Shown here piece by piece: positions 1-64,000 of a stretch of 64,000 bases of DNA (positions are counted from its first letter, which is position 1; each line of letters starts with the position of its first letter). Source of the DNA: Cupriavidus cauae (GTDB taxonomy: Bacteria > Pseudomonadota > Gammaproteobacteria > Burkholderiales > Burkholderiaceae). The stretch spans positions 1 to 64,000 of the forward strand of contig NZ_VWRN01000005.1 of the NCBI RefSeq assembly GCF_008632125.1, in the 5' to 3' direction. A program made the translations under genes and the position numbers. A model generated the notes under the pieces. That model was not told the origin of the DNA, ran no database searches, and saw only the letters and a list, made by a program, of their open reading frames with translations.

Positions 1-13
1 CGCCGCGACCGGC

Positions 14-1735
<1,722 letters not shown>

Positions 1736-1797
1736 CTTGGGAGACGGAAGGCGGCGGTGACTTGGGAGGGATCGGGACCGGCGGGGTGCGCTGGCGC

Positions 1798-2715
1798 TCA
1801 GAGCCGGTTGTCTTCGGTCGGGTACTCGTGCCAGTGCAGCTTCTTGCGCAGCGTGGCGTAGTAGTTGTAGCCGACCGGGTGAAGCAGGTTGATGGTCCTG
1901 GCCGAGCGGCGCACGACGATGCGGTCGCCGGGCAGCAGCGAGGTCAGCGACTGCATGTCGAAGTTGACGCTGGCATCGCGGGCGGTGGCGACCTCGATCG
2001 ACACCTCGGCGTCGTGCGGCAGCACGATCGGCCGGTTCGACAGCGCATGCGGGGCGATCGGCACCAGCACCAGTCCGGACAGCGTCGGATGCAGGATCGG
2101 GCCGCCGGCCGACAGCGCATAGGCGGTCGAGCCGGTCGGCGTCGACACGATCAGGCCGTCCGAACGCTGGTTGTACATGAAGTAGCCGTCCACCGAGACC
2201 GCCAGCTCGACCATGCCGGAGATGCCCGAGCGATTGACCACCACGTCGTTCAGGGCCAGCGCGGAGAAGATCACGCCCTCGTCGCGGATCACGCGCGATT
2301 CGAGCAGCATGCGGTTCTCGGGCTCGTAGTGGCCGCTGAGCATGGCCGGCAGCACCGATTGCACATCCTCCAGCGGGATGTCCGTCATGAAGCCGAGGCG
2401 GCCGTGGTTGACGCCGATCAGCGGCACCGAGAAGCCGGCCAGCTGGCGCGCGATGCCGAGCAGCGTGCCGTCGCCGCCGAGCACCACGGCGACGTCGGCC
2501 TGCCGGCCGATCTCTTCGGCGGACAGCGCGGGGTAGTCGGTCAGGCCGGTCGCCAGCGCCGTCTCGCGTTCGAACACCACGTCCTGGCCGTTGCGCAGGA
2601 TGCAGGCCGCCAGTTCCTCGAGCGGGCCCTCGATGCCCGCGGTCGAATACCTGCCGACCAGGGCGACCGTGCGAAAGGGCGCGTGCGCGGCGCCGGACTT
2701 GGGGTGTGCAGACAT
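1798..2715 (-). CDS. nadK: NAD kinase
   Basis: Phosphorylates NAD to NADP in the cytosol. The 305-residue protein shows the family's GGDGT motif at residues 80-84, followed by the NHGRLGFM stretch and the later [12 protein letters not shown] segment that forms the NAD site. I chose the ATG at 2715 because the reading frame stays open far upstream (to 3645) only as the antisense of hrcA; the product from 2715 has the normal family length. It is divergent from hrcA (102 bp between starts) and is followed by recN. No catalytic residue appears to be missing. Confidence 0.96.
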
Positions 2716-2802
2716 GCCCGGATTAGACCATACCGCCATGACCATTGTCAGCACGGGGCGGGGGGCGAGTGCCAGCGCGAGCCCCGGCGCGCAAAACTTG
2801 CG

Positions 2803-2808
2803 TAAAAT
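2803..2808 (+). promoter_or_regulatory. Candidate -10 element of hrcA (TAAAAT)
   Basis: TAAAAT ends 9 bp before the hrcA ATG, so a start of transcription at about 2815 would leave almost no leader. No good -35 was seen, and the only SD-like bases are GGGA just before the ATG. I looked for a CIRCE inverted repeat (the HrcA operator) in 2716-2817 and did not see one. Confidence 0.35.
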
Positions 2809-2817
2809 CGGGACACC

Positions 2818-3855
2818 ATGGACGAACGAGCGAAAACCCTTCTCAAGACCCTGATCGAGCGCTACATCGCCGAAGGGCAGCCGGTCGGCTCGCGTACGCT
2901 GTCGAAGTACTCGGGACTGGACCTGTCGCCGGCGACCATCCGCAACGTGATGTCGGACCTGGAGGAGATGGGCTTCATTGCCAGCCCGCACACGTCGGCG
3001 GGGCGCATTCCGACCCCGCGCGGCTACCGGTTGTTCGTCGACACCATGCTGACGGCCCAGCCGCTCGACAGCCAGTTCGACCGCACCAAGCTGGCCGGGC
3101 TGATCCAGGGCGAACTCGGCGCGCAGGAACAGAGCCCGCAGCGGATGATCACCACCGCCGCGCGCACGCTGTCGAACCTGTCGCAGTTCGCCGGCGTGGT
3201 GATGACCCCGCGCCGCGCGCAGGCGTTCCGGCAGATCGAATTCATGCGGCTGTCCGACAAGCGCATCCTGCTGATCATCGTGACGCCCGAAGGGGACGTG
3301 CAGAACCGCATCATCCAGACCGAGCTGCCCTACAGCGCGTCGCAGCTGGTCGAGGCGGCCAATTTCATCAACACGCATTACGCCGGCATGCGCTTCGACA
3401 CGGTGCGGGAGCGGCTGCGCGACGAACTGAAGGCGCTGCGCATCGACATGTCCGAACTGATGCAGGCCGCGGTCGAGGCCGGCAGCAGTGCGATGGCCGA
3501 CGAGGACGACCAGGTCTATATCTCGGGCGAACGCAAGCTGCTCGAGGTCGAGGACCTGGCCTCGAGCATGGACAAGCTGCGCCGGCTGTTCGACGTGTTC
3601 GAGCACAAGACCAGCCTGCTGCAGCTGCTCGATGTGTCCAGCCATGCCGAGGGCGTGCAGATCTTCATCGGCGGCGAGAGCCGGCTGGTGCCGCTCGAGG
3701 ACATGGCGGTGATCACCGCGCCGTACGAGGTCGACGGCCAGATCGTCGGCACGCTGGGCGTGATCGGCCCGACGCGGATGGCCTATGACCGGGTGATCCC
3801 GATCGTCGATATCACCGCGCGGCTGCTGTCGAGCGCGCTGAGCAGCCAGAACTGA
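2818..3855 (+). CDS. hrcA: Heat-inducible transcription repressor HrcA
   Basis: Repressor of class I heat-shock genes that binds CIRCE elements. The 345-residue product starts with the winged-helix region ([18 protein letters not shown]) followed by the conserved [17 protein letters not shown] stretch, then the GAF-like regulatory domain and a C-terminal dimerisation part. Length is typical. The ATG at 2818 gives the canonical N-terminus. It heads a stress-related set on the plus strand (hemH, hslR, grpE downstream), as in other Burkholderiales. No CIRCE was found in the window, so its targets here (probably groESL) lie elsewhere. Confidence 0.96.
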
Positions 3856-3877
3856 TGGCGGCCAGGGCGGGCCGCCA
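3856..3877. terminator. GC-rich hairpin after hrcA
   Basis: Eight-base arms TGGCGGCC (3856-3863) and GGCCGCCA (3870-3877) form a hairpin starting one base past the hrcA stop codon. There is no T-run, so this is at most a weak or processing signal, and hemH may still be read through from hrcA. Confidence 0.3.
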
Positions 3878-3919
3878 CGCGCAGGGCGGCCTTCGCGCCC
3901 CAGCGATACCGGAATCCCT

Positions 3920-5031
3920 ATGACCTTTACCGCAGAACCGGCCTATCGGCATGGGCAGGCGCCCCGCACGGCGATCCTGCTGATCAATCTGGGCACGCCC
4001 GACGAGCCGACCCCGAAGGCGGTCGGCCGCTATCTGAAGCAGTTCCTGTCCGATCCGCGCGTGGTGGAGATTCCGCGCGCGGCCTGGCTGCCGGTGCTGT
4101 ACGGGCTGATCCTGCCGCTGCGCTCGCGCGCGTCGGCGCTCAAGTACGAATCGATCTGGCTGCGCGAGGCGCACCGGACCGGCTCGCCGCTGCTGGTCCA
4201 CACCGAACGGCAGGCGCATGCGCTGCAGCAGTTGCTGGCGCAGCAGGGACACGACGTGACGGTGGCCTGCGCGATGCGCTACGGCAACCCGTCGATCCCA
4301 TCCGTGATGGAGGCGCTGCGGCGCCAGGGCTGCGAGCGCATCCTGGCGCTGCCCATGTACCCGCAGTATTCCGGCACCACCACCGCGACCGCCTTCGACG
4401 AGCTGTTCCGCGTGCTCGGCGAATGGCGCAACCAGCCCGAGCTTCGGCTGGTCAAGCATTTCCACGATCATCCGGCCTACCTGGGCGCGCTGCACCAGCA
4501 GGTCGGCGCCTATTGGGCCCAGCACGGCGCGCCCGATTTCGCGCGCGGCGACCGCCTGATCCTGTCCTTTCATGGCGTGCCGCGGCGCACGCTGGAATTG
4601 GGCGATCCGTATCACTGCGAATGCCTGAAGACCGGCCGCATGCTGGGCGAGGCGCTGGGTCTGCAGCCCGGCCAGTACCAGGTCACGTTCCAGTCGCGCT
4701 TCGGCAAGGCCGAGTGGCTGCAGCCCTATACCGCGCCGACGCTGACCGAGCTTGGCAAGGTCGGCACCGCGCGGGTCGACGTGTTCTGCCCCGGCTTTCC
4801 GGCCGACTGCATCGAGACGCTGGAAGAGATCGCGATGGAAGGGCAGTCCGAATTCAAGGTCGCCGGCGGCAAGGAGTTCCACTTCATTCCGTGCCTGAAT
4901 GACGCGCCGTTCTGGATCACCGCGCTGTCGGAGATTGCGCTGCAGCATATGCAGGGCTGGCCCCTGCGGCTGCCGCACGCGCACGAACTGGAGGCCAGGC
5001 GCTCGCTGGCGCAGGCAAGGGGGGCGGCGGC

Positions 5032-5035
<4 letters not shown>
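3920..5035 (+). CDS. hemH: Ferrochelatase
   Basis: Inserts Fe2+ into protoporphyrin IX, the last step of protoheme synthesis, at the inner face of the membrane. The 371-residue protein shows the N-terminal [13 protein letters not shown], the central [16 protein letters not shown] loop, the catalytic-histidine motif SFHGVPRRT (His218) and the acidic partner in DCIETLEEI (Glu299). Length is typical of the betaproteobacterial enzyme. Its last four bases overlap the hslR start (ATGA), so the two are translationally coupled. It lies 64 bp after hrcA. Confidence 0.97.
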
Positions 5036-5427
<392 letters not shown>

Positions 5428-5437
5428 GCCGAAGCGA

Positions 5438-5461
5438 CACGGCCCGCGCGGGCGGGCCGTG
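5438..5461. terminator. Bidirectional hairpin between hslR and a convergent small gene
   Basis: Perfect 10-bp arms CACGGCCCGC (5438-5447) and GCGGGCCGTG (5452-5461) with a 4-base loop. The hairpin lies just after hslR and two bases from the stop of the opposite-strand small membrane protein gene, so it may serve both. No T-run follows. Confidence 0.6.
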
Positions 5462-5463
5462 TG

Positions 5464-5649
5464 TCAGCGGGAATACTGGATGATGTATTGGCGCAGCGCC
5501 GGATCGGCGCCGCCTGCCACGCTGTCGCGCGGGGTCAGTCCGTCGGAGAGCCAGATGAAGACGGTCAGGGCCGCCAGCGAAAGAAGTACCAGCAGGGTGA
5601 AGAGCGAAAACTTCGGCGTTTTGTTCGACGGCTTCGGCAGCTTGCGCAT
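5464..5649 (-). CDS. Small single-span membrane protein, unknown function
   Basis: A 61-residue protein that I do not recognise. It has a short basic N-terminus (MRKLPKPSNKTPKFS), one strongly hydrophobic segment (about residues 16-34, LFTLLVLLSLAALTVFIWL) and a polar C-terminal tail, so it probably sits in the inner membrane with the tail outside. A TAAGG ribosome-binding sequence lies just before the ATG. Its codon bias matches neighbouring genes and its 3' end is set by a shared hairpin, which supports a real gene. It is convergent with hslR and divergent from grpE. Confidence 0.6.
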   Translation of the reverse strand: MRKLPKPSNKTPKFSLFTLLVLLSLAALTVFIWLSDGLTPRDSVAGGADPALRQYIIQYSR

Positions 5650-5812
5650 GGCCTTACCCCGGCAGGAAAGACTTCAATATGGGACGGCACCCCGGCAGTT
5701 TTGTCGTTTTTTTGGATTTATCTTAGAAGCTGCACTGCAGCAAAGCAATTTCACTCCCCGCAGCACTGGTTTAAGTTTGTAAGCTGATGTTTCCTGCAGA
5801 TGTCCATCCGCT

Positions 5813-5840
5813 CTTGAAATATCGGCTTGGCGCCACCAGT
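5813..5840 (+). promoter_or_regulatory. Candidate sigma-32 (heat-shock) promoter of grpE
   Basis: CTTGAAA (5813-5819) is an exact match to the sigma-32 -35 consensus. At about the right distance lies GCCACCAGT (5832-5840), only a loose match to the CCCCATnT -10. The promoter would give grpE a leader of about 65 bases. The -35 is convincing; the -10 is not. Confidence 0.45.
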
Positions 5841-5911
5841 TGCCAGCTGAATTCCGATTGACCCCAGGCGGACCGCCGGTGCGGCCGCAACTTGTTCTGA
5901 AACGGATCGAC

Positions 5912-6502
5912 ATGGAAGACCAGAAGCAAACGCCATCCAACACGCCGCCGACCTCGCCCGCCGACCAGGCCGCCGAAGCGCAAGCCGCGCAACCGGCAAC
6001 GCCGAACCAGACGACCGAGCCCGCCGCAGCCGCGGATGACGTGGCCACCCAGCTCGCCGCACAGCTGGCCGAGCAGGAAGCCAAGGCACGCGAGAACTAC
6101 GATCTGTATCTGCGTGCCGTCGCCGAGGCCGAAAACATCCGACGCCGGGCGCAGGAAGACGTGGCAAAGGCCCACAAGTTCGCCATCGAGAGCTTCGCCG
6201 AGCATCTGCTGCCGGTGATGGACAGCCTGCAGGCTGCGCTGGCCGATGGGTCTGGCGATATCGCCAAGCTGCGCGAGGGGGTCGAACTGACCGCCAAGCA
6301 GCTGGCCAGCGCCTTCGAGAAGGGCCGCATGGTCGAACTGAATCCGGTCGGCGAGAAGTTCGACCCGCATCGGCACCAGGCGATTTCGATGGTGCCTTCG
6401 GAGCAGGAACCGAATACGGTGGTGGCCGTGCTGCAACGCGGCTATCTGATCGCGGACCGGGTCCTGCGGCCCGCATTGGTGACGGTGGCTGCGCCGAAGT
6501 AA
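5912..6502 (+). CDS. grpE: Nucleotide exchange factor GrpE
   Basis: Releases ADP from DnaK in the Hsp70 cycle. From the ATG at 5912 the product is 196 residues: an acidic, Pro/Ala/Gln-rich disordered N-terminus (about 1-50), a long coiled coil ([28 protein letters not shown]), the four-helix part and the C-terminal beta domain with [19 protein letters not shown]. An in-frame start 72 bp upstream exists, but the downstream ATG gives the usual N-terminus (MEDQKQTP). A heat-shock type -35 lies about 95 bp upstream. Unusually, dnaK does not follow. Confidence 0.95.
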
Positions 6503-6542
6503 GGGTCGGCGGGCAGACCGGCCTGCCTCCGATGCGCAGCCA

Positions 6543-6569
6543 CGCCCGGCGCCGTTTCGGCACCGGGCG
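6543..6569 (+). terminator. Hairpin between grpE and the thioredoxin-fold gene
   Basis: CGCCCGG-c-GCC pairs with GGC-a-CCGGGCG around a 5-base loop (one mismatch), followed by the T-rich TTCTCGTTTGT. It looks like a terminator or attenuator, and it lies only 22 bp before the next ATG. Confidence 0.5.
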
Positions 6570-6591
6570 TTCTCGTTTGTGGAGAAATGCG

Positions 6592-7008
6592 ATGCCTTAC
6601 CCGTTCGGCGCAGCGCCGGCGCCCCATACGGATCACCGCGCGTTCGAGGCCTTCGGCATGCGCGCGGTCGATCATGACACCATCGACGACGCGCTCGCCG
6701 CCGCCGGCGACAAGCTGGTCTGCGTGTTCTTCTGGGGCGAGGACTGCTACAACTGCGAAATGGCCAAGAAGGCCATGCTGGCCAATCCGGACCCGCTGCG
6801 CCAGCTCGATCTGCACTGGCTGCATGCCGACGTCTACACCTATCCGGCGCTGGGACGGCGCTTCGGGCTGTACGGCATCCCGGTGTTCATGTTCTTCCAC
6901 CGCGGCAAGAAGCTCGGCCGCGCCACCGGCTGGCATGGCATCGGGCAGTTCGCCGCGGCGGTTGCCAACGCGCGGCTGAAGGCCAGCGGCAAGCCGCTCG
7001 CCGGGTGA
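6592..7008 (+). CDS. Thioredoxin-fold protein with CYNC motif
   Basis: A 138-residue cytosolic thioredoxin-like protein of unknown substrate. The segment VCVFFWGEDCYNCEMAKKAM carries the CxxC redox pair (Cys-Tyr-Asn-Cys instead of the usual Cys-Gly-Pro-Cys). The cis-proline region is GIPVFMFFHRGKKLGRATG. No signal peptide is seen. I chose the ATG at 6592 because GGAGA lies 7 bp before it; an in-frame start at 6532 would run through the hairpin. As I recall, in related genera this gene sits between grpE and dnaK, which suggests a stress role. Confidence 0.85.
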   Translation: MPYPFGAAPAPHTDHRAFEAFGMRAVDHDTIDDALAAAGDKLVCVFFWGEDCYNCEMAKKAMLANPDPLRQLDLHWLHADVYTYPALGRRFGLYGIPVFMFFHRGKKLGRATGWHGIGQFAAAVANARLKASGKPLAG

Positions 7009-7129
7009 CGGCCCGGTAGCTGCCGCCGCGGCTCGGCGGCCGCGCGCGCCTGGAGGCTCGACGGTCGCCTTTCCCGGCGGCTCGACGGTCGCGCGCCCGG
7101 CGGCTCGGCACGTACGGGGGCTCGGCCCC
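7009..7129. repeat. Imperfect repeat spacer between convergent genes
   Basis: A 121-bp spacer between the thioredoxin-fold gene and pldA. GGCTCGACGGTCGC occurs twice (7055-7068 and 7079-7092, period 24), with further degenerate GGCTCGG copies around them. No gene is seen. Confidence 0.6.
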
Positions 7130-8488
7130 TCAGCGGTTCAGCGAGTAACCGATGCGGAACTGCCACGGCGTCTTGCGGTTGTAGTCGAGCAGGCTCTCGC
7201 CATAGCCGACGAAGTAGCCGGCCATCAGGTAGCCGGCCGTGCCCGGGATCAGCCTGCCCATCGGGTAGGTGAACTGCGCGTCCACGCTGCCGTACCACTG
7301 GCGGGTGCCCTTGCGCACCGTCGCCGCCAGCTCCCACGAATCGGGTTTGCCGTAGGCGACCCGCAGATCCATATAGCCGCGGTAGCGCGCGATATCGCTG
7401 TTGTCGCTCTTCTCCAGGTAGTAATAGAGCTTGGGCGTCACGGTCCAGTGCCAGTCGTTCGTCTCGCCGAAGTGGAAGGTCGGCTTCAGGAACAGCGTAT
7501 TGATGCTGCGCGACTGGTCGCCGTCGCGGCCGTTCGATTCGTGTTCGAGGCCGGTCGCCATCGACAGCCGGCTGATCCAGCGATTGCGCACGCCGGTATC
7601 GGACAGGTAATAGAAGATGCTGGGCCGGTAGTTGGTGTCGTGGAACGGCTTCGATTCCTCCGACAGGTCCCACAGCGAGAACTGCGTGTAGCCGACGTAC
7701 AGATTGTCGAGCCAGTAGCGCGAGTTCGGATCGCGGCCCTCGAAGATCCGGTACTTGAAGCTGAACTGGAACTTGGCATTGGCGCCGCCGTGCGCGCCGA
7801 CGGCGAAGTACATCGGATCGTTGAAGGTCAGCCGGCTGCCGCCCGACAGGATCGGCTGGTCGTAGACCGGCTGGCCCGGTCCCTTCGGCTGGACCACCGT
7901 CTCGACCGGCGTCGCCGCGATATCCGCCTGCTGATCGTCGTGGTCGGCCGGCGCGGCCGCGGTCGCCGCCGCAGGCGTACCGGCGGACGGCGCCGCGGCG
8001 GTGGCCGGGGGCGCGATGCCCGACTGGTTCAGCGTCACCAGCACCGGCGCGGCGTCGAGGCCGACCGGATCGAGGCGGATCTGGCCGCGCAGCGTCGACG
8101 GGATCTCGCCCTGGTACTGAATGGTGCGATTTTCCCCGCGGCGCAGGCGCACCGTGGCCGGGCCCGGCGTGATCCGGCGCATCGTGATCCGCACCGGCGC
8201 CAGCATTTCCGGCGAGGCGACCACTTCCAGCGTATCGGGCACCAGATAGCTGCGGTTGGCGGTGTCCGCGGTCACCAGCAGCGTCAGCCGCAGCGGCTGC
8301 GCGCCGTCCAGCACGCGCGGCGGCTGCAGCAGCGCGATCGCGGCGTGGGCGGACGGCGCGCACAGGGCGGCGAGGGCGAGGGAAACGGCGGCGGCGGGCG
8401 CGAGCAGGCGCGGACGACGAGCCGCGGACGGGCTTCGGAGCATCGGCATCATGGGAAATATTGGAGGGGTGTGCCGGATATGACGCAT
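7130..8488 (-). CDS. pldA: Outer membrane phospholipase A (OMPLA)
   Basis: Outer-membrane beta-barrel enzyme that hydrolyses phospholipids misplaced in the outer leaflet. The product (452 residues from 8488) has a signal peptide ending near AHA at residues 47-49, an extra periplasmic region (about 50-200, Ala/Pro/Asp-rich in its second half), and the C-terminal barrel. The active site is clear: YTQFSLWDLSEES, then GLEHESNG with His316 and Ser318, and Asn330, with the same spacing as His142/Ser144/Asn156 of E. coli PldA. A later start at 8452 (MMPML) gives a more normal signal length and may be the true one. The gene is convergent to the grpE side and occupies the place where dnaK-dnaJ would be expected. 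Confidence 0.92.
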   Translation of the reverse strand: MRHIRHTPPIFPMMPMLRSPSAARRPRLLAPAAAVSLALAALCAPSAHAAIALLQPPRVLDGAQPLRLTLLVTADTANRSYLVPDTLEVVASPEMLAPVRITMRRITPGPATVRLRRGENRTIQYQGEIPSTLRGQIRLDPVGLDAAPVLVTLNQSGIAPPATAAAPSAGTPAAATAAAPADHDDQQADIAATPVETVVQPKGPGQPVYDQPILSGGSRLTFNDPMYFAVGAHGGANAKFQFSFKYRIFEGRDPNSRYWLDNLYVGYTQFSLWDLSEESKPFHDTNYRPSIFYYLSDTGVRNRWISRLSMATGLEHESNGRDGDQSRSINTLFLKPTFHFGETNDWHWTVTPKLYYYLEKSDNSDIARYRGYMDLRVAYGKPDSWELAATVRKGTRQWYGSVDAQFTYPMGRLIPGTAGYLMAGYFVGYGESLLDYNRKTPWQFRIGYSLNR

Positions 8489-8588
8489 GGCACGGCCCGG
8501 AATGGCAACGCGCCAAAGCCTAGCACGTGGCCGGCCGGACTAGCTGTGACGATTTGTACCGGCCGGTCGGCCGGCGGTCCGGCGGAAA

Positions 8589-9020
8589 TCAGCCGCGCGC
8601 GCGGCGCTGGACGCAGGCGATGTAGTGCTCGCCGTCCGGCGGCAGCCCGCTGCGTTGCGATTGCCACAGCATCTCGCCGAGGCATTCCATCATCTGATGA
8701 TGGGCCTCGTGCGGCGAATCAAGCCGGCGCGCCAGCTGTTCGAACGCCTGGCGGATGCCGCGCGGCTGGTCGACGGACACCTGCTCGGCGATCGACAGAT
8801 GCATGGCCAGATGCAGGAAGGGGTTGGTCTGCCCGCGCTCGGGCGTGAATTCCTCGGCGATGGCCGCGTCGGCGTCGGCGAGCTGGTCGTGGTATTCGGG
8901 GTGGGCGCGGATCCAGTCGACGGCGATCGCCTCGAGCGGCGTCAGCACTTCGTTGGCGCCTTGCTTGCGCCAGGCTTCGCAAAAGAACCGGCGGACTTCT
9001 TCACGGGAGGGATTGAACAT
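8589..9020 (-). CDS. DUF1841 family protein
   Basis: A 143-residue soluble protein of the DUF1841 family, conserved in beta- and gammaproteobacteria and without a known activity. Visible marks are the N-terminal FNPSREEVRRFFCEAWRK, the central ERGQTNPFLHLAMHLSIAEQ, and HEAHHQMMECLGEMLWQSQR, all helical and His/Glu-rich. I chose the ATG at 9020 because it gives the conserved MFNPSRE start; the frame stays open to 9083. It lies 100 bp upstream of pldA on the same strand but is probably a separate unit. Confidence 0.88.
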   Translation of the reverse strand: MFNPSREEVRRFFCEAWRKQGANEVLTPLEAIAVDWIRAHPEYHDQLADADAAIAEEFTPERGQTNPFLHLAMHLSIAEQVSVDQPRGIRQAFEQLARRLDSPHEAHHQMMECLGEMLWQSQRSGLPPDGEHYIACVQRRARG

Positions 9021-9270
9021 GATGGGGCGGATTGTAAACGACGGCCCGCGGGCTTGCCGGCGCTGCCCCGCGTTGGGTGCCACTGAGACTGTGCCGCAGG
9101 GGCCGCATGCCGACTAGAATGCGGGATCGTCCGGCGTGCCGTTCGACCCGGCGTTTTACCCGCGTTCGACTCGAGTTCGTCCTGCCTTCGACCCGTGATC
9201 GACCCGTGTCGGCCCCGTTCGACCTGAAGTTGGACCTTCCGTAGACCTCGCCATAGGGCCCGGCTCCTCC
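9021..9270. repeat. Spacer with degenerate GTTCGACC repeats and a -10-like hexamer
   Basis: A 250-bp divergent spacer between the DUF1841 gene and the transporter. TAGAAT at 9115-9120 may be the -10 of the transporter gene. From 9121 to 9240 the sequence is a string of degenerate copies of (G)TTCGACCCG with irregular spacing (for example near 9136, 9161, 9186, 9197 and 9216). If transcribed from the hexamer, these would lie in a leader of about 140 bases. Confidence 0.55.
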
Positions 9271-10203
9271 ATGACCGCTACCCCCCGCCCGTCGACCCTG
9301 CTGCGGCACGCCGGCGACAAGCTGGCCGGCGTGCTGCTGATCGCGATCTCGGCCAGCGCCTTCGGCGCGATGGCGATCTTCGCCCGCTTCGCCTATGACG
9401 CCGGCGCCGACGTCTATGGCCTGCTGTCGGTGCGCTTCGTGCTGGCTGCGATCGCGCTGGCGGCGGTGATGCGCTGGCAGCGGATCGCGCTGCCGCCGTG
9501 GCCGCGCGTGCTGGCGCTGGCGGCGATGGGCGGCATCGGCTATGTCGGCCAGTCGTTCTGCTTCTTCAGCGCGCTGAACCATGCGCAGGCCAGCCTGGTG
9601 GCGCTGCTGCTCTATCTGTATCCGGTCTTCGTCACCGTGATGGCGGCGCTGTTCCTGAAGGAGAAGCTGACCGGCGCGGCCGTGACCGCGCTGGTGCTGT
9701 GCTCGGTCGGCGCGGGCCTGACGGTCGGCGGCGGGGAGGGCAGCGCGCTCGGCATCGGCCTGGGCCTGGCGTCGGCGCTGATCTATTCGGTCTACATCAT
9801 CGTCGGCGCGCGGCTGACGCCCGGCGTGCACCCCGTGGCGACCACCACGGTGGTCTGCACGGCGGCTGCGGTCGTCTATGTCGGCGCCGCGCTGGCCCGG
9901 GCCGCGGCCGGCATGCCGCCGCAGTTTCCGGCCGATGCCGGCGGCTGGCTGGCATTGGCGGCGATCGCGCTGCTGTCGACGGTGCTGGCCATCCTGACCT
10001 TCTTCGCCGGCCTGCAGCGGCTCGGCGCGGCCCAGGCCTCGATGCTGTCCACGCTCGAACCGGTGGTCACGGTGCTGCTGGCCGCGCTGCTGCTGGGCGA
10101 GCAGATCGGCCTGACCCAGGCCGTCGGCGGCGGCCTGATCCTGGCCGGCGTGCTGTGGCTGACCCGCAAGGGCACGGCGCCCGCGCCTGTACAACAAAAT
10201 TGA
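9271..10203 (+). CDS. EamA/DMT-family transporter
   Basis: A 310-residue inner-membrane protein with ten hydrophobic helices arranged as two EamA repeats, typical of drug/metabolite exporters. The first repeat carries FGAMAIFARFAYDAGADVYGLLSVRF and the second shows the usual LSTLEPVVTVLLAALLLGEQ near the end. Substrate cannot be told from sequence. No partner gene sits next to it; the RutE-like nitroreductase follows after 84 bp with its own -10-like hexamer. Confidence 0.9.
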   Translation: MTATPRPSTLLRHAGDKLAGVLLIAISASAFGAMAIFARFAYDAGADVYGLLSVRFVLAAIALAAVMRWQRIALPPWPRVLALAAMGGIGYVGQSFCFFSALNHAQASLVALLLYLYPVFVTVMAALFLKEKLTGAAVTALVLCSVGAGLTVGGGEGSALGIGLGLASALIYSVYIIVGARLTPGVHPVATTTVVCTAAAVVYVGAALARAAAGMPPQFPADAGGWLALAAIALLSTVLAILTFFAGLQRLGAAQASMLSTLEPVVTVLLAALLLGEQIGLTQAVGGGLILAGVLWLTRKGTAPAPVQQN

Positions 10204-10248
10204 ACGGCTTGCTGAAATCCTTGGCGTGGAACGGGTGGAACGCGTCGG

Positions 10249-10254
10249 TAGAAT
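10249..10254 (+). promoter_or_regulatory. Candidate -10 of the nitroreductase gene (TAGAAT)
   Basis: TAGAAT lies 33 bp before the ATG, with a poor -35 candidate (GTGGAA, 10226-10231) 17 bp upstream. The ribosome-binding sequence CTGAGGAAT follows near the start codon. Confidence 0.4.
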
Positions 10255-10287
10255 GCGCCCTTTCCCGTACTTCCCTGAGGAATCCGC

Positions 10288-10875
10288 ATGAAATCGCTCG
10301 ACCAGGCCGCCATCGCCCAACTGTTCACCGAGGCCCGTACGCATAGCGCCTGGCAGGACCGGCAGATCGACGACGCCGTGCTGCATCAGCTGTACGAGGC
10401 GATGAAGTTCGGCCCGACCGCGGCCAACAGCTCGCCGGCCCGCATCGTGTTCGTCAAGACCGCGGCGCAGAAGGCGAAGCTGGTCGAATGCGTGTCGCCG
10501 GGCAATGTCGACAAGACCCGCTCGGCCCCGGTGACGGCGATCGTCGCCTTCGATACCGCCTTCCACGAGCAGCTCCCCAGGCTGTTCCCGCACGCCGATG
10601 CCCGTTCCTGGTATGTCGGCCAGCCGGAGAAGATCGCCCGCGACGCGCTGGTCAACAGCTCGCTGCAAGGTGCCTATCTGATCCTGGCGGCGCGCGCGCT
10701 CGGCCTCGACTGCGGGCCGATGGGCGGCTTCGACCCCGCCAAGGTCAATGCGGCGTTCTTCCCCGACGGCAAATGGTCGGTCAACTTCCTGATCAACCTC
10801 GGCTATGGCGACGCCGACAAGCTGTTCCCGCGCAACCCGCGCCTGAGCTTCGACGAGGCCTGCCGGATCGTCTGA
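10288..10875 (+). CDS. Nitroreductase family protein, RutE/HadB-like (malonic semialdehyde reductase type)
   Basis: A 195-residue FMN-dependent oxidoreductase. The N-terminal [38 protein letters not shown]-like segment, the [32 protein letters not shown] block and the final [21 protein letters not shown] match the RutE/HadB subfamily, which reduces malonic semialdehyde or similar compounds. No other rut genes are next to it, so a role in pyrimidine catabolism is only a family-level suggestion. It is convergent with nth. Confidence 0.85.
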
Positions 10876-10909
10876 TCGGGTGAAAGGATGACCGGTGACC
10901 GGACCGGTT

Positions 10910-10941
10910 GACCGGGTGACCGGGTGACCGGGTGACCGGTC
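10910..10941. repeat. 8-bp tandem repeat GACCGGGT
   Basis: Three exact copies of GACCGGGT (10910-10917, 10918-10925, 10926-10933) and a degenerate fourth, with more GACCGG-type copies just upstream (from about 10889). The array fills the convergent spacer between the nitroreductase gene and nth. Confidence 0.8.
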
Positions 10942-10979
10942 GACGGATGATCAGGTCACCGCGCTGGCTGCTCGCGTGG

Positions 10980-11624
10980 TCACAGGCGCGGCGGCAGCGT
11001 CTTGTCCGGGTACTCGCACAGCGTCTCGATCGCGCAATGCCAGCATTCGGGCTTGCGCGCCTTGCAGACGTAGCGGCCGTGCAGGATCAGCCAGTGGTGC
11101 GCGTCGTGCAGGAACTCGTCGGGCACGACCTCCAGCAGCTTCATCTCGACGGCCTGCACGGTCTTGCCGGGCGCCAGTCCGGTGCGGTTGCTGACGCGGA
11201 AGATGTGCGTGTCGACCGCGACGGTCGGATGGCCGAAGGCGGTGTTCAGCACCACGTTGGCGGTCTTGCGGCCGACGCCCGGCAGCGCTTCCAGCGCCTC
11301 GCGATCGGCCGGCACCTTGCCGCCGTAGCGCTCCGCGAGGATCCGGCAGGTCTCCATCACGTGCTTCGCCTTGGTCTTGTACAGGCCGATGGTCTTGATG
11401 TATTCGATCAGCCCCGACTCGCCCAGGGCCAGGATCTTCTGCGGCGTGTTGGCGATCGCGAACAGCCTGCGGGTGGCCTTGTTGACGCCGACATCGGTGG
11501 CCTGCGCCGACAGCAGCACGGCGATCAGCAGTTCGAACGGCGAGCTGTACTCGAGTTCGGTGGTGGGCGACGGGTTGGTTTCTCTGAGCGTTTCAAACAG
11601 CGCGCGGCACTTGGCGGCGTTCAT
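10980..11624 (-). CDS. nth: Endonuclease III
   Basis: Bifunctional DNA glycosylase/AP lyase for oxidised pyrimidines in base excision repair. The 214-residue protein has the helix-hairpin-helix [13 protein letters not shown] with catalytic Lys120, the GPD-type Asp138 in [13 protein letters not shown], and the [4Fe-4S] ligands Cys187, Cys194, Cys197 and Cys203. Its ATG overlaps the stop of rsxB by 4 bp (ATGA), so the two are coupled; rsxB next to nth is a common arrangement in proteobacteria. Confidence 0.97.
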
Positions 11625-12484
11625 TGTGGTCGCTTGGTGTCGGAGGGGACGGGATGGTCGGAATGGCCGGAATCGCCGGAATGGTCGGAAGGCTCGGGCC
11701 CGGCGGCCGGCGCCGGCTCGGGGCGGTCAACCGGATCGGCCGGTGCGGCGTTGAGCGGCTGGGCGGCCTGCCGCTTCTGGCGCGCCCGTTCGATCGCCGC
11801 CTGGATGATGGCCTTCTTGCGCTCCTGCGCCTGGCGCTCGGCCTCGGACGACGCCGCTTCCTGGCGCAGCGCTTCGAGCTTGGCGGCGGCCTTGGCCGCC
11901 AGGCGCGCTTCGTTCTCCTCGCGCTCGCGCACCAGCCGCTGCTTGCGCGACAGGTAGCGGGCACGGGCGGCGTCGGCCTGCGGCTGCGACCAGGCGTCCC
12001 AGCCGGTGCGCTCGCCGGTGACCGGGATCATCGCGATGCAGTCGACCGGGCAGGGCGCCACGCACAGGTCGCAGCCGGTGCACCAGTCCGGCAGCACGGT
12101 GTGCATCTGCTTGGCGGCGCCGACGATCGCGTCGACCGGGCAGGCCTGAATGCACAGCGTGCAGCCGATGCACAGCGTCTCGTCGATCCGCGCGACCGCG
12201 CGCGGCTGTTCGGTGCCATGACTCGGATCGAGCGGCAACGGCGCGACACCGAGCTCGGCCGCCAGCCGCCGGATACCTTCGGCACCGCCGGGCGGGCAGC
12301 GATTGCAGTCGGCCTCCCCGCGCGCCATGGCCTCGGCATAAGGACGGCATCCCTGAAAGCCGCACTTGGTGCATTGCGTCTGGGGCAGCAGGGCTTCCAG
12401 GCGGTCGGCGCGGGCCGCCAGACCGACGTCCAGGGAAGCAGCGGCGGGGGAAGCGGAAGCGGTATCGGCGGCGGAAGCGGTCAC
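11621..12484 (-). CDS. rsxB: RnfB/RsxB-like iron-sulfur electron transport protein
   Basis: Ferredoxin-like protein of the RnfB family. From the GTG at 12484 it has 287 residues: a [4Fe-4S] cluster motif of the RnfB type ([18 protein letters not shown] with a later CNRC), then two [4Fe-4S] ferredoxin motifs ([16 protein letters not shown] and [16 protein letters not shown]), and a charged, coiled C-terminal third ending in a repetitive Ser/Asp/His tail. The frame is open to a TTG at 12547, but a -10-like GATAAT near 12556 on this strand would put transcription start close to that TTG, so GTG is preferred. No membrane anchor and no other rnf genes are here, as usual for the betaproteobacterial form beside nth. 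Confidence 0.82.
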
Positions 12485-12688
12485 GAAAGCAGGGGAACGA
12501 TGCGGGGTAACACAAGGTGCAGCCGTACGGTGCGGCTGACGCGGCAAGGATTATCCCCGATTTCGCCGCGCCGCAGAAACCATGAAGATGCGCCCTTTGC
12601 CATGGCGCCGAAGCTGATCAACCCGGAGCGCCCGCGCCAGTGGCGCAGGTGCGCCATGCCATCATCCACAAAATCGAGCCGACCACGC

Positions 12689-13324
12689 ATGTCGAACGCC
12701 ACCAAGACGAAACGCGATCCCGAAGGAACCCGTCGTCGCATCATGGATGCGGCCACCGAGGAGTTCGCCAAGGGCGGCCTGGCCGGCGCACGCGTCGACC
12801 AGATTGCCCGCCGCGCCGAGACCAACGAGCGCATGCTGTATTACTACTACGGGAGCAAGGAGGGCCTGTTTCTCGCGGTGCTCGAACGCCAGTATGCGCA
12901 GTTCCGCGCCGCGGAGGAGCGCCTGCAGATCGGCGACGAGGACCCGGTCGCCGCGGTCCGCAAGCTGGCCCGTTTCGTCTGGGACTGGTACTACCAGCAT
13001 CCCGAGTTCATCCGCCTGGTCAACAGCGAGAATCTGCACGAGGCGCGGCACCTGAAGAAATCCACGCAGCTGCACGACCTCGTCAATCCGGTGGTCGACG
13101 TGCTGGCCGAGATCGTTCGCCGCGGCCAGCGGCAGGGCGTGTTCCGCGACGGCGTCGATGTGCCGCAGCTCTATCTGACGATCTCGGCGCTCGGCTATTA
13201 CGTGCTGTCGAACCGCTACACCATCAGCGCGGTGATCGGCCGCGACGTGGCCTCGCAGGACGAGCACGAGCGCTTCGCGCAGCTGCATACGGACATGCTG
13301 CTGGCGTATCTGGCGCGGCGCTAG
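12689..13324 (+). CDS. TetR/AcrR-family transcriptional regulator
   Basis: A 211-residue regulator with an N-terminal helix-turn-helix (GTRRRIMDAATEEFAKGGLAGARVDQIARRAETNERMLYYYYGSKEGLF) and a helical ligand domain whose sequence (LARFVWDWYYQHPEFIRLVNSEN) resembles RutR-type TetR proteins. An in-frame ATG at 12656 would add 11 residues; neither start has a clear ribosome-binding site. It is divergent from rsxB and closes with a good terminator. The target is unknown; the adjacent phaZ is on the other strand and convergent, so it is not an obvious target. Confidence 0.88.
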   Translation: MSNATKTKRDPEGTRRRIMDAATEEFAKGGLAGARVDQIARRAETNERMLYYYYGSKEGLFLAVLERQYAQFRAAEERLQIGDEDPVAAVRKLARFVWDWYYQHPEFIRLVNSENLHEARHLKKSTQLHDLVNPVVDVLAEIVRRGQRQGVFRDGVDVPQLYLTISALGYYVLSNRYTISAVIGRDVASQDEHERFAQLHTDMLLAYLARR

Positions 13325-13344
13325 GGGCCGGGAAAGGGCAAGGA

Positions 13345-13369
13345 AAACGGGACCGTTGCGGTCCCGTTT
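13345..13369. terminator. Rho-independent terminator of the TetR gene
   Basis: Perfect 11-bp arms AAACGGGACCG (13345-13355) and CGGTCCCGTTT (13359-13369) around a 3-base loop, with A-rich and T-rich flanks. It lies 21 bp after the TetR stop and could act on both strands. Confidence 0.88.
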
Positions 13370-13427
13370 CTCATTGGCGATCGGCTGGTGAGCTGTTGAC
13401 GATCTGTCTTCGCCTCGGTCGGCCGAG

Positions 13428-13462
13428 TCGGGCTCGGTCGGCTGGGTCGGGCTCGGTCGGCT
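13428..13462. repeat. 19-bp-period repeat downstream of phaZ
   Basis: TCGGGCTCGGTCGGCT occurs at 13428-13443 and 13447-13462, with degenerate TCGGC-type copies on both sides (about 13414-13480). It fills the spacer between the TetR terminator and the phaZ stop codon. Confidence 0.75.
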
Positions 13463-13481
13463 CGGCCCGGCTCAGTTCGGC

Positions 13482-14723
13482 TCAGCGGTACTTGCGAATG
13501 AAATCGCGTAGTTCCGGATAGATCGTTTCGCGCCAGCGCCGGCCGGAGAAGATGCCGTAGTGCCCGCACCTGGGCGCGGTCAGATGTTGCTTGCGGGTCT
13601 TCGGAATGCCGGCGCACAGGTCGTGCGCGGCGGCGGTCTGGCCCGCGCCAGAGATGTCGTCGAGCTCGCCTTCGATCGTCATCAGCGCGGTGTGCTTGAT
13701 GTCCTGCGGCCGCACCGGCTCGCCCTGGATTTCCCAGGTGCCGTTGGCCAGCCGGAACTCCTGGAAGACTTCGCGGATGGTGTCGAGGTAGTACTCGGCC
13801 GCCATGTCCAGCACGGCGTTGTATTCGTCGTAGAAGCGCACATGCGCCTCGGCATCGTCGGCATCGCCCTCGATCAGGCTGAGGTAGTAGTCGTAATGCG
13901 AGGACAGATGGCGGTCCGGGTTCATCGCGACGAAGCCGGCATGCTGCAGGAAGCCGGGATAGACGCGCCGGCCGTGGCCGGGATAGTTGGCCGGCACCGT
14001 GTAGATGACATTGTTCTCGAACCACTCGTACGACTTGTTGGTCGCCAGCGAATTGACCGCGGTCGGGCTTTTGCGCGCGTCGATCGGACCGCCCATCATC
14101 GTCATCGTCTTGGGCGTCTTCTCGCCGGCGGAGGCCATCAGCGAGATCGCGGCCAGCACCGGCACGGTCGGCTGGCAGACCGACACGACATGCAGGTCCT
14201 CGGCGCCGAGATGGCGGATGAATTCCTGGATGTAGCGGATGTAGTCGGCCAGGTGGAAGGGGCCGTCCTCGACCGGCACCATGCGCGCGTCGACCCAGTC
14301 GGTCACATAGACCTTGTGGTCCTGCAGCAGCGTGCGCACCGTGTCGCGCAGCAGCGTCGCGTGGTGGCCGGACAGCGGCGCGCAGACCAGCACCGACGGT
14401 TCGTCCTTCAGCAGCTTGATCGTGTCGGGATCGTCCGCGTAGCGCTTGAAACGGATCAGCTTGCAGAACGGCTTTTCCATGATCGTCTGTTCGACGATCG
14501 GAATATCGCGGCCGTTGGAGCGCACGGACTTGATGTCGAAGGCGGGCTTCTCGTATTCCTTGCCGAGCCGGTACAGCAGCTCGTAGCCCGCGGCCAGCCG
14601 GGTGGCCCCCGGCACCAGCGACAGCGGGCTCAGGGGGTTGGTAAACGTCTTGGCCGTCGCCTGGGCCCACGCGGTCAGCGGGTTCAGGATCGAGCGCTGA
14701 AATTCATGCAGTTGGTAAAGCAT
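13482..14723 (-). CDS. phaZ: Intracellular poly(3-hydroxybutyrate) depolymerase
   Basis: Degrades stored PHB granules during carbon starvation. The 413-residue protein has no signal peptide, as expected for an intracellular enzyme, and starts MLYQLHEFQRSILNP as I recall for the Cupriavidus necator PhaZ1. The catalytic nucleophile is Cys183 in SVCQPTVPVL, with Asp355 (TIEGELDDISG) and His388 (RCGHYGIFSG), the same numbering as that enzyme. It is the best indicator of the organism's relatives. It is transcribed alone; a small palindrome lies about 100 bp upstream. Confidence 0.95.
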   Translation of the reverse strand: MLYQLHEFQRSILNPLTAWAQATAKTFTNPLSPLSLVPGATRLAAGYELLYRLGKEYEKPAFDIKSVRSNGRDIPIVEQTIMEKPFCKLIRFKRYADDPDTIKLLKDEPSVLVCAPLSGHHATLLRDTVRTLLQDHKVYVTDWVDARMVPVEDGPFHLADYIRYIQEFIRHLGAEDLHVVSVCQPTVPVLAAISLMASAGEKTPKTMTMMGGPIDARKSPTAVNSLATNKSYEWFENNVIYTVPANYPGHGRRVYPGFLQHAGFVAMNPDRHLSSHYDYYLSLIEGDADDAEAHVRFYDEYNAVLDMAAEYYLDTIREVFQEFRLANGTWEIQGEPVRPQDIKHTALMTIEGELDDISGAGQTAAAHDLCAGIPKTRKQHLTAPRCGHYGIFSGRRWRETIYPELRDFIRKYR

Positions 14724-15047
14724 TGCCGCACACCTGCCTTTCGATATCGGGTTTTGCTGTGGCGGATTATGCGCTCAACTCGTTGGTTTTGCGAACGACC
14801 GTACGCACAATCTTGCAACGCAGCATATACCTAAAGGTATGCCGGCGTGAGTGGAACTCAATAGGACAATGGCTGTAATTCTGGCGCGGTGTTGGACTAC
14901 ACCGACAGGGTGGGCGATGTGGGTGCTGTGCGGCGCACAAAGCGCGCCGATAAGCGGGGAGGCGCAAGGGGCCGGAGGCGGGCGCCGCTGGAGCGGCCGG
15001 GCCGATTGGAACGGGTGGGAGAGTTTGAAACGGCCAGCAGAAAGCAC
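14724..15047. other. Spacer between phaZ and the aminotransferase gene
   Basis: About 320 bp without a convincing gene. It contains the phaZ 5' region, a CATAAT-like hexamer on the minus strand near 14768-14773, and the palindrome listed separately. It is visibly less GC-rich than its surroundings near 14760-14880. No conserved small ORF was seen. Confidence 0.6.
14827..14840. promoter_or_regulatory. Palindrome ATACCT-AA-AGGTAT upstream of phaZ
   Basis: Perfect 6-bp arms around AA, about 104 bp upstream of the phaZ start, in a locally AT-rich stretch. It could be an operator, but the regulator is unknown. Confidence 0.4.
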
Positions 15048-15072
15048 GCGGGCCCATCGACGATGGGCCCGC
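15048..15072 (-). terminator. Terminator hairpin of the aminotransferase gene
   Basis: Arms GCGGGCCCATC (15048-15058) and GATGGGCCCGC (15062-15072) with a 3-base loop, 25 bp downstream of the aminotransferase stop. On the minus strand it is followed by GTGCTTTCTG, a weak T-rich tail. Confidence 0.75.
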
Positions 15073-15096
15073 TGGCGTCAGGAGTGGTCCCGAGGC

Positions 15097-16293
15097 TTAC
15101 AGCACCGCGGCGATCGCGTCGACCACGGCGTCGATATTGCGGCTATTGAGTGCCGCCACGCAGATGCGGCCGGTGCCGACCGCATAGATCCCGTGTTCCG
15201 ACTTCAGGCGCTCGACCTGTTCGGTGGTCAGGCCCGAGTACGAGAACATGCCGCGCTGCGCCTTGACGAAGGAGAAGTCGCGCGACACGCCCTTGGCGGC
15301 CAGCTTGTCGACCAGCGCGTGGCGCATCTGCTTGATGCGGTCGCGCATTTCGGCCAGTTCTTCCTCCCACATCGCGCGCAGTTCCGGGCTGTTCAGCACG
15401 GTCGCGACCACGGTGCCGCCATGCGTCGGCGGGTTCGAGTAGTTGGTGCGGATCACGCGCTTGACCTGCGACATCACGCGCTGCGCCTCTTCCTTGCCGG
15501 TCGTCACGATCGACAGCGCGCCGACGCGTTCGCCATACAGCGAGAAGCTCTTCGAGAACGAGCTCGAGACGAAGAAGGGCAGGCCCGACTCGGCGAACAG
15601 ACGCACCGCGGCGCCGTCCTGGTCGATGCCGTCGGCGAAGCCCTGGTAGGCCATGTCGAGGAAGGGGATCAGGTTCCGTTCCTTGATCAGGCCGACCACC
15701 TGTTGCCATTGCTCGGCCGACAGGTCGACGCCGGTCGGATTGTGGCAGCAGGCGTGCAGCACGACGATCGTGTTGGCCGGATACGACTTCAGCGACTCCA
15801 CCATGCCGGCGAAATTCAGGCCGTGGCTGGGGGCGTCGTAATAGGCATAGTTGACCACCTGGAAACCGGCAGCTTCGAACAGCGCGCGGTGGTTTTCCCA
15901 GCTCGGATCGCTGATCGCGACCTTGGCGTCCGGATACAGGCGCTTCAGGAAGTCGGCGCCGATCTTCAGCGCGCCGGTGCCGCCGAGTGCCTGAGCCGTC
16001 ACCACACGGCCTTCCGTGATCAGCGGCGAGTTCTTGCCGAACAGCAGCGTCTGCACTGCCTGGTCGTAGGCCGCGATGCCCTCGATCGGCAGGTAGCCAC
16101 GCGGGGTGGCCGTCGTCAGGCGTGCCTTCTCGGCTTCCTGCACCGCGCGCAGCAGCGGAATCTTCCCTTCGTCGGTGAAGTACACGCCCACGCCCAGATT
16201 GACCTTGTTGGCACGGGTGTCGGCGTTGAACGCTTCATTCAGGCCCAGGATGGGATCGCGCGGGGCCATCTCGACGGCAGAAAACAAACTCAT
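15097..16293 (-). CDS. Aromatic/aspartate aminotransferase (class I, PLP)
   Basis: Transfers the amino group between aromatic amino acids or aspartate and 2-oxo acids. The 398-residue protein shows GVGVYFTDEGKIPLL, the CHNPTGVDL motif, and the PLP-lysine motif SSSFSKSFSLYGERVG with Lys248. Length matches the TyrB/AspC family. Sequence alone does not decide between tyrosine and aspartate preference, so I give no symbol. It is divergent from uvrB and ends in its own hairpin. Confidence 0.93.
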   Translation of the reverse strand: MSLFSAVEMAPRDPILGLNEAFNADTRANKVNLGVGVYFTDEGKIPLLRAVQEAEKARLTTATPRGYLPIEGIAAYDQAVQTLLFGKNSPLITEGRVVTAQALGGTGALKIGADFLKRLYPDAKVAISDPSWENHRALFEAAGFQVVNYAYYDAPSHGLNFAGMVESLKSYPANTIVVLHACCHNPTGVDLSAEQWQQVVGLIKERNLIPFLDMAYQGFADGIDQDGAAVRLFAESGLPFFVSSSFSKSFSLYGERVGALSIVTTGKEEAQRVMSQVKRVIRTNYSNPPTHGGTVVATVLNSPELRAMWEEELAEMRDRIKQMRHALVDKLAAKGVSRDFSFVKAQRGMFSYSGLTTEQVERLKSEHGIYAVGTGRICVAALNSRNIDAVVDAIAAVL

Positions 16294-16446
16294 TTGGGAT
16301 TCTCGTGGTCAGCTATGTAACAAAACGGGAAGGCGTAGAATGCTCGGACTGCGCTGGGGGCGTGCGGTGGGTCCGCCTTGAAACGGACCGCGCAACCCCG
16401 AGATTCTAGCGTATCCGCCCGTATTCCAAAGGTTTTCTGCCTGTCT

Positions 16447-18543
<2,097 letters not shown>

Positions 18544-18554
18544 GATTGGAAACG

Positions 18555-19031
18555 ATGAAACGCTTTGCCATTCTGATGTGCTGCATGGGCAATATTTGCC
18601 GGTCGCCGACCGCGGAAGGCGTGCTGCGCGCCAAACTCGCCCAGGCCGGCCTGGCCGACGCCGTCGAGGTCGATTCGGCCGGCACCCACAGCTATCACCT
18701 GGGCCATGCGCCCGACCGCCGCGCGCAGCAGCATGCGCTGGCGCGCGGCTATGACCTCGCCGGGCAGCGGGCGCGGCTGGCCGCGGTCGAGGACTTCGCC
18801 CGCTTCGACCTGGTGCTGGCGATGGACCGCGACAATCTCGCGCGGCTGCAGGCCCTGTGCCCGCCCGAGCATCGCCACAAGGTCAAGCTGCTGATGCACT
18901 TCGCCACCCGGCACGATGCCGACGAGGTGCCCGATCCCTACTACGGCGAGGGCGACGGCTTCGAGCGCGTGCTCGATTACGTCGAGGACGCCTGCGAGGG
19001 CATCGTCGCAATGCTGCGCCAGCGACAATGA
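18555..19031 (+). CDS. Low molecular weight protein-tyrosine-phosphatase
   Basis: Cytosolic phosphatase of the Wzb/Ptp type. From the ATG at 18555 it has 158 residues. The P-loop is Cys10-Met-Gly-Asn-Ile-Cys-Arg16-Ser, a CX5R(S) motif, and the general acid lies in VPDPYYGEG. An in-frame GTG at 18540, overlapping the uvrB stop, would add five residues. The P-loop at residues 10-17 is where the family has it. There are no exopolysaccharide genes nearby, so a general cytosolic role is more likely than a capsule one. Confidence 0.92.
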   Translation: MKRFAILMCCMGNICRSPTAEGVLRAKLAQAGLADAVEVDSAGTHSYHLGHAPDRRAQQHALARGYDLAGQRARLAAVEDFARFDLVLAMDRDNLARLQALCPPEHRHKVKLLMHFATRHDADEVPDPYYGEGDGFERVLDYVEDACEGIVAMLRQRQ

Positions 19032-19119
19032 CCGCGGGGGCCGCGCCGCGGCCCGTCTGCCTGCCTGATCACCGGCGTGCGTCCGACCCGATTCGCGCCA
19101 GTCTTTCCGTTCCTTCCCG

Positions 19120-21417
19120 ATGTTCCGAACCCTGCTTCGCAAATGGCGCGAGTCGCGCAATGCCAGCCTGCAGCTGGACGCCATCCTGTCCGCGGCCAAT
19201 CCCGACGGCGCGCTGGCCGAGCGCAACGGCTGGCTCATCGAATTGGGCTATTGGCTGCGCCGCGATGGCTGGCCGGCTACGGGCGCTGCCCCGGCCGCCG
19301 GGCCGACTTCGGGCGACGACGTCTGGCCCGAGCACGTCCGGCTGCGCTATCTGCTGCAGGTGCTCGAACGCAATCCTGACCTGGCCGCACGCTTTGCCGG
19401 TACGGTCCGCACGATCCTGCGGGACAACGATCCGACCGGGCTCTTCTGCGACACCGGCGTGGCCTCGCACCCGGGCTTCTGGGGCGAGATGATGGACCGC
19501 CTGCAGGCGCGCTTCCTGTCGCCGCCGCCGAACCGCGGCGACATGGCCGATCTGTTCGCGCTGCTGTTCGTCGGCGAGCGCGACGCCGACTGGGTGGCGG
19601 CGCTCGATGCGGAGCTGCTCGAACGGCTCGGCGCGCTGCTGATGTTTGCGCCGGACGAGGCCGCCGGCGAAGGCCCGGCTGACGGCCCGGGTGAAGAGGT
19701 GGATGAAGGGGCGGGTGAAGGGGCGGGTGAAGGGGCGGGTGAAGGCGCGGGTGAAGGCGCGGGTGAAGCGGCGGCTGAAGGCGCAGACGCAGTGGGGATT
19801 GCAGGCACAGGCGCAGGCGAAGGCCCGGTCGAAGGCACGCGCGATGGCCAAGCCGCCGCCGCACGCCAGACCCTGCCCGCCCGCTACTGGGACCATCTCG
19901 AGCGCACGCTGGCCAGCAGCATCCAGGTGCTGGCCAGCCAGGTGCGCGCCACCGGGCTCAGCCAGGCAATCCGCGCGCGGCTGCCGGGCCGGGTCGACGA
20001 CACGCCGTTCTTCCGGCTCGGCCCCGCCGTGGCGGCGCTGTGCGAGGAAGGGCTGGTGCGCGACAGCGATGTCTTCCTGCACCGCCTGAACTACTGCCGT
20101 GCGCTGCTCGACGGCTGCCACGACGCCGCGCGCCATGTCTACGCGGATCTCGAGGAGAACGGCGTCTCCGTCGAAGTGGTGTTCCAGATCGAGCGGATGA
20201 AGGTGCGGCTGGCCCGTATCGACATGCTGCTCGCCGCCTGGGCCGATCCCGCGCGCCGGGGCAAGGTCGCCCAACTGGCCGGCGAACTGATCCGTTCGAC
20301 GCAGGCGCGCCGCAGCGTCAAGCATCTGGCCGCGGAATCGTTCTCGCATCTGGCGCGCAAGGTGGTCGAGCGCTCGGCCGAGACCGGCGAGCACTACATC
20401 ACGCGCGACCGCAAGGAGTACGGCGAACTGGTGCGGGCCGCGGCCGGCGGTGGGCTGATCACCGTGGCCACGGTCTATCTGAAGTTCCTGATCTATGGCC
20501 TGCACCTGGACAAGTTCATCGAGGGGCTGCTGGCCTCGCTGAACTATGCCGGCAGCTTCCTGGCGATCCATTTCGCGCATTTCACGCTGGCCACCAAGCA
20601 GCCGGCGATGACCGGTCCGGCCCTGGCGCATCGGCTCGATGCGGTGGGGCGGCCGGAGGGCAGGGAGGCCTTCGTCGACGATACCGTCGCGATGATCCGC
20701 TCGAACGCGGCGGCCATCGTGGGCAATCTGGCGGTGGTGTTTCCGGTGGCGCTGGCGATCCAGTGGCTGGCCGGCAAGCTGCTGTCGGTCAACCTGATCA
20801 CCCCGGCCAAGGCGATCGCCACCATCGAATCGTTCTCGATCCTGGGTCCGACGCCGCTGTACGCGATCTTCACCGGCGTGCTGCTGTGGCTGTCGAGCCT
20901 GATTGCCGGCTGGGCCGACAACTGGTTCGCGCTGCACCGCGTGCACGATGTGCTCGCCTACCATCGCCGGCTGCGTTATGTGCTGGGCGAGCGGGGCGCC
21001 ATGCGGCTGGCCGACTTCTGGAAGCGCAACCTGTCCGGCATCGCGGGCAATGTGTCGCTGGGCTTTCTGCTCGGGCTGGGGCCCGAGATCCTGAGCTTCT
21101 TCGGTCCGCATATGGAGGTGCGCCACGTGACGCTGTCAACGGGCTCGGTCGGCACCGCGATCGGCGTGCTGGGCCTCGATGCGCTGCGGATGCCGGCGCT
21201 GTGGCTGGCGGTGGCCGGCATCGCGCTGATGGGCCTGTTGAACGTCGCCGTCAGCTTCGCGCTGGCCTTTTACATGGCACTGCGCTCGCGCAATCTGCGC
21301 CGGGTGGACCGGCGTGCGCTTAGCGCCGCGGTGCGGGGGCGCATCCTGCGCCATCCGCTGTCGCTGATCGTGCCGCCGCGGCAGGCGCCGGCTGACGCGG
21401 AGGCAGGCCGAGCCTGA
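19120..21417 (+). CDS. Membrane protein of the 'site-specific recombinase' family (SpecificRecomb/Gcr-like)
   Basis: A 765-residue protein resembling a family annotated as site-specific recombinase and found mainly in betaproteobacteria. The first half is helical and soluble. The second half has several strong membrane segments (for example AIVGNLAVVFPVALAIQWLAG, LYAIFTGVLLWLSSLIAGW and LWLAVAGIALMGLLNVAVSFALAFYMAL), which is odd for a recombinase. I see no tyrosine- or serine-recombinase signature. Residues 195-222 are seven Gly-Glu-Gly-Ala-type units encoded by a 12-bp tandem repeat. The start ATG has no strong ribosome-binding site. It follows the phosphatase gene by 88 bp; function is open. 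Confidence 0.8.
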   Translation: MFRTLLRKWRESRNASLQLDAILSAANPDGALAERNGWLIELGYWLRRDGWPATGAAPAAGPTSGDDVWPEHVRLRYLLQVLERNPDLAARFAGTVRTILRDNDPTGLFCDTGVASHPGFWGEMMDRLQARFLSPPPNRGDMADLFALLFVGERDADWVAALDAELLERLGALLMFAPDEAAGEGPADGPGEEVDEGAGEGAGEGAGEGAGEGAGEAAAEGADAVGIAGTGAGEGPVEGTRDGQAAAARQTLPARYWDHLERTLASSIQVLASQVRATGLSQAIRARLPGRVDDTPFFRLGPAVAALCEEGLVRDSDVFLHRLNYCRALLDGCHDAARHVYADLEENGVSVEVVFQIERMKVRLARIDMLLAAWADPARRGKVAQLAGELIRSTQARRSVKHLAAESFSHLARKVVERSAETGEHYITRDRKEYGELVRAAAGGGLITVATVYLKFLIYGLHLDKFIEGLLASLNYAGSFLAIHFAHFTLATKQPAMTGPALAHRLDAVGRPEGREAFVDDTVAMIRSNAAAIVGNLAVVFPVALAIQWLAGKLLSVNLITPAKAIATIESFSILGPTPLYAIFTGVLLWLSSLIAGWADNWFALHRVHDVLAYHRRLRYVLGERGAMRLADFWKRNLSGIAGNVSLGFLLGLGPEILSFFGPHMEVRHVTLSTGSVGTAIGVLGLDALRMPALWLAVAGIALMGLLNVAVSFALAFYMALRSRNLRRVDRRALSAAVRGRILRHPLSLIVPPRQAPADAEAGRA
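19702..19785 (+). repeat. 12-bp in-frame tandem repeat inside the recombinase-family gene
   Basis: Seven 12-bp units (GGTGAAGGGGCG and close variants) encode DEGA, GEGA x4, GEAA, AEGA at residues 195-222. The units are in frame, so changes in copy number would lengthen or shorten a flexible acidic linker without breaking the gene. Confidence 0.9.
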
Positions 21418-21480
21418 CCGTCCCCGACTGCGGCAATGCCCTTGCCATCACCAGGGGATCTGCCGAAGAAGTGACATGGG

Positions 21481-21533
21481 GTAGTTGACCGATTTAGTCG
21501 GGAAATTTATACTTGACGAAATTCATCAGGTAT
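21481..21533 (+). promoter_or_regulatory. isc promoter with two tandem IscR type 1-like boxes
   Basis: A sigma70 promoter reads TTGACC (21485-21490), 17-bp spacer, TATACT (21508-21513). Two 25-bp sites of the IscR [2Fe-2S] type overlap it: box 1 at 21481-21505 (core TAGTTGACC ... AGTCGGG) covers the -35, and box 2 at 21509-21533 (ATACTTGAC ... CATCAGGTAT) covers the -10 and start. This is the expected layout for IscR repressing its own operon when clusters are plentiful. Confidence 0.85.
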
Positions 21534-21547
21534 TACCCCCCGCAATC

Positions 21548-22117
21548 ATGAGATTGACGACCAAAGGCCGCTTCGCGGTCACCGCCATGATCGACCTGGC
21601 CATGCGCCAGGACCAGGGTCCGGTGACGCTGGCCGGCATCAGCCAGCGCCAGAAGATCTCCCTGTCCTATCTGGAACAGCTGTTCGCCAAGCTGCGCCGG
21701 CATCAGATCGTCGAGAGCGTGCGCGGCCCGGGCGGCGGATACAGCCTGGCGCGCAAGTCCGAGGACGTGACGGTGGCCGACATCATCATCGCGGTGGACG
21801 AGCCGCTCGATGCCACCCAGTGCGGCGGCAAGGGTAATTGCAATGGCGACGAGAATACCGGCCGCTGCATGACCCACGAGCTGTGGGCGACCCTGAACCA
21901 GAAGATGGTCGAGTATCTGGACTCGGTCTCGCTGAAGGATCTGGTCGAACAGCAGCGCGCCCGCCAGCCCGGCGTGCTGCGCGACATGCGCGAGGAGGGC
22001 GGTGTCCGCCAGAGCGCACCGGCAGCGCGGACGGCGCAGCCCGGCGCGGCGGAAAAGGCGGACAAGCCCGCCCGGCCCAAGATGGTGAATTCGGTTTTCA
22101 GCCTGGCGCAGTCCTGA
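21548..22117 (+). CDS. iscR: Fe-S cluster-responsive transcription regulator IscR
   Basis: Rrf2-family regulator that holds a [2Fe-2S] cluster and represses the isc operon. The 189-residue protein starts [18 protein letters not shown] with the winged helix ([29 protein letters not shown]). The cluster ligands are Cys92, Cys98 and Cys107, with His110; compared with E. coli (92, 98, 104, His107) there is a three-residue insertion before the third Cys. The C-terminal tail is Ala/Pro/Lys-rich. I chose the ATG at 21548 because the promoter lies directly upstream of it. Confidence 0.96.
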
Positions 22118-22181
22118 GCGGGACTCCAGCCAGGCGACGCACAGTGTCCCACCAGGCAGTCAAAACAAGGCAGTGACAACG

Positions 22182-23399
22182 ATGAGCACCCCACATTTCC
22201 CGATCTACATGGATTATTCGGCCACCACGCCGGTGGACCCGCGCGTGGCGGACAAGATGATTCCGTATCTGCGCGAGCAGTTCGGCAATCCCGCGTCGCG
22301 CAGTCACGCCTACGGCTGGGAAGCCGAGAAGGCCGTCGAGGAAGCGCGCGAGCAGGTGGCCGCGCTGGTCGGCGCCGATCCGCGCGAGATCGTCTGGACT
22401 TCCGGCGCGACCGAGTCCGACAACCTCGCCATCAAGGGCGCGGCCAATTTCTACTCGGGCAAGGGCAAGCACATCATCACGGTCAAGACCGAGCACAAGG
22501 CCGTGCTCGACACCACGCGCGAACTGGAGCGCCAGGGTTTCGAGGTCACCTACCTGGACGTGCAGGAAAACGGCCTGATCGACATCGAGGTGTTCAAGCA
22601 GGCGCTGCGCCCGGACACCATCCTGGTCTCGGTGATGCTGGTCAACAACGAGATCGGCGTGATCCAGGACATCGAGCAGATCGGCGAGATCTGCCGCGAG
22701 AAGGGCATCATCTTCCATTGCGACGCTGCGCAGGCCACCGGCAAGGTCGCGATCGACCTGTCGAAGCTGAAGGTCGACCTGATGTCGTTCTCGGCGCACA
22801 AGACCTATGGCCCGAAGGGCATCGGCGCGCTGTACGTCCGCCGCAAGCCGCGCGTGCGCATCGAGGCGCAGATGCACGGCGGCGGCCACGAGCGCGGCAT
22901 GCGTTCGGGCACGCTGGCGACGCACCAGATCGTCGGCATGGGCGAGGCCTTCCGCATCGCCCGCGAGGAAATGGCGACCGAGAACGAGCGCATCCGCATG
23001 CTGCGCGACCGCCTGTGGAACGGCCTGTCGGGCATGGAAGAGGTCTACCTGAACGGCGATTTCGAGCGCCGCGTGCCGCACAACCTGAACGTCAGCTTCA
23101 ACTTCGTCGAAGGCGAGTCGCTGATCATGGCGATCAAGGATGTCGCGGTGTCGTCGGGCTCCGCCTGCACCTCGGCCTCGCTGGAGCCGTCCTACGTGCT
23201 GCGCGCGCTGGGCCGCAACGACGAACTGGCGCACAGCTCGATCCGCTTCACCGTCGGTCGCTTCACCACCGAACAGGAGATCGATTACACGGTCGAACTG
23301 TTGAAGAGCAAGATCGGCAAGCTGCGCGACCTGTCCCCGCTGTGGGAGATGTACAAGGACGGCGTGGACCTGAATTCGATTCAATGGGCGGCGCATTGA
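22182..23399 (+). CDS. iscS: Cysteine desulfurase IscS
   Basis: PLP enzyme that takes sulfur from cysteine and hands it to IscU and tRNA-thiolation proteins. The 405-residue protein has the PLP lysine in [12 protein letters not shown] (Lys207) and the mobile-loop catalytic Cys329 in [14 protein letters not shown]. The ATG at 22182 gives the canonical [19 protein letters not shown]; an in-frame GTG lies 9 bp upstream. Second gene of the isc operon, 64 bp after iscR. Confidence 0.98.
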
Positions 23400-23447
23400 A
23401 CGCTGTCCAACCGACCCCATAAAAGATACGTCACAGAGGTAGCCAAC

Positions 23448-23852
23448 ATGTCTTACTCCAACAAGGTACTCGACCACTACGAAAACCCCCGTAACGTCGG
23501 TTCGTTCGACAAGAACGACGACGCCGTCGGCACCGGCATGGTGGGCGCGCCCGCTTGCGGCGACGTGATGAAGCTGCAGATCAAGGTCAACGAGCAGGGC
23601 GTGATCGAAGACGCGAAGTTCAAGACCTACGGTTGCGGCTCGGCGATCGCCTCGTCGTCGCTGGTGACCGAGTGGGTCAAGGGCAAGACCGTGGACCAGG
23701 CGCTGGAGATCAAGAACACCCAGATCGCCGAGGAACTGGCGCTGCCGCCGGTCAAGATCCACTGCTCGATCCTGGCCGAGGACGCGATCAAGGCCGCGGT
23801 CGAGGACTACAAGAAGAAGCACGCGGGCGCCCCGACGCAACAGGCCGCCTGA
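23448..23852 (+). CDS. iscU: Fe-S cluster scaffold IscU
   Basis: Scaffold on which [2Fe-2S] clusters are built before transfer by HscA/HscB. The 134-residue protein carries the three ligand cysteines Cys37 ([10 protein letters not shown]), Cys63 (YGCGSA) and Cys106 ([11 protein letters not shown]), and the HscA-recognition motif LPPVK at 99-103. Lies 48 bp after iscS. Confidence 0.98.
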
Positions 23853-23875
23853 GCGATCGAAGGGAAGTGGTAGCG

Positions 23876-24196
23876 ATGATCACATTGACCGAAAAAGCCG
23901 CGAAGCACGTTTCGCGCTATCTGGACCGCCGGGGCAAGGGCATCGGCCTGCGGCTCGGCGTCAAGACGACCGGCTGTTCCGGCCTGGCGTACAAGCTCGA
24001 GTATGTCGACGAGCTGCAGCCGGAGGACCAGGTGTTCGAGTCGCACGGCGTCAAGGTGGTGGTCGATCCCAAGAGCCTGCCGTACATCGACGGCACCGAG
24101 CTCGACTTCGCCCGCGAAGGGTTGAACGAAGGCTTCCGCTTCAACAACCCGAACGTCAAGGACGAGTGCGGGTGCGGCGAATCGTTCCGCGTGTAA
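23876..24196 (+). CDS. iscA: A-type Fe-S carrier IscA
   Basis: Carrier that passes iron or clusters to targets. The 106-residue product has the three conserved cysteines, Cys34 ([10 protein letters not shown]) and Cys98/Cys100 (DECGCGESF). The ATG at 23876 is preceded by AAGGGAAGT and gives the usual MITLTEKAA start. It lies 23 bp after iscU. A palindromic spacer of 114 bp separates it from hscB. Confidence 0.97.
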
Positions 24197-24217
24197 GGCC
24201 GGCGGCCTGAGCGTGTG

Positions 24218-24239
24218 CCTCTCCCGCTGGCGGGAGAGG
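24218..24239. repeat. Palindromic element CCTCTCCCGC-TG-GCGGGAGAGG
   Basis: Perfect 10-bp arms in the iscA-hscB spacer. A closely related hairpin is at 55620-55643. Directly after it, GGCGGTGGCGCCTC and GAGGCACCGCC (about 24250-24286) form a second imperfect hairpin. Such REP-like elements can stabilise upstream mRNA or tune expression inside operons. Confidence 0.75.
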
Positions 24240-24310
24240 GCCGGGCACGGCGGTGGCGCCTCACGGACGAGGCACCGCCGCCTTCGCCATAGCCTTCCAG
24301 CAGGACTACC

Positions 24311-24829
24311 TTGAAAGACGATTACTTCGCCCTGTTCGGGCTGCCGGCCCGCTTCACCGTCGACGAGGCAGCGCTCGACGCCGCCTACCGCACGGTGCAA
24401 TCGCAGGCCCATCCGGACCGCTTCGCCCATGCCGGCGACGCCGAACGGCGCGTCGCGATGCAATGGGCCGCGCATGCGAACGAGGCCTACCGGACCTTGC
24501 GCCAGCCGCTCAAGCGCGCGATCTATCTGCTGTCGCTGCGCGGCATCGATATCCAGGCCGAGAACAATACGGCCATGGCGCCCGACTTCCTGATGCAGCA
24601 GATGGAGTGGCGCGAGGCGCTGCAGGACGCGGTACAGCAGCGCAACGCCGCGGCGCTGGACGCGCTGCTGCGCTCGCTGCGCCAGGAGAAGCGCGAACGC
24701 CAGAGCGCGCTCGGCGGCCTGCTCGATGCCGGCGAGGACGAGGCCGCGGCCGCCGCGGCGCGCCAGCTGATGTTCGTCGAGAAGATCGAGCACGACGCGA
24801 GCGAGGCGATCGACCGCCTCGAAAGCTAG
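24311..24829 (+). CDS. hscB: Co-chaperone HscB (J-domain protein for Fe-S transfer)
   Basis: Delivers IscU to HscA and stimulates its ATPase. The 172-residue protein has an N-terminal J domain with the HPD motif at 34-36 and a C-terminal helical domain that binds IscU ([16 protein letters not shown]). The start is a TTG at 24311 ([12 protein letters not shown]), preceded by GCAGGA at a good distance; no in-frame ATG gives the conserved N-terminus. It sits in the operon after the palindromic spacer. Confidence 0.95.
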
Positions 24830-24953
24830 CGCGGCAGGCACCATCGCGGGGGCCATGACACAATGGCGCCCCGGCAAAAGCGGGTAATCCGGCGGCGCGC
24901 CCAGGACCTTCGCCCGGCCATCGCGCCGCTCGCCCCGACAACAGAAGATTGAC

Positions 24954-26819
24954 ATGGCACTGCTTCAGATTTCCGAACCCGGCATGTCGCCGGCACCCCA
25001 CCAGCGACGGCTTGCGGTCGGTATCGATCTCGGCACCACCAACTCGCTGGTGGCGGCCGTTCGCAACAGCATTCCCGAGGTGCTGGCCGACGAGAGCGGC
25101 CGTACGCTGCTGCCGTCGGTGGTGCGCTATCTGCCGAACCAGACCGCGCAGATCGGCTTCCGCGCCCAGGAAGAGGCGGTGCGCGATCCCAAGAACACCA
25201 TCGTCTCGGTCAAGCGCTTCATGGGCCGTGGCCTGCACGACGTCGCGCATATCGAGCACAGCCCGTACGACTTCGTCGACGCGCCCGGCATGCTGCAGAT
25301 CAAGACCGTCGCCGGCATCAAGAGCCCGGTCGAGGTCTCGGCCGAGATCCTGGCCACGCTGCGCCAGCGCGCCGAGGATGCGCTGGGCGACGACCTGGTC
25401 GGCGCGGTGATCACCGTGCCCGCCTATTTCGACGACGCGCAGCGCCAGGCGACCAAGGACGCGGCGCGCCTGGCCGGCCTCGAAGTGCTGCGCCTGCTGA
25501 ACGAGCCGACCGCGGCGGCGATCGCCTACGGGCTCGACAACGCCTCGGAAGGCATCTACGCGGTCTACGACCTGGGCGGCGGCACCTTCGACATCTCGGT
25601 GCTGAAGCTGACCAAGGGCGTCTTCGAGGTGATGGCGACCGGCGGCGATTCCGCGCTGGGCGGCGACGACTTCGACCAGCGGCTGGTCTGCTGGATCGTC
25701 GAGCAGGCCGGCCTGCAGCCGCTGTCGGCCGAGGACACGCGCCTGCTGATGGTGCGCGCGCGCGCCGCCAAGGAAGCGCTGTCGGAAGCCGACAGCACGG
25801 TGATCGACGCGGTGCTGACCACCGGCGAGATCGTCCATCTGCCGCTCACCGCCGAGCAGTTCCGCGAGATGACCGCGCATCTGGTGCAGAAGACGCTGGC
25901 GCCGGTGCGCAAGGCGCTGCGCGATGCCGGCGTGGCGCCCGACGAGGTCAAGGGCGTGGTGCTGGTCGGCGGCGCCACGCGCATGCCGTCGATCCGCAAG
26001 GCGGTCGCCGATTTCTTCGGCCAGCCGCCGCTGACCAATCTCGATCCGGACAAGGTGGTCGCGCTGGGCGCGGCGATGCAGGCCAATCTGCTCGCGGGCA
26101 ACAACGCGCCGGGCGATGACTGGCTGCTGCTCGACGTGATTCCGCTGTCGCTGGGCGTCGAAACCATGGGCGGCCTGGTCGAGAAGATCATTCCGCGCAA
26201 CAGTACGATCCCGGTCGCGCGCGCGCAGGAGTTCACCACCTTCAAGGACGGCCAGACCGCGATGGCGATCCACGTGCTGCAGGGCGAGCGCGAACTGGCC
26301 AGCGACTGCCGTTCGCTGGCGCGCTTCGAGCTGCGCGGCATTCCGCCGATGGTGGCCGGCGCGGCCCGTATCCGCGTGACCTACCAGGTCGACGCCGACG
26401 GTCTGCTGTCGGTGTCGGCGCGCGAGACGCAGTCGGGCGTGGAGGCCTCGATCGCCGTCAAGCCCTCGTACGGTCTCGGCGACGACGATATCGCGCGGAT
26501 GCTGCAGGACAGCTTCCGCGAGGCCGAGCACGACATGAAGAGCCGCGCGCTCGCCGAGGAGCGTGTCGAGGCCGAGCGGCTGCTCGAGGCCACGCGCAGC
26601 GCGCTGCAGGCCGACGGCGACCTGCTGTCGGACGACGAGCGCGCCGAGGTCGAAGCCCTGATGACGAGCGTGCGCGAGACCGCCGCCGGCGACGACCATC
26701 TGGCGATCAAGGCGGCCATCGAAGCGCTGTCGCGGGGCACCGACGAGTTCGCGGCCCGCCGCATGGACCGCTCGATCAAGCAAGCGCTGGCCGGCCGCAA
26801 GGTGCAGGAGCTCGGCTGA
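24954..26819 (+). CDS. hscA: Hsp70-type chaperone HscA
   Basis: Specialised Hsp70 that drives cluster release from IscU. The 621-residue protein shows the Hsp70 ATPase signatures [27 protein letters not shown] and [14 protein letters not shown], and a substrate domain that starts [15 protein letters not shown]. The length is shorter than DnaK (about 640), as for HscA. It lies 124 bp after hscB and 54 bp before fdx. It is the only Hsp70 gene in the window. Confidence 0.97.
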
Positions 26820-26873
26820 GGCGCTCCATTTCACCTGCCGCGTCGCCCGCCATCCCCAATATCAGGACCCCAT

Positions 26874-27212
26874 ATGCCACAGATTGTCGTACTGCCCCAC
26901 GCCGAATACTGCCCCGAGGGCGCCGTGATCGAAGCCAGGAAGGGCACCAGCATCTGCGACGTGCTGCTCGAGCATGACATCGAGATCGAGCATGCCTGCG
27001 AGAAGTCGTGCGCCTGCACCACCTGCCACGTGGTGGTGCGGGAGGGCTTCGATTCGCTGAACGAAGCCGAAGAGAAAGAGGAAGACCTGCTCGACAAGGC
27101 CTGGGGCCTCGAGCCGAATTCCCGGCTGTCCTGCCAGGCCATCGTCGCCGACGAAGACCTGACCATCGAGATTCCCAAATACACCATCAACCACGCCAAG
27201 GAAGGCCACTGA
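26874..27212 (+). CDS. fdx: ISC-type [2Fe-2S] ferredoxin
   Basis: Electron donor for cluster assembly. The 112-residue protein has the four ligands Cys42, Cys48, Cys51 (ACEKSCACTTCHVVV) and Cys87 (SRLSCQAI), the same spacing as E. coli Fdx, plus the acidic EAEEKEEDLLDKAWGLE stretch. ISC operon, 54 bp after hscA. Confidence 0.97.
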   Translation: MPQIVVLPHAEYCPEGAVIEARKGTSICDVLLEHDIEIEHACEKSCACTTCHVVVREGFDSLNEAEEKEEDLLDKAWGLEPNSRLSCQAIVADEDLTIEIPKYTINHAKEGH

Positions 27213-27278
27213 GGCCCGTGTTGCCTGCCCCGGCGGCATGGCGATTCCATGGCGAACGAAGACCTTGGAGAACCCCTG

Positions 27279-27473
27279 ATGAAATGGACGGATACCTTTG
27301 ACATCGCGGCAGCGCTGTACGACAAGTACCCCGATGTCGATCCGCTGACGGTGCGCTTCACCGACCTGCGCCGCTGGGTGCTGGAGCTGGACGGCTTCGA
27401 CGACCTGCCCGAGCGGTCCGGCGAAAAGATCCTCGAGGCCATCCAGGCCGCGTGGATCGAGGAAGCCCAGTAG
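27279..27473 (+). CDS. iscX: Fe-S assembly protein IscX
   Basis: Small acidic protein that binds IscS and iron and tunes desulfurase activity. The product has 64 residues (MKWTDTFDIAAALYDKYPDV...), the family's usual size, with the conserved YPDVDPLTVRFTDL and the acidic ELDGFDD. I chose the ATG at 27279, preceded by TTGGAG; an upstream in-frame start at 27249 would add ten residues. Last gene of the isc operon. Confidence 0.94.
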   Translation: MKWTDTFDIAAALYDKYPDVDPLTVRFTDLRRWVLELDGFDDLPERSGEKILEAIQAAWIEEAQ

Positions 27474-27570
27474 GGCGGCAGGGCGGTCATGCAGTAGTGC
27501 AGCAGCGGTACGAACGTCGGGCCGGCCCGGCCGGATCATGGTCTGTGCCATCGGCCGGCGGTGCGGACAA

Positions 27571-27599
27571 AAAAAGCGCGCTCCAGGAGCGCGCTTTTT
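27571..27599. terminator. Bidirectional terminator between iscX and lysS
   Basis: Perfect 14-bp arms AAAAAGCGCGCTCC (27571-27584) and GGAGCGCGCTTTTT (27586-27599). It gives a GC stem followed by a T-run on either strand and ends both the isc operon and lysS. Confidence 0.95.
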
Positions 27600-27635
27600 C
27601 ATGGCTCGAGCCCGCGCCCGTCGGCGCGGCCCGGC

Positions 27636-29168
27636 TCAGTCTTCCCGCCGCAGGTGCGGGAACAGGATGACGTCGCGGATGTTCGGGCTGTCGGTCAGCA
27701 GCATCACCAGCCGGTCGATGCCGATGCCGCAGCCGCCCGTCGGGGGCATGCCGTATTCCAGCGCGCGGATGTAGTCCGCGTCGAAATACATCGCCTCCTC
27801 GTCGCCCGCGTCCTTCTGCTCGACCTGCTTGCGGAAGCGCTCGGCCTGGTCCTCGGCGTCGTTGAGCTCCGAGAAGCCGTTGGCGATCTCGCGGCCGGTG
27901 ATGAACAGCTCGAAGCGCTCGGTGATGCCGGGCACCGTATCGGAGGCGCGCGCCAGCGGCGACACCTCGACCGGATAGTCGACGATGAAGGTCGGCTCCC
28001 ACAGCTGGCTCTCGGCAGTCTCCTCGAACAGCACCAGTTGCAGCGTGCCCAGGCCCGCGTTGAGGAATTGCGGCGCGCCGGTGTTGACGCCGAACTTCTT
28101 CAGCTCCGCGCGCAGGAAGTCCGCATCGGCCAGCTGCGCATCGGTGTATTGCGGCGCGTACTTCTGGATCGCCTGCGTGATGGTCAGCCGGTGGAAGGGC
28201 TTCGACAGGTCCAGCTCGCGTCCCTGATAGGTCAGCGTCGCGCTGCCGCGCGCGTCGATCGCCGCCTTGCGGATCAGGTCCTCGGTGAAGTCCATCAGCC
28301 ACCGGTAATCGGTATAGGCCGCGTAGAACTCCATCATCGTGAACTCGGGGTTGTGGCGCGGGCTGACCCCCTCGTTGCGGAAGTTGCGGTTGATCTCGAA
28401 CACGCGCTCGAAGCCGCCGACGATCAGCCGCTTCAGATAGAGTTCGGGCGCGATGCGCAGGAACATCTGCATGTCCAGCGCGTTGTGGTGCGTGATGAAG
28501 GGCTTGGCCGCGGCGCCGCCGGGAATCGGATGCAGCATCGGCGTCTCGACTTCCATGAAGCCGGCCTCGGCCATATGACGGCGCAGCGACGAGATGGCCT
28601 CGGTGCGGGCGCGGAAGGTCGCGCGCGTCTCCGGCGAGACGATCAGGTCGACATAGCGCTGGCGGTACTTCATCTCCTGGTCGGCCAGCCCGTGGAACTT
28701 GTCCGGCAGCGGCCGCAGCGACTTCGACAGCAGGCGCAATTCCTGCACCTGCACCGACAGTTCGCCCTTGTTGGTGCGGAACAGCAGCCCGCGCGCGCTG
28801 ACGATGTCGCCCAGGTCCCAGTGCTTGAAGTTGGCGTAGACCTCTTCGCCGACCTTGTCGCGCGTGATGTAGAACTGGATCTGGCCGCTGCCGTCCTGCA
28901 CCGTGGCGAAGCTGGCCTTGCCCATCACCCGCTTGAGCATCATGCGGCCGGCCACCGCGACCTCGACCGGATCGGCCTCGAGCGCGGCCTGGTCGGCGTC
29001 GCCGTATTGCGCGTGCAGGCTGGCGGCCTGATGGGTCGGACGGAAGTCGTTGGGGAAGGCGACGCCTTGCTGACGCAGCGCCTGCAGCTTCTCGCGCCGC
29101 TCGGCAATGATCTTGTTTTCGTCGACGGCGGGGGCCTGCTCGGCAGGCGCGCGGGTGGGTTCGGTCAT
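27636..29168 (-). CDS. lysS: Lysyl-tRNA synthetase, class II
   Basis: Charges tRNA-Lys. The 510-residue protein has an N-terminal OB-fold anticodon-binding domain ([23 protein letters not shown]), then class II motif 1, motif 2 ([20 protein letters not shown]) and motif 3 ([13 protein letters not shown]). Length is typical. In related genera recJ-prfB-lysS lie near one another on one strand, as here; an SDR gene sits between prfB and lysS. A strong terminator follows. Confidence 0.97.
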
Positions 29169-29208
29169 GATGTCGTCAAAGGGCGGGGCACGGGGCCGCG
29201 CGGGAAAG

Positions 29209-29991
29209 TCAGGTATTGCGGATATCGTCGAGTTCGGTGCTGCCGAAGTCGGCGCGCTGCAGATAGGCGGCGATGCGGGCGGCGGCCTCGTCGGGGCTGG
29301 TCAGCTGCGCGTTGGCCTTCAGCGAGCGGAAGCGTTCGACCTGCGCGAAGTCGGCCTCGCGGATCGCGGCCTGCATGCCGGTATCGACCACGCCCGGCGC
29401 CAGCGCCACTGCGCGCACGCCGCGCTCGGCCGGCACCGACGCGTACTCGGCATTGACGGAGCGCACGAACATGTCGAGCGCGGCCTTGCCGGCGCAGTAG
29501 GCGCTCCAGCCCTCGACCGGCCGGCGCGCGGCGCCCGACGAGATCGCCAGCACCTTGCGCGGGCAGCCGAAGCGCTCGCTGCGCGCCAGGAAGGCCGCGG
29601 TCAGCGTCATCGGCGACACGAGGTTGGTCATCAGGTGCGGCACCAGCGTGGCCTCCTGCAGCTCGGCGATCGGCGCGATCGGCTCGATCACGCCGGCGTT
29701 CAGCACCAGCGTCGCGCTGGCGGGGGCGTCGACGCTGTCGAGCACGCTCGCCAGCCAGCTCGCCGCCTGCGCGGGCTTCGACAGGTCCTGCAGGTGCCAG
29801 GCGATCGGCACGCCGCTGGCCTGCGCGGCCTGCTCCAGTTCCGCATTGCGGCTGCGCGCCACGCACACCAGCCGGTTGCCCGGGACCATCAGCGCGCGCA
29901 CCAGCGCCGCGCCCAGCCCGCGCGAGGCGCCGGTGACGATGATCAGATGGGATGCGTCGGTCGATGCGTCAGTCGATGCGGCTGTGGTCAT
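29209..29991 (-). CDS. SDR family oxidoreductase
   Basis: A 260-residue short-chain dehydrogenase of the benzil/sepiapterin-reductase-like type. It shows the NADP-binding TGASRGLG (20-27), LNAGV, the catalytic Ser in [10 protein letters not shown] and the YxxxK pair in [11 protein letters not shown]. Substrate unknown. It lies 40 bp upstream of lysS on the same strand and 109 bp downstream of prfB, so it may be transcribed with them. The N-terminus carries a short Asp-Ala-Ser-Thr repeat. Confidence 0.88.
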
Positions 29992-30100
29992 GGATATCGC
30001 CCTGGCGGAGAGAGGTCGGACCCCGCGGCACGGCCGCGCCGCGGGATGGGTGGCGCGAGCGGGCGCCGGTCCTGCTGGTGCTGCAACGCTTGGCCTGCGC

Positions 30101-31205
30101 TTACAGGCCCTGTTTCAGGCTCGCCTCGATGAAGGTGTCCAGGTCGCCGTCCAGCACCTTCTGCGTGTTGGACAATTCGACGTTGGTGCGCAGGTCCTTG
30201 ATGCGGCTCTGGTCCAGCACATACGAGCGGATCTGGTGGCCCCAGCCCACATCGGTCTTGGTCGATTCGAGCTTGTCGGCCTCGGCCTGGCGCTTGCGCA
30301 TCTCGTGCTCGTACAGGCGCGACTTCAGCATCGACATCGCCTCGGCACGGTTGCGGTGCTGCGAGCGGTCGTTCTGGCACTGCACGACGATGCCGGTCGG
30401 GATATGCGTGATCCGCACGGCCGAATCGGTCTTGTTGATGTGCTGGCCGCCCGCGCCCGAGGCGCGATAGGTATCGACGCGCAGGTCCGCCGGATTGATC
30501 TCGACCTCGAACGAGTCGTCGACCTCCGGATAGACGAACACCGACGAGAACGACGTATGCCGGCCGCCCGACGAGTCGAACGGCGACTTGCGCACCAGGC
30601 GGTGCACGCCGGTCTCGGTGCGCAGATAGCCGAACGCGTATTCGCCCTCGACCTTGATCGTGGCGCTCTTGATGCCGGCGACATCGCCCTCGGATTCTTC
30701 CAGCACCTCGGCCTTGAAGCCCTTGCGCTCGCAGTACTTCAGGTACTGGCGCAGCAGCATCGAGGCCCAGTCGCACGCCTCGGTACCGCCGGCGCCGGCC
30801 TGGATGTCGATGAAGGCATTGGCCTGATCGAGCTGGCCGGAGAACATGCGGCGGAACTCCATGTCGGCGACCGCCGCCTCGAAGCCCTTGACGTCCTCTT
30901 CGATCGACACCAGCGTGTCGTCGTCGCCCTCTTCACGCGCGAGCTCGAACAGCTCCTGCGCGCTTTCCAGATCCTCGGTCAGCTTGCCCAGTACCTGGAC
31001 CACGCCTTCGAGCATCTTCTTTTCCTTGCCGAGGTCCTGGGCCCGCTTCGGGTTGTTCCAGACCTCGGGGTCCTCCAGTTCGCCGTTGACTTCGGCCAGA
31101 CGTCCTACCTTGACGTCGTAGTCAAAGATACCCCCGTAGATCTTCCGTCCGGGAACGGAGATCGGAGATGGCGCCGGAGATGGCGTTGAGGCGTTCTGCT
31201 TCCAT
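30101..31205 (-). CDS. prfB: Peptide chain release factor 2, with programmed +1 frameshift
   Basis: Recognises UGA and UAA stop codons. The reading frame is split: codons 1-27 run from the ATG at 31205 to CTT at 31127-31125, then an in-frame TGA (31124-31122) stops zero-frame reading. A +1 shift past 31124 continues with GAC at 31123 for another 340 residues, for 367 in all. An SD-like CGGGGG precedes TAT CTT TGA C, as in E. coli. The protein has the SPF codon-reading tripeptide ([10 protein letters not shown]) and the GGQ catalytic motif ([13 protein letters not shown]). A perfect -10 TATAAT lies upstream. Confidence 0.97.
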
Positions 31206-31232
31206 GGTGTTCTTGCGCTTTGAAAACCGTGA

Positions 31233-31238
31233 ATTATA
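31233..31238 (-). promoter_or_regulatory. -10 element of prfB (TATAAT)
   Basis: A consensus TATAAT on the minus strand, 27 bp before the prfB ATG. The -35 region is poor. The predicted start of transcription is about 31226. Confidence 0.6.
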
Positions 31239-31530
31239 GCGGAACGGGACGGCATTCCCCGGGTAATGACGGATAATGCGCCGCGCGGACGGCCACGCTT
31301 TGGCGATGCCGGGGGCCGCGGCGGCTCCGGTCCTGCACGGGTCACCGCCGGGCGATTCCGGGCGGCGCGTCGAACTGTGGCCGTGACCGATGGTCTACAG
31401 TTGCGGGTGCGTCAACCGTTACATCGCTGGCGCCGCCTCTGTTTCCATTCCGCCGTACCGTCCGCCGTTCATTCCGCCGCTCCGGCCCGCCAGGGCGACA
31501 TGGCGGCGGGCCCAGATTCCCGATGCAGCC
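31239..31530. other. Spacer between prfB and the NlpD-like gene
   Basis: About 290 bp between divergent genes. The frame of the NlpD-like gene stays open back to about 31390, but the lipoprotein signal begins much later, so this is taken as non-coding. No repeat, terminator or RNA gene was recognised. Confidence 0.5.
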
Positions 31531-32283
31531 ATGACGATGCCAGCCATTTCGACCCTCCCGACCGCGACCGCACCGACCGCCCCGGCCATCGGCCGCCGGC
31601 GCGCCATTGCCGCGCTGGCCGCTACGATGCTGGCGACGCTGGCCGGCTGCGGCACGGTGGGCGAGGGCGGCCCCGCGCCGGACGGCTTCTACCGGGTGCG
31701 CTCCGGCGACACGCTGTATTCGATCGCGCGCCGCCACCGCCGCTCGGTGCGCGACCTGGTGCGCTGGAACGCGTTGCCGAGCGCCGATCGCATCGAGGTC
31801 GGCCAGCTGATCCGGGTGCGGCCGCCGGCCGGGGCCGCGGCCGCCGCCGCCAGCAACCCCAGCGGCCCGGCCACGGTCGAGGAGACCCCGCGCGCGGCCA
31901 CGCCGTCGAGCCGGCCGCCGTCCAGCCGCATCGCGCTGCAATGGCCGGCCGACGGCACGGTCACGCACGGCTATTCGCCACCGTCCAGCAAAGGCCTGCG
32001 CATCGCGGTGCCGGCCAATGGCACCGTACGTGCCGCCGCGGCCGGCTGGGCGATCCACGTCGGCGCGCTGCGCGGCTACGGCACGCTGGTGATCGTCAAG
32101 CACAACGACGACTGGCTGACGGTCTACGGCAATCTCGATCAGCCGATGGTCAAGGAAGGCGCCCACGTCGACGCGGGCCAGGTGGTGGGCCGCATGGGCG
32201 CCGCGGCCAGCGAACTGCACTTCGAGGTGCGCGGCAACGGCAAGCCGGTCGATCCGGCCAGCATGCTGCCGGCGCGGGGGTAA
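31531..32283 (+). CDS. NlpD-like lipoprotein with LysM and degenerate M23 domain
   Basis: A 250-residue outer-membrane lipoprotein, probably an amidase activator or cell-wall binding protein. It has a lipobox LAGC (Cys40), a LysM domain (about residues 53-98, YRVRSGDTLYSIARRH), an Ala/Pro linker and a C-terminal M23/LytM fold. The M23 zinc ligands are largely gone: the usual HxGxD segment is SKGLRIAV and HxH is LHFEVR with only one His, as in NlpD and EnvC. The ATG at 31531 is chosen because it puts the signal at the N-terminus. It is convergent with recJ and divergent from prfB. Confidence 0.85.
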   Translation: MTMPAISTLPTATAPTAPAIGRRRAIAALAATMLATLAGCGTVGEGGPAPDGFYRVRSGDTLYSIARRHRRSVRDLVRWNALPSADRIEVGQLIRVRPPAGAAAAAASNPSGPATVEETPRAATPSSRPPSSRIALQWPADGTVTHGYSPPSSKGLRIAVPANGTVRAAAAGWAIHVGALRGYGTLVIVKHNDDWLTVYGNLDQPMVKEGAHVDAGQVVGRMGAAASELHFEVRGNGKPVDPASMLPARG

Positions 32284-32399
32284 GGCCGGGTCCTGCCTTC
32301 GCATCGGCGTCGTCTCCGCGCATGCGGGACGCAGCGTCCTTCGGCAGCCGCTTGGCCCCTGCTTTCACGGGGCGAACTATCGGCTGGCAGAGCCTGTCC

Positions 32400-34097
32400 C
32401 TACTGCGCGTGCTCGATCACCATCTGCACGCGCGTGACGCCGTTGAACGTGTTGTTGTCGAGCCGGTAGGCCACCATCGCGCTGGCGCCCAGCGTGTCGG
32501 CGTGGTTGAACCAGATCGCGTCGAACTGGCGCTTGCCGCGTCCGAGCTGCAGCTTCAGGTGCTTGCCCTTGAGCACGGTCTGGCGCAGCACGTCGAATTC
32601 CCCGCAGAAGGTCGGCGGCGGAAAGCCCTGGCCCCATACCTGCTGCTCCAGCAGCGACACGAAGGCCGGATCGAAGCAGTGGTCCTCGATCTCGCCGTCG
32701 GTCTCGATCACGCGGGCGAGATGGTCGTCGGTCAGCCATTCGCGGCCGATGCCCTCGAACGCATCCATGAAGCGCTCGAAATCGCCGGCGCGCAGCGTCA
32801 GGCCGGCCGCCATCGCATGGCCGCCGAACTTGACCAGCAGGCCGGGATGGCGCTTGGACACCAGATCGAGCGCGTCGCGCAGATGAAAGCCCGGAATCGA
32901 GCGGCCCGAGCCCTTGATGGTGGCCTCGTCGCCCGGCGCAAACGTGATGGTCGGGCGATGGAACTTCTCCTTGAGCCGCGACGCGACGATGCCGATCACG
33001 CCCTGGTGCCACGTGTCGTTGAACACGCTGACGGTAAAGCGCGACGACGGGTCGAGCCCGTCCAGCGGACGTTCGAGGATCTGCAGCGCCTCCTGCTGCA
33101 TGCCGGCCTCGATATCGCGCCGCTCGCGGTTCATCGCGTCGAGCTGCTGCGCGATCTCCCACGCGCGCTCGGCGTCGTCGCTGAGCAGGCATTCGATGCC
33201 GAGCGACATGTCGGCGAGCCGTCCGGCGGCGTTCAGCCGCGGTCCCAGGCCGAAGCCCAGGTCGAAGGTGGTGGCGCGGCTGGCCTCGCGTCCGGCCGCG
33301 CGGAACAGCGCGGCGACGCCCGCATGCATGCGGCCCGCGCGCATGCGCTTGAGCCCCTGCGCGACCAGGATGCGGTTGTTGGTGTCGAGCTTGACCACGT
33401 CGGCCACGGTGCCCAGCGCGACCAGGTCGAGCAGTGTGTCGAGGCGCGGCTGATTGGCCGGCGTGAACACGCCGCGCTGGCGCAATTCCGCGCGCAGCGC
33501 CAGCAGCACGTAGAACATCACGCCGACGCCCGCCAGGTTCTTGCTGGGAAAGCCGCAGCCCGGCTGGTTCGGATTGACGATCACCGCCGCGTCGGGCAGC
33601 TGGTCGCCAGGGAGATGGTGGTCGGTGACCACCACGTCGATGCCGCGCGCATTGGCCGCGGCCACGCCATCGACGCTCGCGATGCCGTTGTCGACGGTGA
33701 CGATCACGTCCGGGTTGCGCTGCGCCGCCAACGCGACGATCTCCGGCGTCAGGCCGTAGCCGTATTCGAAACGGTTCGGCACGATGTAGTCGACCTGGGC
33801 ACCCAGCATGCGCAGGCCGCGCACGCCCACCGCGCAGGCGGTGGCGCCGTCGCAGTCGTAGTCGGCGACGATCAGCAGCCGGCGGCGCGCGGCGATCGCG
33901 TCGGCCAGATAGACCGCGGCGCGGTCGATGCCCTTCATCGCCTGCGGGGCCATCAGTTCGGGCAGGTCGGTGGCCAGCTCGCGCGCATGGGTGACGCCGC
34001 GTGCCGACAGGATGCGCGCCAGCGTCGGATGCAGGCCCAGCGCCGCGAGGGCGCTGGCGTGGTCGGACTGGTGGGGGCGGATCGCGATGCGGGTCAT
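32400..34097 (-). CDS. recJ: Single-stranded-DNA-specific exonuclease RecJ
   Basis: 5'-3' exonuclease on single-stranded DNA for recombination, mismatch and base-excision repair. From the ATG at 34097 it has 565 residues with DHH-family motifs: VADYDCDG (Asp79-Gly84), the TVDNGI motif, VVTDHHLPG (Asp159-His160-His161), the long linker helix and the DHHA1 part with FGGHAMAAGLTL, followed by an OB-fold. An in-frame extension to 34139 is unlikely. Confidence 0.97.
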   Translation of the reverse strand: MTRIAIRPHQSDHASALAALGLHPTLARILSARGVTHARELATDLPELMAPQAMKGIDRAAVYLADAIAARRRLLIVADYDCDGATACAVGVRGLRMLGAQVDYIVPNRFEYGYGLTPEIVALAAQRNPDVIVTVDNGIASVDGVAAANARGIDVVVTDHHLPGDQLPDAAVIVNPNQPGCGFPSKNLAGVGVMFYVLLALRAELRQRGVFTPANQPRLDTLLDLVALGTVADVVKLDTNNRILVAQGLKRMRAGRMHAGVAALFRAAGREASRATTFDLGFGLGPRLNAAGRLADMSLGIECLLSDDAERAWEIAQQLDAMNRERRDIEAGMQQEALQILERPLDGLDPSSRFTVSVFNDTWHQGVIGIVASRLKEKFHRPTITFAPGDEATIKGSGRSIPGFHLRDALDLVSKRHPGLLVKFGGHAMAAGLTLRAGDFERFMDAFEGIGREWLTDDHLARVIETDGEIEDHCFDPAFVSLLEQQVWGQGFPPPTFCGEFDVLRQTVLKGKHLKLQLGRGKRQFDAIWFNHADTLGASAMVAYRLDNNTFNGVTRVQMVIEHAQ

Positions 34098-34305
34098 GGG
34101 CTCGGAACGATAGCGGAGCAGGGGCCGGGGCGGCGGCACAGCGGGCGAAGCAGCCGCAGCGGACGAAGCAGACGCGGCGGCCGCAGCAGGGGAAGCGGAC
34201 GCGGCAGACGAAGCGGATGCGACAGACCAAGCGGGTGCGACAGACCAAGCGGGCGCGGCGCGGCAAGTGGATGAGGCGGACGAAGCGGCGTTGGCATGGT
34301 CGCCC
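34098..34305. repeat. Degenerate GCGGACGAAGC-type repeats between recJ and the next gene
   Basis: A 208-bp spacer largely made of purine-rich copies of GCGGACGAAGCnGA. The clearest part is an 18-bp unit repeated exactly (34218-34235 and 34236-34253, TGCGACAGACCAAGCGGG). It lies upstream of recJ and downstream of the conserved unknown gene, which is also on the minus strand. Confidence 0.75.
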
Positions 34306-35475
34306 TCATGCGGCCAGCGCGAGATCGGACAGCAGCGCGCGCCAGTCGCCGCGCATGCCCAGGCCGCGCCAGAACTTGCGCAGGTCGCCGCGGCGCACGG
34401 TGAATTCGGCGTGATGGTCGTCGCCGCCGAGCACCAGCGTCAGCGCCTGCAGCCGGCCCGACTCGAGCGCGGCCAGCGCCGGCGCGAACCAGTCGGCCTC
34501 GAGCGCATGCAGCCGTTCGATCCAGCTGCCCCAGTCCTCGGCGAGATAGGCCGAGGCGCAGGCATCGAGCAGCGCCATGGCGCTGCCCTCGGCCTTAAGC
34601 GATGCGAGCGATTCGAGCGATGCCAGCGAAGGGGGCAAGGGCAGGCATTCCGCGCCGCCGGCCAGCGCGAGCCCACGCAGCAGCGGATCGTCGGCCAGCA
34701 CCGTATCGGCCAGCCGCGGCACCGGCCGCAGCGCGCCGCCGCCATGCAGCCAGACCGAGTTGACGGGCAGCGCGCCCCGGGCCTCGCGCGCCTGGTTGAC
34801 CGGATGGTCGAACCAGGTCATCTGGATCTCGTTCTGCAGCCGGCGCCAGTCGCGCTCGCGCGGGCCGGACTGCATCCAGACGTCGATATTGCGGCCGGCC
34901 GCGCGCAGCGGCGGGGTCGCGTCCAGCGGGCCGAACACGGCTTCGGGCAGATACCAGCGGCCGGGGTGCGGCGCATCCAGCGCGATGCCCGAATCGCTCA
35001 ACAGCGGCGCGATGGCCTCGCGCAGCGCGGCCGATTCGGCGGCGTCCAGCGTCAGCAGCGCCGGGTCCATCAGCACCAGGTGATCGCGCGCGGCATGGAT
35101 GTGGACCGGCTGCAGGCAGACCCAGGACTGCGGGTCGGTGCCGGACCGCAGGTCGTGATCGGCGTCGGCGCCGCCATGGTCGGCCAGCCGCATGTAGGGC
35201 GCGGTGGGCACGCGCGCGGTGTCCAGGCCGGCGCGCGCGGCCAGCCAGCGCTCATGGGCGAGCGAGCGCAGCGCGATCGGATCGTAGCCGGCGCCGTGGC
35301 GCTCGCGCGCAGTCGTGCCGGCGCGCGTCAGCAACTTTCCCAGCGCCGGCAACTCCAACTGGCGCAGCAGGGCGCCGGCAATGCCGCCGCCGGCGCCGTT
35401 CGGTTCGTCCAGGCCCTCGGTATCCGCGCCGGGCGGGACCGAAAAGGGCACAATCAGGGTCAGGTGCGTCGTCAT
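34306..35475 (-). CDS. Conserved hypothetical protein (distant phosphoglycerate-mutase-like family)
   Basis: A 389-residue cytosolic protein conserved among betaproteobacteria near recJ and lolC. I recall related proteins being labelled cofactor-independent phosphoglycerate mutase-like, but I see no clear alkaline-phosphatase-type metal motif. Visible features are MTTHLTLIVPFSVPPG at the start, WVCLQPVHIHAARDHLVLMDP, FDHPVNQAREARGALPVNSVWLHGGG and LVLGGDDHHAEFTVRRGDLRKFWRG near the end. The ATG at 35475 is chosen for the conserved N-terminus. Function unknown. Confidence 0.7.
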   Translation of the reverse strand: MTTHLTLIVPFSVPPGADTEGLDEPNGAGGGIAGALLRQLELPALGKLLTRAGTTARERHGAGYDPIALRSLAHERWLAARAGLDTARVPTAPYMRLADHGGADADHDLRSGTDPQSWVCLQPVHIHAARDHLVLMDPALLTLDAAESAALREAIAPLLSDSGIALDAPHPGRWYLPEAVFGPLDATPPLRAAGRNIDVWMQSGPRERDWRRLQNEIQMTWFDHPVNQAREARGALPVNSVWLHGGGALRPVPRLADTVLADDPLLRGLALAGGAECLPLPPSLASLESLASLKAEGSAMALLDACASAYLAEDWGSWIERLHALEADWFAPALAALESGRLQALTLVLGGDDHHAEFTVRRGDLRKFWRGLGMRGDWRALLSDLALAA

Positions 35476-35688
35476 GGTTGGCGAGATTGTAAACTCGCGG
35501 GTGGCCGGCGCGTCCCGATTCACCCGATTCGGATGAATTCGCGCCGGATTTGCGCCGAACTGGCACCGGACTTGCGCCGGATTTACGCCCGATCAGCACG
35601 CGCCCGGGGGCGCGATGGCGGCCCGGCCGGGCCATCGATCCGGCCTCACGGGCGCCATCGCGCGTTGGCAACGAACACAGGAACCGTC

Positions 35689-36939
35689 TTGAACTTTCCC
35701 TACGAGTGGCAGATCGGCTGGCGCTATACCCGCGCCAGCAAACGCGCCAGCCGCAATACCTTCATCTCCTTCATCTCGATGATCTCGATGCTCGGCATCG
35801 CGCTCGGCGTGGCCGCGCTGATCGTCGTGCTGTCGGTGATGAACGGCTTCCAGAAGGAGGTACGCGACCGCATGCTGTCGGTGCTGGCGCATATCGAGGT
35901 GATCGGCCCATCCACGCTGCCCGACTGGCGCCGCACCGCCGCCGAGGCGATGCGCAACAAGGAGGTGGTCGGCGCCGCGCCCTATGTCGCCGCGCAGGCA
36001 ATGCTGACGCGCGACGACACCGTGCGCGGCGTACTGCTGCGCGGCGTCGATCCGGCCGAGGAGCCCAAGGTCTCGGACATCGGCAAGCAGTTCAAGGCCG
36101 GCAGCCTGACCGAGCTGCAGCCCGGCGGCTTCGGCATCGTGCTCGGCGGCGAGCTGGCCGCGGCGATGGGCGTGCGCGTGGGCGACAAGGTCACGCTGGT
36201 GGCGCCGCAGGGCACCATCACGCCGGCGGGCGTGCTGCCGCGGCTCAAGCAGTTCACCGTGGTCGGCGTGTTCTCGTCGGGCCATTACGAGTTCGACAGC
36301 GCGCTGGCGCTGATCGACATCCAGGACGCGCAGACGCTGTTCCGGCTCGACGGTCCCAACGGCCTGCGGCTGAAGCTGTCCGACATGCAGCGCGCCCCGC
36401 AGGTCGCCGACGCGCTGTCCGGCACGCTGTCCGGCGAGCTCTATCTGCGCGACTGGTCCAAGCAGAACCGCAACTGGTTCGCCGCGGTGCAGACCGAGAA
36501 ACGGATGATGTTCATCATCCTGACGCTGATCATCGCGGTGGCGGCCTTCAACCTGGTGTCGACGCTGGTGATGACGGTGACCGACAAGCAGGCCGATATC
36601 GCGATCCTGCGCACCATGGGCGCGCAGCCCGGCTCGATCATGCGCATCTTCATCGTGCAGGGCGTGGCCATCGGCTTTATCGGCACCGTGCTCGGCGTGC
36701 TCGGCGGCACGCTGATCGCGACCAATATCGACGTGATCGTGCCCTTCATCGAGCGGATCCTGCAGGTCCAGTTCCTGCCCCGCGACATCTACTTCATCAG
36801 CGAATTGCCCTCGGACCCGCGCGTGAACGACATCGCCACCATCGGCACCATTTCCTTCGTGCTGGCCATCCTGGCCACGCTCTATCCCAGCTGGCGTGCC
36901 GCCCGCGTGAACCCCGCGGAGGCGCTGCGCTATGAATGA
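35689..36939 (+). CDS. lolC: Lipoprotein-releasing system transmembrane protein LolC/LolE
   Basis: Inner-membrane part of the LolCDE transporter that sends lipoproteins to LolA. The 416-residue protein starts with TTG at 35689 ([16 protein letters not shown]), preceded by ACAGGAA; no ATG gives the conserved start. It has an N-terminal membrane helix ([19 protein letters not shown]), a large periplasmic domain and three C-terminal helices ending [16 protein letters not shown]. It overlaps lolD by 8 bp. Only one LolC/E-type gene is here, as expected in species where a single protein replaces both. Confidence 0.94.
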
Positions 36940-37678
36940 GGCCATGCTGAACCGCACCGCCGCGCCCGAGGCCACGCCGGCGGGCGCTACCGCCGCCGCG
37001 CAACCGATCCTGACCGCGCAGGGGCTGTGCAAGCGTTTCCGCCAGGGCGGGCTCGACGTCGAGGTGCTGCGCGGCGTCGATCTGCGCATCGATGCCGGCG
37101 AGAAGGTCGCCATCGTCGGCGCCTCCGGCTCGGGCAAAAGCACGCTGCTGCATGTGCTGGGCGGGCTCGACAATCCCGATTCGGGCAGCGTCGCGCTGCT
37201 TGGCAAGCCCTTCACCGACCTGCGCGAGACCGAGCGCAACCTGGTGCGCAACCGCTCGCTCGGCTTCGTCTACCAGTTCCACCATCTGCTGCCGGAGTTC
37301 ACCGCGCTGGACAACGTCGCGATGCCGATGCGCATCCGCGGCCTGCGCCAGGGCGAGGCGCGCGAGGCCGCGCAAGCGATGCTGGCGCGCGTCGGCCTCG
37401 GCGAGCGCGCGAAGCACCGTCCCGGCGAGCTGTCCGGCGGCGAGCGGCAGCGCGTGGCGATCGCGCGTGCGCTGGTGGGGCAGCCGGCGTGCGTGCTGGC
37501 CGACGAGCCGACCGGCAACCTCGACGACCACACCGCCGGCGGCGTCTACGACCTGATGCTGGAGCTGTCGCGCACGCTGGGCACCAGCTTCGTGATCGTC
37601 ACGCACGATCTCGATCTGGCGAACCGCTGCGACCGCGTGCTGCGGCTGCGCGACGGCCATCTGCATCGCGAACGCTGA
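36932..37678 (+). CDS. lolD: Lipoprotein-releasing system ATP-binding protein LolD
   Basis: ABC ATPase that powers lipoprotein release. The 248-residue protein has Walker A GASGSGKS (63-70), Q-loop region [13 protein letters not shown] signature [15 protein letters not shown] and Walker [14 protein letters not shown]. An N-terminal Ala/Pro-rich extension of about 25 residues is unusual; a second ATG at 36944 (MLNRTAAPE) would shorten it. The start overlaps the lolC end at ATGAATGA. Confidence 0.96.
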
Positions 37679-37704
37679 GCCGCGGCGCGCCGGAGCTTGC
37701 CCCG

Positions 37705-38547
37705 ATGTGGATCGACACCCATTGCCACCTCGACGCGGCCGAGTTCGATGACGACCGCGACGCGGTGGTGGCGGCCGCGGCCGCGGCCGGCGTCGCCGGC
37801 ATCGTGCTGCCCGCGGTGGCGGTGTCGAACTTCGCCGCCGTGCGCGCGCTGGCGCATCGCCATCCGGCCTGCGTCTACGCGCTCGGCATCCATCCGCTGT
37901 GCACCCCCGGAGCGGGGCAGCCCGACCTCGACGCGCTGCGGCGCGAGGTAGAGGCCGCGCTGCCCGATCCCCGCTTCGTCGGCATCGGCGAGATCGGCCT
38001 GGACTTCTTCGTGCCGGGGCTCGATGCGCAGCACCAGACCTGGCTCTACGTCGAGCAGCTGAAGATCGCGCGCGAGTTCGATCTGCCGGTGCTGCTGCAT
38101 GTCCGCAAGTCGCAGGACCAGGTCGCCGCGCAACTGCGGCGCGTCGGCGTGCGGCGCGGGATCGCGCACGCCTTCAACGGCAGCGCGCAGCAGGCGCAGC
38201 GCTTCGTCGAGCAGGGCTTCAAGCTCGGCTTCGGCGGCAACGTGACCTTCAGCCGCGCGCGGCAGATCCGGCGGCTGGCGGTGGAGTTGCCGCTGGACGC
38301 GCTGGTGCTGGAAACCGATGCGCCCGATATCGCGCCGGCATGGCTGACCGACGACCAGTTCGGCGAACAGCGCAAGGTGCGCAACACACCGGCCGAGGTC
38401 GCAGGCGTCGCCCGGGTGCTGACCGAACTGCGCGGCATCGATGCCCCAACCCTGGCCCAGGCGACCTGGCGCAATGCGGTCGAGGCGCTGCCCCGGCTGG
38501 CCGCCTTTGCCGCGACGATCGCGCCGTCCTCCGCCGTGACGGACTGA
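37705..38547 (+). CDS. tatD: TatD family metal-dependent hydrolase
   Basis: A 280-residue TatD/YcfH-type nuclease with metal ligands in MWIDTHCHLD, GIHPL, FVGIGEIGLDFF, VLLHVRKSQ, IAHAFNGS and LETDAPDIAP. These enzymes are 3'-5' exonucleases or related hydrolases. It begins 26 bp after lolD and is likely part of the lolCD transcript. The C-terminus has a normal family end followed by a short Ala-rich tail. Confidence 0.9.
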   Translation: MWIDTHCHLDAAEFDDDRDAVVAAAAAAGVAGIVLPAVAVSNFAAVRALAHRHPACVYALGIHPLCTPGAGQPDLDALRREVEAALPDPRFVGIGEIGLDFFVPGLDAQHQTWLYVEQLKIAREFDLPVLLHVRKSQDQVAAQLRRVGVRRGIAHAFNGSAQQAQRFVEQGFKLGFGGNVTFSRARQIRRLAVELPLDALVLETDAPDIAPAWLTDDQFGEQRKVRNTPAEVAGVARVLTELRGIDAPTLAQATWRNAVEALPRLAAFAATIAPSSAVTD

Positions 38548-38763
38548 CACGTTTCGCGCCGCCGCCCGGCGGTATAAACGCAGGCATCGTGATCGTCGAA
38601 CGAGGGCGGGCATGTCTGCGGTACTTGCGGACCTTAGGCTTTCTGCGGTTTCTACGATTTGCCCGGCGGCAGATGGACATGCTGCGGGCGTATCGGGCCC
38701 GGCGTTCGTTGCTGTCCCTGCTGTTCCTGCTGTTCCTGTAGTTCCTGCGTTGCCGGCGCCGCG
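38548..38763. other. Spacer upstream of comEC
   Basis: A 216-bp spacer. From about 38714 it holds several CTGTTCCTG-type near-repeats (CTGTCCCTG, CTGTTCCTG, CTGTTCCTG, TAGTTCCTG). The comEC frame is open through most of it, but would encode a cysteine-dense stretch that looks non-coding. Confidence 0.5.
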
Positions 38764-41409
38764 ATGCGCCTGACCCTGTGCGCCTTCGTGGCAGGTTGCT
38801 GGCTGGTGCAGCAGCTGCCGGCGCTGCCCTCCGCGGGCACCAGCATGACCGCGGGGCTGGCTTCGTTCGGCGTGGTGCTCGTGCTGTCGCCGCTTGCCGG
38901 ACGACACCGCCGAACGGTGCCGGCGCGCCCGCGTTCTTCCTCCCTTGTCTTCCATGCCCGCTGGCTGGCGACCGTACTGGTGACCGTGCTCGCGGCGCTG
39001 ATCGTTGGCGCGGCATGGGCGGCGTGGCGCGCCGAGCGCCGGCTGGCCGAACGGCTCGCCGCCGAGCTCGAAGGCGTGGCGCTGTCGCTGACCGGCGTGG
39101 TGTCCAGCTTGCCGACCGGCAACGGCGAGGGCCTGCGCTTCAACCTGGCTGTCGAAGGCAAGCGGCCGGCCGGCTTGCCGGCGCTGCTGTCGCTGGGCTG
39201 GCAACAGGCGCCGCCCGGCCTGCTGCCCGGCACGCGGCTGGCGCTGACCGTGCGGCTGAAGCAGCCGCACGGGCTCGCCAACCCGCATGGCTTCGACTAC
39301 GAATACTGGTTGCTGCAGCGGGGCATCGGCGCGACCGGCTACGTGCTGGCGGCCGGCCCGGCATCGCCGGTGGCGCTGCGGCCCGCCTGGCGCATTTCAC
39401 GCTGGCGCGCGCGGATGCGGGCGCGAATGCTGGCGGCGATGCCGGCTGATGCGCCGTTCGCCGGCGTGCTGGTGGCGCTGGCGATCGGCGACCAAAGCAA
39501 TATTGCCGCCGAGCAGTGGCGCTGGTTCACGCGCACCGGCATCGGCCATCTGGTCAGCATTTCGGGACTGCACATCACGATGATTTCCGGCCTGGCCGCC
39601 GCGCTGGCCCGTGCGCTTTGGCGACGCTCGTTCGGCCTGGCCAGATGGATGCGCAGGCCGCTGCCGTTGCGCTGTCCGGCGCAGCGTGCGGCGGCGGTGG
39701 TGGCGGTGGTGTCGGCCCTGGCCTATGGGTTGCTGTCCGGCATGGAAGTCCCGGCGCAGCGCACCGTGGCGATGGTCGCCGTGGCCGCCCTGGCGCTGTG
39801 GTGGCAGCGTCGGCCGCCGGCCTCGCTGGTGCTGGCCTGGGCTGCCGCGGTGGCACTCGCGCTCGATCCCTGGGCGGTGCGGGCGGCGGGGTTCTGGCTG
39901 TCGTTCGGCGCGGTGGCGGCGATCTTTCTGGCGGCGTCGCAGCGCACCGTCGCTGCAGCCGGGCCCGGGCCGCCACCGCCTTCGCTCTGGCAGGCGCGCT
40001 GGCATGGCCTGCGCCGGCATCTGGCGGAAGGCGTGCGCACGCAATGGGCCGTGACCGTCGGACTGCTGCCGCCGACGCTGCTGTTGTTCCAGCAGGTGTC
40101 GGTGGTGTCGCCGCTGGCCAATGCGCTGGCGATTCCGGTCGTCAGCCTGCTGGTGACGCCGCTGGCCCTGAGCGCGGCGCTGCTGGCGGCGTGGCCCGCG
40201 GACTGGCCGCTCGGCGGCGCCATCGCGATGGCGGCCACGCTGCTGCTGACGGTGGCGCATCAGGCGATGGCATGGCTGGGGGCCGTGCTGGTCCGGCTAT
40301 CGGCGCCGAACTGGGCCGTCTGGCAGGCGGCACGGCCCGATACCATCGAGCTCGCCTTCGCGCTGCTTGGCACGGCGGTGCTGCTCGCCCCGCGCGCCTT
40401 TGGCTGGGGCTGGCGCGTGCATGGCCTGGTGCTGCTGATTCCGATGCTGTCGAGCGGCCGTGCACCGCTGCCCGCCGCGGCGTTCCGCGCCACGGCACTC
40501 GATGTCGGGCAGGGCGCGGCGGTGCTGATCGAAACCCGCAGCCACCGGCTGCTGTACGACACCGGGCCGGCCTATGGCCCGACCAACGGTTCGGCCAGCG
40601 GTTCGGCCAGCGGTTCGGACAGAGGTTCGGACAGAGGTTCGGACAGAGGTTCGGACAGAGGTTCGGTCAACGGCCCGGCTGACGCGGCGCGGCCCAGCGC
40701 CGGCGAACGCGTGGTGGTGCCGTTCCTGCGCGCGGTCGGCATCCATTCGCTCGATGCGCTGGTGATCAGCCACGAGGACGCCGACCATGCCGGCGGCGCG
40801 CGCGACGTGATGGCGGCGCTGCCGGTCCGGCGCATGTGGGCGGCGTTGCCGCGCGGCCATCCGCTATGGCGCTTGCCGGCCGGTGTCGGCCCGGATGTCA
40901 GCGAGGTGTGTGCGGCGGGTATCGCCTGGCAATGGGACGGCGTGCGCTTCGAGCTGCTGCATCCGCTGCCGGGACAGGGCGACGACGCCACGATCGGCAG
41001 CAATGCGCGCAGCTGCGTGCTGCGGATCTCGAGCCCGTACGCCACGATGCTGCTGACCGGCGATATCGATCGCGCCGCCGAACGGGCGATGGTGGCGCGC
41101 CTGCCGCCCGATGCGCTGCGTGCCGACCTGCTGCTGGTGCCGCACCATGGCAGCCGCACCTCGTCCAGCGACGAATGGCTCGATGCGGTGCAGCCCACCG
41201 CCGCGGTGTTCCAGCTCGGCTATCGCAACCGCTACCGGCATCCGCATGCACAGGTATGGGCGCGCTATGGGCGCCGCGGGATTGCGCGCTATCGCGGCGA
41301 TCGCACGGGCGCGGTAGAAGTCGTCGCGGATCGCGGCGGCATCGCGATCGCGTCGTTCCGGCAGCAGGCGCGGCGCTACTGGCGGCCGGCGCCGGACGCG
41401 CCGGAATGA
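38764..41409 (+). CDS. comEC: DNA internalization-related competence protein ComEC/Rec2
   Basis: Inner-membrane channel for single-stranded DNA during natural transformation. The 881-residue protein has an N-terminal DUF4131-type region with two to three helices, the central Competence domain with many helices (IGHLVSISGLHITMISGLAAALARAL and others), and a C-terminal metallo-beta-lactamase-like domain with HEDADHAGGARDVM, LLTGDI and VPHHGSRTSS. Residues 609-636 are seven Gly-Ser-x-x units from a 12-bp tandem repeat, placed in a loop after LLYDTGPAYG. The ATG at 38764 is chosen; upstream extension would be Cys-rich noise. Confidence 0.93.
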   Translation: MRLTLCAFVAGCWLVQQLPALPSAGTSMTAGLASFGVVLVLSPLAGRHRRTVPARPRSSSLVFHARWLATVLVTVLAALIVGAAWAAWRAERRLAERLAAELEGVALSLTGVVSSLPTGNGEGLRFNLAVEGKRPAGLPALLSLGWQQAPPGLLPGTRLALTVRLKQPHGLANPHGFDYEYWLLQRGIGATGYVLAAGPASPVALRPAWRISRWRARMRARMLAAMPADAPFAGVLVALAIGDQSNIAAEQWRWFTRTGIGHLVSISGLHITMISGLAAALARALWRRSFGLARWMRRPLPLRCPAQRAAAVVAVVSALAYGLLSGMEVPAQRTVAMVAVAALALWWQRRPPASLVLAWAAAVALALDPWAVRAAGFWLSFGAVAAIFLAASQRTVAAAGPGPPPPSLWQARWHGLRRHLAEGVRTQWAVTVGLLPPTLLLFQQVSVVSPLANALAIPVVSLLVTPLALSAALLAAWPADWPLGGAIAMAATLLLTVAHQAMAWLGAVLVRLSAPNWAVWQAARPDTIELAFALLGTAVLLAPRAFGWGWRVHGLVLLIPMLSSGRAPLPAAAFRATALDVGQGAAVLIETRSHRLLYDTGPAYGPTNGSASGSASGSDRGSDRGSDRGSDRGSVNGPADAARPSAGERVVVPFLRAVGIHSLDALVISHEDADHAGGARDVMAALPVRRMWAALPRGHPLWRLPAGVGPDVSEVCAAGIAWQWDGVRFELLHPLPGQGDDATIGSNARSCVLRISSPYATMLLTGDIDRAAERAMVARLPPDALRADLLLVPHHGSRTSSSDEWLDAVQPTAAVFQLGYRNRYRHPHAQVWARYGRRGIARYRGDRTGAVEVVADRGGIAIASFRQQARRYWRPAPDAPE
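40588..40671 (+). repeat. 12-bp in-frame tandem repeat inside comEC
   Basis: Seven units of 12 bp: two GGTTCGGCCAGC (Gly-Ser-Ala-Ser), four GGTTCGGACAGA (Gly-Ser-Asp-Arg) and one GGTTCGGTCAAC. They encode residues 609-636, inserted within the metallo-beta-lactamase-like domain. Confidence 0.92.
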
Positions 41410-41460
41410 GAGGTGGGTTCCTGTTGAGGCTTTATTGGCCGCGGTTGGCAGTAGCTGATG

Positions 41461-41524
41461 CGCCGCTGCGCCGCTGCGCCGATGCGCCGATGCGCCGATG
41501 CGCCGATGCGCCGATGCGCCGATG
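41461..41524. repeat. 8-bp tandem repeat CGCCGATG
   Basis: Eight consecutive 8-bp units: two CGCCGCTG then six identical CGCCGATG. They lie in the convergent spacer between comEC and the HexR-type gene, ending 12 bp before the latter's stop codon. Confidence 0.95.
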
Positions 41525-41536
41525 CGCAAGCGCCGG

Positions 41537-42520
41537 CTAATCCTTGGCCGCGCGGCGCGCCGCCGGCCTTTGGACCGATCTTGCGGCCGATTTGGCCGCC
41601 GATTTCCCCGCGGACTTCGCCGCCGGCCGCGCGTTGCGGCGCGCCTTGCCGCGCGGCAGCGCCTCCAGCGCATGGCTCGGCTCGGCGCTGGCGATGCGCC
41701 GTTCGCGCAGATGGGCCTTGGCCCGTTGCAGCCGGCCCGCCATCGTATCGGCCCGCGCCAGCGCGACGCCCGCGGCCAGCACATCGCCGAGCACCAGATG
41801 GCTGATGCGCGAGGTCATCGGCGTATAGACCTCGCTGTCCTCCTCGACATCGGAGAACACGCAGACGTCGGCCAGCGCGGCCAGCGGCGAGCCGCTGTGC
41901 GTCAGCGCCAGCACGCTGGCGCCCGCGCTGCGCGCCAGCGTGGCGGCGGTCAGCATGTCCCAGGTACGGCCGCTGTTGGACACCAGTACCGCGACATCGC
42001 CCGGCGCCAGCAGCGCCGCGGACATGCTGAACACATGCGGATCCGAATACGCGACGGTCGGCATGCCGAGGCGGAAGAACTTGTGCTGGATATCGAGGGC
42101 GACGATGCCGGAGTTGCCGCAGCCGTAGAACTCGATGCGGCGCGCGCCGGCCAGCAGGGCGATGCCGTGCTCGATCTGGTCGGCCGACAGTGCGTTGCGC
42201 ACCGACATCAGGGTCGCGATGGTGCGGTCGAACACCTTGCCCGCGATATCGGCCGGCTGGTCCTGCGGATTGACGTCCTGATGCACGAAGGGCGTACCGG
42301 CACCGACGGTCTGCGCGAACTGCAGCTTGAACTCGCGAAAGCCGTCGTAGCCCAGCGCCGCGCAGAAGCGCGCAATGGTTGGCTGCGACACGCCCGCACG
42401 GCGCGCCAGCTCCGGCATCGACAGCCGGATCACGCTGGCGCCGTGGCGCGCGACGTAGTCGGCGAGGCGCCGTTCGGAGGGGCGAAGGGAGTCGTAGACG
42501 GCGAGGATGCGATCGCGCAT
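41537..42520 (-). CDS. hexR: HexR-type regulator (RpiR/MurR family) with Lys/Ala-rich tail
   Basis: Repressor of sugar catabolism genes that senses the Entner-Doudoroff intermediate KDPG in characterised HexR proteins. The 327-residue protein has an N-terminal helix-turn-helix (LARRAGVSQPTIARFCAALGYDGFREFKL) and a C-terminal SIS sugar-phosphate domain (IEFYGCGNSGIVALD, VLVSNSGRTWDML). The last 40 or so residues form a basic low-complexity tail (AAKSAGKSAAKSAARS), like histone-H1-type tails. It is divergent from edd and a HexR-like box overlaps its likely -10. The name rests on context plus the operator. Confidence 0.85.
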   Translation of the reverse strand: MRDRILAVYDSLRPSERRLADYVARHGASVIRLSMPELARRAGVSQPTIARFCAALGYDGFREFKLQFAQTVGAGTPFVHQDVNPQDQPADIAGKVFDRTIATLMSVRNALSADQIEHGIALLAGARRIEFYGCGNSGIVALDIQHKFFRLGMPTVAYSDPHVFSMSAALLAPGDVAVLVSNSGRTWDMLTAATLARSAGASVLALTHSGSPLAALADVCVFSDVEEDSEVYTPMTSRISHLVLGDVLAAGVALARADTMAGRLQRAKAHLRERRIASAEPSHALEALPRGKARRNARPAAKSAGKSAAKSAARSVQRPAARRAAKD

Positions 42521-42552
42521 GAGGGCGGCAAGGGTCGGATTGGATCGTTGTA

Positions 42553-42567
42553 TGTAGAGATTCTACT
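42553..42567 (-). promoter_or_regulatory. HexR-like operator over the hexR promoter
   Basis: TGTAGAGATTCTACT, an imperfect palindrome of the same kind as the edd box. On the minus strand it contains TAGAAT (42560-42565), a likely -10 for hexR 40 bp before its start, which suggests autorepression. Confidence 0.7.
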
Positions 42568-42718
42568 TCGCGGGCCGAATGATCGGGCCGATCGCCGTTC
42601 GCTGCAGTCGGGAATAACCCTGAGACTCGGCGATGGAAAGGCCGTTTTATAAGGGGATTTCCCGCATTGTCGGCACATTGGCGCGAATCGGGGCTTCTGG
42701 AATCGACCTGTCTTCCGG

Positions 42719-42738
42719 TAGAATGTAGAAATTCTACA
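42719..42738 (+). promoter_or_regulatory. edd promoter -10 (TAGAAT) with HexR-like operator
   Basis: TAGAAT (42719-42724) is followed directly by the perfect palindrome TGTAGAAATTCTACA (42724-42738), which would cover the start of transcription. Known HexR sites have the form TGTA-n7-TACA, and this one fits. The leader to the edd ATG is about 85 bases. Confidence 0.8.
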
Positions 42739-42815
42739 CAAAACGACCCCGCCGGGATGGACCCCAGCTCCCGGTTCATCGACTGCCCATCTTCCCGTTC
42801 GCCTCTCCATACCGC

Positions 42816-44684
<1,869 letters not shown>

Positions 44685-44720
44685 TCGTGCTGTAGGGCGT
44701 ACTTTCGGCAGGCGATCCGG

Positions 44721-44792
44721 CAACCGATACGGCAACCGATACGGCAACCGATACGGCAACCGATACGGCAACCGATACGGCAACCGATACGG
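44721..44792. repeat. 12-bp tandem repeat CAACCGATACGG between edd and gntK
   Basis: Six perfect 12-bp copies in a row, flanked by degenerate copies (GGCGATCCGG on the left, CAGGCGACCCGC on the right). They lie 36 bp after the edd stop and about 160 bp before gntK, in what should be the transcribed spacer of one operon. Confidence 0.95.
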
Positions 44793-44951
44793 CAGGCGAC
44801 CCGCAACCCCGGACCGAACCCCGGACCGAATCAATCCTCAAGCCGGCCGGACCCCATGTCCGGCCTCGACCGCACGCGCGCGAACCCGCCGCCGCGCGGT
44901 CAGACCAACAAGGGCGGCTTCGACCGTCCGATCCTGATCGATGGAGCAGAC

Positions 44952-45461
44952 ATGATCTATATCCTGATGGGCGTCTCCGGCAGCGGCAAGACCACGGTCG
45001 GCTCGCTGCTGGCGCAGGCCCTGCACTGCGGCTTCCATGACGCCGACGAATTCCACAGCGCCGCCAACAAGGCCAAGATGGCCGCCGGCATTCCGCTGAC
45101 CGACGAGGACCGCTGGCCCTGGCTGGACGCGATGCGCGCCGCCATCGACCAGGCCCGCGCCGAGGGCCGCCCGCACGTCTTCACCTGCTCCGCGCTGCGC
45201 CAGATCTATCGCGACCGCCTGACGCCGCCCGACGGCGGGGTCAGCTTCATCTACCTGAAGGGCGATATCGACGTGCTGCGCACGCGCCTGGCCGGCCGCA
45301 GCGGGCATTTCTTCGATCCCAAGCTGCTGCAGAGCCAGCTCGATACGCTCGAGGAGCCGCGCGACGCGCTGGTGCTCGATATCCGCAAGCCCCCGGAGGA
45401 ACTGGTGCGCCAGATCCTGGCCGAGCGTCCGCCCGTCCGCGGCAGCCAGCCCGTGCACTGA
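44952..45461 (+). CDS. gntK: Gluconokinase
   Basis: Phosphorylates gluconate to 6-phosphogluconate. The 169-residue P-loop kinase has Walker A GVSGSGKT (7-14), DADEFHSAANKAKMAAGIPLTDEDRWPWL and FTCSALRQIYRD, all typical of GntK. The ATG at 44952 is chosen for the conserved MIYILMGVSGSG start and the upstream GGAG; an in-frame start at 44856 would add 32 residues. It feeds Edd encoded just upstream. Confidence 0.96.
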   Translation: MIYILMGVSGSGKTTVGSLLAQALHCGFHDADEFHSAANKAKMAAGIPLTDEDRWPWLDAMRAAIDQARAEGRPHVFTCSALRQIYRDRLTPPDGGVSFIYLKGDIDVLRTRLAGRSGHFFDPKLLQSQLDTLEEPRDALVLDIRKPPEELVRQILAERPPVRGSQPVH

Positions 45462-45671
45462 AATGGTGTGCGGGGCGGCGTCCCCGCGCCATTGCGTGGC
45501 GCCACGCCGCGCCAACACGCCGTTCGCGACCCGTCTTCCATTGGCAGGCATCTTGCTTGAATGTCTGCCAAGGCACCTGGCCTCCTTCTCGGGGGCGGCG
45601 GCCGGACGTATGCTGTAGAAGTCAACGATGCGCGGCGGCCGGTCGGGCGCCCGGTACTGGGGGAGGGCATC

Positions 45672-47144
45672 ATGGCGGCGGGGTTTTTCGATGAAATGCT
45701 GGACTGGCGCGGCGATGCGCCCCCGAACATCGCCGCCGGGCAGGCGTTGTCGCCGGACGCGATCCGGCCGCACTACCGCCAGTTCGCCGACTGGCTGGCG
45801 CGCCAGTCGGGCGCGACCATGGCCAACAAGCGTGCCGAGGCCGACCTGGTGTTCCGGCGCGTGGGCATCACCTTCGCCGTCTATGGCGACAAGGACGAGG
45901 CCAACAGCGGCACCGAGCGCACCATCCCCTTCGACGTGATTCCGCGCATCTTTCCGGCCGGCGAATGGGCGCTGCTGGAGAAGGGCCTGCGCCAGCGCGT
46001 CGCCGCGCTGAACCGCTTCATCCACGACATCTATCACGGCCAGGACATCATCCGCGCCGGCGTGATCCCGCCCGAGCAGGTCTACGACAACGCGCAATAC
46101 CGGCCGGAGATGCTGGGCATCGACGTGCCGCGCGACATCTATGCGCATGTCGCCGGCATCGACGTGGTGCGCGCGGGAGAGGGCGAGTTCTATGTGCTCG
46201 AGGACAATCTGCGGGTGCCTTCGGGGGTCTCCTACATGCTCGAGAACCGCAAGATGATGATGCGCTTGTTCCCCGAGCTGTTCGCGCGCAACCGCGTCGC
46301 GCCGGTGGCCCACTATCCCGACCTGCTGCTCGACATGCTGCGCAGCGTGTCGCCGCAGGGCGTGGCCGATCCGACCGTGGTGGTGCTGACGCCGGGCATG
46401 TACAACTCCGCCTACTTCGAGCACGCGTTCCTCGCGCAGCAGATGGGCATCGAACTGGTCGAGGGCAGCGACCTGTTCGTGCAGGACGACCATCTGTACA
46501 TGCGCACCACGCAGGGGCCGCAGCGCGTCGACGTGATCTACCGCCGCGTCGACGACGACTTTCTCGATCCGCTGGTGTTCCGGCCCGATTCGACGCTGGG
46601 CGCGGCCGGCCTGCTGGCGGTCTATCGCGCCGGCAATGTCACGGTCTGCAATGCGATCGGCACCGGCGTCGCCGACGACAAGTCGATCTATCCCTATGTG
46701 CCCGAGATGATCCGCTTCTATCTGGGCGAGGAACCGCTGCTGGCCAACGTGCCGACCTGGATGTGCCGGCGCCCGGACGACCTGCAGTACGTGCTCGACC
46801 ATATGGACGAGCTGGTGGTCAAGGAAACGCACGGGGCCGGCGGCTACGGCATGCTGGTCGGGCCGGCGGCGACGCGCGCCGAGATCGACGCCTTCCGCGA
46901 GGTGGTCAAGGCGCGGCCGGATCAGTACATCGCGCAGCCGACGCTGGCGCTGTCGACCTGTCCGACCTATGTGGAGGCCGGCATCGCGCCGCGCCATATC
47001 GATCTGCGGCCGTTCGTGCTGTCGGGCAAGGAGGTGCGCATGGTGCCGGGCGGGCTGACGCGCGTCGCGCTGCGCGAGGGGTCGCTGGTGGTCAATTCCT
47101 CGCAGGGCGGCGGCACCAAGGACACCTGGGTGCTGGAGCGCTGA
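45672..47144 (+). CDS. Circularly permuted ATP-grasp protein (DUF404/DUF407)
   Basis: A 490-residue circularly permuted ATP-grasp enzyme predicted to form peptide-like bonds. It includes RTIPFDVIPRIFPAGEWALLEKGLRQR, YVLEDNLRVPSGVSYMLENRKMMM, AVYRAGNVTVCNAIGTGVADDKSIYPYVPEM and ETHGAGGYGMLVGP. I chose the ATG at 45672 (MAAGFFDEMLDW); the frame is open to 45561 without conserved sequence. It heads the alpha-E / transglutaminase / Anbu set. Comparative genomics has linked these four families; the product is unknown. Confidence 0.92.
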   Translation: MAAGFFDEMLDWRGDAPPNIAAGQALSPDAIRPHYRQFADWLARQSGATMANKRAEADLVFRRVGITFAVYGDKDEANSGTERTIPFDVIPRIFPAGEWALLEKGLRQRVAALNRFIHDIYHGQDIIRAGVIPPEQVYDNAQYRPEMLGIDVPRDIYAHVAGIDVVRAGEGEFYVLEDNLRVPSGVSYMLENRKMMMRLFPELFARNRVAPVAHYPDLLLDMLRSVSPQGVADPTVVVLTPGMYNSAYFEHAFLAQQMGIELVEGSDLFVQDDHLYMRTTQGPQRVDVIYRRVDDDFLDPLVFRPDSTLGAAGLLAVYRAGNVTVCNAIGTGVADDKSIYPYVPEMIRFYLGEEPLLANVPTWMCRRPDDLQYVLDHMDELVVKETHGAGGYGMLVGPAATRAEIDAFREVVKARPDQYIAQPTLALSTCPTYVEAGIAPRHIDLRPFVLSGKEVRMVPGGLTRVALREGSLVVNSSQGGGTKDTWVLER

Positions 47145-47249
47145 GCCGACGAACCTTCGAGCCATCGAGCCTTCAAGCTTCAATCCTTCGCACCTTTCCG
47201 CAGCCATTGCCGACCCCGCGATCTTCCGACCGGACCACGGAGAGCCATC

Positions 47250-48203
47250 ATGCTGAGCCGCACCGCCGACCACCTGTTCTGGATGGCGCGCTACACCGAG
47301 CGCGCCGAGAACACCGCGCGCATGCTCGACGTCAATTACCAGACCTCGCTGCTGCCGCAATCGCTCGAGGTGGCCGAGCAGGGCTGGTGGGCGATGCTCG
47401 ATATCTCCGAGCTGACGCACGCGTTCGACCACAAGTACGGCCTGCTGTCGCGCGAGGACGTGATCGACTTCATGGTGCGCGACATGACCAACCCGTCGTC
47501 GATCATGAGCTGCCTGCGCGCGGCGCGCGAGAACGCGCGGGCCGTGCGCGGTTCGCTGACCACCGAGGTGTGGGAGACGCTGAACACCACCTGGCTGGAC
47601 GTGCAGCGGATGATCTCGGACGGCGTGCTGCGCGACGATCCGTCGCAGTTCTTCGAATGGGTCAAGTTCCGCTCGCACCTGGCGCGCGGCGTGCAGTTCG
47701 GCACCATGCTCAAGGACGACGCCTTCCACTTCATGCGGCTGGGCACCTTCCTGGAGCGCGCGGACAACACCGCGCGGATCCTCGACGTCAAGTTCCAGGC
47801 CACCGGCAGCGAGAACGGCGGCACCGAACGGACCGAGCAGGACTTCTATCACTGGGCCGCGGTGCTGCGCTCGGTGTCGGGCTTCGAGGTCTACCGCAAG
47901 ATCTACCGCACGGTGATCACACCGGTGCGCGTCGCCGAACTGCTGATCCTGCGGCCCGACATGCCGCGCTCGCTGGTGTCGAGCATGGACGAGGTGGTGG
48001 CGATCCTGGCGCTGGTGCGCAACCAGCAGTCGGCCGAGACCGAGCGGCAGGCTGGTAAACTGCATGCCGACCTCAAATACGCGCGCATCGACGACATCTT
48101 CGCGGTCGGACTGCACGCTTTCCTGACCAGCTTCCTGGAACGCATCGGCGATCTGGGCAGCGGCATCAGCCGGGACTTCCTGGTGCCGCCGCTGGCAGCC
48201 TGA
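47250..48203 (+). CDS. Alpha-E domain protein (DUF403)
   Basis: A 317-residue all-helical protein that starts MLSRTADHLFWMARYTERAENTARMLDV and repeats a similar ERADNTARILDVKF segment further on, suggesting two related helical halves. The family always travels with the circularly permuted ATP-grasp protein and is thought to act with it. It begins 105 bp after the ATP-grasp gene and is followed after 65 bp by the transglutaminase gene. Confidence 0.93.
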   Translation: MLSRTADHLFWMARYTERAENTARMLDVNYQTSLLPQSLEVAEQGWWAMLDISELTHAFDHKYGLLSREDVIDFMVRDMTNPSSIMSCLRAARENARAVRGSLTTEVWETLNTTWLDVQRMISDGVLRDDPSQFFEWVKFRSHLARGVQFGTMLKDDAFHFMRLGTFLERADNTARILDVKFQATGSENGGTERTEQDFYHWAAVLRSVSGFEVYRKIYRTVITPVRVAELLILRPDMPRSLVSSMDEVVAILALVRNQQSAETERQAGKLHADLKYARIDDIFAVGLHAFLTSFLERIGDLGSGISRDFLVPPLAA

Positions 48204-48268
48204 CCGATGGATTCGCCCACCGACGCGCCAGGCGTACCTGCCGGGCGGATCTGGCGGCGCAGCGCAAC

Positions 48269-49093
48269 ATGACCGTGAAATACCAGATCCACCATCGCAC
48301 CGTTTACCGCTATGCCGAGCCGGTGATCCGCAGCGTTCACGAGCTGCGGCTGGCGCCGCGCTCCGGCCCGCTGCAGCGCGTGCACCAATGGCAGCTGTCG
48401 GTGCCGGGCAATCTGTCCGAGGCGCTCGACGGCTTCGGCAATATCGTCCATCAGTTCACGCTGGCGCGGCCGGCCGACACCATCACAATCGCCGCCAGCG
48501 GCGAAGTCGAGATCACGCCGGCCTCCGATGCCGACGGCTGCTTCAGCGACGCGCCGCCGCCGGGCGAGGCGCGTGTGTCGCCGCTGTACTTCCGCAGCGG
48601 CACGCCGCTGACCAGCGCGCCCGACGAACTGAGGACGTTCGCCGCCCCGTATCTGGCCGCCGGCCATGATCCCGCCGCGCTGCTGGCGCTGGCCCAGGGC
48701 ATCGGCGAGCGCGTGCGCTACCAGCCCAATGCCACCGATGTCGGCACCAGCGCCGCCGAGGCCTTCGCGCTGGGCGCGGGCGTGTGCCAGGACCAGGCGC
48801 AGGTGATGGTGGCCGCCTGCCGCGCCTTCGGCATTCCGGCGCGCTATGTCAGCGGCTATTTCCACGACCCCGCGGCCACCGAGCTGGCCAGCCACGCCTG
48901 GGCCGACCTGTGTGTCGATACCGGGCGGGAGCGCTGGTGCAGCATCGACGTGACGCACGGCTGCTTCACCGATACCCGCCATATCCGCCTCGCGGTGGGG
49001 CGCGACTACCGCTCGGCGGCGCCGATCCGCGGCGTGCGCGAGGGCGGCGGCACCGAATCGCTGTCGGTGCAGATCCTGATCGAGCCGGCCTGA
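48269..49093 (+). CDS. Transglutaminase-like cysteine peptidase family protein
   Basis: A 274-residue protein with an N-terminal beta-rich domain (YQIHHRTVYRYAEPV) and a transglutaminase-like domain with the triad Cys173 (GAGVCQDQAQ), His209 (ASHAWADLCV) and Asp227 (WCSIDVTHG). No signal peptide, so it works in the cytosol. Such proteins may cut or make isopeptide bonds. Third gene of the ATP-grasp set; an immediate downstream 10-bp repeat separates it from the Anbu gene. Confidence 0.93.
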   Translation: MTVKYQIHHRTVYRYAEPVIRSVHELRLAPRSGPLQRVHQWQLSVPGNLSEALDGFGNIVHQFTLARPADTITIAASGEVEITPASDADGCFSDAPPPGEARVSPLYFRSGTPLTSAPDELRTFAAPYLAAGHDPAALLALAQGIGERVRYQPNATDVGTSAAEAFALGAGVCQDQAQVMVAACRAFGIPARYVSGYFHDPAATELASHAWADLCVDTGRERWCSIDVTHGCFTDTRHIRLAVGRDYRSAAPIRGVREGGGTESLSVQILIEPA

Positions 49094-49151
49094 GTCCTGC
49101 ATTGCGCCGCAGCGTGCCGCTACGTGCGGCTACGTGTCGCCGTGGGGCCCC

Positions 49152-49191
49152 GGGTCGCCACGGGTCGCCACGGCTCGCCACGGCTCGCTGT
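49152..49191. repeat. 10-bp tandem repeat GGGTCGCCAC
   Basis: Four units: GGGTCGCCAC twice, GGCTCGCCAC and GGCTCGCTGT, in the spacer between the transglutaminase-like gene and the Anbu gene. Confidence 0.8.
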
Positions 49192-49235
49192 GGGGCCGAT
49201 AAGGGGCCGTGACAGGGGACGCCCGGCGAGGGCGC

Positions 49236-49241
49236 TAGAAT
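49236..49241 (+). promoter_or_regulatory. Candidate -10 ahead of the Anbu gene (TAGAAT)
   Basis: TAGAAT lies 58 bp before the Anbu start, after the 10-bp repeat. It suggests that Anbu can be transcribed separately from the three genes before it. No clear -35 was seen. Confidence 0.35.
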
Positions 49242-49299
49242 GCCGGGATGCTCCCCGCGCGTTCCGCCGCGCGCCATGTCACCACAATAAGACAACACC

Positions 49300-50121
49300 A
49301 TGACGTACTGTGTAGCCATGCGGCTCGATGCCGGCCTGGTATTCCTGTCCGACTCGCGCACCAATGCGGGCGTCGACGCGATCTCGACGGCCCGCAAGAT
49401 GACGGTGTTCGAGGAGCCCGGCGACCGCGTCATGGTGCTGATGACCGCCGGCAATCTCGCCATCAGCCAGTCGATCCGCCAGATCCTGATGGAAAGCCGC
49501 GACAGCAAACGCTCGCTGTGGACCGCGCGCGATATGTTCGAGGCCGCCTCGATCGTCGGCGACGCAGTGCGCCAGGTGCACCGCCGCGATGCCGATGCGC
49601 TGCGCGATGCCGGCATCGAGTTCAACGTCAGCCTGATCTTCGGCGGCCAGATCGGCCGCGAGCGGGTGCGGTTGTTCAACGTCTATGCGGCCGGCAATTT
49701 CGTCGAGGCGACGCCGGAGAACTGCTACTTCCAGATTGGCGAGGCCAAGTACGGCAAGCCGATCATCGACCGCGTGGTGCATCCCTCGTTGCCGCTGGCC
49801 GAAGGGGCCAAGTGCGCGCTGATCTCGATGGACTCGACGCTCAAGTCCAATATCTCGGTGGGCCTGCCGCTGGACCTGCTGGTCTACGAAGCCGATTCGC
49901 TGCACGTCACGCGCTTTGCCACCATCGACGACCGCAATCCGTATTTCTGCATGATCCGCGAGACCTGGGGCCAGCGCCTGCGCCAGGTGTTCGGCGAGAT
50001 CGACAACCCGGAATGGGACGCCGCCGCGCCGGCCCAACATCCGCTGACGCGGCAGGGCGAGGGCGACCGCTGGGGACAGCCGGTGCGGGCCCGGCGCGAG
50101 CGTCCGCGCGAACCGCAGTGA
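49300..50121 (+). CDS. Anbu (ancestral beta-subunit) proteasome-like peptidase
   Basis: A 273-residue relative of proteasome beta subunits and HslV. After removal of Met1 the N-terminus is Thr (TYCVAMRLDAGLVFLSDSRTNAGVD), the expected nucleophile, with a conserved Lys at position 33 of the full product (STARKMTVF) and LMTAGNLAISQS after it. The last 40 residues form a charged Arg/Pro/Gln tail. Anbu proteins are known to occur with the ATP-grasp, alpha-E and transglutaminase genes found here. The natural substrate is not known. Confidence 0.93.
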   Translation: MTYCVAMRLDAGLVFLSDSRTNAGVDAISTARKMTVFEEPGDRVMVLMTAGNLAISQSIRQILMESRDSKRSLWTARDMFEAASIVGDAVRQVHRRDADALRDAGIEFNVSLIFGGQIGRERVRLFNVYAAGNFVEATPENCYFQIGEAKYGKPIIDRVVHPSLPLAEGAKCALISMDSTLKSNISVGLPLDLLVYEADSLHVTRFATIDDRNPYFCMIRETWGQRLRQVFGEIDNPEWDAAAPAQHPLTRQGEGDRWGQPVRARRERPREPQ

Positions 50122-50225
50122 ACGGGGCGGCGAGGGCTCGCGCGAGGCCGGGTCCGCCGCCGAAACGGCACGCGAGCGGACAGTCCGGCACGCCGATTCC
50201 GCCCGTCCATCCGGCCTCGCTCATG

Positions 50226-51913
<1,688 letters not shown>

Positions 51914-51937
51914 AGCGGCCGATAGCAGGAGAGCAAG

Positions 51938-52807
<870 letters not shown>

Positions 52808-52946
52808 GCGCGCAGCGCCAACCGTCAATCGTTCAATCGTTCAATCGTCAGCTGCAACGGCCCTCGCGCCGATCACCGATTCCGCACGTTGCCGCCGTCA
52901 TCGGGCGGCAACGTTGACAACCATAAGATTCATCCTGGAGATACGC

Positions 52947-54651
<1,705 letters not shown>

Positions 54652-54663
54652 GCCCGGGAGTCG

Positions 54664-54698
54664 GCAGGCGCCCGGCGGCCTCGGCCGCCGGCGCCTGC
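54664..54698 (+). terminator. Strong hairpin after eno
   Basis: GCAGGCGC-c-CGGCGGCC pairs with GGCCGCCG-GCGCCTGC around a 2-base loop, 16 pairs with one bulged base, 12 bp after the eno stop. There is no T-run, so it may stabilise the eno mRNA 3' end rather than stop polymerase fully. Confidence 0.6.
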
Positions 54699-54732
54699 GG
54701 CCACCGCCCAGTCGTCCGTTTCCTGAATGCCC

Positions 54733-55074
54733 ATGCGCCTGATTACGCTGCTGTTGTTCGTGGTGCTGCTCGCGATCCAGTATCCCCTGTGGCTGGGCAA
54801 GGGCGGCTGGTTGCGCGTGTGGGAATTGAACAAGCAGGTCGGCGAGCAGACCGCCCGCAACGAACAGCTCAAGCGCCGCAATGCCAAGCTCGAGGGCGAG
54901 GTGCTGGACCTGCAGGACGGCACCGGCGCGGTCGAGGAGCGGGCGCGCTACGAGCTCGGCATGGTCAAGGACGGCGAGGTGTTCATCCAGTTCGTCGCAC
55001 CGGCCCCCAAGGTCAGCGCCACGCCGCCGCTGCCGCCGCCTCCGGCGGCCAAGCCGGGTTCCGGCGGGCACTGA
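54733..55074 (+). CDS. ftsB: Cell division protein FtsB
   Basis: Small bitopic division protein that forms the FtsQLB complex. The 113-residue product has a short N-terminus, one membrane helix (about residues 3-18, [18 protein letters not shown]), a periplasmic coiled coil ([29 protein letters not shown]) and a Pro/Ala-rich tail. ATGs at 54727 and 54733 are both possible; the second gives the usual MRLITLLLF. eno-ftsB is a conserved pair. Confidence 0.94.
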
Positions 55075-55113
55075 GCGTCAGGCTGCCGCCGGCTCGCGTC
55101 TCACGCCAGCGCT

Positions 55114-55518
55114 TCACCACCACCAGTACGGATAACCGCCCCAGCCCCAATAGCCGGGCGACCCGATGCTGACCCCGCCGCCCCAGCGGCCGCGGCCCCA
55201 TCCCCCGTAGTACAAACTCCAGCTCGACAGCGGATACGCCGGATAGGCGTAGGTCGATGCGCGCGCCCAGGCCTGGGCCTGCTGATCGCGGGCGATCGCA
55301 GCCTCCTGCTCGCGCAGCACCTGCTTGTTCAGTGCGTCCAGCCGCTTGCGTTCCTCGGCGCTGAGCGGCGCGGCAGGTGCGCGTGACGCGGTATCCGGCG
55401 CCAGCCGGGCGGTCGGCGGCGAGCCGTTGATGTCGCGCGGCAGATTGGCGGCGCACCCCGCGGCCAGCAGCGGCGCGGCCAGCAATGCAAGACGGATCGA
55501 CGAAGGGATGGCCGGCAT
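55114..55518 (-). CDS. Small lipoprotein with Trp/Tyr/Gly-rich C-terminus
   Basis: A 134-residue predicted outer-membrane lipoprotein that I do not recognise. It has a signal peptide with lipobox LAAGC (Cys22), a helical, Gln/Ala/Arg-rich middle (LSAEERKRLDALNKQVLREQEAAIARDQQAQAW) that could be a coiled coil, and a terminal aromatic-glycine tail (YYGGWGRGRW ... GYWGWGGYPYWWW). It is convergent with ftsB, with only 39 bp between stops. Confidence 0.65.
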   Translation of the reverse strand: MPAIPSSIRLALLAAPLLAAGCAANLPRDINGSPPTARLAPDTASRAPAAPLSAEERKRLDALNKQVLREQEAAIARDQQAQAWARASTYAYPAYPLSSWSLYYGGWGRGRWGGGVSIGSPGYWGWGGYPYWWW

Positions 55519-55723
55519 GATGACCTCCAGGCGGTGCGCGGATGTCGGGGAGACTTTGTTGACTTTGATTTTAGTGAGCCGGCAAAGTTTGCGGCCCGCG
55601 GGGCACCACAGGGTTTTTCCCCTCTCCCGCTGAGGGGAGAGGGAGAACAGACCGGGGGAACCGGTCAGCCTGGCCGGCAGAGCTCAGCGCTGCTCGGTGT
55701 CACTCCGTGCTGCTCAGCGCCGC
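55519..55723. repeat. Spacer with hairpin and GCTCAGC-type near-repeats
   Basis: A 205-bp spacer upstream of the lipoprotein gene and downstream of hslO. It holds the hairpin CCCTCTCCC (55620-55628) / GGGAGAGGG (55635-55643), preceded by a T-run, related to the one at 24218. From about 55680 to 55735 GCTCAGCGCTGCTC-type copies repeat, the last running to the hslO stop. Confidence 0.6.
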
Positions 55724-56758
55724 TCAGTGCCGATGTCCCGCGCCCTCGCCGACCCCCGCCGGCATCGCCGCGCCGCTGAACAGCTGCGCGCAGTCGACCG
55801 GGTCGAAGCGGTACTCCTGGCCGCAGAAGTCGCAGTGGATCTCCACCGAGCCGCGCTCGGCGACGATGTCGTCGACCTCGGCCTGGCCCAGCGACTGCAG
55901 CATGTTCGCCACCTTGGTGCGCGAGCACGAGCAGCGGAAGTGCGGCGTGCCGGGTTCGAACACGCGCAGCCCGGCGTCCTGCAGGTCTTCCCAGAACAGC
56001 CGCCGCAGCAGCGTATCCGGCTGTTCGGCCAGCAGTTCCTCGGTCTTGAGCGTGGCGCCGAGCTGGCAGGCGCGGTCCCAGGTATCGAGATCCTGCGCGC
56101 GGCCGTGGGCCGACAGCGGCGCGCCGGTCTCGCCAACCTGTGCGGGCGGGCGGCCGGGCTTGCCTTCCATCGTGCCGCCGTAGGACGGCAGCTTCTGCAG
56201 CAGCATGCCGGCCGCGACGCGGTCGTCGGCGGCCAGCCACAGCCGCGTGTCAAGCTGCTCGGAGGCCTGCATATAGTGCTCGAGCACGGCGCTGATCGAC
56301 GTCAGCGGACCATGGGCGTCGGCCAGCGGCACGATGCCCTGGTAGGGCTGCTGGCCCGGCAGCTTGTCGTGCGGGTCCAGCGTGATGGCAAAGCGCCCCT
56401 GGCCGTGCTGGTTGACCAGCTCGGCCAGCGTGGCATCGTCGGCGATCTCGACGCCTTCGGCCAGCTTCGCGGTGCCGCGCAGCGACAGGTCGGACAGGCA
56501 TTCGACCACCAGCATGCGCACCGGCCCGTCGCCATGCAGCTGCATCACCAGCGCGCCGTTGAACTTCAGGTTGGCCGACAGCAGCGCGGCCGCGGCCATC
56601 ATCTCGCCGAGCAGCCGGCGTACCGGGGCCGGATAGTGGTGGCGCTCCAGCGCTTCCTGCCAGGTCGATTGCAGCCGCACCAGCTCGCCGCGCACCGGGG
56701 CGGCGTCGAACAGGAATTTCTGCAGGGTGTCCGGGGTTTGGGTTTCAGTCACGATCAT
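55724..56758 (-). CDS. hslO: Redox-regulated chaperone Hsp33
   Basis: Holdase that is activated by oxidation and heat. The 344-residue protein ends with the zinc-binding redox switch: Cys276-Ser-Cys278 and Cys309-Asp-Phe-Cys312. The N-terminal domain shows LKFNGALVMQLHGDGPVRMLVVEC and the middle PYQGIVPLADAHGPLTSISAVLEHYM. It is longer than the E. coli protein (292 residues), with a variable linker near residues 195-215 and a His-rich end. It fits the other stress genes in this window. Confidence 0.96.
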   Translation of the reverse strand: MIVTETQTPDTLQKFLFDAAPVRGELVRLQSTWQEALERHHYPAPVRRLLGEMMAAAALLSANLKFNGALVMQLHGDGPVRMLVVECLSDLSLRGTAKLAEGVEIADDATLAELVNQHGQGRFAITLDPHDKLPGQQPYQGIVPLADAHGPLTSISAVLEHYMQASEQLDTRLWLAADDRVAAGMLLQKLPSYGGTMEGKPGRPPAQVGETGAPLSAHGRAQDLDTWDRACQLGATLKTEELLAEQPDTLLRRLFWEDLQDAGLRVFEPGTPHFRCSCSRTKVANMLQSLGQAEVDDIVAERGSVEIHCDFCGQEYRFDPVDCAQLFSGAAMPAGVGEGAGHRH

Positions 56759-56789
56759 CCATCGGTGGGATCGGCCGGCGCGCGGGCGC

Positions 56790-57314
56790 TCAGCCGATGC
56801 GTTTCAATTCCTTCTTGTAGACGGCCTGGCGTGCCGCATACGTGTCGGTGTTGCGGTACAGGCCGGCCACTTCCTCGTCGCTCAGTTCGCGTACCGCCTT
56901 GGCGGGGGCGCCCAGGATCAGCGTGCGGTCGGGGAACACCTTGCCTTCGGTGACGATGGCGCCGGCGCCGACCAGGCATTCCTTGCCGATCACCGCGCGG
57001 TTCAGCACCACCGCCTGAATGCCGATCAGCGCGCCTTCGCCGATCGTGCAGCCGTGCAGCATCGCCTGGTGGCCGATGGTGACGCGGTCGCCGATCGTCA
57101 GCGGGCAGCCCGGGTCGGTGTGCAGCACGGCGCCTTCCTGCACGTTGGTCGCTTCGCCGACGACGATGGGCTCGTTGTCGCCCCGGATCACCGCGCCCGG
57201 CCAGACGCTGGCTCGCGCCTTGAGCGTCACGTTGCCGATGACGGTGGCTTCGGCAGCCACGTAGGCGTCGGCATCGATGGAAGGGGCGGTATCGCCGAGC
57301 TGGTAAAGCGACAT
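56790..57314 (-). CDS. Gamma-carbonic anhydrase-like hexapeptide-repeat protein
   Basis: A 174-residue left-handed beta-helix protein of the YrdA/PaaY/CaiE type. It has hexapeptide repeats (VIGNVTLKARASVWPGAVIRGDNEPIVVGEA), and the metal-type histidines in GAVLHTDPG and IGHQAMLHGC. It may be a carbonic anhydrase or acyltransferase-like enzyme; the substrate is not known. The ATG at 57314 gives the conserved MSLYQLGDTAP start. It lies 31 bp upstream of hslO and may share its transcript. Confidence 0.9.
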   Translation of the reverse strand: MSLYQLGDTAPSIDADAYVAAEATVIGNVTLKARASVWPGAVIRGDNEPIVVGEATNVQEGAVLHTDPGCPLTIGDRVTIGHQAMLHGCTIGEGALIGIQAVVLNRAVIGKECLVGAGAIVTEGKVFPDRTLILGAPAKAVRELSDEEVAGLYRNTDTYAARQAVYKKELKRIG

Positions 57315-57377
57315 GAGGTCTCCTGTACGGGGTTCGTTTCTAGATGGGGATGGCCGCCGGGCCTTAAAGGGCGGAAC

Positions 57378-57437
57378 CCCGGGCGCAACACCCGGGCGCA
57401 ACACCCGGGCGCAACACCGGGGCGCAACACCGGGGCG
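57378..57437. repeat. 13-bp tandem repeat CCCGGGCGCAACA
   Basis: Three exact 13-bp units (57378-57416), one variant CCGGGGCGCAACA (57417-57429) and a partial fifth. The array lies between two divergent starts (gamma-carbonic anhydrase-like and ferritin-like genes), in both upstream regions. Confidence 0.92.
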
Positions 57438-57473
57438 TAGGTCGTATGAGGCCGGGCGGCGCCGGCAAGGCTC

Positions 57474-57479
57474 TACAAT
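57474..57479 (+). promoter_or_regulatory. Candidate -10 of the ferritin-like gene (TACAAT)
   Basis: TACAAT lies 24 bp before the ATG in the string CTACAATCGCGG, which recurs at 60313-60324. No clear -35 was seen. Confidence 0.4.
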
Positions 57480-57503
57480 CGCGGCAGACCGGATTTTACG
57501 CCC

Positions 57504-58388
57504 ATGCCCGCCTACGCTGCCGAACCCGCCCCAGATCGCAATGCCACGGCGCCGATCGATCCAGATGCGGCCTCCTCGCCGCTTTCCCTGCGCCATCGGG
57601 CGCTCGCCGTGCTGGCGGAGCCCGATCCCGCCGCCAAGGCCGCCGCGGCCCGTGCATTGCGCGCCGCCTCACTGGAAGCCGGCGATGATGCCATCGGCGC
57701 CGCCCTGACGCTCGCCGCCGCCGGCCCGGTGCCTGGCCGCCCGGCGCGTCCCGAGCTGGTGCCGCCGCAGAAGGTCGAGCGGCGCGGCTCGCTGCAGAAT
57801 CCGGCGGGGCGCGCGGTGCTGATCCACGCGCTGGCGCATATCGAGTTCAACGCGATCAATCTGGCGCTCGATGCGGTCTGGCGCTTTGCCGGCATGCCGG
57901 CGGGGTATTACCGCGACTGGCTGCAGGTGGCCGACGAGGAGGCGCTGCACTTCACGCTGCTGGCCGCGCACCTGCGCAAGCTGGGCTTCGCCTACGGCGA
58001 TTTCCCGGCGCACAACAGCCTGTGGGAGATGGCGGACCGCACCGCCGGCGACGTGCTGGCGCGCATGGCGTTGGTGCCGCGCACGCTGGAGGCACGCGGG
58101 CTGGACGCCTCGCCGGTGGTCCGCACGCGGCTGGCCGACGCCGGCGATGCCGAGGCCGCGGCGATCATCGACATCATCCTGCGCGACGAGGTCGGCCACG
58201 TGGCGATCGGCAACCGCTGGTATCGCTGGCTATGCGCCGAGCGGGGCCTCGATCCTGTGACCACCTACGCCGAACTGGCCGAGCGCCACCAGGCGCCGCG
58301 GCTGCGGCCGCCGTTCAATCTGGCGGCGCGCCGCGCGGCCGGCTTCGACGAGGACGAACTGGCCTGGCTGACCGGCAGCGCCGGATAA
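57504..58388 (+). CDS. Ferritin-like domain protein (DUF455)
   Basis: A 294-residue DUF455 protein with a ferritin-like four-helix core. Carboxylate and histidine ligands are seen in HALAHIEFNAINLALDAVWR, VADEEALHFTLLAAHLRKLG and ILRDEVGHVAIGNRWYRWL, which would hold a di-metal centre. These proteins resemble tRNA-modifying MiaE-type hydroxylases in fold, but their function is unproven. It is convergent with the acyl-CoA synthetase gene. Confidence 0.88.
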   Translation: MPAYAAEPAPDRNATAPIDPDAASSPLSLRHRALAVLAEPDPAAKAAAARALRAASLEAGDDAIGAALTLAAAGPVPGRPARPELVPPQKVERRGSLQNPAGRAVLIHALAHIEFNAINLALDAVWRFAGMPAGYYRDWLQVADEEALHFTLLAAHLRKLGFAYGDFPAHNSLWEMADRTAGDVLARMALVPRTLEARGLDASPVVRTRLADAGDAEAAAIIDIILRDEVGHVAIGNRWYRWLCAERGLDPVTTYAELAERHQAPRLRPPFNLAARRAAGFDEDELAWLTGSAG

Positions 58389-58474
58389 CCGGCAACCGGT
58401 GAAGGACCAACCGGCTGGCCCAACCGGCTGACCTCAACCAGCGGACTCAACCGGCTGCTCAACCGGCTGACCGC
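58389..58474. repeat. CAACCGGCTG repeats with 12-14 bp spacing
   Basis: CAACCGGCTG at 58408, 58421, 58448 and 58460 with a variant CAACCAGCGG at 58435. The array fills the convergent spacer between the ferritin-like gene and the acyl-CoA synthetase gene. Confidence 0.85.
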
Positions 58475-60229
58475 CTAGCCGTTGCCCACGCGCGGGGCCG
58501 CCGCACGCTGCCGCGCCGCCTCTTCCTCCTGCAAGCGCAACACGCGGCGCTGGATCTTGCCGGTGGTCGTCATCGGCAGCTGGTCGATGAAGGCGATCGC
58601 CTTCGGATACTCGTACGGCGCCAGCTGTCCCCGCACGTGCTGCTGCAGTTCGGCGACCAGCGCGGCCTCGGACTCGGCCGAGCGCTGCACGCCCGGCGTC
58701 AGCACGATGAAGGCCTTGACGATCGCGCCGCGCTCGGGGTCCGGCGACGGCACCACCGCGCAGTTCGACACCGCCGGATGCTTGAGCAGGCAGTTCTCGA
58801 TCTCGCTCGGGCCGATGCGATAGCCCGAGGACTTGAAGACGTCGTCGGCGCGGCCCTGGTACCACAGGTAGCCGTCTTCATCGACGCGGGCGAGGTCGCC
58901 GGTGCGGCACCAGCGCAGGCCATCGTGCTCGACGAACTTGCCCTCGGTCGCCGCCTCGTTCTTCCAGTAGCCGAGGAAGAACACCGGATCGGGATGGCCG
59001 TGGATGTCGGTGGTGCAGACCGCCACCTCGCCGTCCTCGCCGGGCGGGCAGGGGCGGCCTTCGTCGTCGACCACGGCGACGCGGTGGCCGGGGTAGGGCC
59101 GTCCCATCGAGCCCGGCCGCGCCGGCCAGCCGAGCTGGCCATCGTCGTATTGCGCGGTGCAGTTGCCGACGATGTAGTTGATCTCGGTCTGGCCGAACAT
59201 CTCGTTGACGATCACGCCGAAGGCCTCGCGGCACCAGTCGAACACGGTCTGGCCGACCGCCTCGCCGGCGCTCATCAGCGCGCGCAGCCGCAGGTCGTAG
59301 CGCTCGCGCGGGGCCGGGCAGGCTTTCATCATCTGCTTGAGCGCGGTCGGGAACAGGAAGGTGTTGGTGACGCGGTAGCGCTCCATCAGGCCGAAGGCGA
59401 CCTCGGGCGAGAAGCGGCCCTGGTAGCCGACGATCGTCTTGCCGAAGTACAGCGCCGGCATCAGCGCGTCCCACAGGCCGCCGGTCCAGGCCCAGTCGGC
59501 GGGGCTCCAGAACACATCGTCCTCGCGCGGATACCAGTTCTGCGAGCAGACGAAGCCGGTCAGGTTGCCGATCAGCGCGCGGTGCGGCAGCAGCGCGCCC
59601 TTGGGCGGCCCGGTGGTGCCGCTGGTGTAGATCAGCACGGCGGCCTCGTCGGCCTTGGTCTGCTCGGCGGTGAAGTCGTCGGCCTGGTCCGCCAGCGCCG
59701 CGTCCCAGTCGCGGTCGCCGCGGCCCGCCGCTTCGCCGACGGCGATCACCGCCTGCAGCGCGGGGCAGTCGCCGCGCGCGGCGAGCAGATTGTCGATCGA
59801 GGTCTCGTCGGCGATCGCCACGCAGGCCTCGCTGTGCTGCAGGCGATAGCCCAGCGCCTCGGGGCCGAACAGCATCGACAGCGGCATCGCGATCGCGCCG
59901 AGCTGATAGACCGCCATATGCGCGACCACGGTTTCGATGCGTTGCGGCAGCACGATCGCCACCCGGTCGCCGCGCCGGACGCCCAGCTCGCGCAGCGCGT
60001 GCGACAACCGATTGGCGTCGCGCTGGATCTCGCCGTAGCGATGCGACGCACGCCGGCCATCCTCATGCTCGGTATGGACGGCGATCCGGTCGCGCGTGGC
60101 GGGATCGCGTGCCCAGCGGCCGCAGCACGCTTCGGCGAGATTGAAGGTTTCGGGTACGTGCCAGTGGAAGTCGCGGTAGAGCGCGGGATAGTCGTCGCGC
60201 CGGCTGTCCGGCAGCGAGGATGCGGCCAT
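58475..60229 (-). CDS. AMP-forming acyl-CoA synthetase
   Basis: A 584-residue adenylate-forming enzyme that activates a carboxylic or fatty acid with CoA. It has the P-loop-like LIYTSGTTGPPKGALLPHRA, the FWSPADWAWTGGLWDALMPAL region typical of acetyl/medium-chain acyl-CoA synthetases, EMFGQTEINYIVGN, WCRTGDLARVDEDGYLWYQGRADDVFKSSGYRIGP and the catalytic Lys in TTTGKIQRRVL. The ATG at 60229 (MAASSLPDSRRDD) is chosen; the frame is open to 60391 through a promoter-like region. A large palindrome lies about 97 bp upstream. Confidence 0.92.
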   Translation of the reverse strand: MAASSLPDSRRDDYPALYRDFHWHVPETFNLAEACCGRWARDPATRDRIAVHTEHEDGRRASHRYGEIQRDANRLSHALRELGVRRGDRVAIVLPQRIETVVAHMAVYQLGAIAMPLSMLFGPEALGYRLQHSEACVAIADETSIDNLLAARGDCPALQAVIAVGEAAGRGDRDWDAALADQADDFTAEQTKADEAAVLIYTSGTTGPPKGALLPHRALIGNLTGFVCSQNWYPREDDVFWSPADWAWTGGLWDALMPALYFGKTIVGYQGRFSPEVAFGLMERYRVTNTFLFPTALKQMMKACPAPRERYDLRLRALMSAGEAVGQTVFDWCREAFGVIVNEMFGQTEINYIVGNCTAQYDDGQLGWPARPGSMGRPYPGHRVAVVDDEGRPCPPGEDGEVAVCTTDIHGHPDPVFFLGYWKNEAATEGKFVEHDGLRWCRTGDLARVDEDGYLWYQGRADDVFKSSGYRIGPSEIENCLLKHPAVSNCAVVPSPDPERGAIVKAFIVLTPGVQRSAESEAALVAELQQHVRGQLAPYEYPKAIAFIDQLPMTTTGKIQRRVLRLQEEEAARQRAAAPRVGNG

Positions 60230-60517
60230 GGTGGTCTCCGTTCTTGTGTCCGCGGCGTCGGGCGCCGCGGATCTTGTTGGCATGCTGGCTGGCGTCGCGG
60301 ACTCGCTTGTGGCTACAATCGCGGTAAATCGAACGAGCGTTCGATTTTGTCGGACTGAGGGCGTGGTGGCCATCGACGGCCGTCGCGGCAATCCTTGGCA
60401 CGACCATCGTGACGATCGTGACCATCGCGATCAACGTGATCATCACGATCGCAATCATCACCACAGGCAGAGCAATCGCCGCAACCACACAGCCGACAAG
60501 GCGGGACAGGGCAGACC
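60230..60517. other. Divergent spacer between the acyl-CoA synthetase and hydrolase genes
   Basis: A 288-bp spacer with the 22-bp palindrome (listed separately), a TACAAT hexamer at 60314-60319 on the plus strand, and from about 60385 to 60470 a run of degenerate (C)ATCGTGAC / ATCACGATC units. No small gene is convincing. Confidence 0.6.
60326..60347. promoter_or_regulatory. 22-bp perfect palindrome, likely TetR-family operator
   Basis: Arms AAATCGAACG (60326-60335) and CGTTCGATTT (60338-60347) around AG. The site lies 97 bp upstream of the acyl-CoA synthetase start and 170 bp before the hydrolase. Size and symmetry fit TetR-type repressors of fatty-acid genes; no such regulator is adjacent. 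Confidence 0.7.
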
Positions 60518-61411
60518 ATGACGATCCGCGACACATCGCGCTCCGAATGTATCACGGTGCGTGGCCTCGATTACCACGTGCGCCACTGGGGCGAACCGGG
60601 CGCGCCGAAGCTGTTCCTGCTGCATGGCTGGATGGACGTGGCGGCCTCGTTCCAGTTCCTAGTCGACGCGCTGCAGGGCCGCTGGCACGCGATCGCGCCG
60701 GACTGGCGCGGCTTCGGCCAGACCGGCTGGCCGACCCGCCATCCGGGTACGGCGTCGTACTGGTTTCCCGACTATCTGGCCGATCTCGAAGTCCTGCTCG
60801 ACCACTATCAGCCGGACGGCGCGGTGGACCTGGTCGGCCACAGCATGGGCGCCAATATCGCGTGCTTCTACGCCGGCGTGCGTCCCGAGCGGGTACGCCG
60901 CGTGGTGGACCTGGAGGGCTTCGGCATGACGGCCACTCGGCCAGAGCAGGCGCCGCGGCGCTTCGCCCGTTGGCTCGACGAATTGCGCGACCCGCCGACG
61001 CTGAAGACCTACGACAGCGTCGAGGCGGTCGCCGCGCGGCTGAAGAAAACCAATCCCCGGCTGCGCGACGACCGCGCGGCGTTTCTCGCCGAACACTGGT
61101 CGCGGCGCAACGCGGAAGGTCGCTGGGAGATCCTCGGCGATCCCGCGCACAAGCTGATCAATCCGGTGCTGTATCGCGTCGACGAGGCGATGGCGATCTG
61201 GGCCGCGGCGACCGCGCCGGTGCTGCACGTCGAGGCGCGCGACTCGGAGACGCTGCGCCATATCGCCCACAAGCAGAGCATCGCCGAATTCAAGCAGCGC
61301 TTCGCCGCGTTCCGCGATTTCCGCGAGGTGATTCTCGACGACGCCGGCCACATGCTGCATCACGACCAGCCCGAGGCGGTCGCGGGGCTGATCGAGTCGT
61401 TCTGCGGCTGA
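60518..61411 (+). CDS. Alpha/beta-fold hydrolase
   Basis: A 297-residue hydrolase with the nucleophile elbow GHSMG, the oxyanion region LLHGWMDVAASFQ, IAPDWRGFGQTGWP and a late DDAGHMLHHDQPE holding the catalytic His. No signal peptide. Substrate is unknown; it is divergent from the acyl-CoA synthetase and shares its palindromic control region, so both may act on acyl compounds. It is convergent with the ferredoxin-NADP reductase gene. Confidence 0.9.
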   Translation: MTIRDTSRSECITVRGLDYHVRHWGEPGAPKLFLLHGWMDVAASFQFLVDALQGRWHAIAPDWRGFGQTGWPTRHPGTASYWFPDYLADLEVLLDHYQPDGAVDLVGHSMGANIACFYAGVRPERVRRVVDLEGFGMTATRPEQAPRRFARWLDELRDPPTLKTYDSVEAVAARLKKTNPRLRDDRAAFLAEHWSRRNAEGRWEILGDPAHKLINPVLYRVDEAMAIWAAATAPVLHVEARDSETLRHIAHKQSIAEFKQRFAAFRDFREVILDDAGHMLHHDQPEAVAGLIESFCG

Positions 61412-61433
61412 GCCCGCGCGGCGGCCCTCCGCC

Positions 61434-62531
61434 TCAGTCCGTGCCGTGCGTCAGCGCTTCCTTCAGCGCGGCGTTGTTGCTGGTGTGCACGTGGACCAGC
61501 GCCTTGTCGGGGAAGGCGTAGTGGTAGGCGCGGCGCAGCGCCAGCGCGGCCTCGTGGAAGCCCGACAGGATCAGCTTCTGCTTGTTCGGATAGAAGGCGA
61601 TGTCGCCGGCGGCGAAGATGCCGCGGCGCGAGCTCTCGTAGGTGGTGGTATCGACCAGGATGCGGCCGGCGCGCATGTCGAGGTCCCAATGCGCGATCGG
61701 ACCCGGTTCGGACACCAGCCCGTACAGCGCGACCAGTTCATCGGCCGGCAGCGTCAGCGTGTCCTCGCGCGTGCGCACCTGCGCGGCGACCAGCGCGTCG
61801 CCCTCGGTCTGCAGCGCGCCCAGCATGCCGACGACGAAATCCATCTCGCCCGCCGCCACCGCGGCGCGCATCTCGGCGACCGTATGGTCGGCCGCGCGGA
61901 AGCCCTCGCGCCGATGCAGCAGCGTGACGCGCGCGGCCACCTTGCGCAGCGCCAGCGCCCAGTCCAGCGCCGAGTCGCCGCCGCCGGCGACGATCACGCG
62001 CTTGCCGGCGAAGCGCGACACGTCGCGCACCGCATAGTGCAAATGCCGGCCCTCCAGCGCCGCCGCCTCGGGCAGCGACACGCGCTGCGGCGCGAACGCG
62101 CCGGCGCCGGCGCAGATCAGCACCGCCGCCACCTCGAAACGCTTGCCGGCATCGGTGGCGACCAGCAGCCGCTGCGGCTCGCCGGGCAGTTCCTGCACGC
62201 CCTCGACGCGCTGGCCGAAATGCATCGGCACCGCGAACGGTGCGCACTGCTCCAGCAGCCGGTCGACCAGGTCCTGGGCCAGGCAGCCGGGCACGGCGGG
62301 GATGTCGTAGATCGGCTTCTCGGGATAGAGCTCGGTGCACTGGCCGCCGGCGCGGTCCAGCACGTCGACGATCTCGCATTGCAGGCCCAGCACCCGGGCC
62401 TGGAAGGCCGCGAACAGGCCGACCGGACCGGCGCCGACGATCAGCACGTCGGTGCGGACCGGTTCGGTATTGGTCGCGGCGGGCGGGGTGGAAACGTCTT
62501 GGGAGGGGGAGGCCGGATGGGTGTTCTGCAT
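61434..62531 (-). CDS. Ferredoxin/flavodoxin-NADP reductase, thioredoxin-reductase-like type
   Basis: A 365-residue FAD/NADPH enzyme. It has FAD-binding VLIVGAGPVGLFAAFQ, the NADPH-binding VIVAGGGDSALDWAL and the C-terminal GIFAAGDIAFYPNKQKLILSGFHEAALA. The TrxR CxxC is absent, which is the mark of type 2 ferredoxin-NADP reductases (YumC-like). The ATG at 62531 (MQNTHPASP) is chosen; 62561 (MAHAGRND) is also possible. No strong ribosome-binding site was seen at either. It is transcribed alone. Confidence 0.88.
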   Translation of the reverse strand: MQNTHPASPSQDVSTPPAATNTEPVRTDVLIVGAGPVGLFAAFQARVLGLQCEIVDVLDRAGGQCTELYPEKPIYDIPAVPGCLAQDLVDRLLEQCAPFAVPMHFGQRVEGVQELPGEPQRLLVATDAGKRFEVAAVLICAGAGAFAPQRVSLPEAAALEGRHLHYAVRDVSRFAGKRVIVAGGGDSALDWALALRKVAARVTLLHRREGFRAADHTVAEMRAAVAAGEMDFVVGMLGALQTEGDALVAAQVRTREDTLTLPADELVALYGLVSEPGPIAHWDLDMRAGRILVDTTTYESSRRGIFAAGDIAFYPNKQKLILSGFHEAALALRRAYHYAFPDKALVHVHTSNNAALKEALTHGTD

Positions 62532-62838
62532 GATCGGATCGTTGCGGCCGGCGTGCGCCATGGCGGCACGCCGCGCGGAAAGACTGGGGAGGCGTCCACT
62601 ATACCCCGGCCCCGCCGCGGTTCCGGCTACGCCAGCGTTGGCGGCATGGCTATGCGCCGCCGTGGACCGCAGTGGCCCCCATTGGCCGCAGTAGCTGCCG
62701 TCGACCGCAGTAGCCACTATTGACAGCAGTGGCCGCCGTCCACCGCAGTGGCCACCGTGGGCCGCAGGGGACCGCCGGGGCGGCCATGTCCCGCGGTGCA
62801 GCGGCGCCCGGCTCCTGCGGACACGGAAGGCGCGGGAG
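62532..62838. repeat. Spacer with degenerate CCGCAGTGGCC repeats
   Basis: About 307 bp between divergent genes. From 62655 to 62775 it is a string of related units such as ACCGCAGTGGCC, GCCGCAGTAGCT, ACCGCAGTAGCC, ACAGCAGTGGCC and ACCGCAGTGGCC at irregular 18-25 bp steps. No gene is seen. Confidence 0.7.
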
Positions 62839-62844
62839 TAGAAT
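62839..62844 (+). promoter_or_regulatory. -10-like TAGAAT directly before the rnm start
   Basis: TAGAAT ends 6 bp before the ATG at 62851, so transcription could begin at the start codon itself (a leaderless mRNA). No ribosome-binding sequence fits in between. Confidence 0.4.
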
Positions 62845-62850
62845 GACGGA

Positions 62851-63696
62851 ATGCACGCTTCCCACGCCATCAACGCCGACCTGCATTGCCACTCGACCAT
62901 CTCGGACGGCACGCTGCCACCCGCGGTCGTGGCCGAGCGGGCGCACGCCAACGGCGTCGAGATCTGGTCGCTGACCGACCATGACGAACTGGGCGGCCAG
63001 CTGATCGCGCGCGAGACCGCCGAGGCGCTGGGCATGCGCTATGTGCCGGGCGTCGAGATCTCGGTGACCTGGGCGGGCCAGACGGTCCATATCGTCGGCC
63101 TGCAGATCGATCCGCTGTGCCCCGAACTGATCGACGGCCTGACCGCGACGCGCTCGGGCCGCGCCCGCCGCGCGCAGGACATCGGCGACGCGCTGCACGC
63201 GGTCGGCATCGAGGGCGCCTACGAAGGCGCGCTGCGCTATGTCGGCAACCCCGACCTGATCTCGCGCACGCACTTCGCCCGGTGGATGGTCGACGAGGGT
63301 ATCTGCGGCAATATCTCCGAGGTGTTCGACCGCTATCTGACCGAGGGCCGCCCCGGCTATGTCGGCCATCGCTGGGCCACGCTCGGCGAGGCGGTCAAGT
63401 GGATCCGCGCCGCCGGCGGCATCGCCGTGATGGCCCACCCGGGCCGCTACGACTACACCGATACCCAGCACGACGCGCTCTTCGACGAATTCACCGCGCT
63501 CGGCGGCGGCGCCGTCGAGGTCGTGACCGGCAGCCATACGCCGGACCAGTACCGCCGCTATGCCGACGTCGCGCGGCACTACGGGCTGCTGGCCTCGCGG
63601 GGCTCGGACTTCCACGGGCCGGGCGAAGGGCGGGTCGAGATCGGCTCGCTGCCGCCGCTGCCGTCGTCGCTGACGCCGGTCTGGCACGACTGGTAA
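62851..63696 (+). CDS. rnm: PHP-domain phosphoesterase, RNase AM / 3',5'-nucleotide phosphatase type
   Basis: A 281-residue PHP-family enzyme related to E. coli YciV (RNase AM), which trims 5' ends of rRNA and acts on 3',5'-bisphosphates. Metal-binding motifs are DLHCHSTISDG, SLTDHDELGG, VPGVEIS, AVMAHPGRYD and SRGSDFHGPGE. It lies 16 bp before yciO, the same pairing as in E. coli. A leaderless promoter candidate precedes it. Confidence 0.93.
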   Translation: MHASHAINADLHCHSTISDGTLPPAVVAERAHANGVEIWSLTDHDELGGQLIARETAEALGMRYVPGVEISVTWAGQTVHIVGLQIDPLCPELIDGLTATRSGRARRAQDIGDALHAVGIEGAYEGALRYVGNPDLISRTHFARWMVDEGICGNISEVFDRYLTEGRPGYVGHRWATLGEAVKWIRAAGGIAVMAHPGRYDYTDTQHDALFDEFTALGGGAVEVVTGSHTPDQYRRYADVARHYGLLASRGSDFHGPGEGRVEIGSLPPLPSSLTPVWHDW

Positions 63697-63712
63697 GCCG
63701 CCGGACCGCCCC

Positions 63713-64000
63713 ATGTCGCAGTTCTTCGATATCCATCCGGTCGATCCGCAATCGCGCCTGATCAAGCAGGCCGCCCAGATCGTCGGCAAGGGCGGCCTGA
63801 TCGCGCTGCCCACCGATTCGAGCTATGCGCTCGCCTGCCGGCTCGACGACAAGGGCGCGGTCGAGCGCCTGCGCCGGCTGCGCGGCATCGACGACAAGCA
63901 CCACCTGACGCTGATGTGCCGCGACCTGTCCGAACTCGGCAATTTCGCGCGGGTCGACAATCGGCAGTACCGCTGGATCAAGGGCGCCACGCCCGGGCCC
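63713..64000 (+). CDS. yciO: YciO family protein (Sua5/YrdC fold), 5' part only
   Basis: The first 96 residues of a YciO-type protein: MSQFFDIHPVDPQSRLIKQAAQ, LIALPTDSSYALACRLDDK, HHLTLMCRDLSELGNFARVDN and KGATPGP. The family has the YrdC/Sua5 fold, which binds RNA and makes threonylcarbamoyl-AMP in YrdC, but the YciO activity is uncertain. The gene continues past the window edge; it is coupled to rnm. Confidence 0.93.
   Translation, partial: MSQFFDIHPVDPQSRLIKQAAQIVGKGGLIALPTDSSYALACRLDDKGAVERLRRLRGIDDKHHLTLMCRDLSELGNFARVDNRQYRWIKGATPGP

Follow-up and report, generated by a model that had tools for sequence, protein, structure and literature searches.

An intact Anbu operon in Cupriavidus cauae with a conserved sigma-54-like site and an internally duplicated alpha-E protein

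The window considered here is a stretch of 64,000 nucleotides of Cupriavidus cauae DNA. A check of its open reading frames finds four consecutive genes on the forward strand from 45672 to 50121, encoding a circularly permuted ATP-grasp protein, an alpha-E protein, a transglutaminase-like protein and the proteasome-like Anbu, which we take to be COG3484. Such an operon was reportedly predicted by Iyer et al. in 2009, with a peptide-like tag or metabolite as its product. An initial sequence-only reading had placed the four genes on one strand in this order, and all four frames are indeed there. The cluster is an intact copy of the published Anbu operon; what is new here is a sigma-54-like site in front of it, a supported promoter-like site for Anbu and an internal duplication in alpha-E. 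Scanning from 44600 to 50400 gave neither a consensus sigma-70 promoter nor a terminator.

45541-45557, + strand: sigma-54 (-24/-12) promoter-like site, TTGGCAGGCATCTTGCT, conserved in the genus
45609-45614, + strand: possible sigma-70 -10, TATGCT, 3′ of the sigma-54-like site
45672-47144, + strand: circularly permuted ATP-grasp protein, 490 aa (CP_ATPgrasp_2/1, E 1e-170/9e-157)
47250-48203, + strand: alpha-E protein (PF04168), 317 aa (Pfam E 1.8e-100)
47262-47672, + strand: alpha-E repeat 1, aa 5-141, with an E17-R18 motif (hhalign of halves)
47718-48143, + strand: alpha-E repeat 2, aa 157-298, with an E169-R170 motif (hhalign of halves)
48269-49093, + strand: transglutaminase-like protein, 274 aa (PF08379 Bact_transglu_N and PF01841 Transglut_core)
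49236-49241, + strand: -10-like TAGAAT before Anbu, conserved in the genus
49300-50121, + strand: Anbu proteasome-like Ntn-hydrolase, 273 aa (matched to solved Anbu chains)

In the 34 loci fetched from the same genus, the ATP-grasp, alpha-E and transglutaminase genes always occur in order, and Anbu accompanies them in 33, the single exception (L072) being without it within the stretch fetched. A kinase gene lies 5′ of the cluster in 34/34 and pyrG 3′ of it in 33/34, and because order and flanking genes recur in this way the arrangement is not due to chance. In a broader set of 80 loci, 79 of them outside the genus, the ATP-grasp gene is invariably 5′ of alpha-E and on its strand, the two being some 765 nt apart in L151, and the exact four-gene order is present in 32. 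Neighbors within approximately 8 kb were clustered by BLAST at E 1e-15 and 60% coverage, a procedure that diverged partners could escape, and no fifth family recurs in more than 8 of the 80 loci. The candidates set aside were a ComEC-like family (8 loci), one of no assigned identity (7), aldehyde dehydrogenase (5) and a family with no Pfam match (5).

In a set of 250 genomes of the order, Anbu and alpha-E occur together in 132 and are both missing from 101, while alpha-E without Anbu is seen in 13 and Anbu without alpha-E in 4; the genes of the Anbu operon are thus co-inherited. Together with the gene order in the 80 loci, this bears out the claim of the sequence-only reading that the four families are linked. 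A different possibility is two loosely coupled units, namely a nitrogen-controlled core of ATP-grasp, alpha-E and transglutaminase, and an Anbu with its own promoter and a separate role, their adjacency then reflecting shared inheritance more than a single pathway. Contiguous same-strand runs of the first three genes without Anbu (11/80 loci), or of ATP-grasp and alpha-E only (15/80), are in keeping with such a division. The presence of alpha-E in 132 of the 136 Anbu genomes argues against it, though in some of the 132, e.g. G168 and G205, the two are on different contigs.

The ATP-grasp protein matches a solved relative, 3n6x, over its full length (E 6e-218). More than 100 columns of its family alignment are invariant in 23/23 sequences and these are kept here. 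In the transglutaminase-like protein, Cys173, His209 and Asp227, previously described as intact, are invariant in all 18 aligned sequences, the window's copy included. Anbu aligns with the solved chains 5loy, 5nyw, 5nyj, 5nyf and 5lox at E 9e-90 to 1e-60, with some 33 additional C-terminal residues past the part aligned to 5loy. Against Pfam it has no match at E 1e-3, PF00227 Proteasome (E 0.0027) falling below the family cut-off. It begins MTYC, without propeptide, and the threonine at residue 2 becomes Thr1 once the methionine is removed. Thr2, Asp18, Arg20, Lys33, Gly51 and Ser179 are invariant in 16/16 aligned sequences, in agreement with the N-terminal threonine noted earlier; active-site roles for Thr1, Asp17 and Lys32/33 are described in PMC6376114 and PMC5666114. 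As far as conservation can tell, the earlier statement that the catalytic residues are intact holds for the transglutaminase-like protein and Anbu; for the ATP-grasp protein it is the family-invariant columns that are intact. Recoding in Anbu copies with in-frame stops was also entertained and dropped, the stop being the ordinary terminal codon in nine of the ten fetched and internal in L311.

What Anbu does with these residues is a matter on which published biochemistry is pertinent. According to PMC5666114, epoxomicin and MG132 bind to the Anbu of P. aeruginosa and not to one from C. hutchinsonii, and the authors of that study, pointing to a ring of many identical sites and to inhibitor binding, favor protein degradation and regard a role in peptide synthesis as less likely. 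Anbu would then be a primitive proteasome active in starvation, its partners tagging or preparing substrates or regulating it, and no small peptide would be made. The conservation of Thr1, Asp and Lys and the induction of the P. putida genes in nitrogen limitation, which fits protein recycling, are both compatible with this. However, there is no unfoldase among the recurrent neighbors in the 80 loci, and in the experiments described in PMC5666114 and PMC6376114 no peptidase activity of Anbu was detected, none of the substrates tried being cleaved. The pull-downs of PMC6376114 likewise gave no specific interaction among the operon proteins, and Anbu did not stimulate the ATP-grasp protein there. 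On balance the degradative role is rather unlikely. The absence of detected peptidase activity would also suit Anbu and the transglutaminase being ligases or transpeptidases that build a product instead of cleaving one, after the manner of connectase, a proteasome homologue of the same family that ligates proteins (PMC8665760). This reading, drawn by analogy with connectase, is very improbable.

The remaining protein, alpha-E, is an old internal duplication, as judged by aligning its halves with each other (hhalign E 4.9e-19, with 15 other comparisons at 0.13-0.77). Sequence and profile searches for solved relatives yielded none that was credible, and the sole profile match, cullin-4B at E 0.023, was taken as chance. 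Motif spacing raised the idea of kinship with squalene/phytoene synthase; comparison with PF00494, for which 24 of 30 fetched proteins were used, gave hhalign E 0.7 vs 0.77 for a reversed control, and the idea was discarded. In 10 of the 80 loci ATP-grasp and alpha-E are also found fused in proteins of 809-878 aa, which suggests that the two act together.

The sigma-54-like site, overlooked in the sequence-only reading, ends 115 nt 5′ of the ATP-grasp start. TGGCAN6TTGC[AT] occurs in 34 of 35 genus sequences, i.e. the window and 33 of its 34 relatives, at varying spacing to the gene (shuffle mean 0.01), and the stricter YTGGCAN6TTGCW has 11 matches in the 5.75 Mb genome, that at 45541 included, and none in a backward-read control. 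Sites of this type precede ATP-grasp in 20/80 loci vs 6/933 control ORFs; 6 of the 20 high-scoring ones lie at most 20 nt from, or just past, an ATP-grasp start that is itself a projected one. The site is not universal, with 60/80 loci below a score of 12/13 and none of three Ralstonia sequences reaching 11. A longer ATP-grasp frame opens at an ATG at 45561, 3 nt past the site, and is disfavored because it precedes any transcript start from there; 45672, with a purine-rich stretch just 5′ and alignment among relatives, is the likelier start. Sigma-54 is encoded in the genome, and gene and element together would place the cluster in its regulon. NtrC-type dyads upstream show no clear enrichment in the 35 sequences (at least 9/12 in 8, 5.9 expected; at least 10/12 in 3, 0.6 expected), and NtrC accordingly stays a putative activator. 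TATGCT is present in 30/35 genus sequences and TTGC-spacer-TATGCT in 27/35; the window is not among the 27, being without the -35 part that its relatives carry.

The 206-nt gap between the transglutaminase and Anbu genes contains the other promoter-like site. GCTA[GA]AAT is found 5′ of Anbu in all 34 genus sequences, window included (shuffle mean 0.04), with no recognisable -35. This lends support to the earlier suggestion that Anbu may have its own promoter from TAGAAT at 49236, as a division into two units would have it, and a separate transcript start would be expected directly 3′ of GCTAGAAT.

Expression data come from related clusters. Expression of the B. cenocepacia cluster with DUF404/407, DUF403 and transglutaminase domains is 6.0- to 9.4-fold lower when ntrC is mutated, and the majority of NtrC-dependent genes there are also sigma-54-dependent (PMC5491218). 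COG3484 is listed in a survey of sigma-54 regulons. P. putida PP_2685-2688 are up in nitrogen limitation in two studies (PMC7801951, PMC3325844). Whether the four genes are expressed independently, which the sequence-only reading had named as telling against it, is a point on which these P. putida data conflict. By RNA-seq of the wild type, Anbu changes 1.12-fold where its three companions change 11.0- to 14.7-fold, as two units would predict, whereas in the earlier study it rises 11.1-fold along with neighbors at 6.6 and 7.1. With the studies in disagreement, a clean uncoupling of P. putida Anbu from nitrogen control was dropped. Overall, two loosely coupled units are unlikely. In an rpoN mutant, PP_2686-2688 are still up 14.2-, 16.0- and 19.6-fold (wild type 12.6, 11.0 and 14.7), which counts against sigma-54 dependence in that organism; urea-transporter genes assigned to NtrB/NtrC are likewise still induced there.

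The reading preferred here, held tentatively at a little short of an even chance, is of a nitrogen-stress-linked, ATP-dependent amide-ligase module accompanied by two enzymes that cleave or transfer amides. It draws by analogy on the phosphate release, Thr1 inhibitor binding and nitrogen or NtrC/sigma-54 dependence published for related systems. On nitrogen shortage, transcription of the ATP-grasp, alpha-E and transglutaminase genes would start from the 45541 site, driven by sigma-54 RNA polymerase and an activator that is probably NtrC, and Anbu could also be transcribed from its own site. ATP-grasp, presumably with alpha-E, would spend ATP on activating a carboxylate as an acyl phosphate, and coupling of this to an amine would give a product resembling an amide or peptide. 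Two further enzymes, the transglutaminase-like protein acting through its Cys and the Anbu assembly acting through its Thr, may then move, trim or hydrolyse the amide, with nitrogen recycling or tag removal as the outcome. The Yersinia ATP-grasp protein does free phosphate from ATP, a result that does not distinguish ligation from hydrolysis, and glutamine and glutamate gave it no stimulation in the assays described (PMC6376114). The 13 of 250 genomes with alpha-E and no Anbu match are at odds with the preferred reading, as are the negative peptidase results for Anbu and the unresponsiveness of the ATP-grasp protein to glutamine or glutamate.

A more specific and distinctly doubtful version has alpha-E as an enzyme or carrier, duplicated and charged, with two sites, forming one ligase with ATP-grasp. 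In nitrogen starvation this ligase would amidate an amine or peptide, thereby activating it for nitrogen scavenging, with the transglutaminase and Anbu freeing the nitrogen. Gamma-glutamylation routes of amine catabolism would be a functional parallel to such amidation. If true, Anbu would serve a catabolic pathway as an amide hydrolase and would not be a proteasome.

Compared with the Anbu operons of Y. bercovieri, where gene order is conserved (PMC6376114), and P. aeruginosa (PMC5666114), as described there, the four families, their order, the single strand and the conserved residues are all alike here. There is no basic difference, the window's details being its sigma-54-like site, the 206-nt gap with a -10-like site and the Anbu C-terminal extension. 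B. cenocepacia I35_5080-83, lowered in the ntrC mutant, shares the DUF404/407 (ATP-grasp), DUF403 (alpha-E) and transglutaminase-like domains; it differs in a second, large transglutaminase-domain gene, and Anbu is not named in the account of it in PMC5491218. That large gene may be of the type seen in L128, the only large type scanned, in which a transglutaminase is fused to DUF2126, a putative amidoligase. In P. putida a transglutaminase-domain gene adjoins one for a 20S proteasome beta subunit-like protein, the set of four being assigned to NtrB/NtrC (PMC7801951, PMC3325844), and PP_2687 and PP_2688, termed hypothetical in the source, would correspond to the window's alpha-E and ATP-grasp. 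Several Anbu structures have been solved and, as of 2021, its function was described as not known (PMC8665760). The cluster is a well-dissected member of this known but unsolved system. Its two promoter-like sites point to the genes that may be uncoupled, the duplication within alpha-E is a first handle on the only cluster protein for which no solved relative was found, and the conserved sigma-54-like site suggests nitrogen limitation as the condition in which to seek the product in Cupriavidus.

On the + strand of the window four ORFs follow one another, in the order and orientation that the sequence-only reading had given.

45672-47144, + strand: ATP-grasp gene
47250-48203, + strand: alpha-E gene
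48269-49093, + strand: transglutaminase-like gene
49300-50121, + strand: Anbu gene

The families it named are those that Pfam gives for the first three, ATP-grasp (CP_ATPgrasp_2, E 1e-170), alpha-E (E 2e-100) and transglutaminase (Bact_transglu_N with Transglut_core). For Anbu, a proteasome-like Ntn-hydrolase whose match to Pfam Proteasome (E 0.0027) is below the family cut-off, identification comes from matches to 5 solved Anbu sequences (E 9e-90 to 1e-60); NCBIfam at E 1e-3 matched none of the four proteins. Upstream are a gene that Pfam places among the ilvD/edd dehydratases, taken here to be edd, and a second gene whose top Pfam match is SKI, presumably a gluconokinase; pyrG is downstream. 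Between the dehydratase and kinase genes, 44713-44794 is a 12-base tandem repeat, CGATACGGCAAC, of ~6.8 copies with 98% matches. The source genome (5.75 Mb, 74 contigs) has 1 alpha-E match, and the closest named relatives among the records returned are Cupriavidus, with C. gilardii CCUG 38401 sharing 98% ATP-grasp identity.

Within the genus, alpha-E was found in 34 of 35 genomes searched, the sole one without it being 54% complete, and the main locus was fetched for all 34. ATP-grasp, alpha-E and transglutaminase are in order in 34/34, with Anbu next in 33. All 34 also have the kinase gene upstream, and pyrG is inside the fetched stretch in 33. In one relative, L072, neither Anbu nor pyrG was found in the ~3 kb past the transglutaminase. 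A wider set of 80 loci (40 from an order list and 40 from a phylum list, one of them, L102, of the same genus) was chosen mostly as one per genus, with strong matches on long contigs preferred, and is not a random sample. In 80/80 of these ATP-grasp is 5' of alpha-E on the same strand, the two being ~765 nt apart in L151, which is dropped by the 700 nt rule for contiguous runs. The exact four-gene order forms such a run in 32 loci, ATP-grasp-alpha-E only in 15, ATP-grasp-alpha-E-transglutaminase in 11, ATP-grasp-alpha-E-Anbu-large transglutaminase in 10, and other runs in 12; 48 loci have Anbu as part of the run, and 53 have it somewhere in the region. The only large transglutaminase scanned, that of L128, is fused to DUF2126, a putative amidoligase. 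An ATP-grasp/alpha-E fusion, 809-878 aa long, occurs in ten of the 80 (L123, L126, L133, L136, L139, L167, L173, L176, L179 and L180), with an unfused pair nearby. Of 250 genomes from the order, 145 have alpha-E and 136 have Anbu; 132 have both and 101 neither, counts from which, given shared kinship, a Fisher test yields no true probability. The invariant ATP-grasp-alpha-E order and this co-occurrence bear out the linkage of these families that the sequence-only reading had cited from comparative genomics. One Anbu copy (L311, genome G203) has a single internal stop codon, at residue 57.

The leader of the ATP-grasp gene contains a candidate regulatory site.

45541-45557, + strand: sigma-54-like site, reading TTGGCAGGCATCTTGCT

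TGGCA-N6-TTGC[AT] is present in 34/35 genus leaders (window plus 34; L091 is the one without); shuffles average 0.01 and the reverse strand has none. Its distance from the start codon varies from 92 to 252 nt and the leaders otherwise align poorly, which argues for more than recent descent. Sigma-54 is encoded in the source genome, where YTGGCAN6TTGCW occurs 11 times (backward control 0). At 6 of the other ten places, an ORF 100 aa long or more begins within the next 450 nt downstream; by eye, 3 of these translations read as an NtrC-like regulator, an acetoin-dehydrogenase-like enzyme and an ABC-transporter binding protein. All ten are spanned by an ORF on one strand or the other, many surely spurious in such GC-rich DNA. 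In the wider set, a site of at least 12/13 precedes ATP-grasp in 20/80 loci (19 without L102), against 6/933 upstream regions of other ORFs (each at least 250 aa, some spurious), 1/80 for the opposite strand and 0.33% for shuffles; with the threshold at 11/13 the figures are 27/80, 28/933, 1/80 and 2.3%. For 6 of those 20, the site falls no more than 20 nt from, or slightly past, the start as projected from the window's protein. Named records have the site at 12/13 or better in Cupriavidus (18/18), and at 11/13 or better in Paraburkholderia (10/13), Caballeronia (9/11), Trinickia (1/3) and Ralstonia (0/3), with 7/29 unlabelled records at the latter threshold. NtrC dyads of at least 9/12 are in 8 of the 35 genus leaders (5.9 expected) and of 10/12 in 3 (0.6 expected), no clear enrichment being found across them. 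Between site and start, 27/35 leaders have TTGC-spacer-TATGCT, possibly a basal promoter, of which the window retains TATGCT alone.

Nitrogen control of such operons has been indicated before. Related genes are reported to be lowered in a B. cenocepacia ntrC mutant (PMC5491218) and raised in P. putida under nitrogen limitation in two studies (PMC3325844; PMC7801951), and COG3484 is listed in a sigma-54 regulon survey (PMC12316311). PMC7801951 also has PP_2686-2688 rising in an rpoN mutant equally to wild type, as do urea-transporter genes which it assigns to NtrB/NtrC, so that either the mutant is uninformative or other control is present. What is new here is the predicted Cupriavidus site and its conservation.

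A separate promoter for Anbu, earlier suggested from TAGAAT at 49236, stands as a candidate: GCTA[GA]AAT is 30 to 84 nt 5' of the Anbu start in 34/34 genus sequences (window plus 33). No -35 is evident for it, and an automatic scan found no sigma-70 promoter. The 206-nt gap 5' of Anbu also contains, at 49147-49188, ~4 copies of a 10-base repeat.

Catalytic residues that had been read as intact are invariant on alignment, transglutaminase Cys173, His209 and Asp227 in 18/18 sequences and Anbu Thr2 (Thr1 after Met removal) in 16/16, as are Anbu Asp18, Arg20, Lys33, Gly51 and Ser179 in the same 16; such retention is evidence of conservation at the sequence level. ATP-grasp aligns with 3n6x across almost its full length, and more than 100 columns are invariant in 23/23 sequences. 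Profile alignment of alpha-E halves 1-150 and 151-317 covers 137 columns (probability 99.1, E 4.9e-19). E values for 15 other comparisons, among them some with unrelated protein halves or with a profile reversed, ran from 0.13 to 0.77. Each half has an E-R motif, and E17, R18 and R24 in the first and E169, R170, D172, R176 and D179 in the second are invariant in 25/25. No mention of an internal duplication was found in the literature searched, which did not extend to Iyer et al. 2009, and it may already be known.

Most likely, a ligase makes an amide on which two enzymes then act. ATP-grasp with alpha-E would be the ligase, linked to nitrogen stress, and the transglutaminase-like Cys enzyme and the Thr enzyme Anbu would transfer or cleave its product. 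The ligase step is proposed because a Yersinia homologue releases phosphate, which does not itself prove ligation, and the Anbu step because inhibitors bind Anbu (PMC5666114); counting against the latter, no peptidase activity was detected (PMC5666114; PMC6376114). Nitrogen recycling is suggested by the regulation together with the correlation in metagenomes (PMC3597751) of these domains with urea-metabolism domains. The locus is confirmed as a well-conserved member of a published, functionally unsolved operon, to which regulatory anatomy, the alpha-E duplication and gene linkage put in numbers are added.
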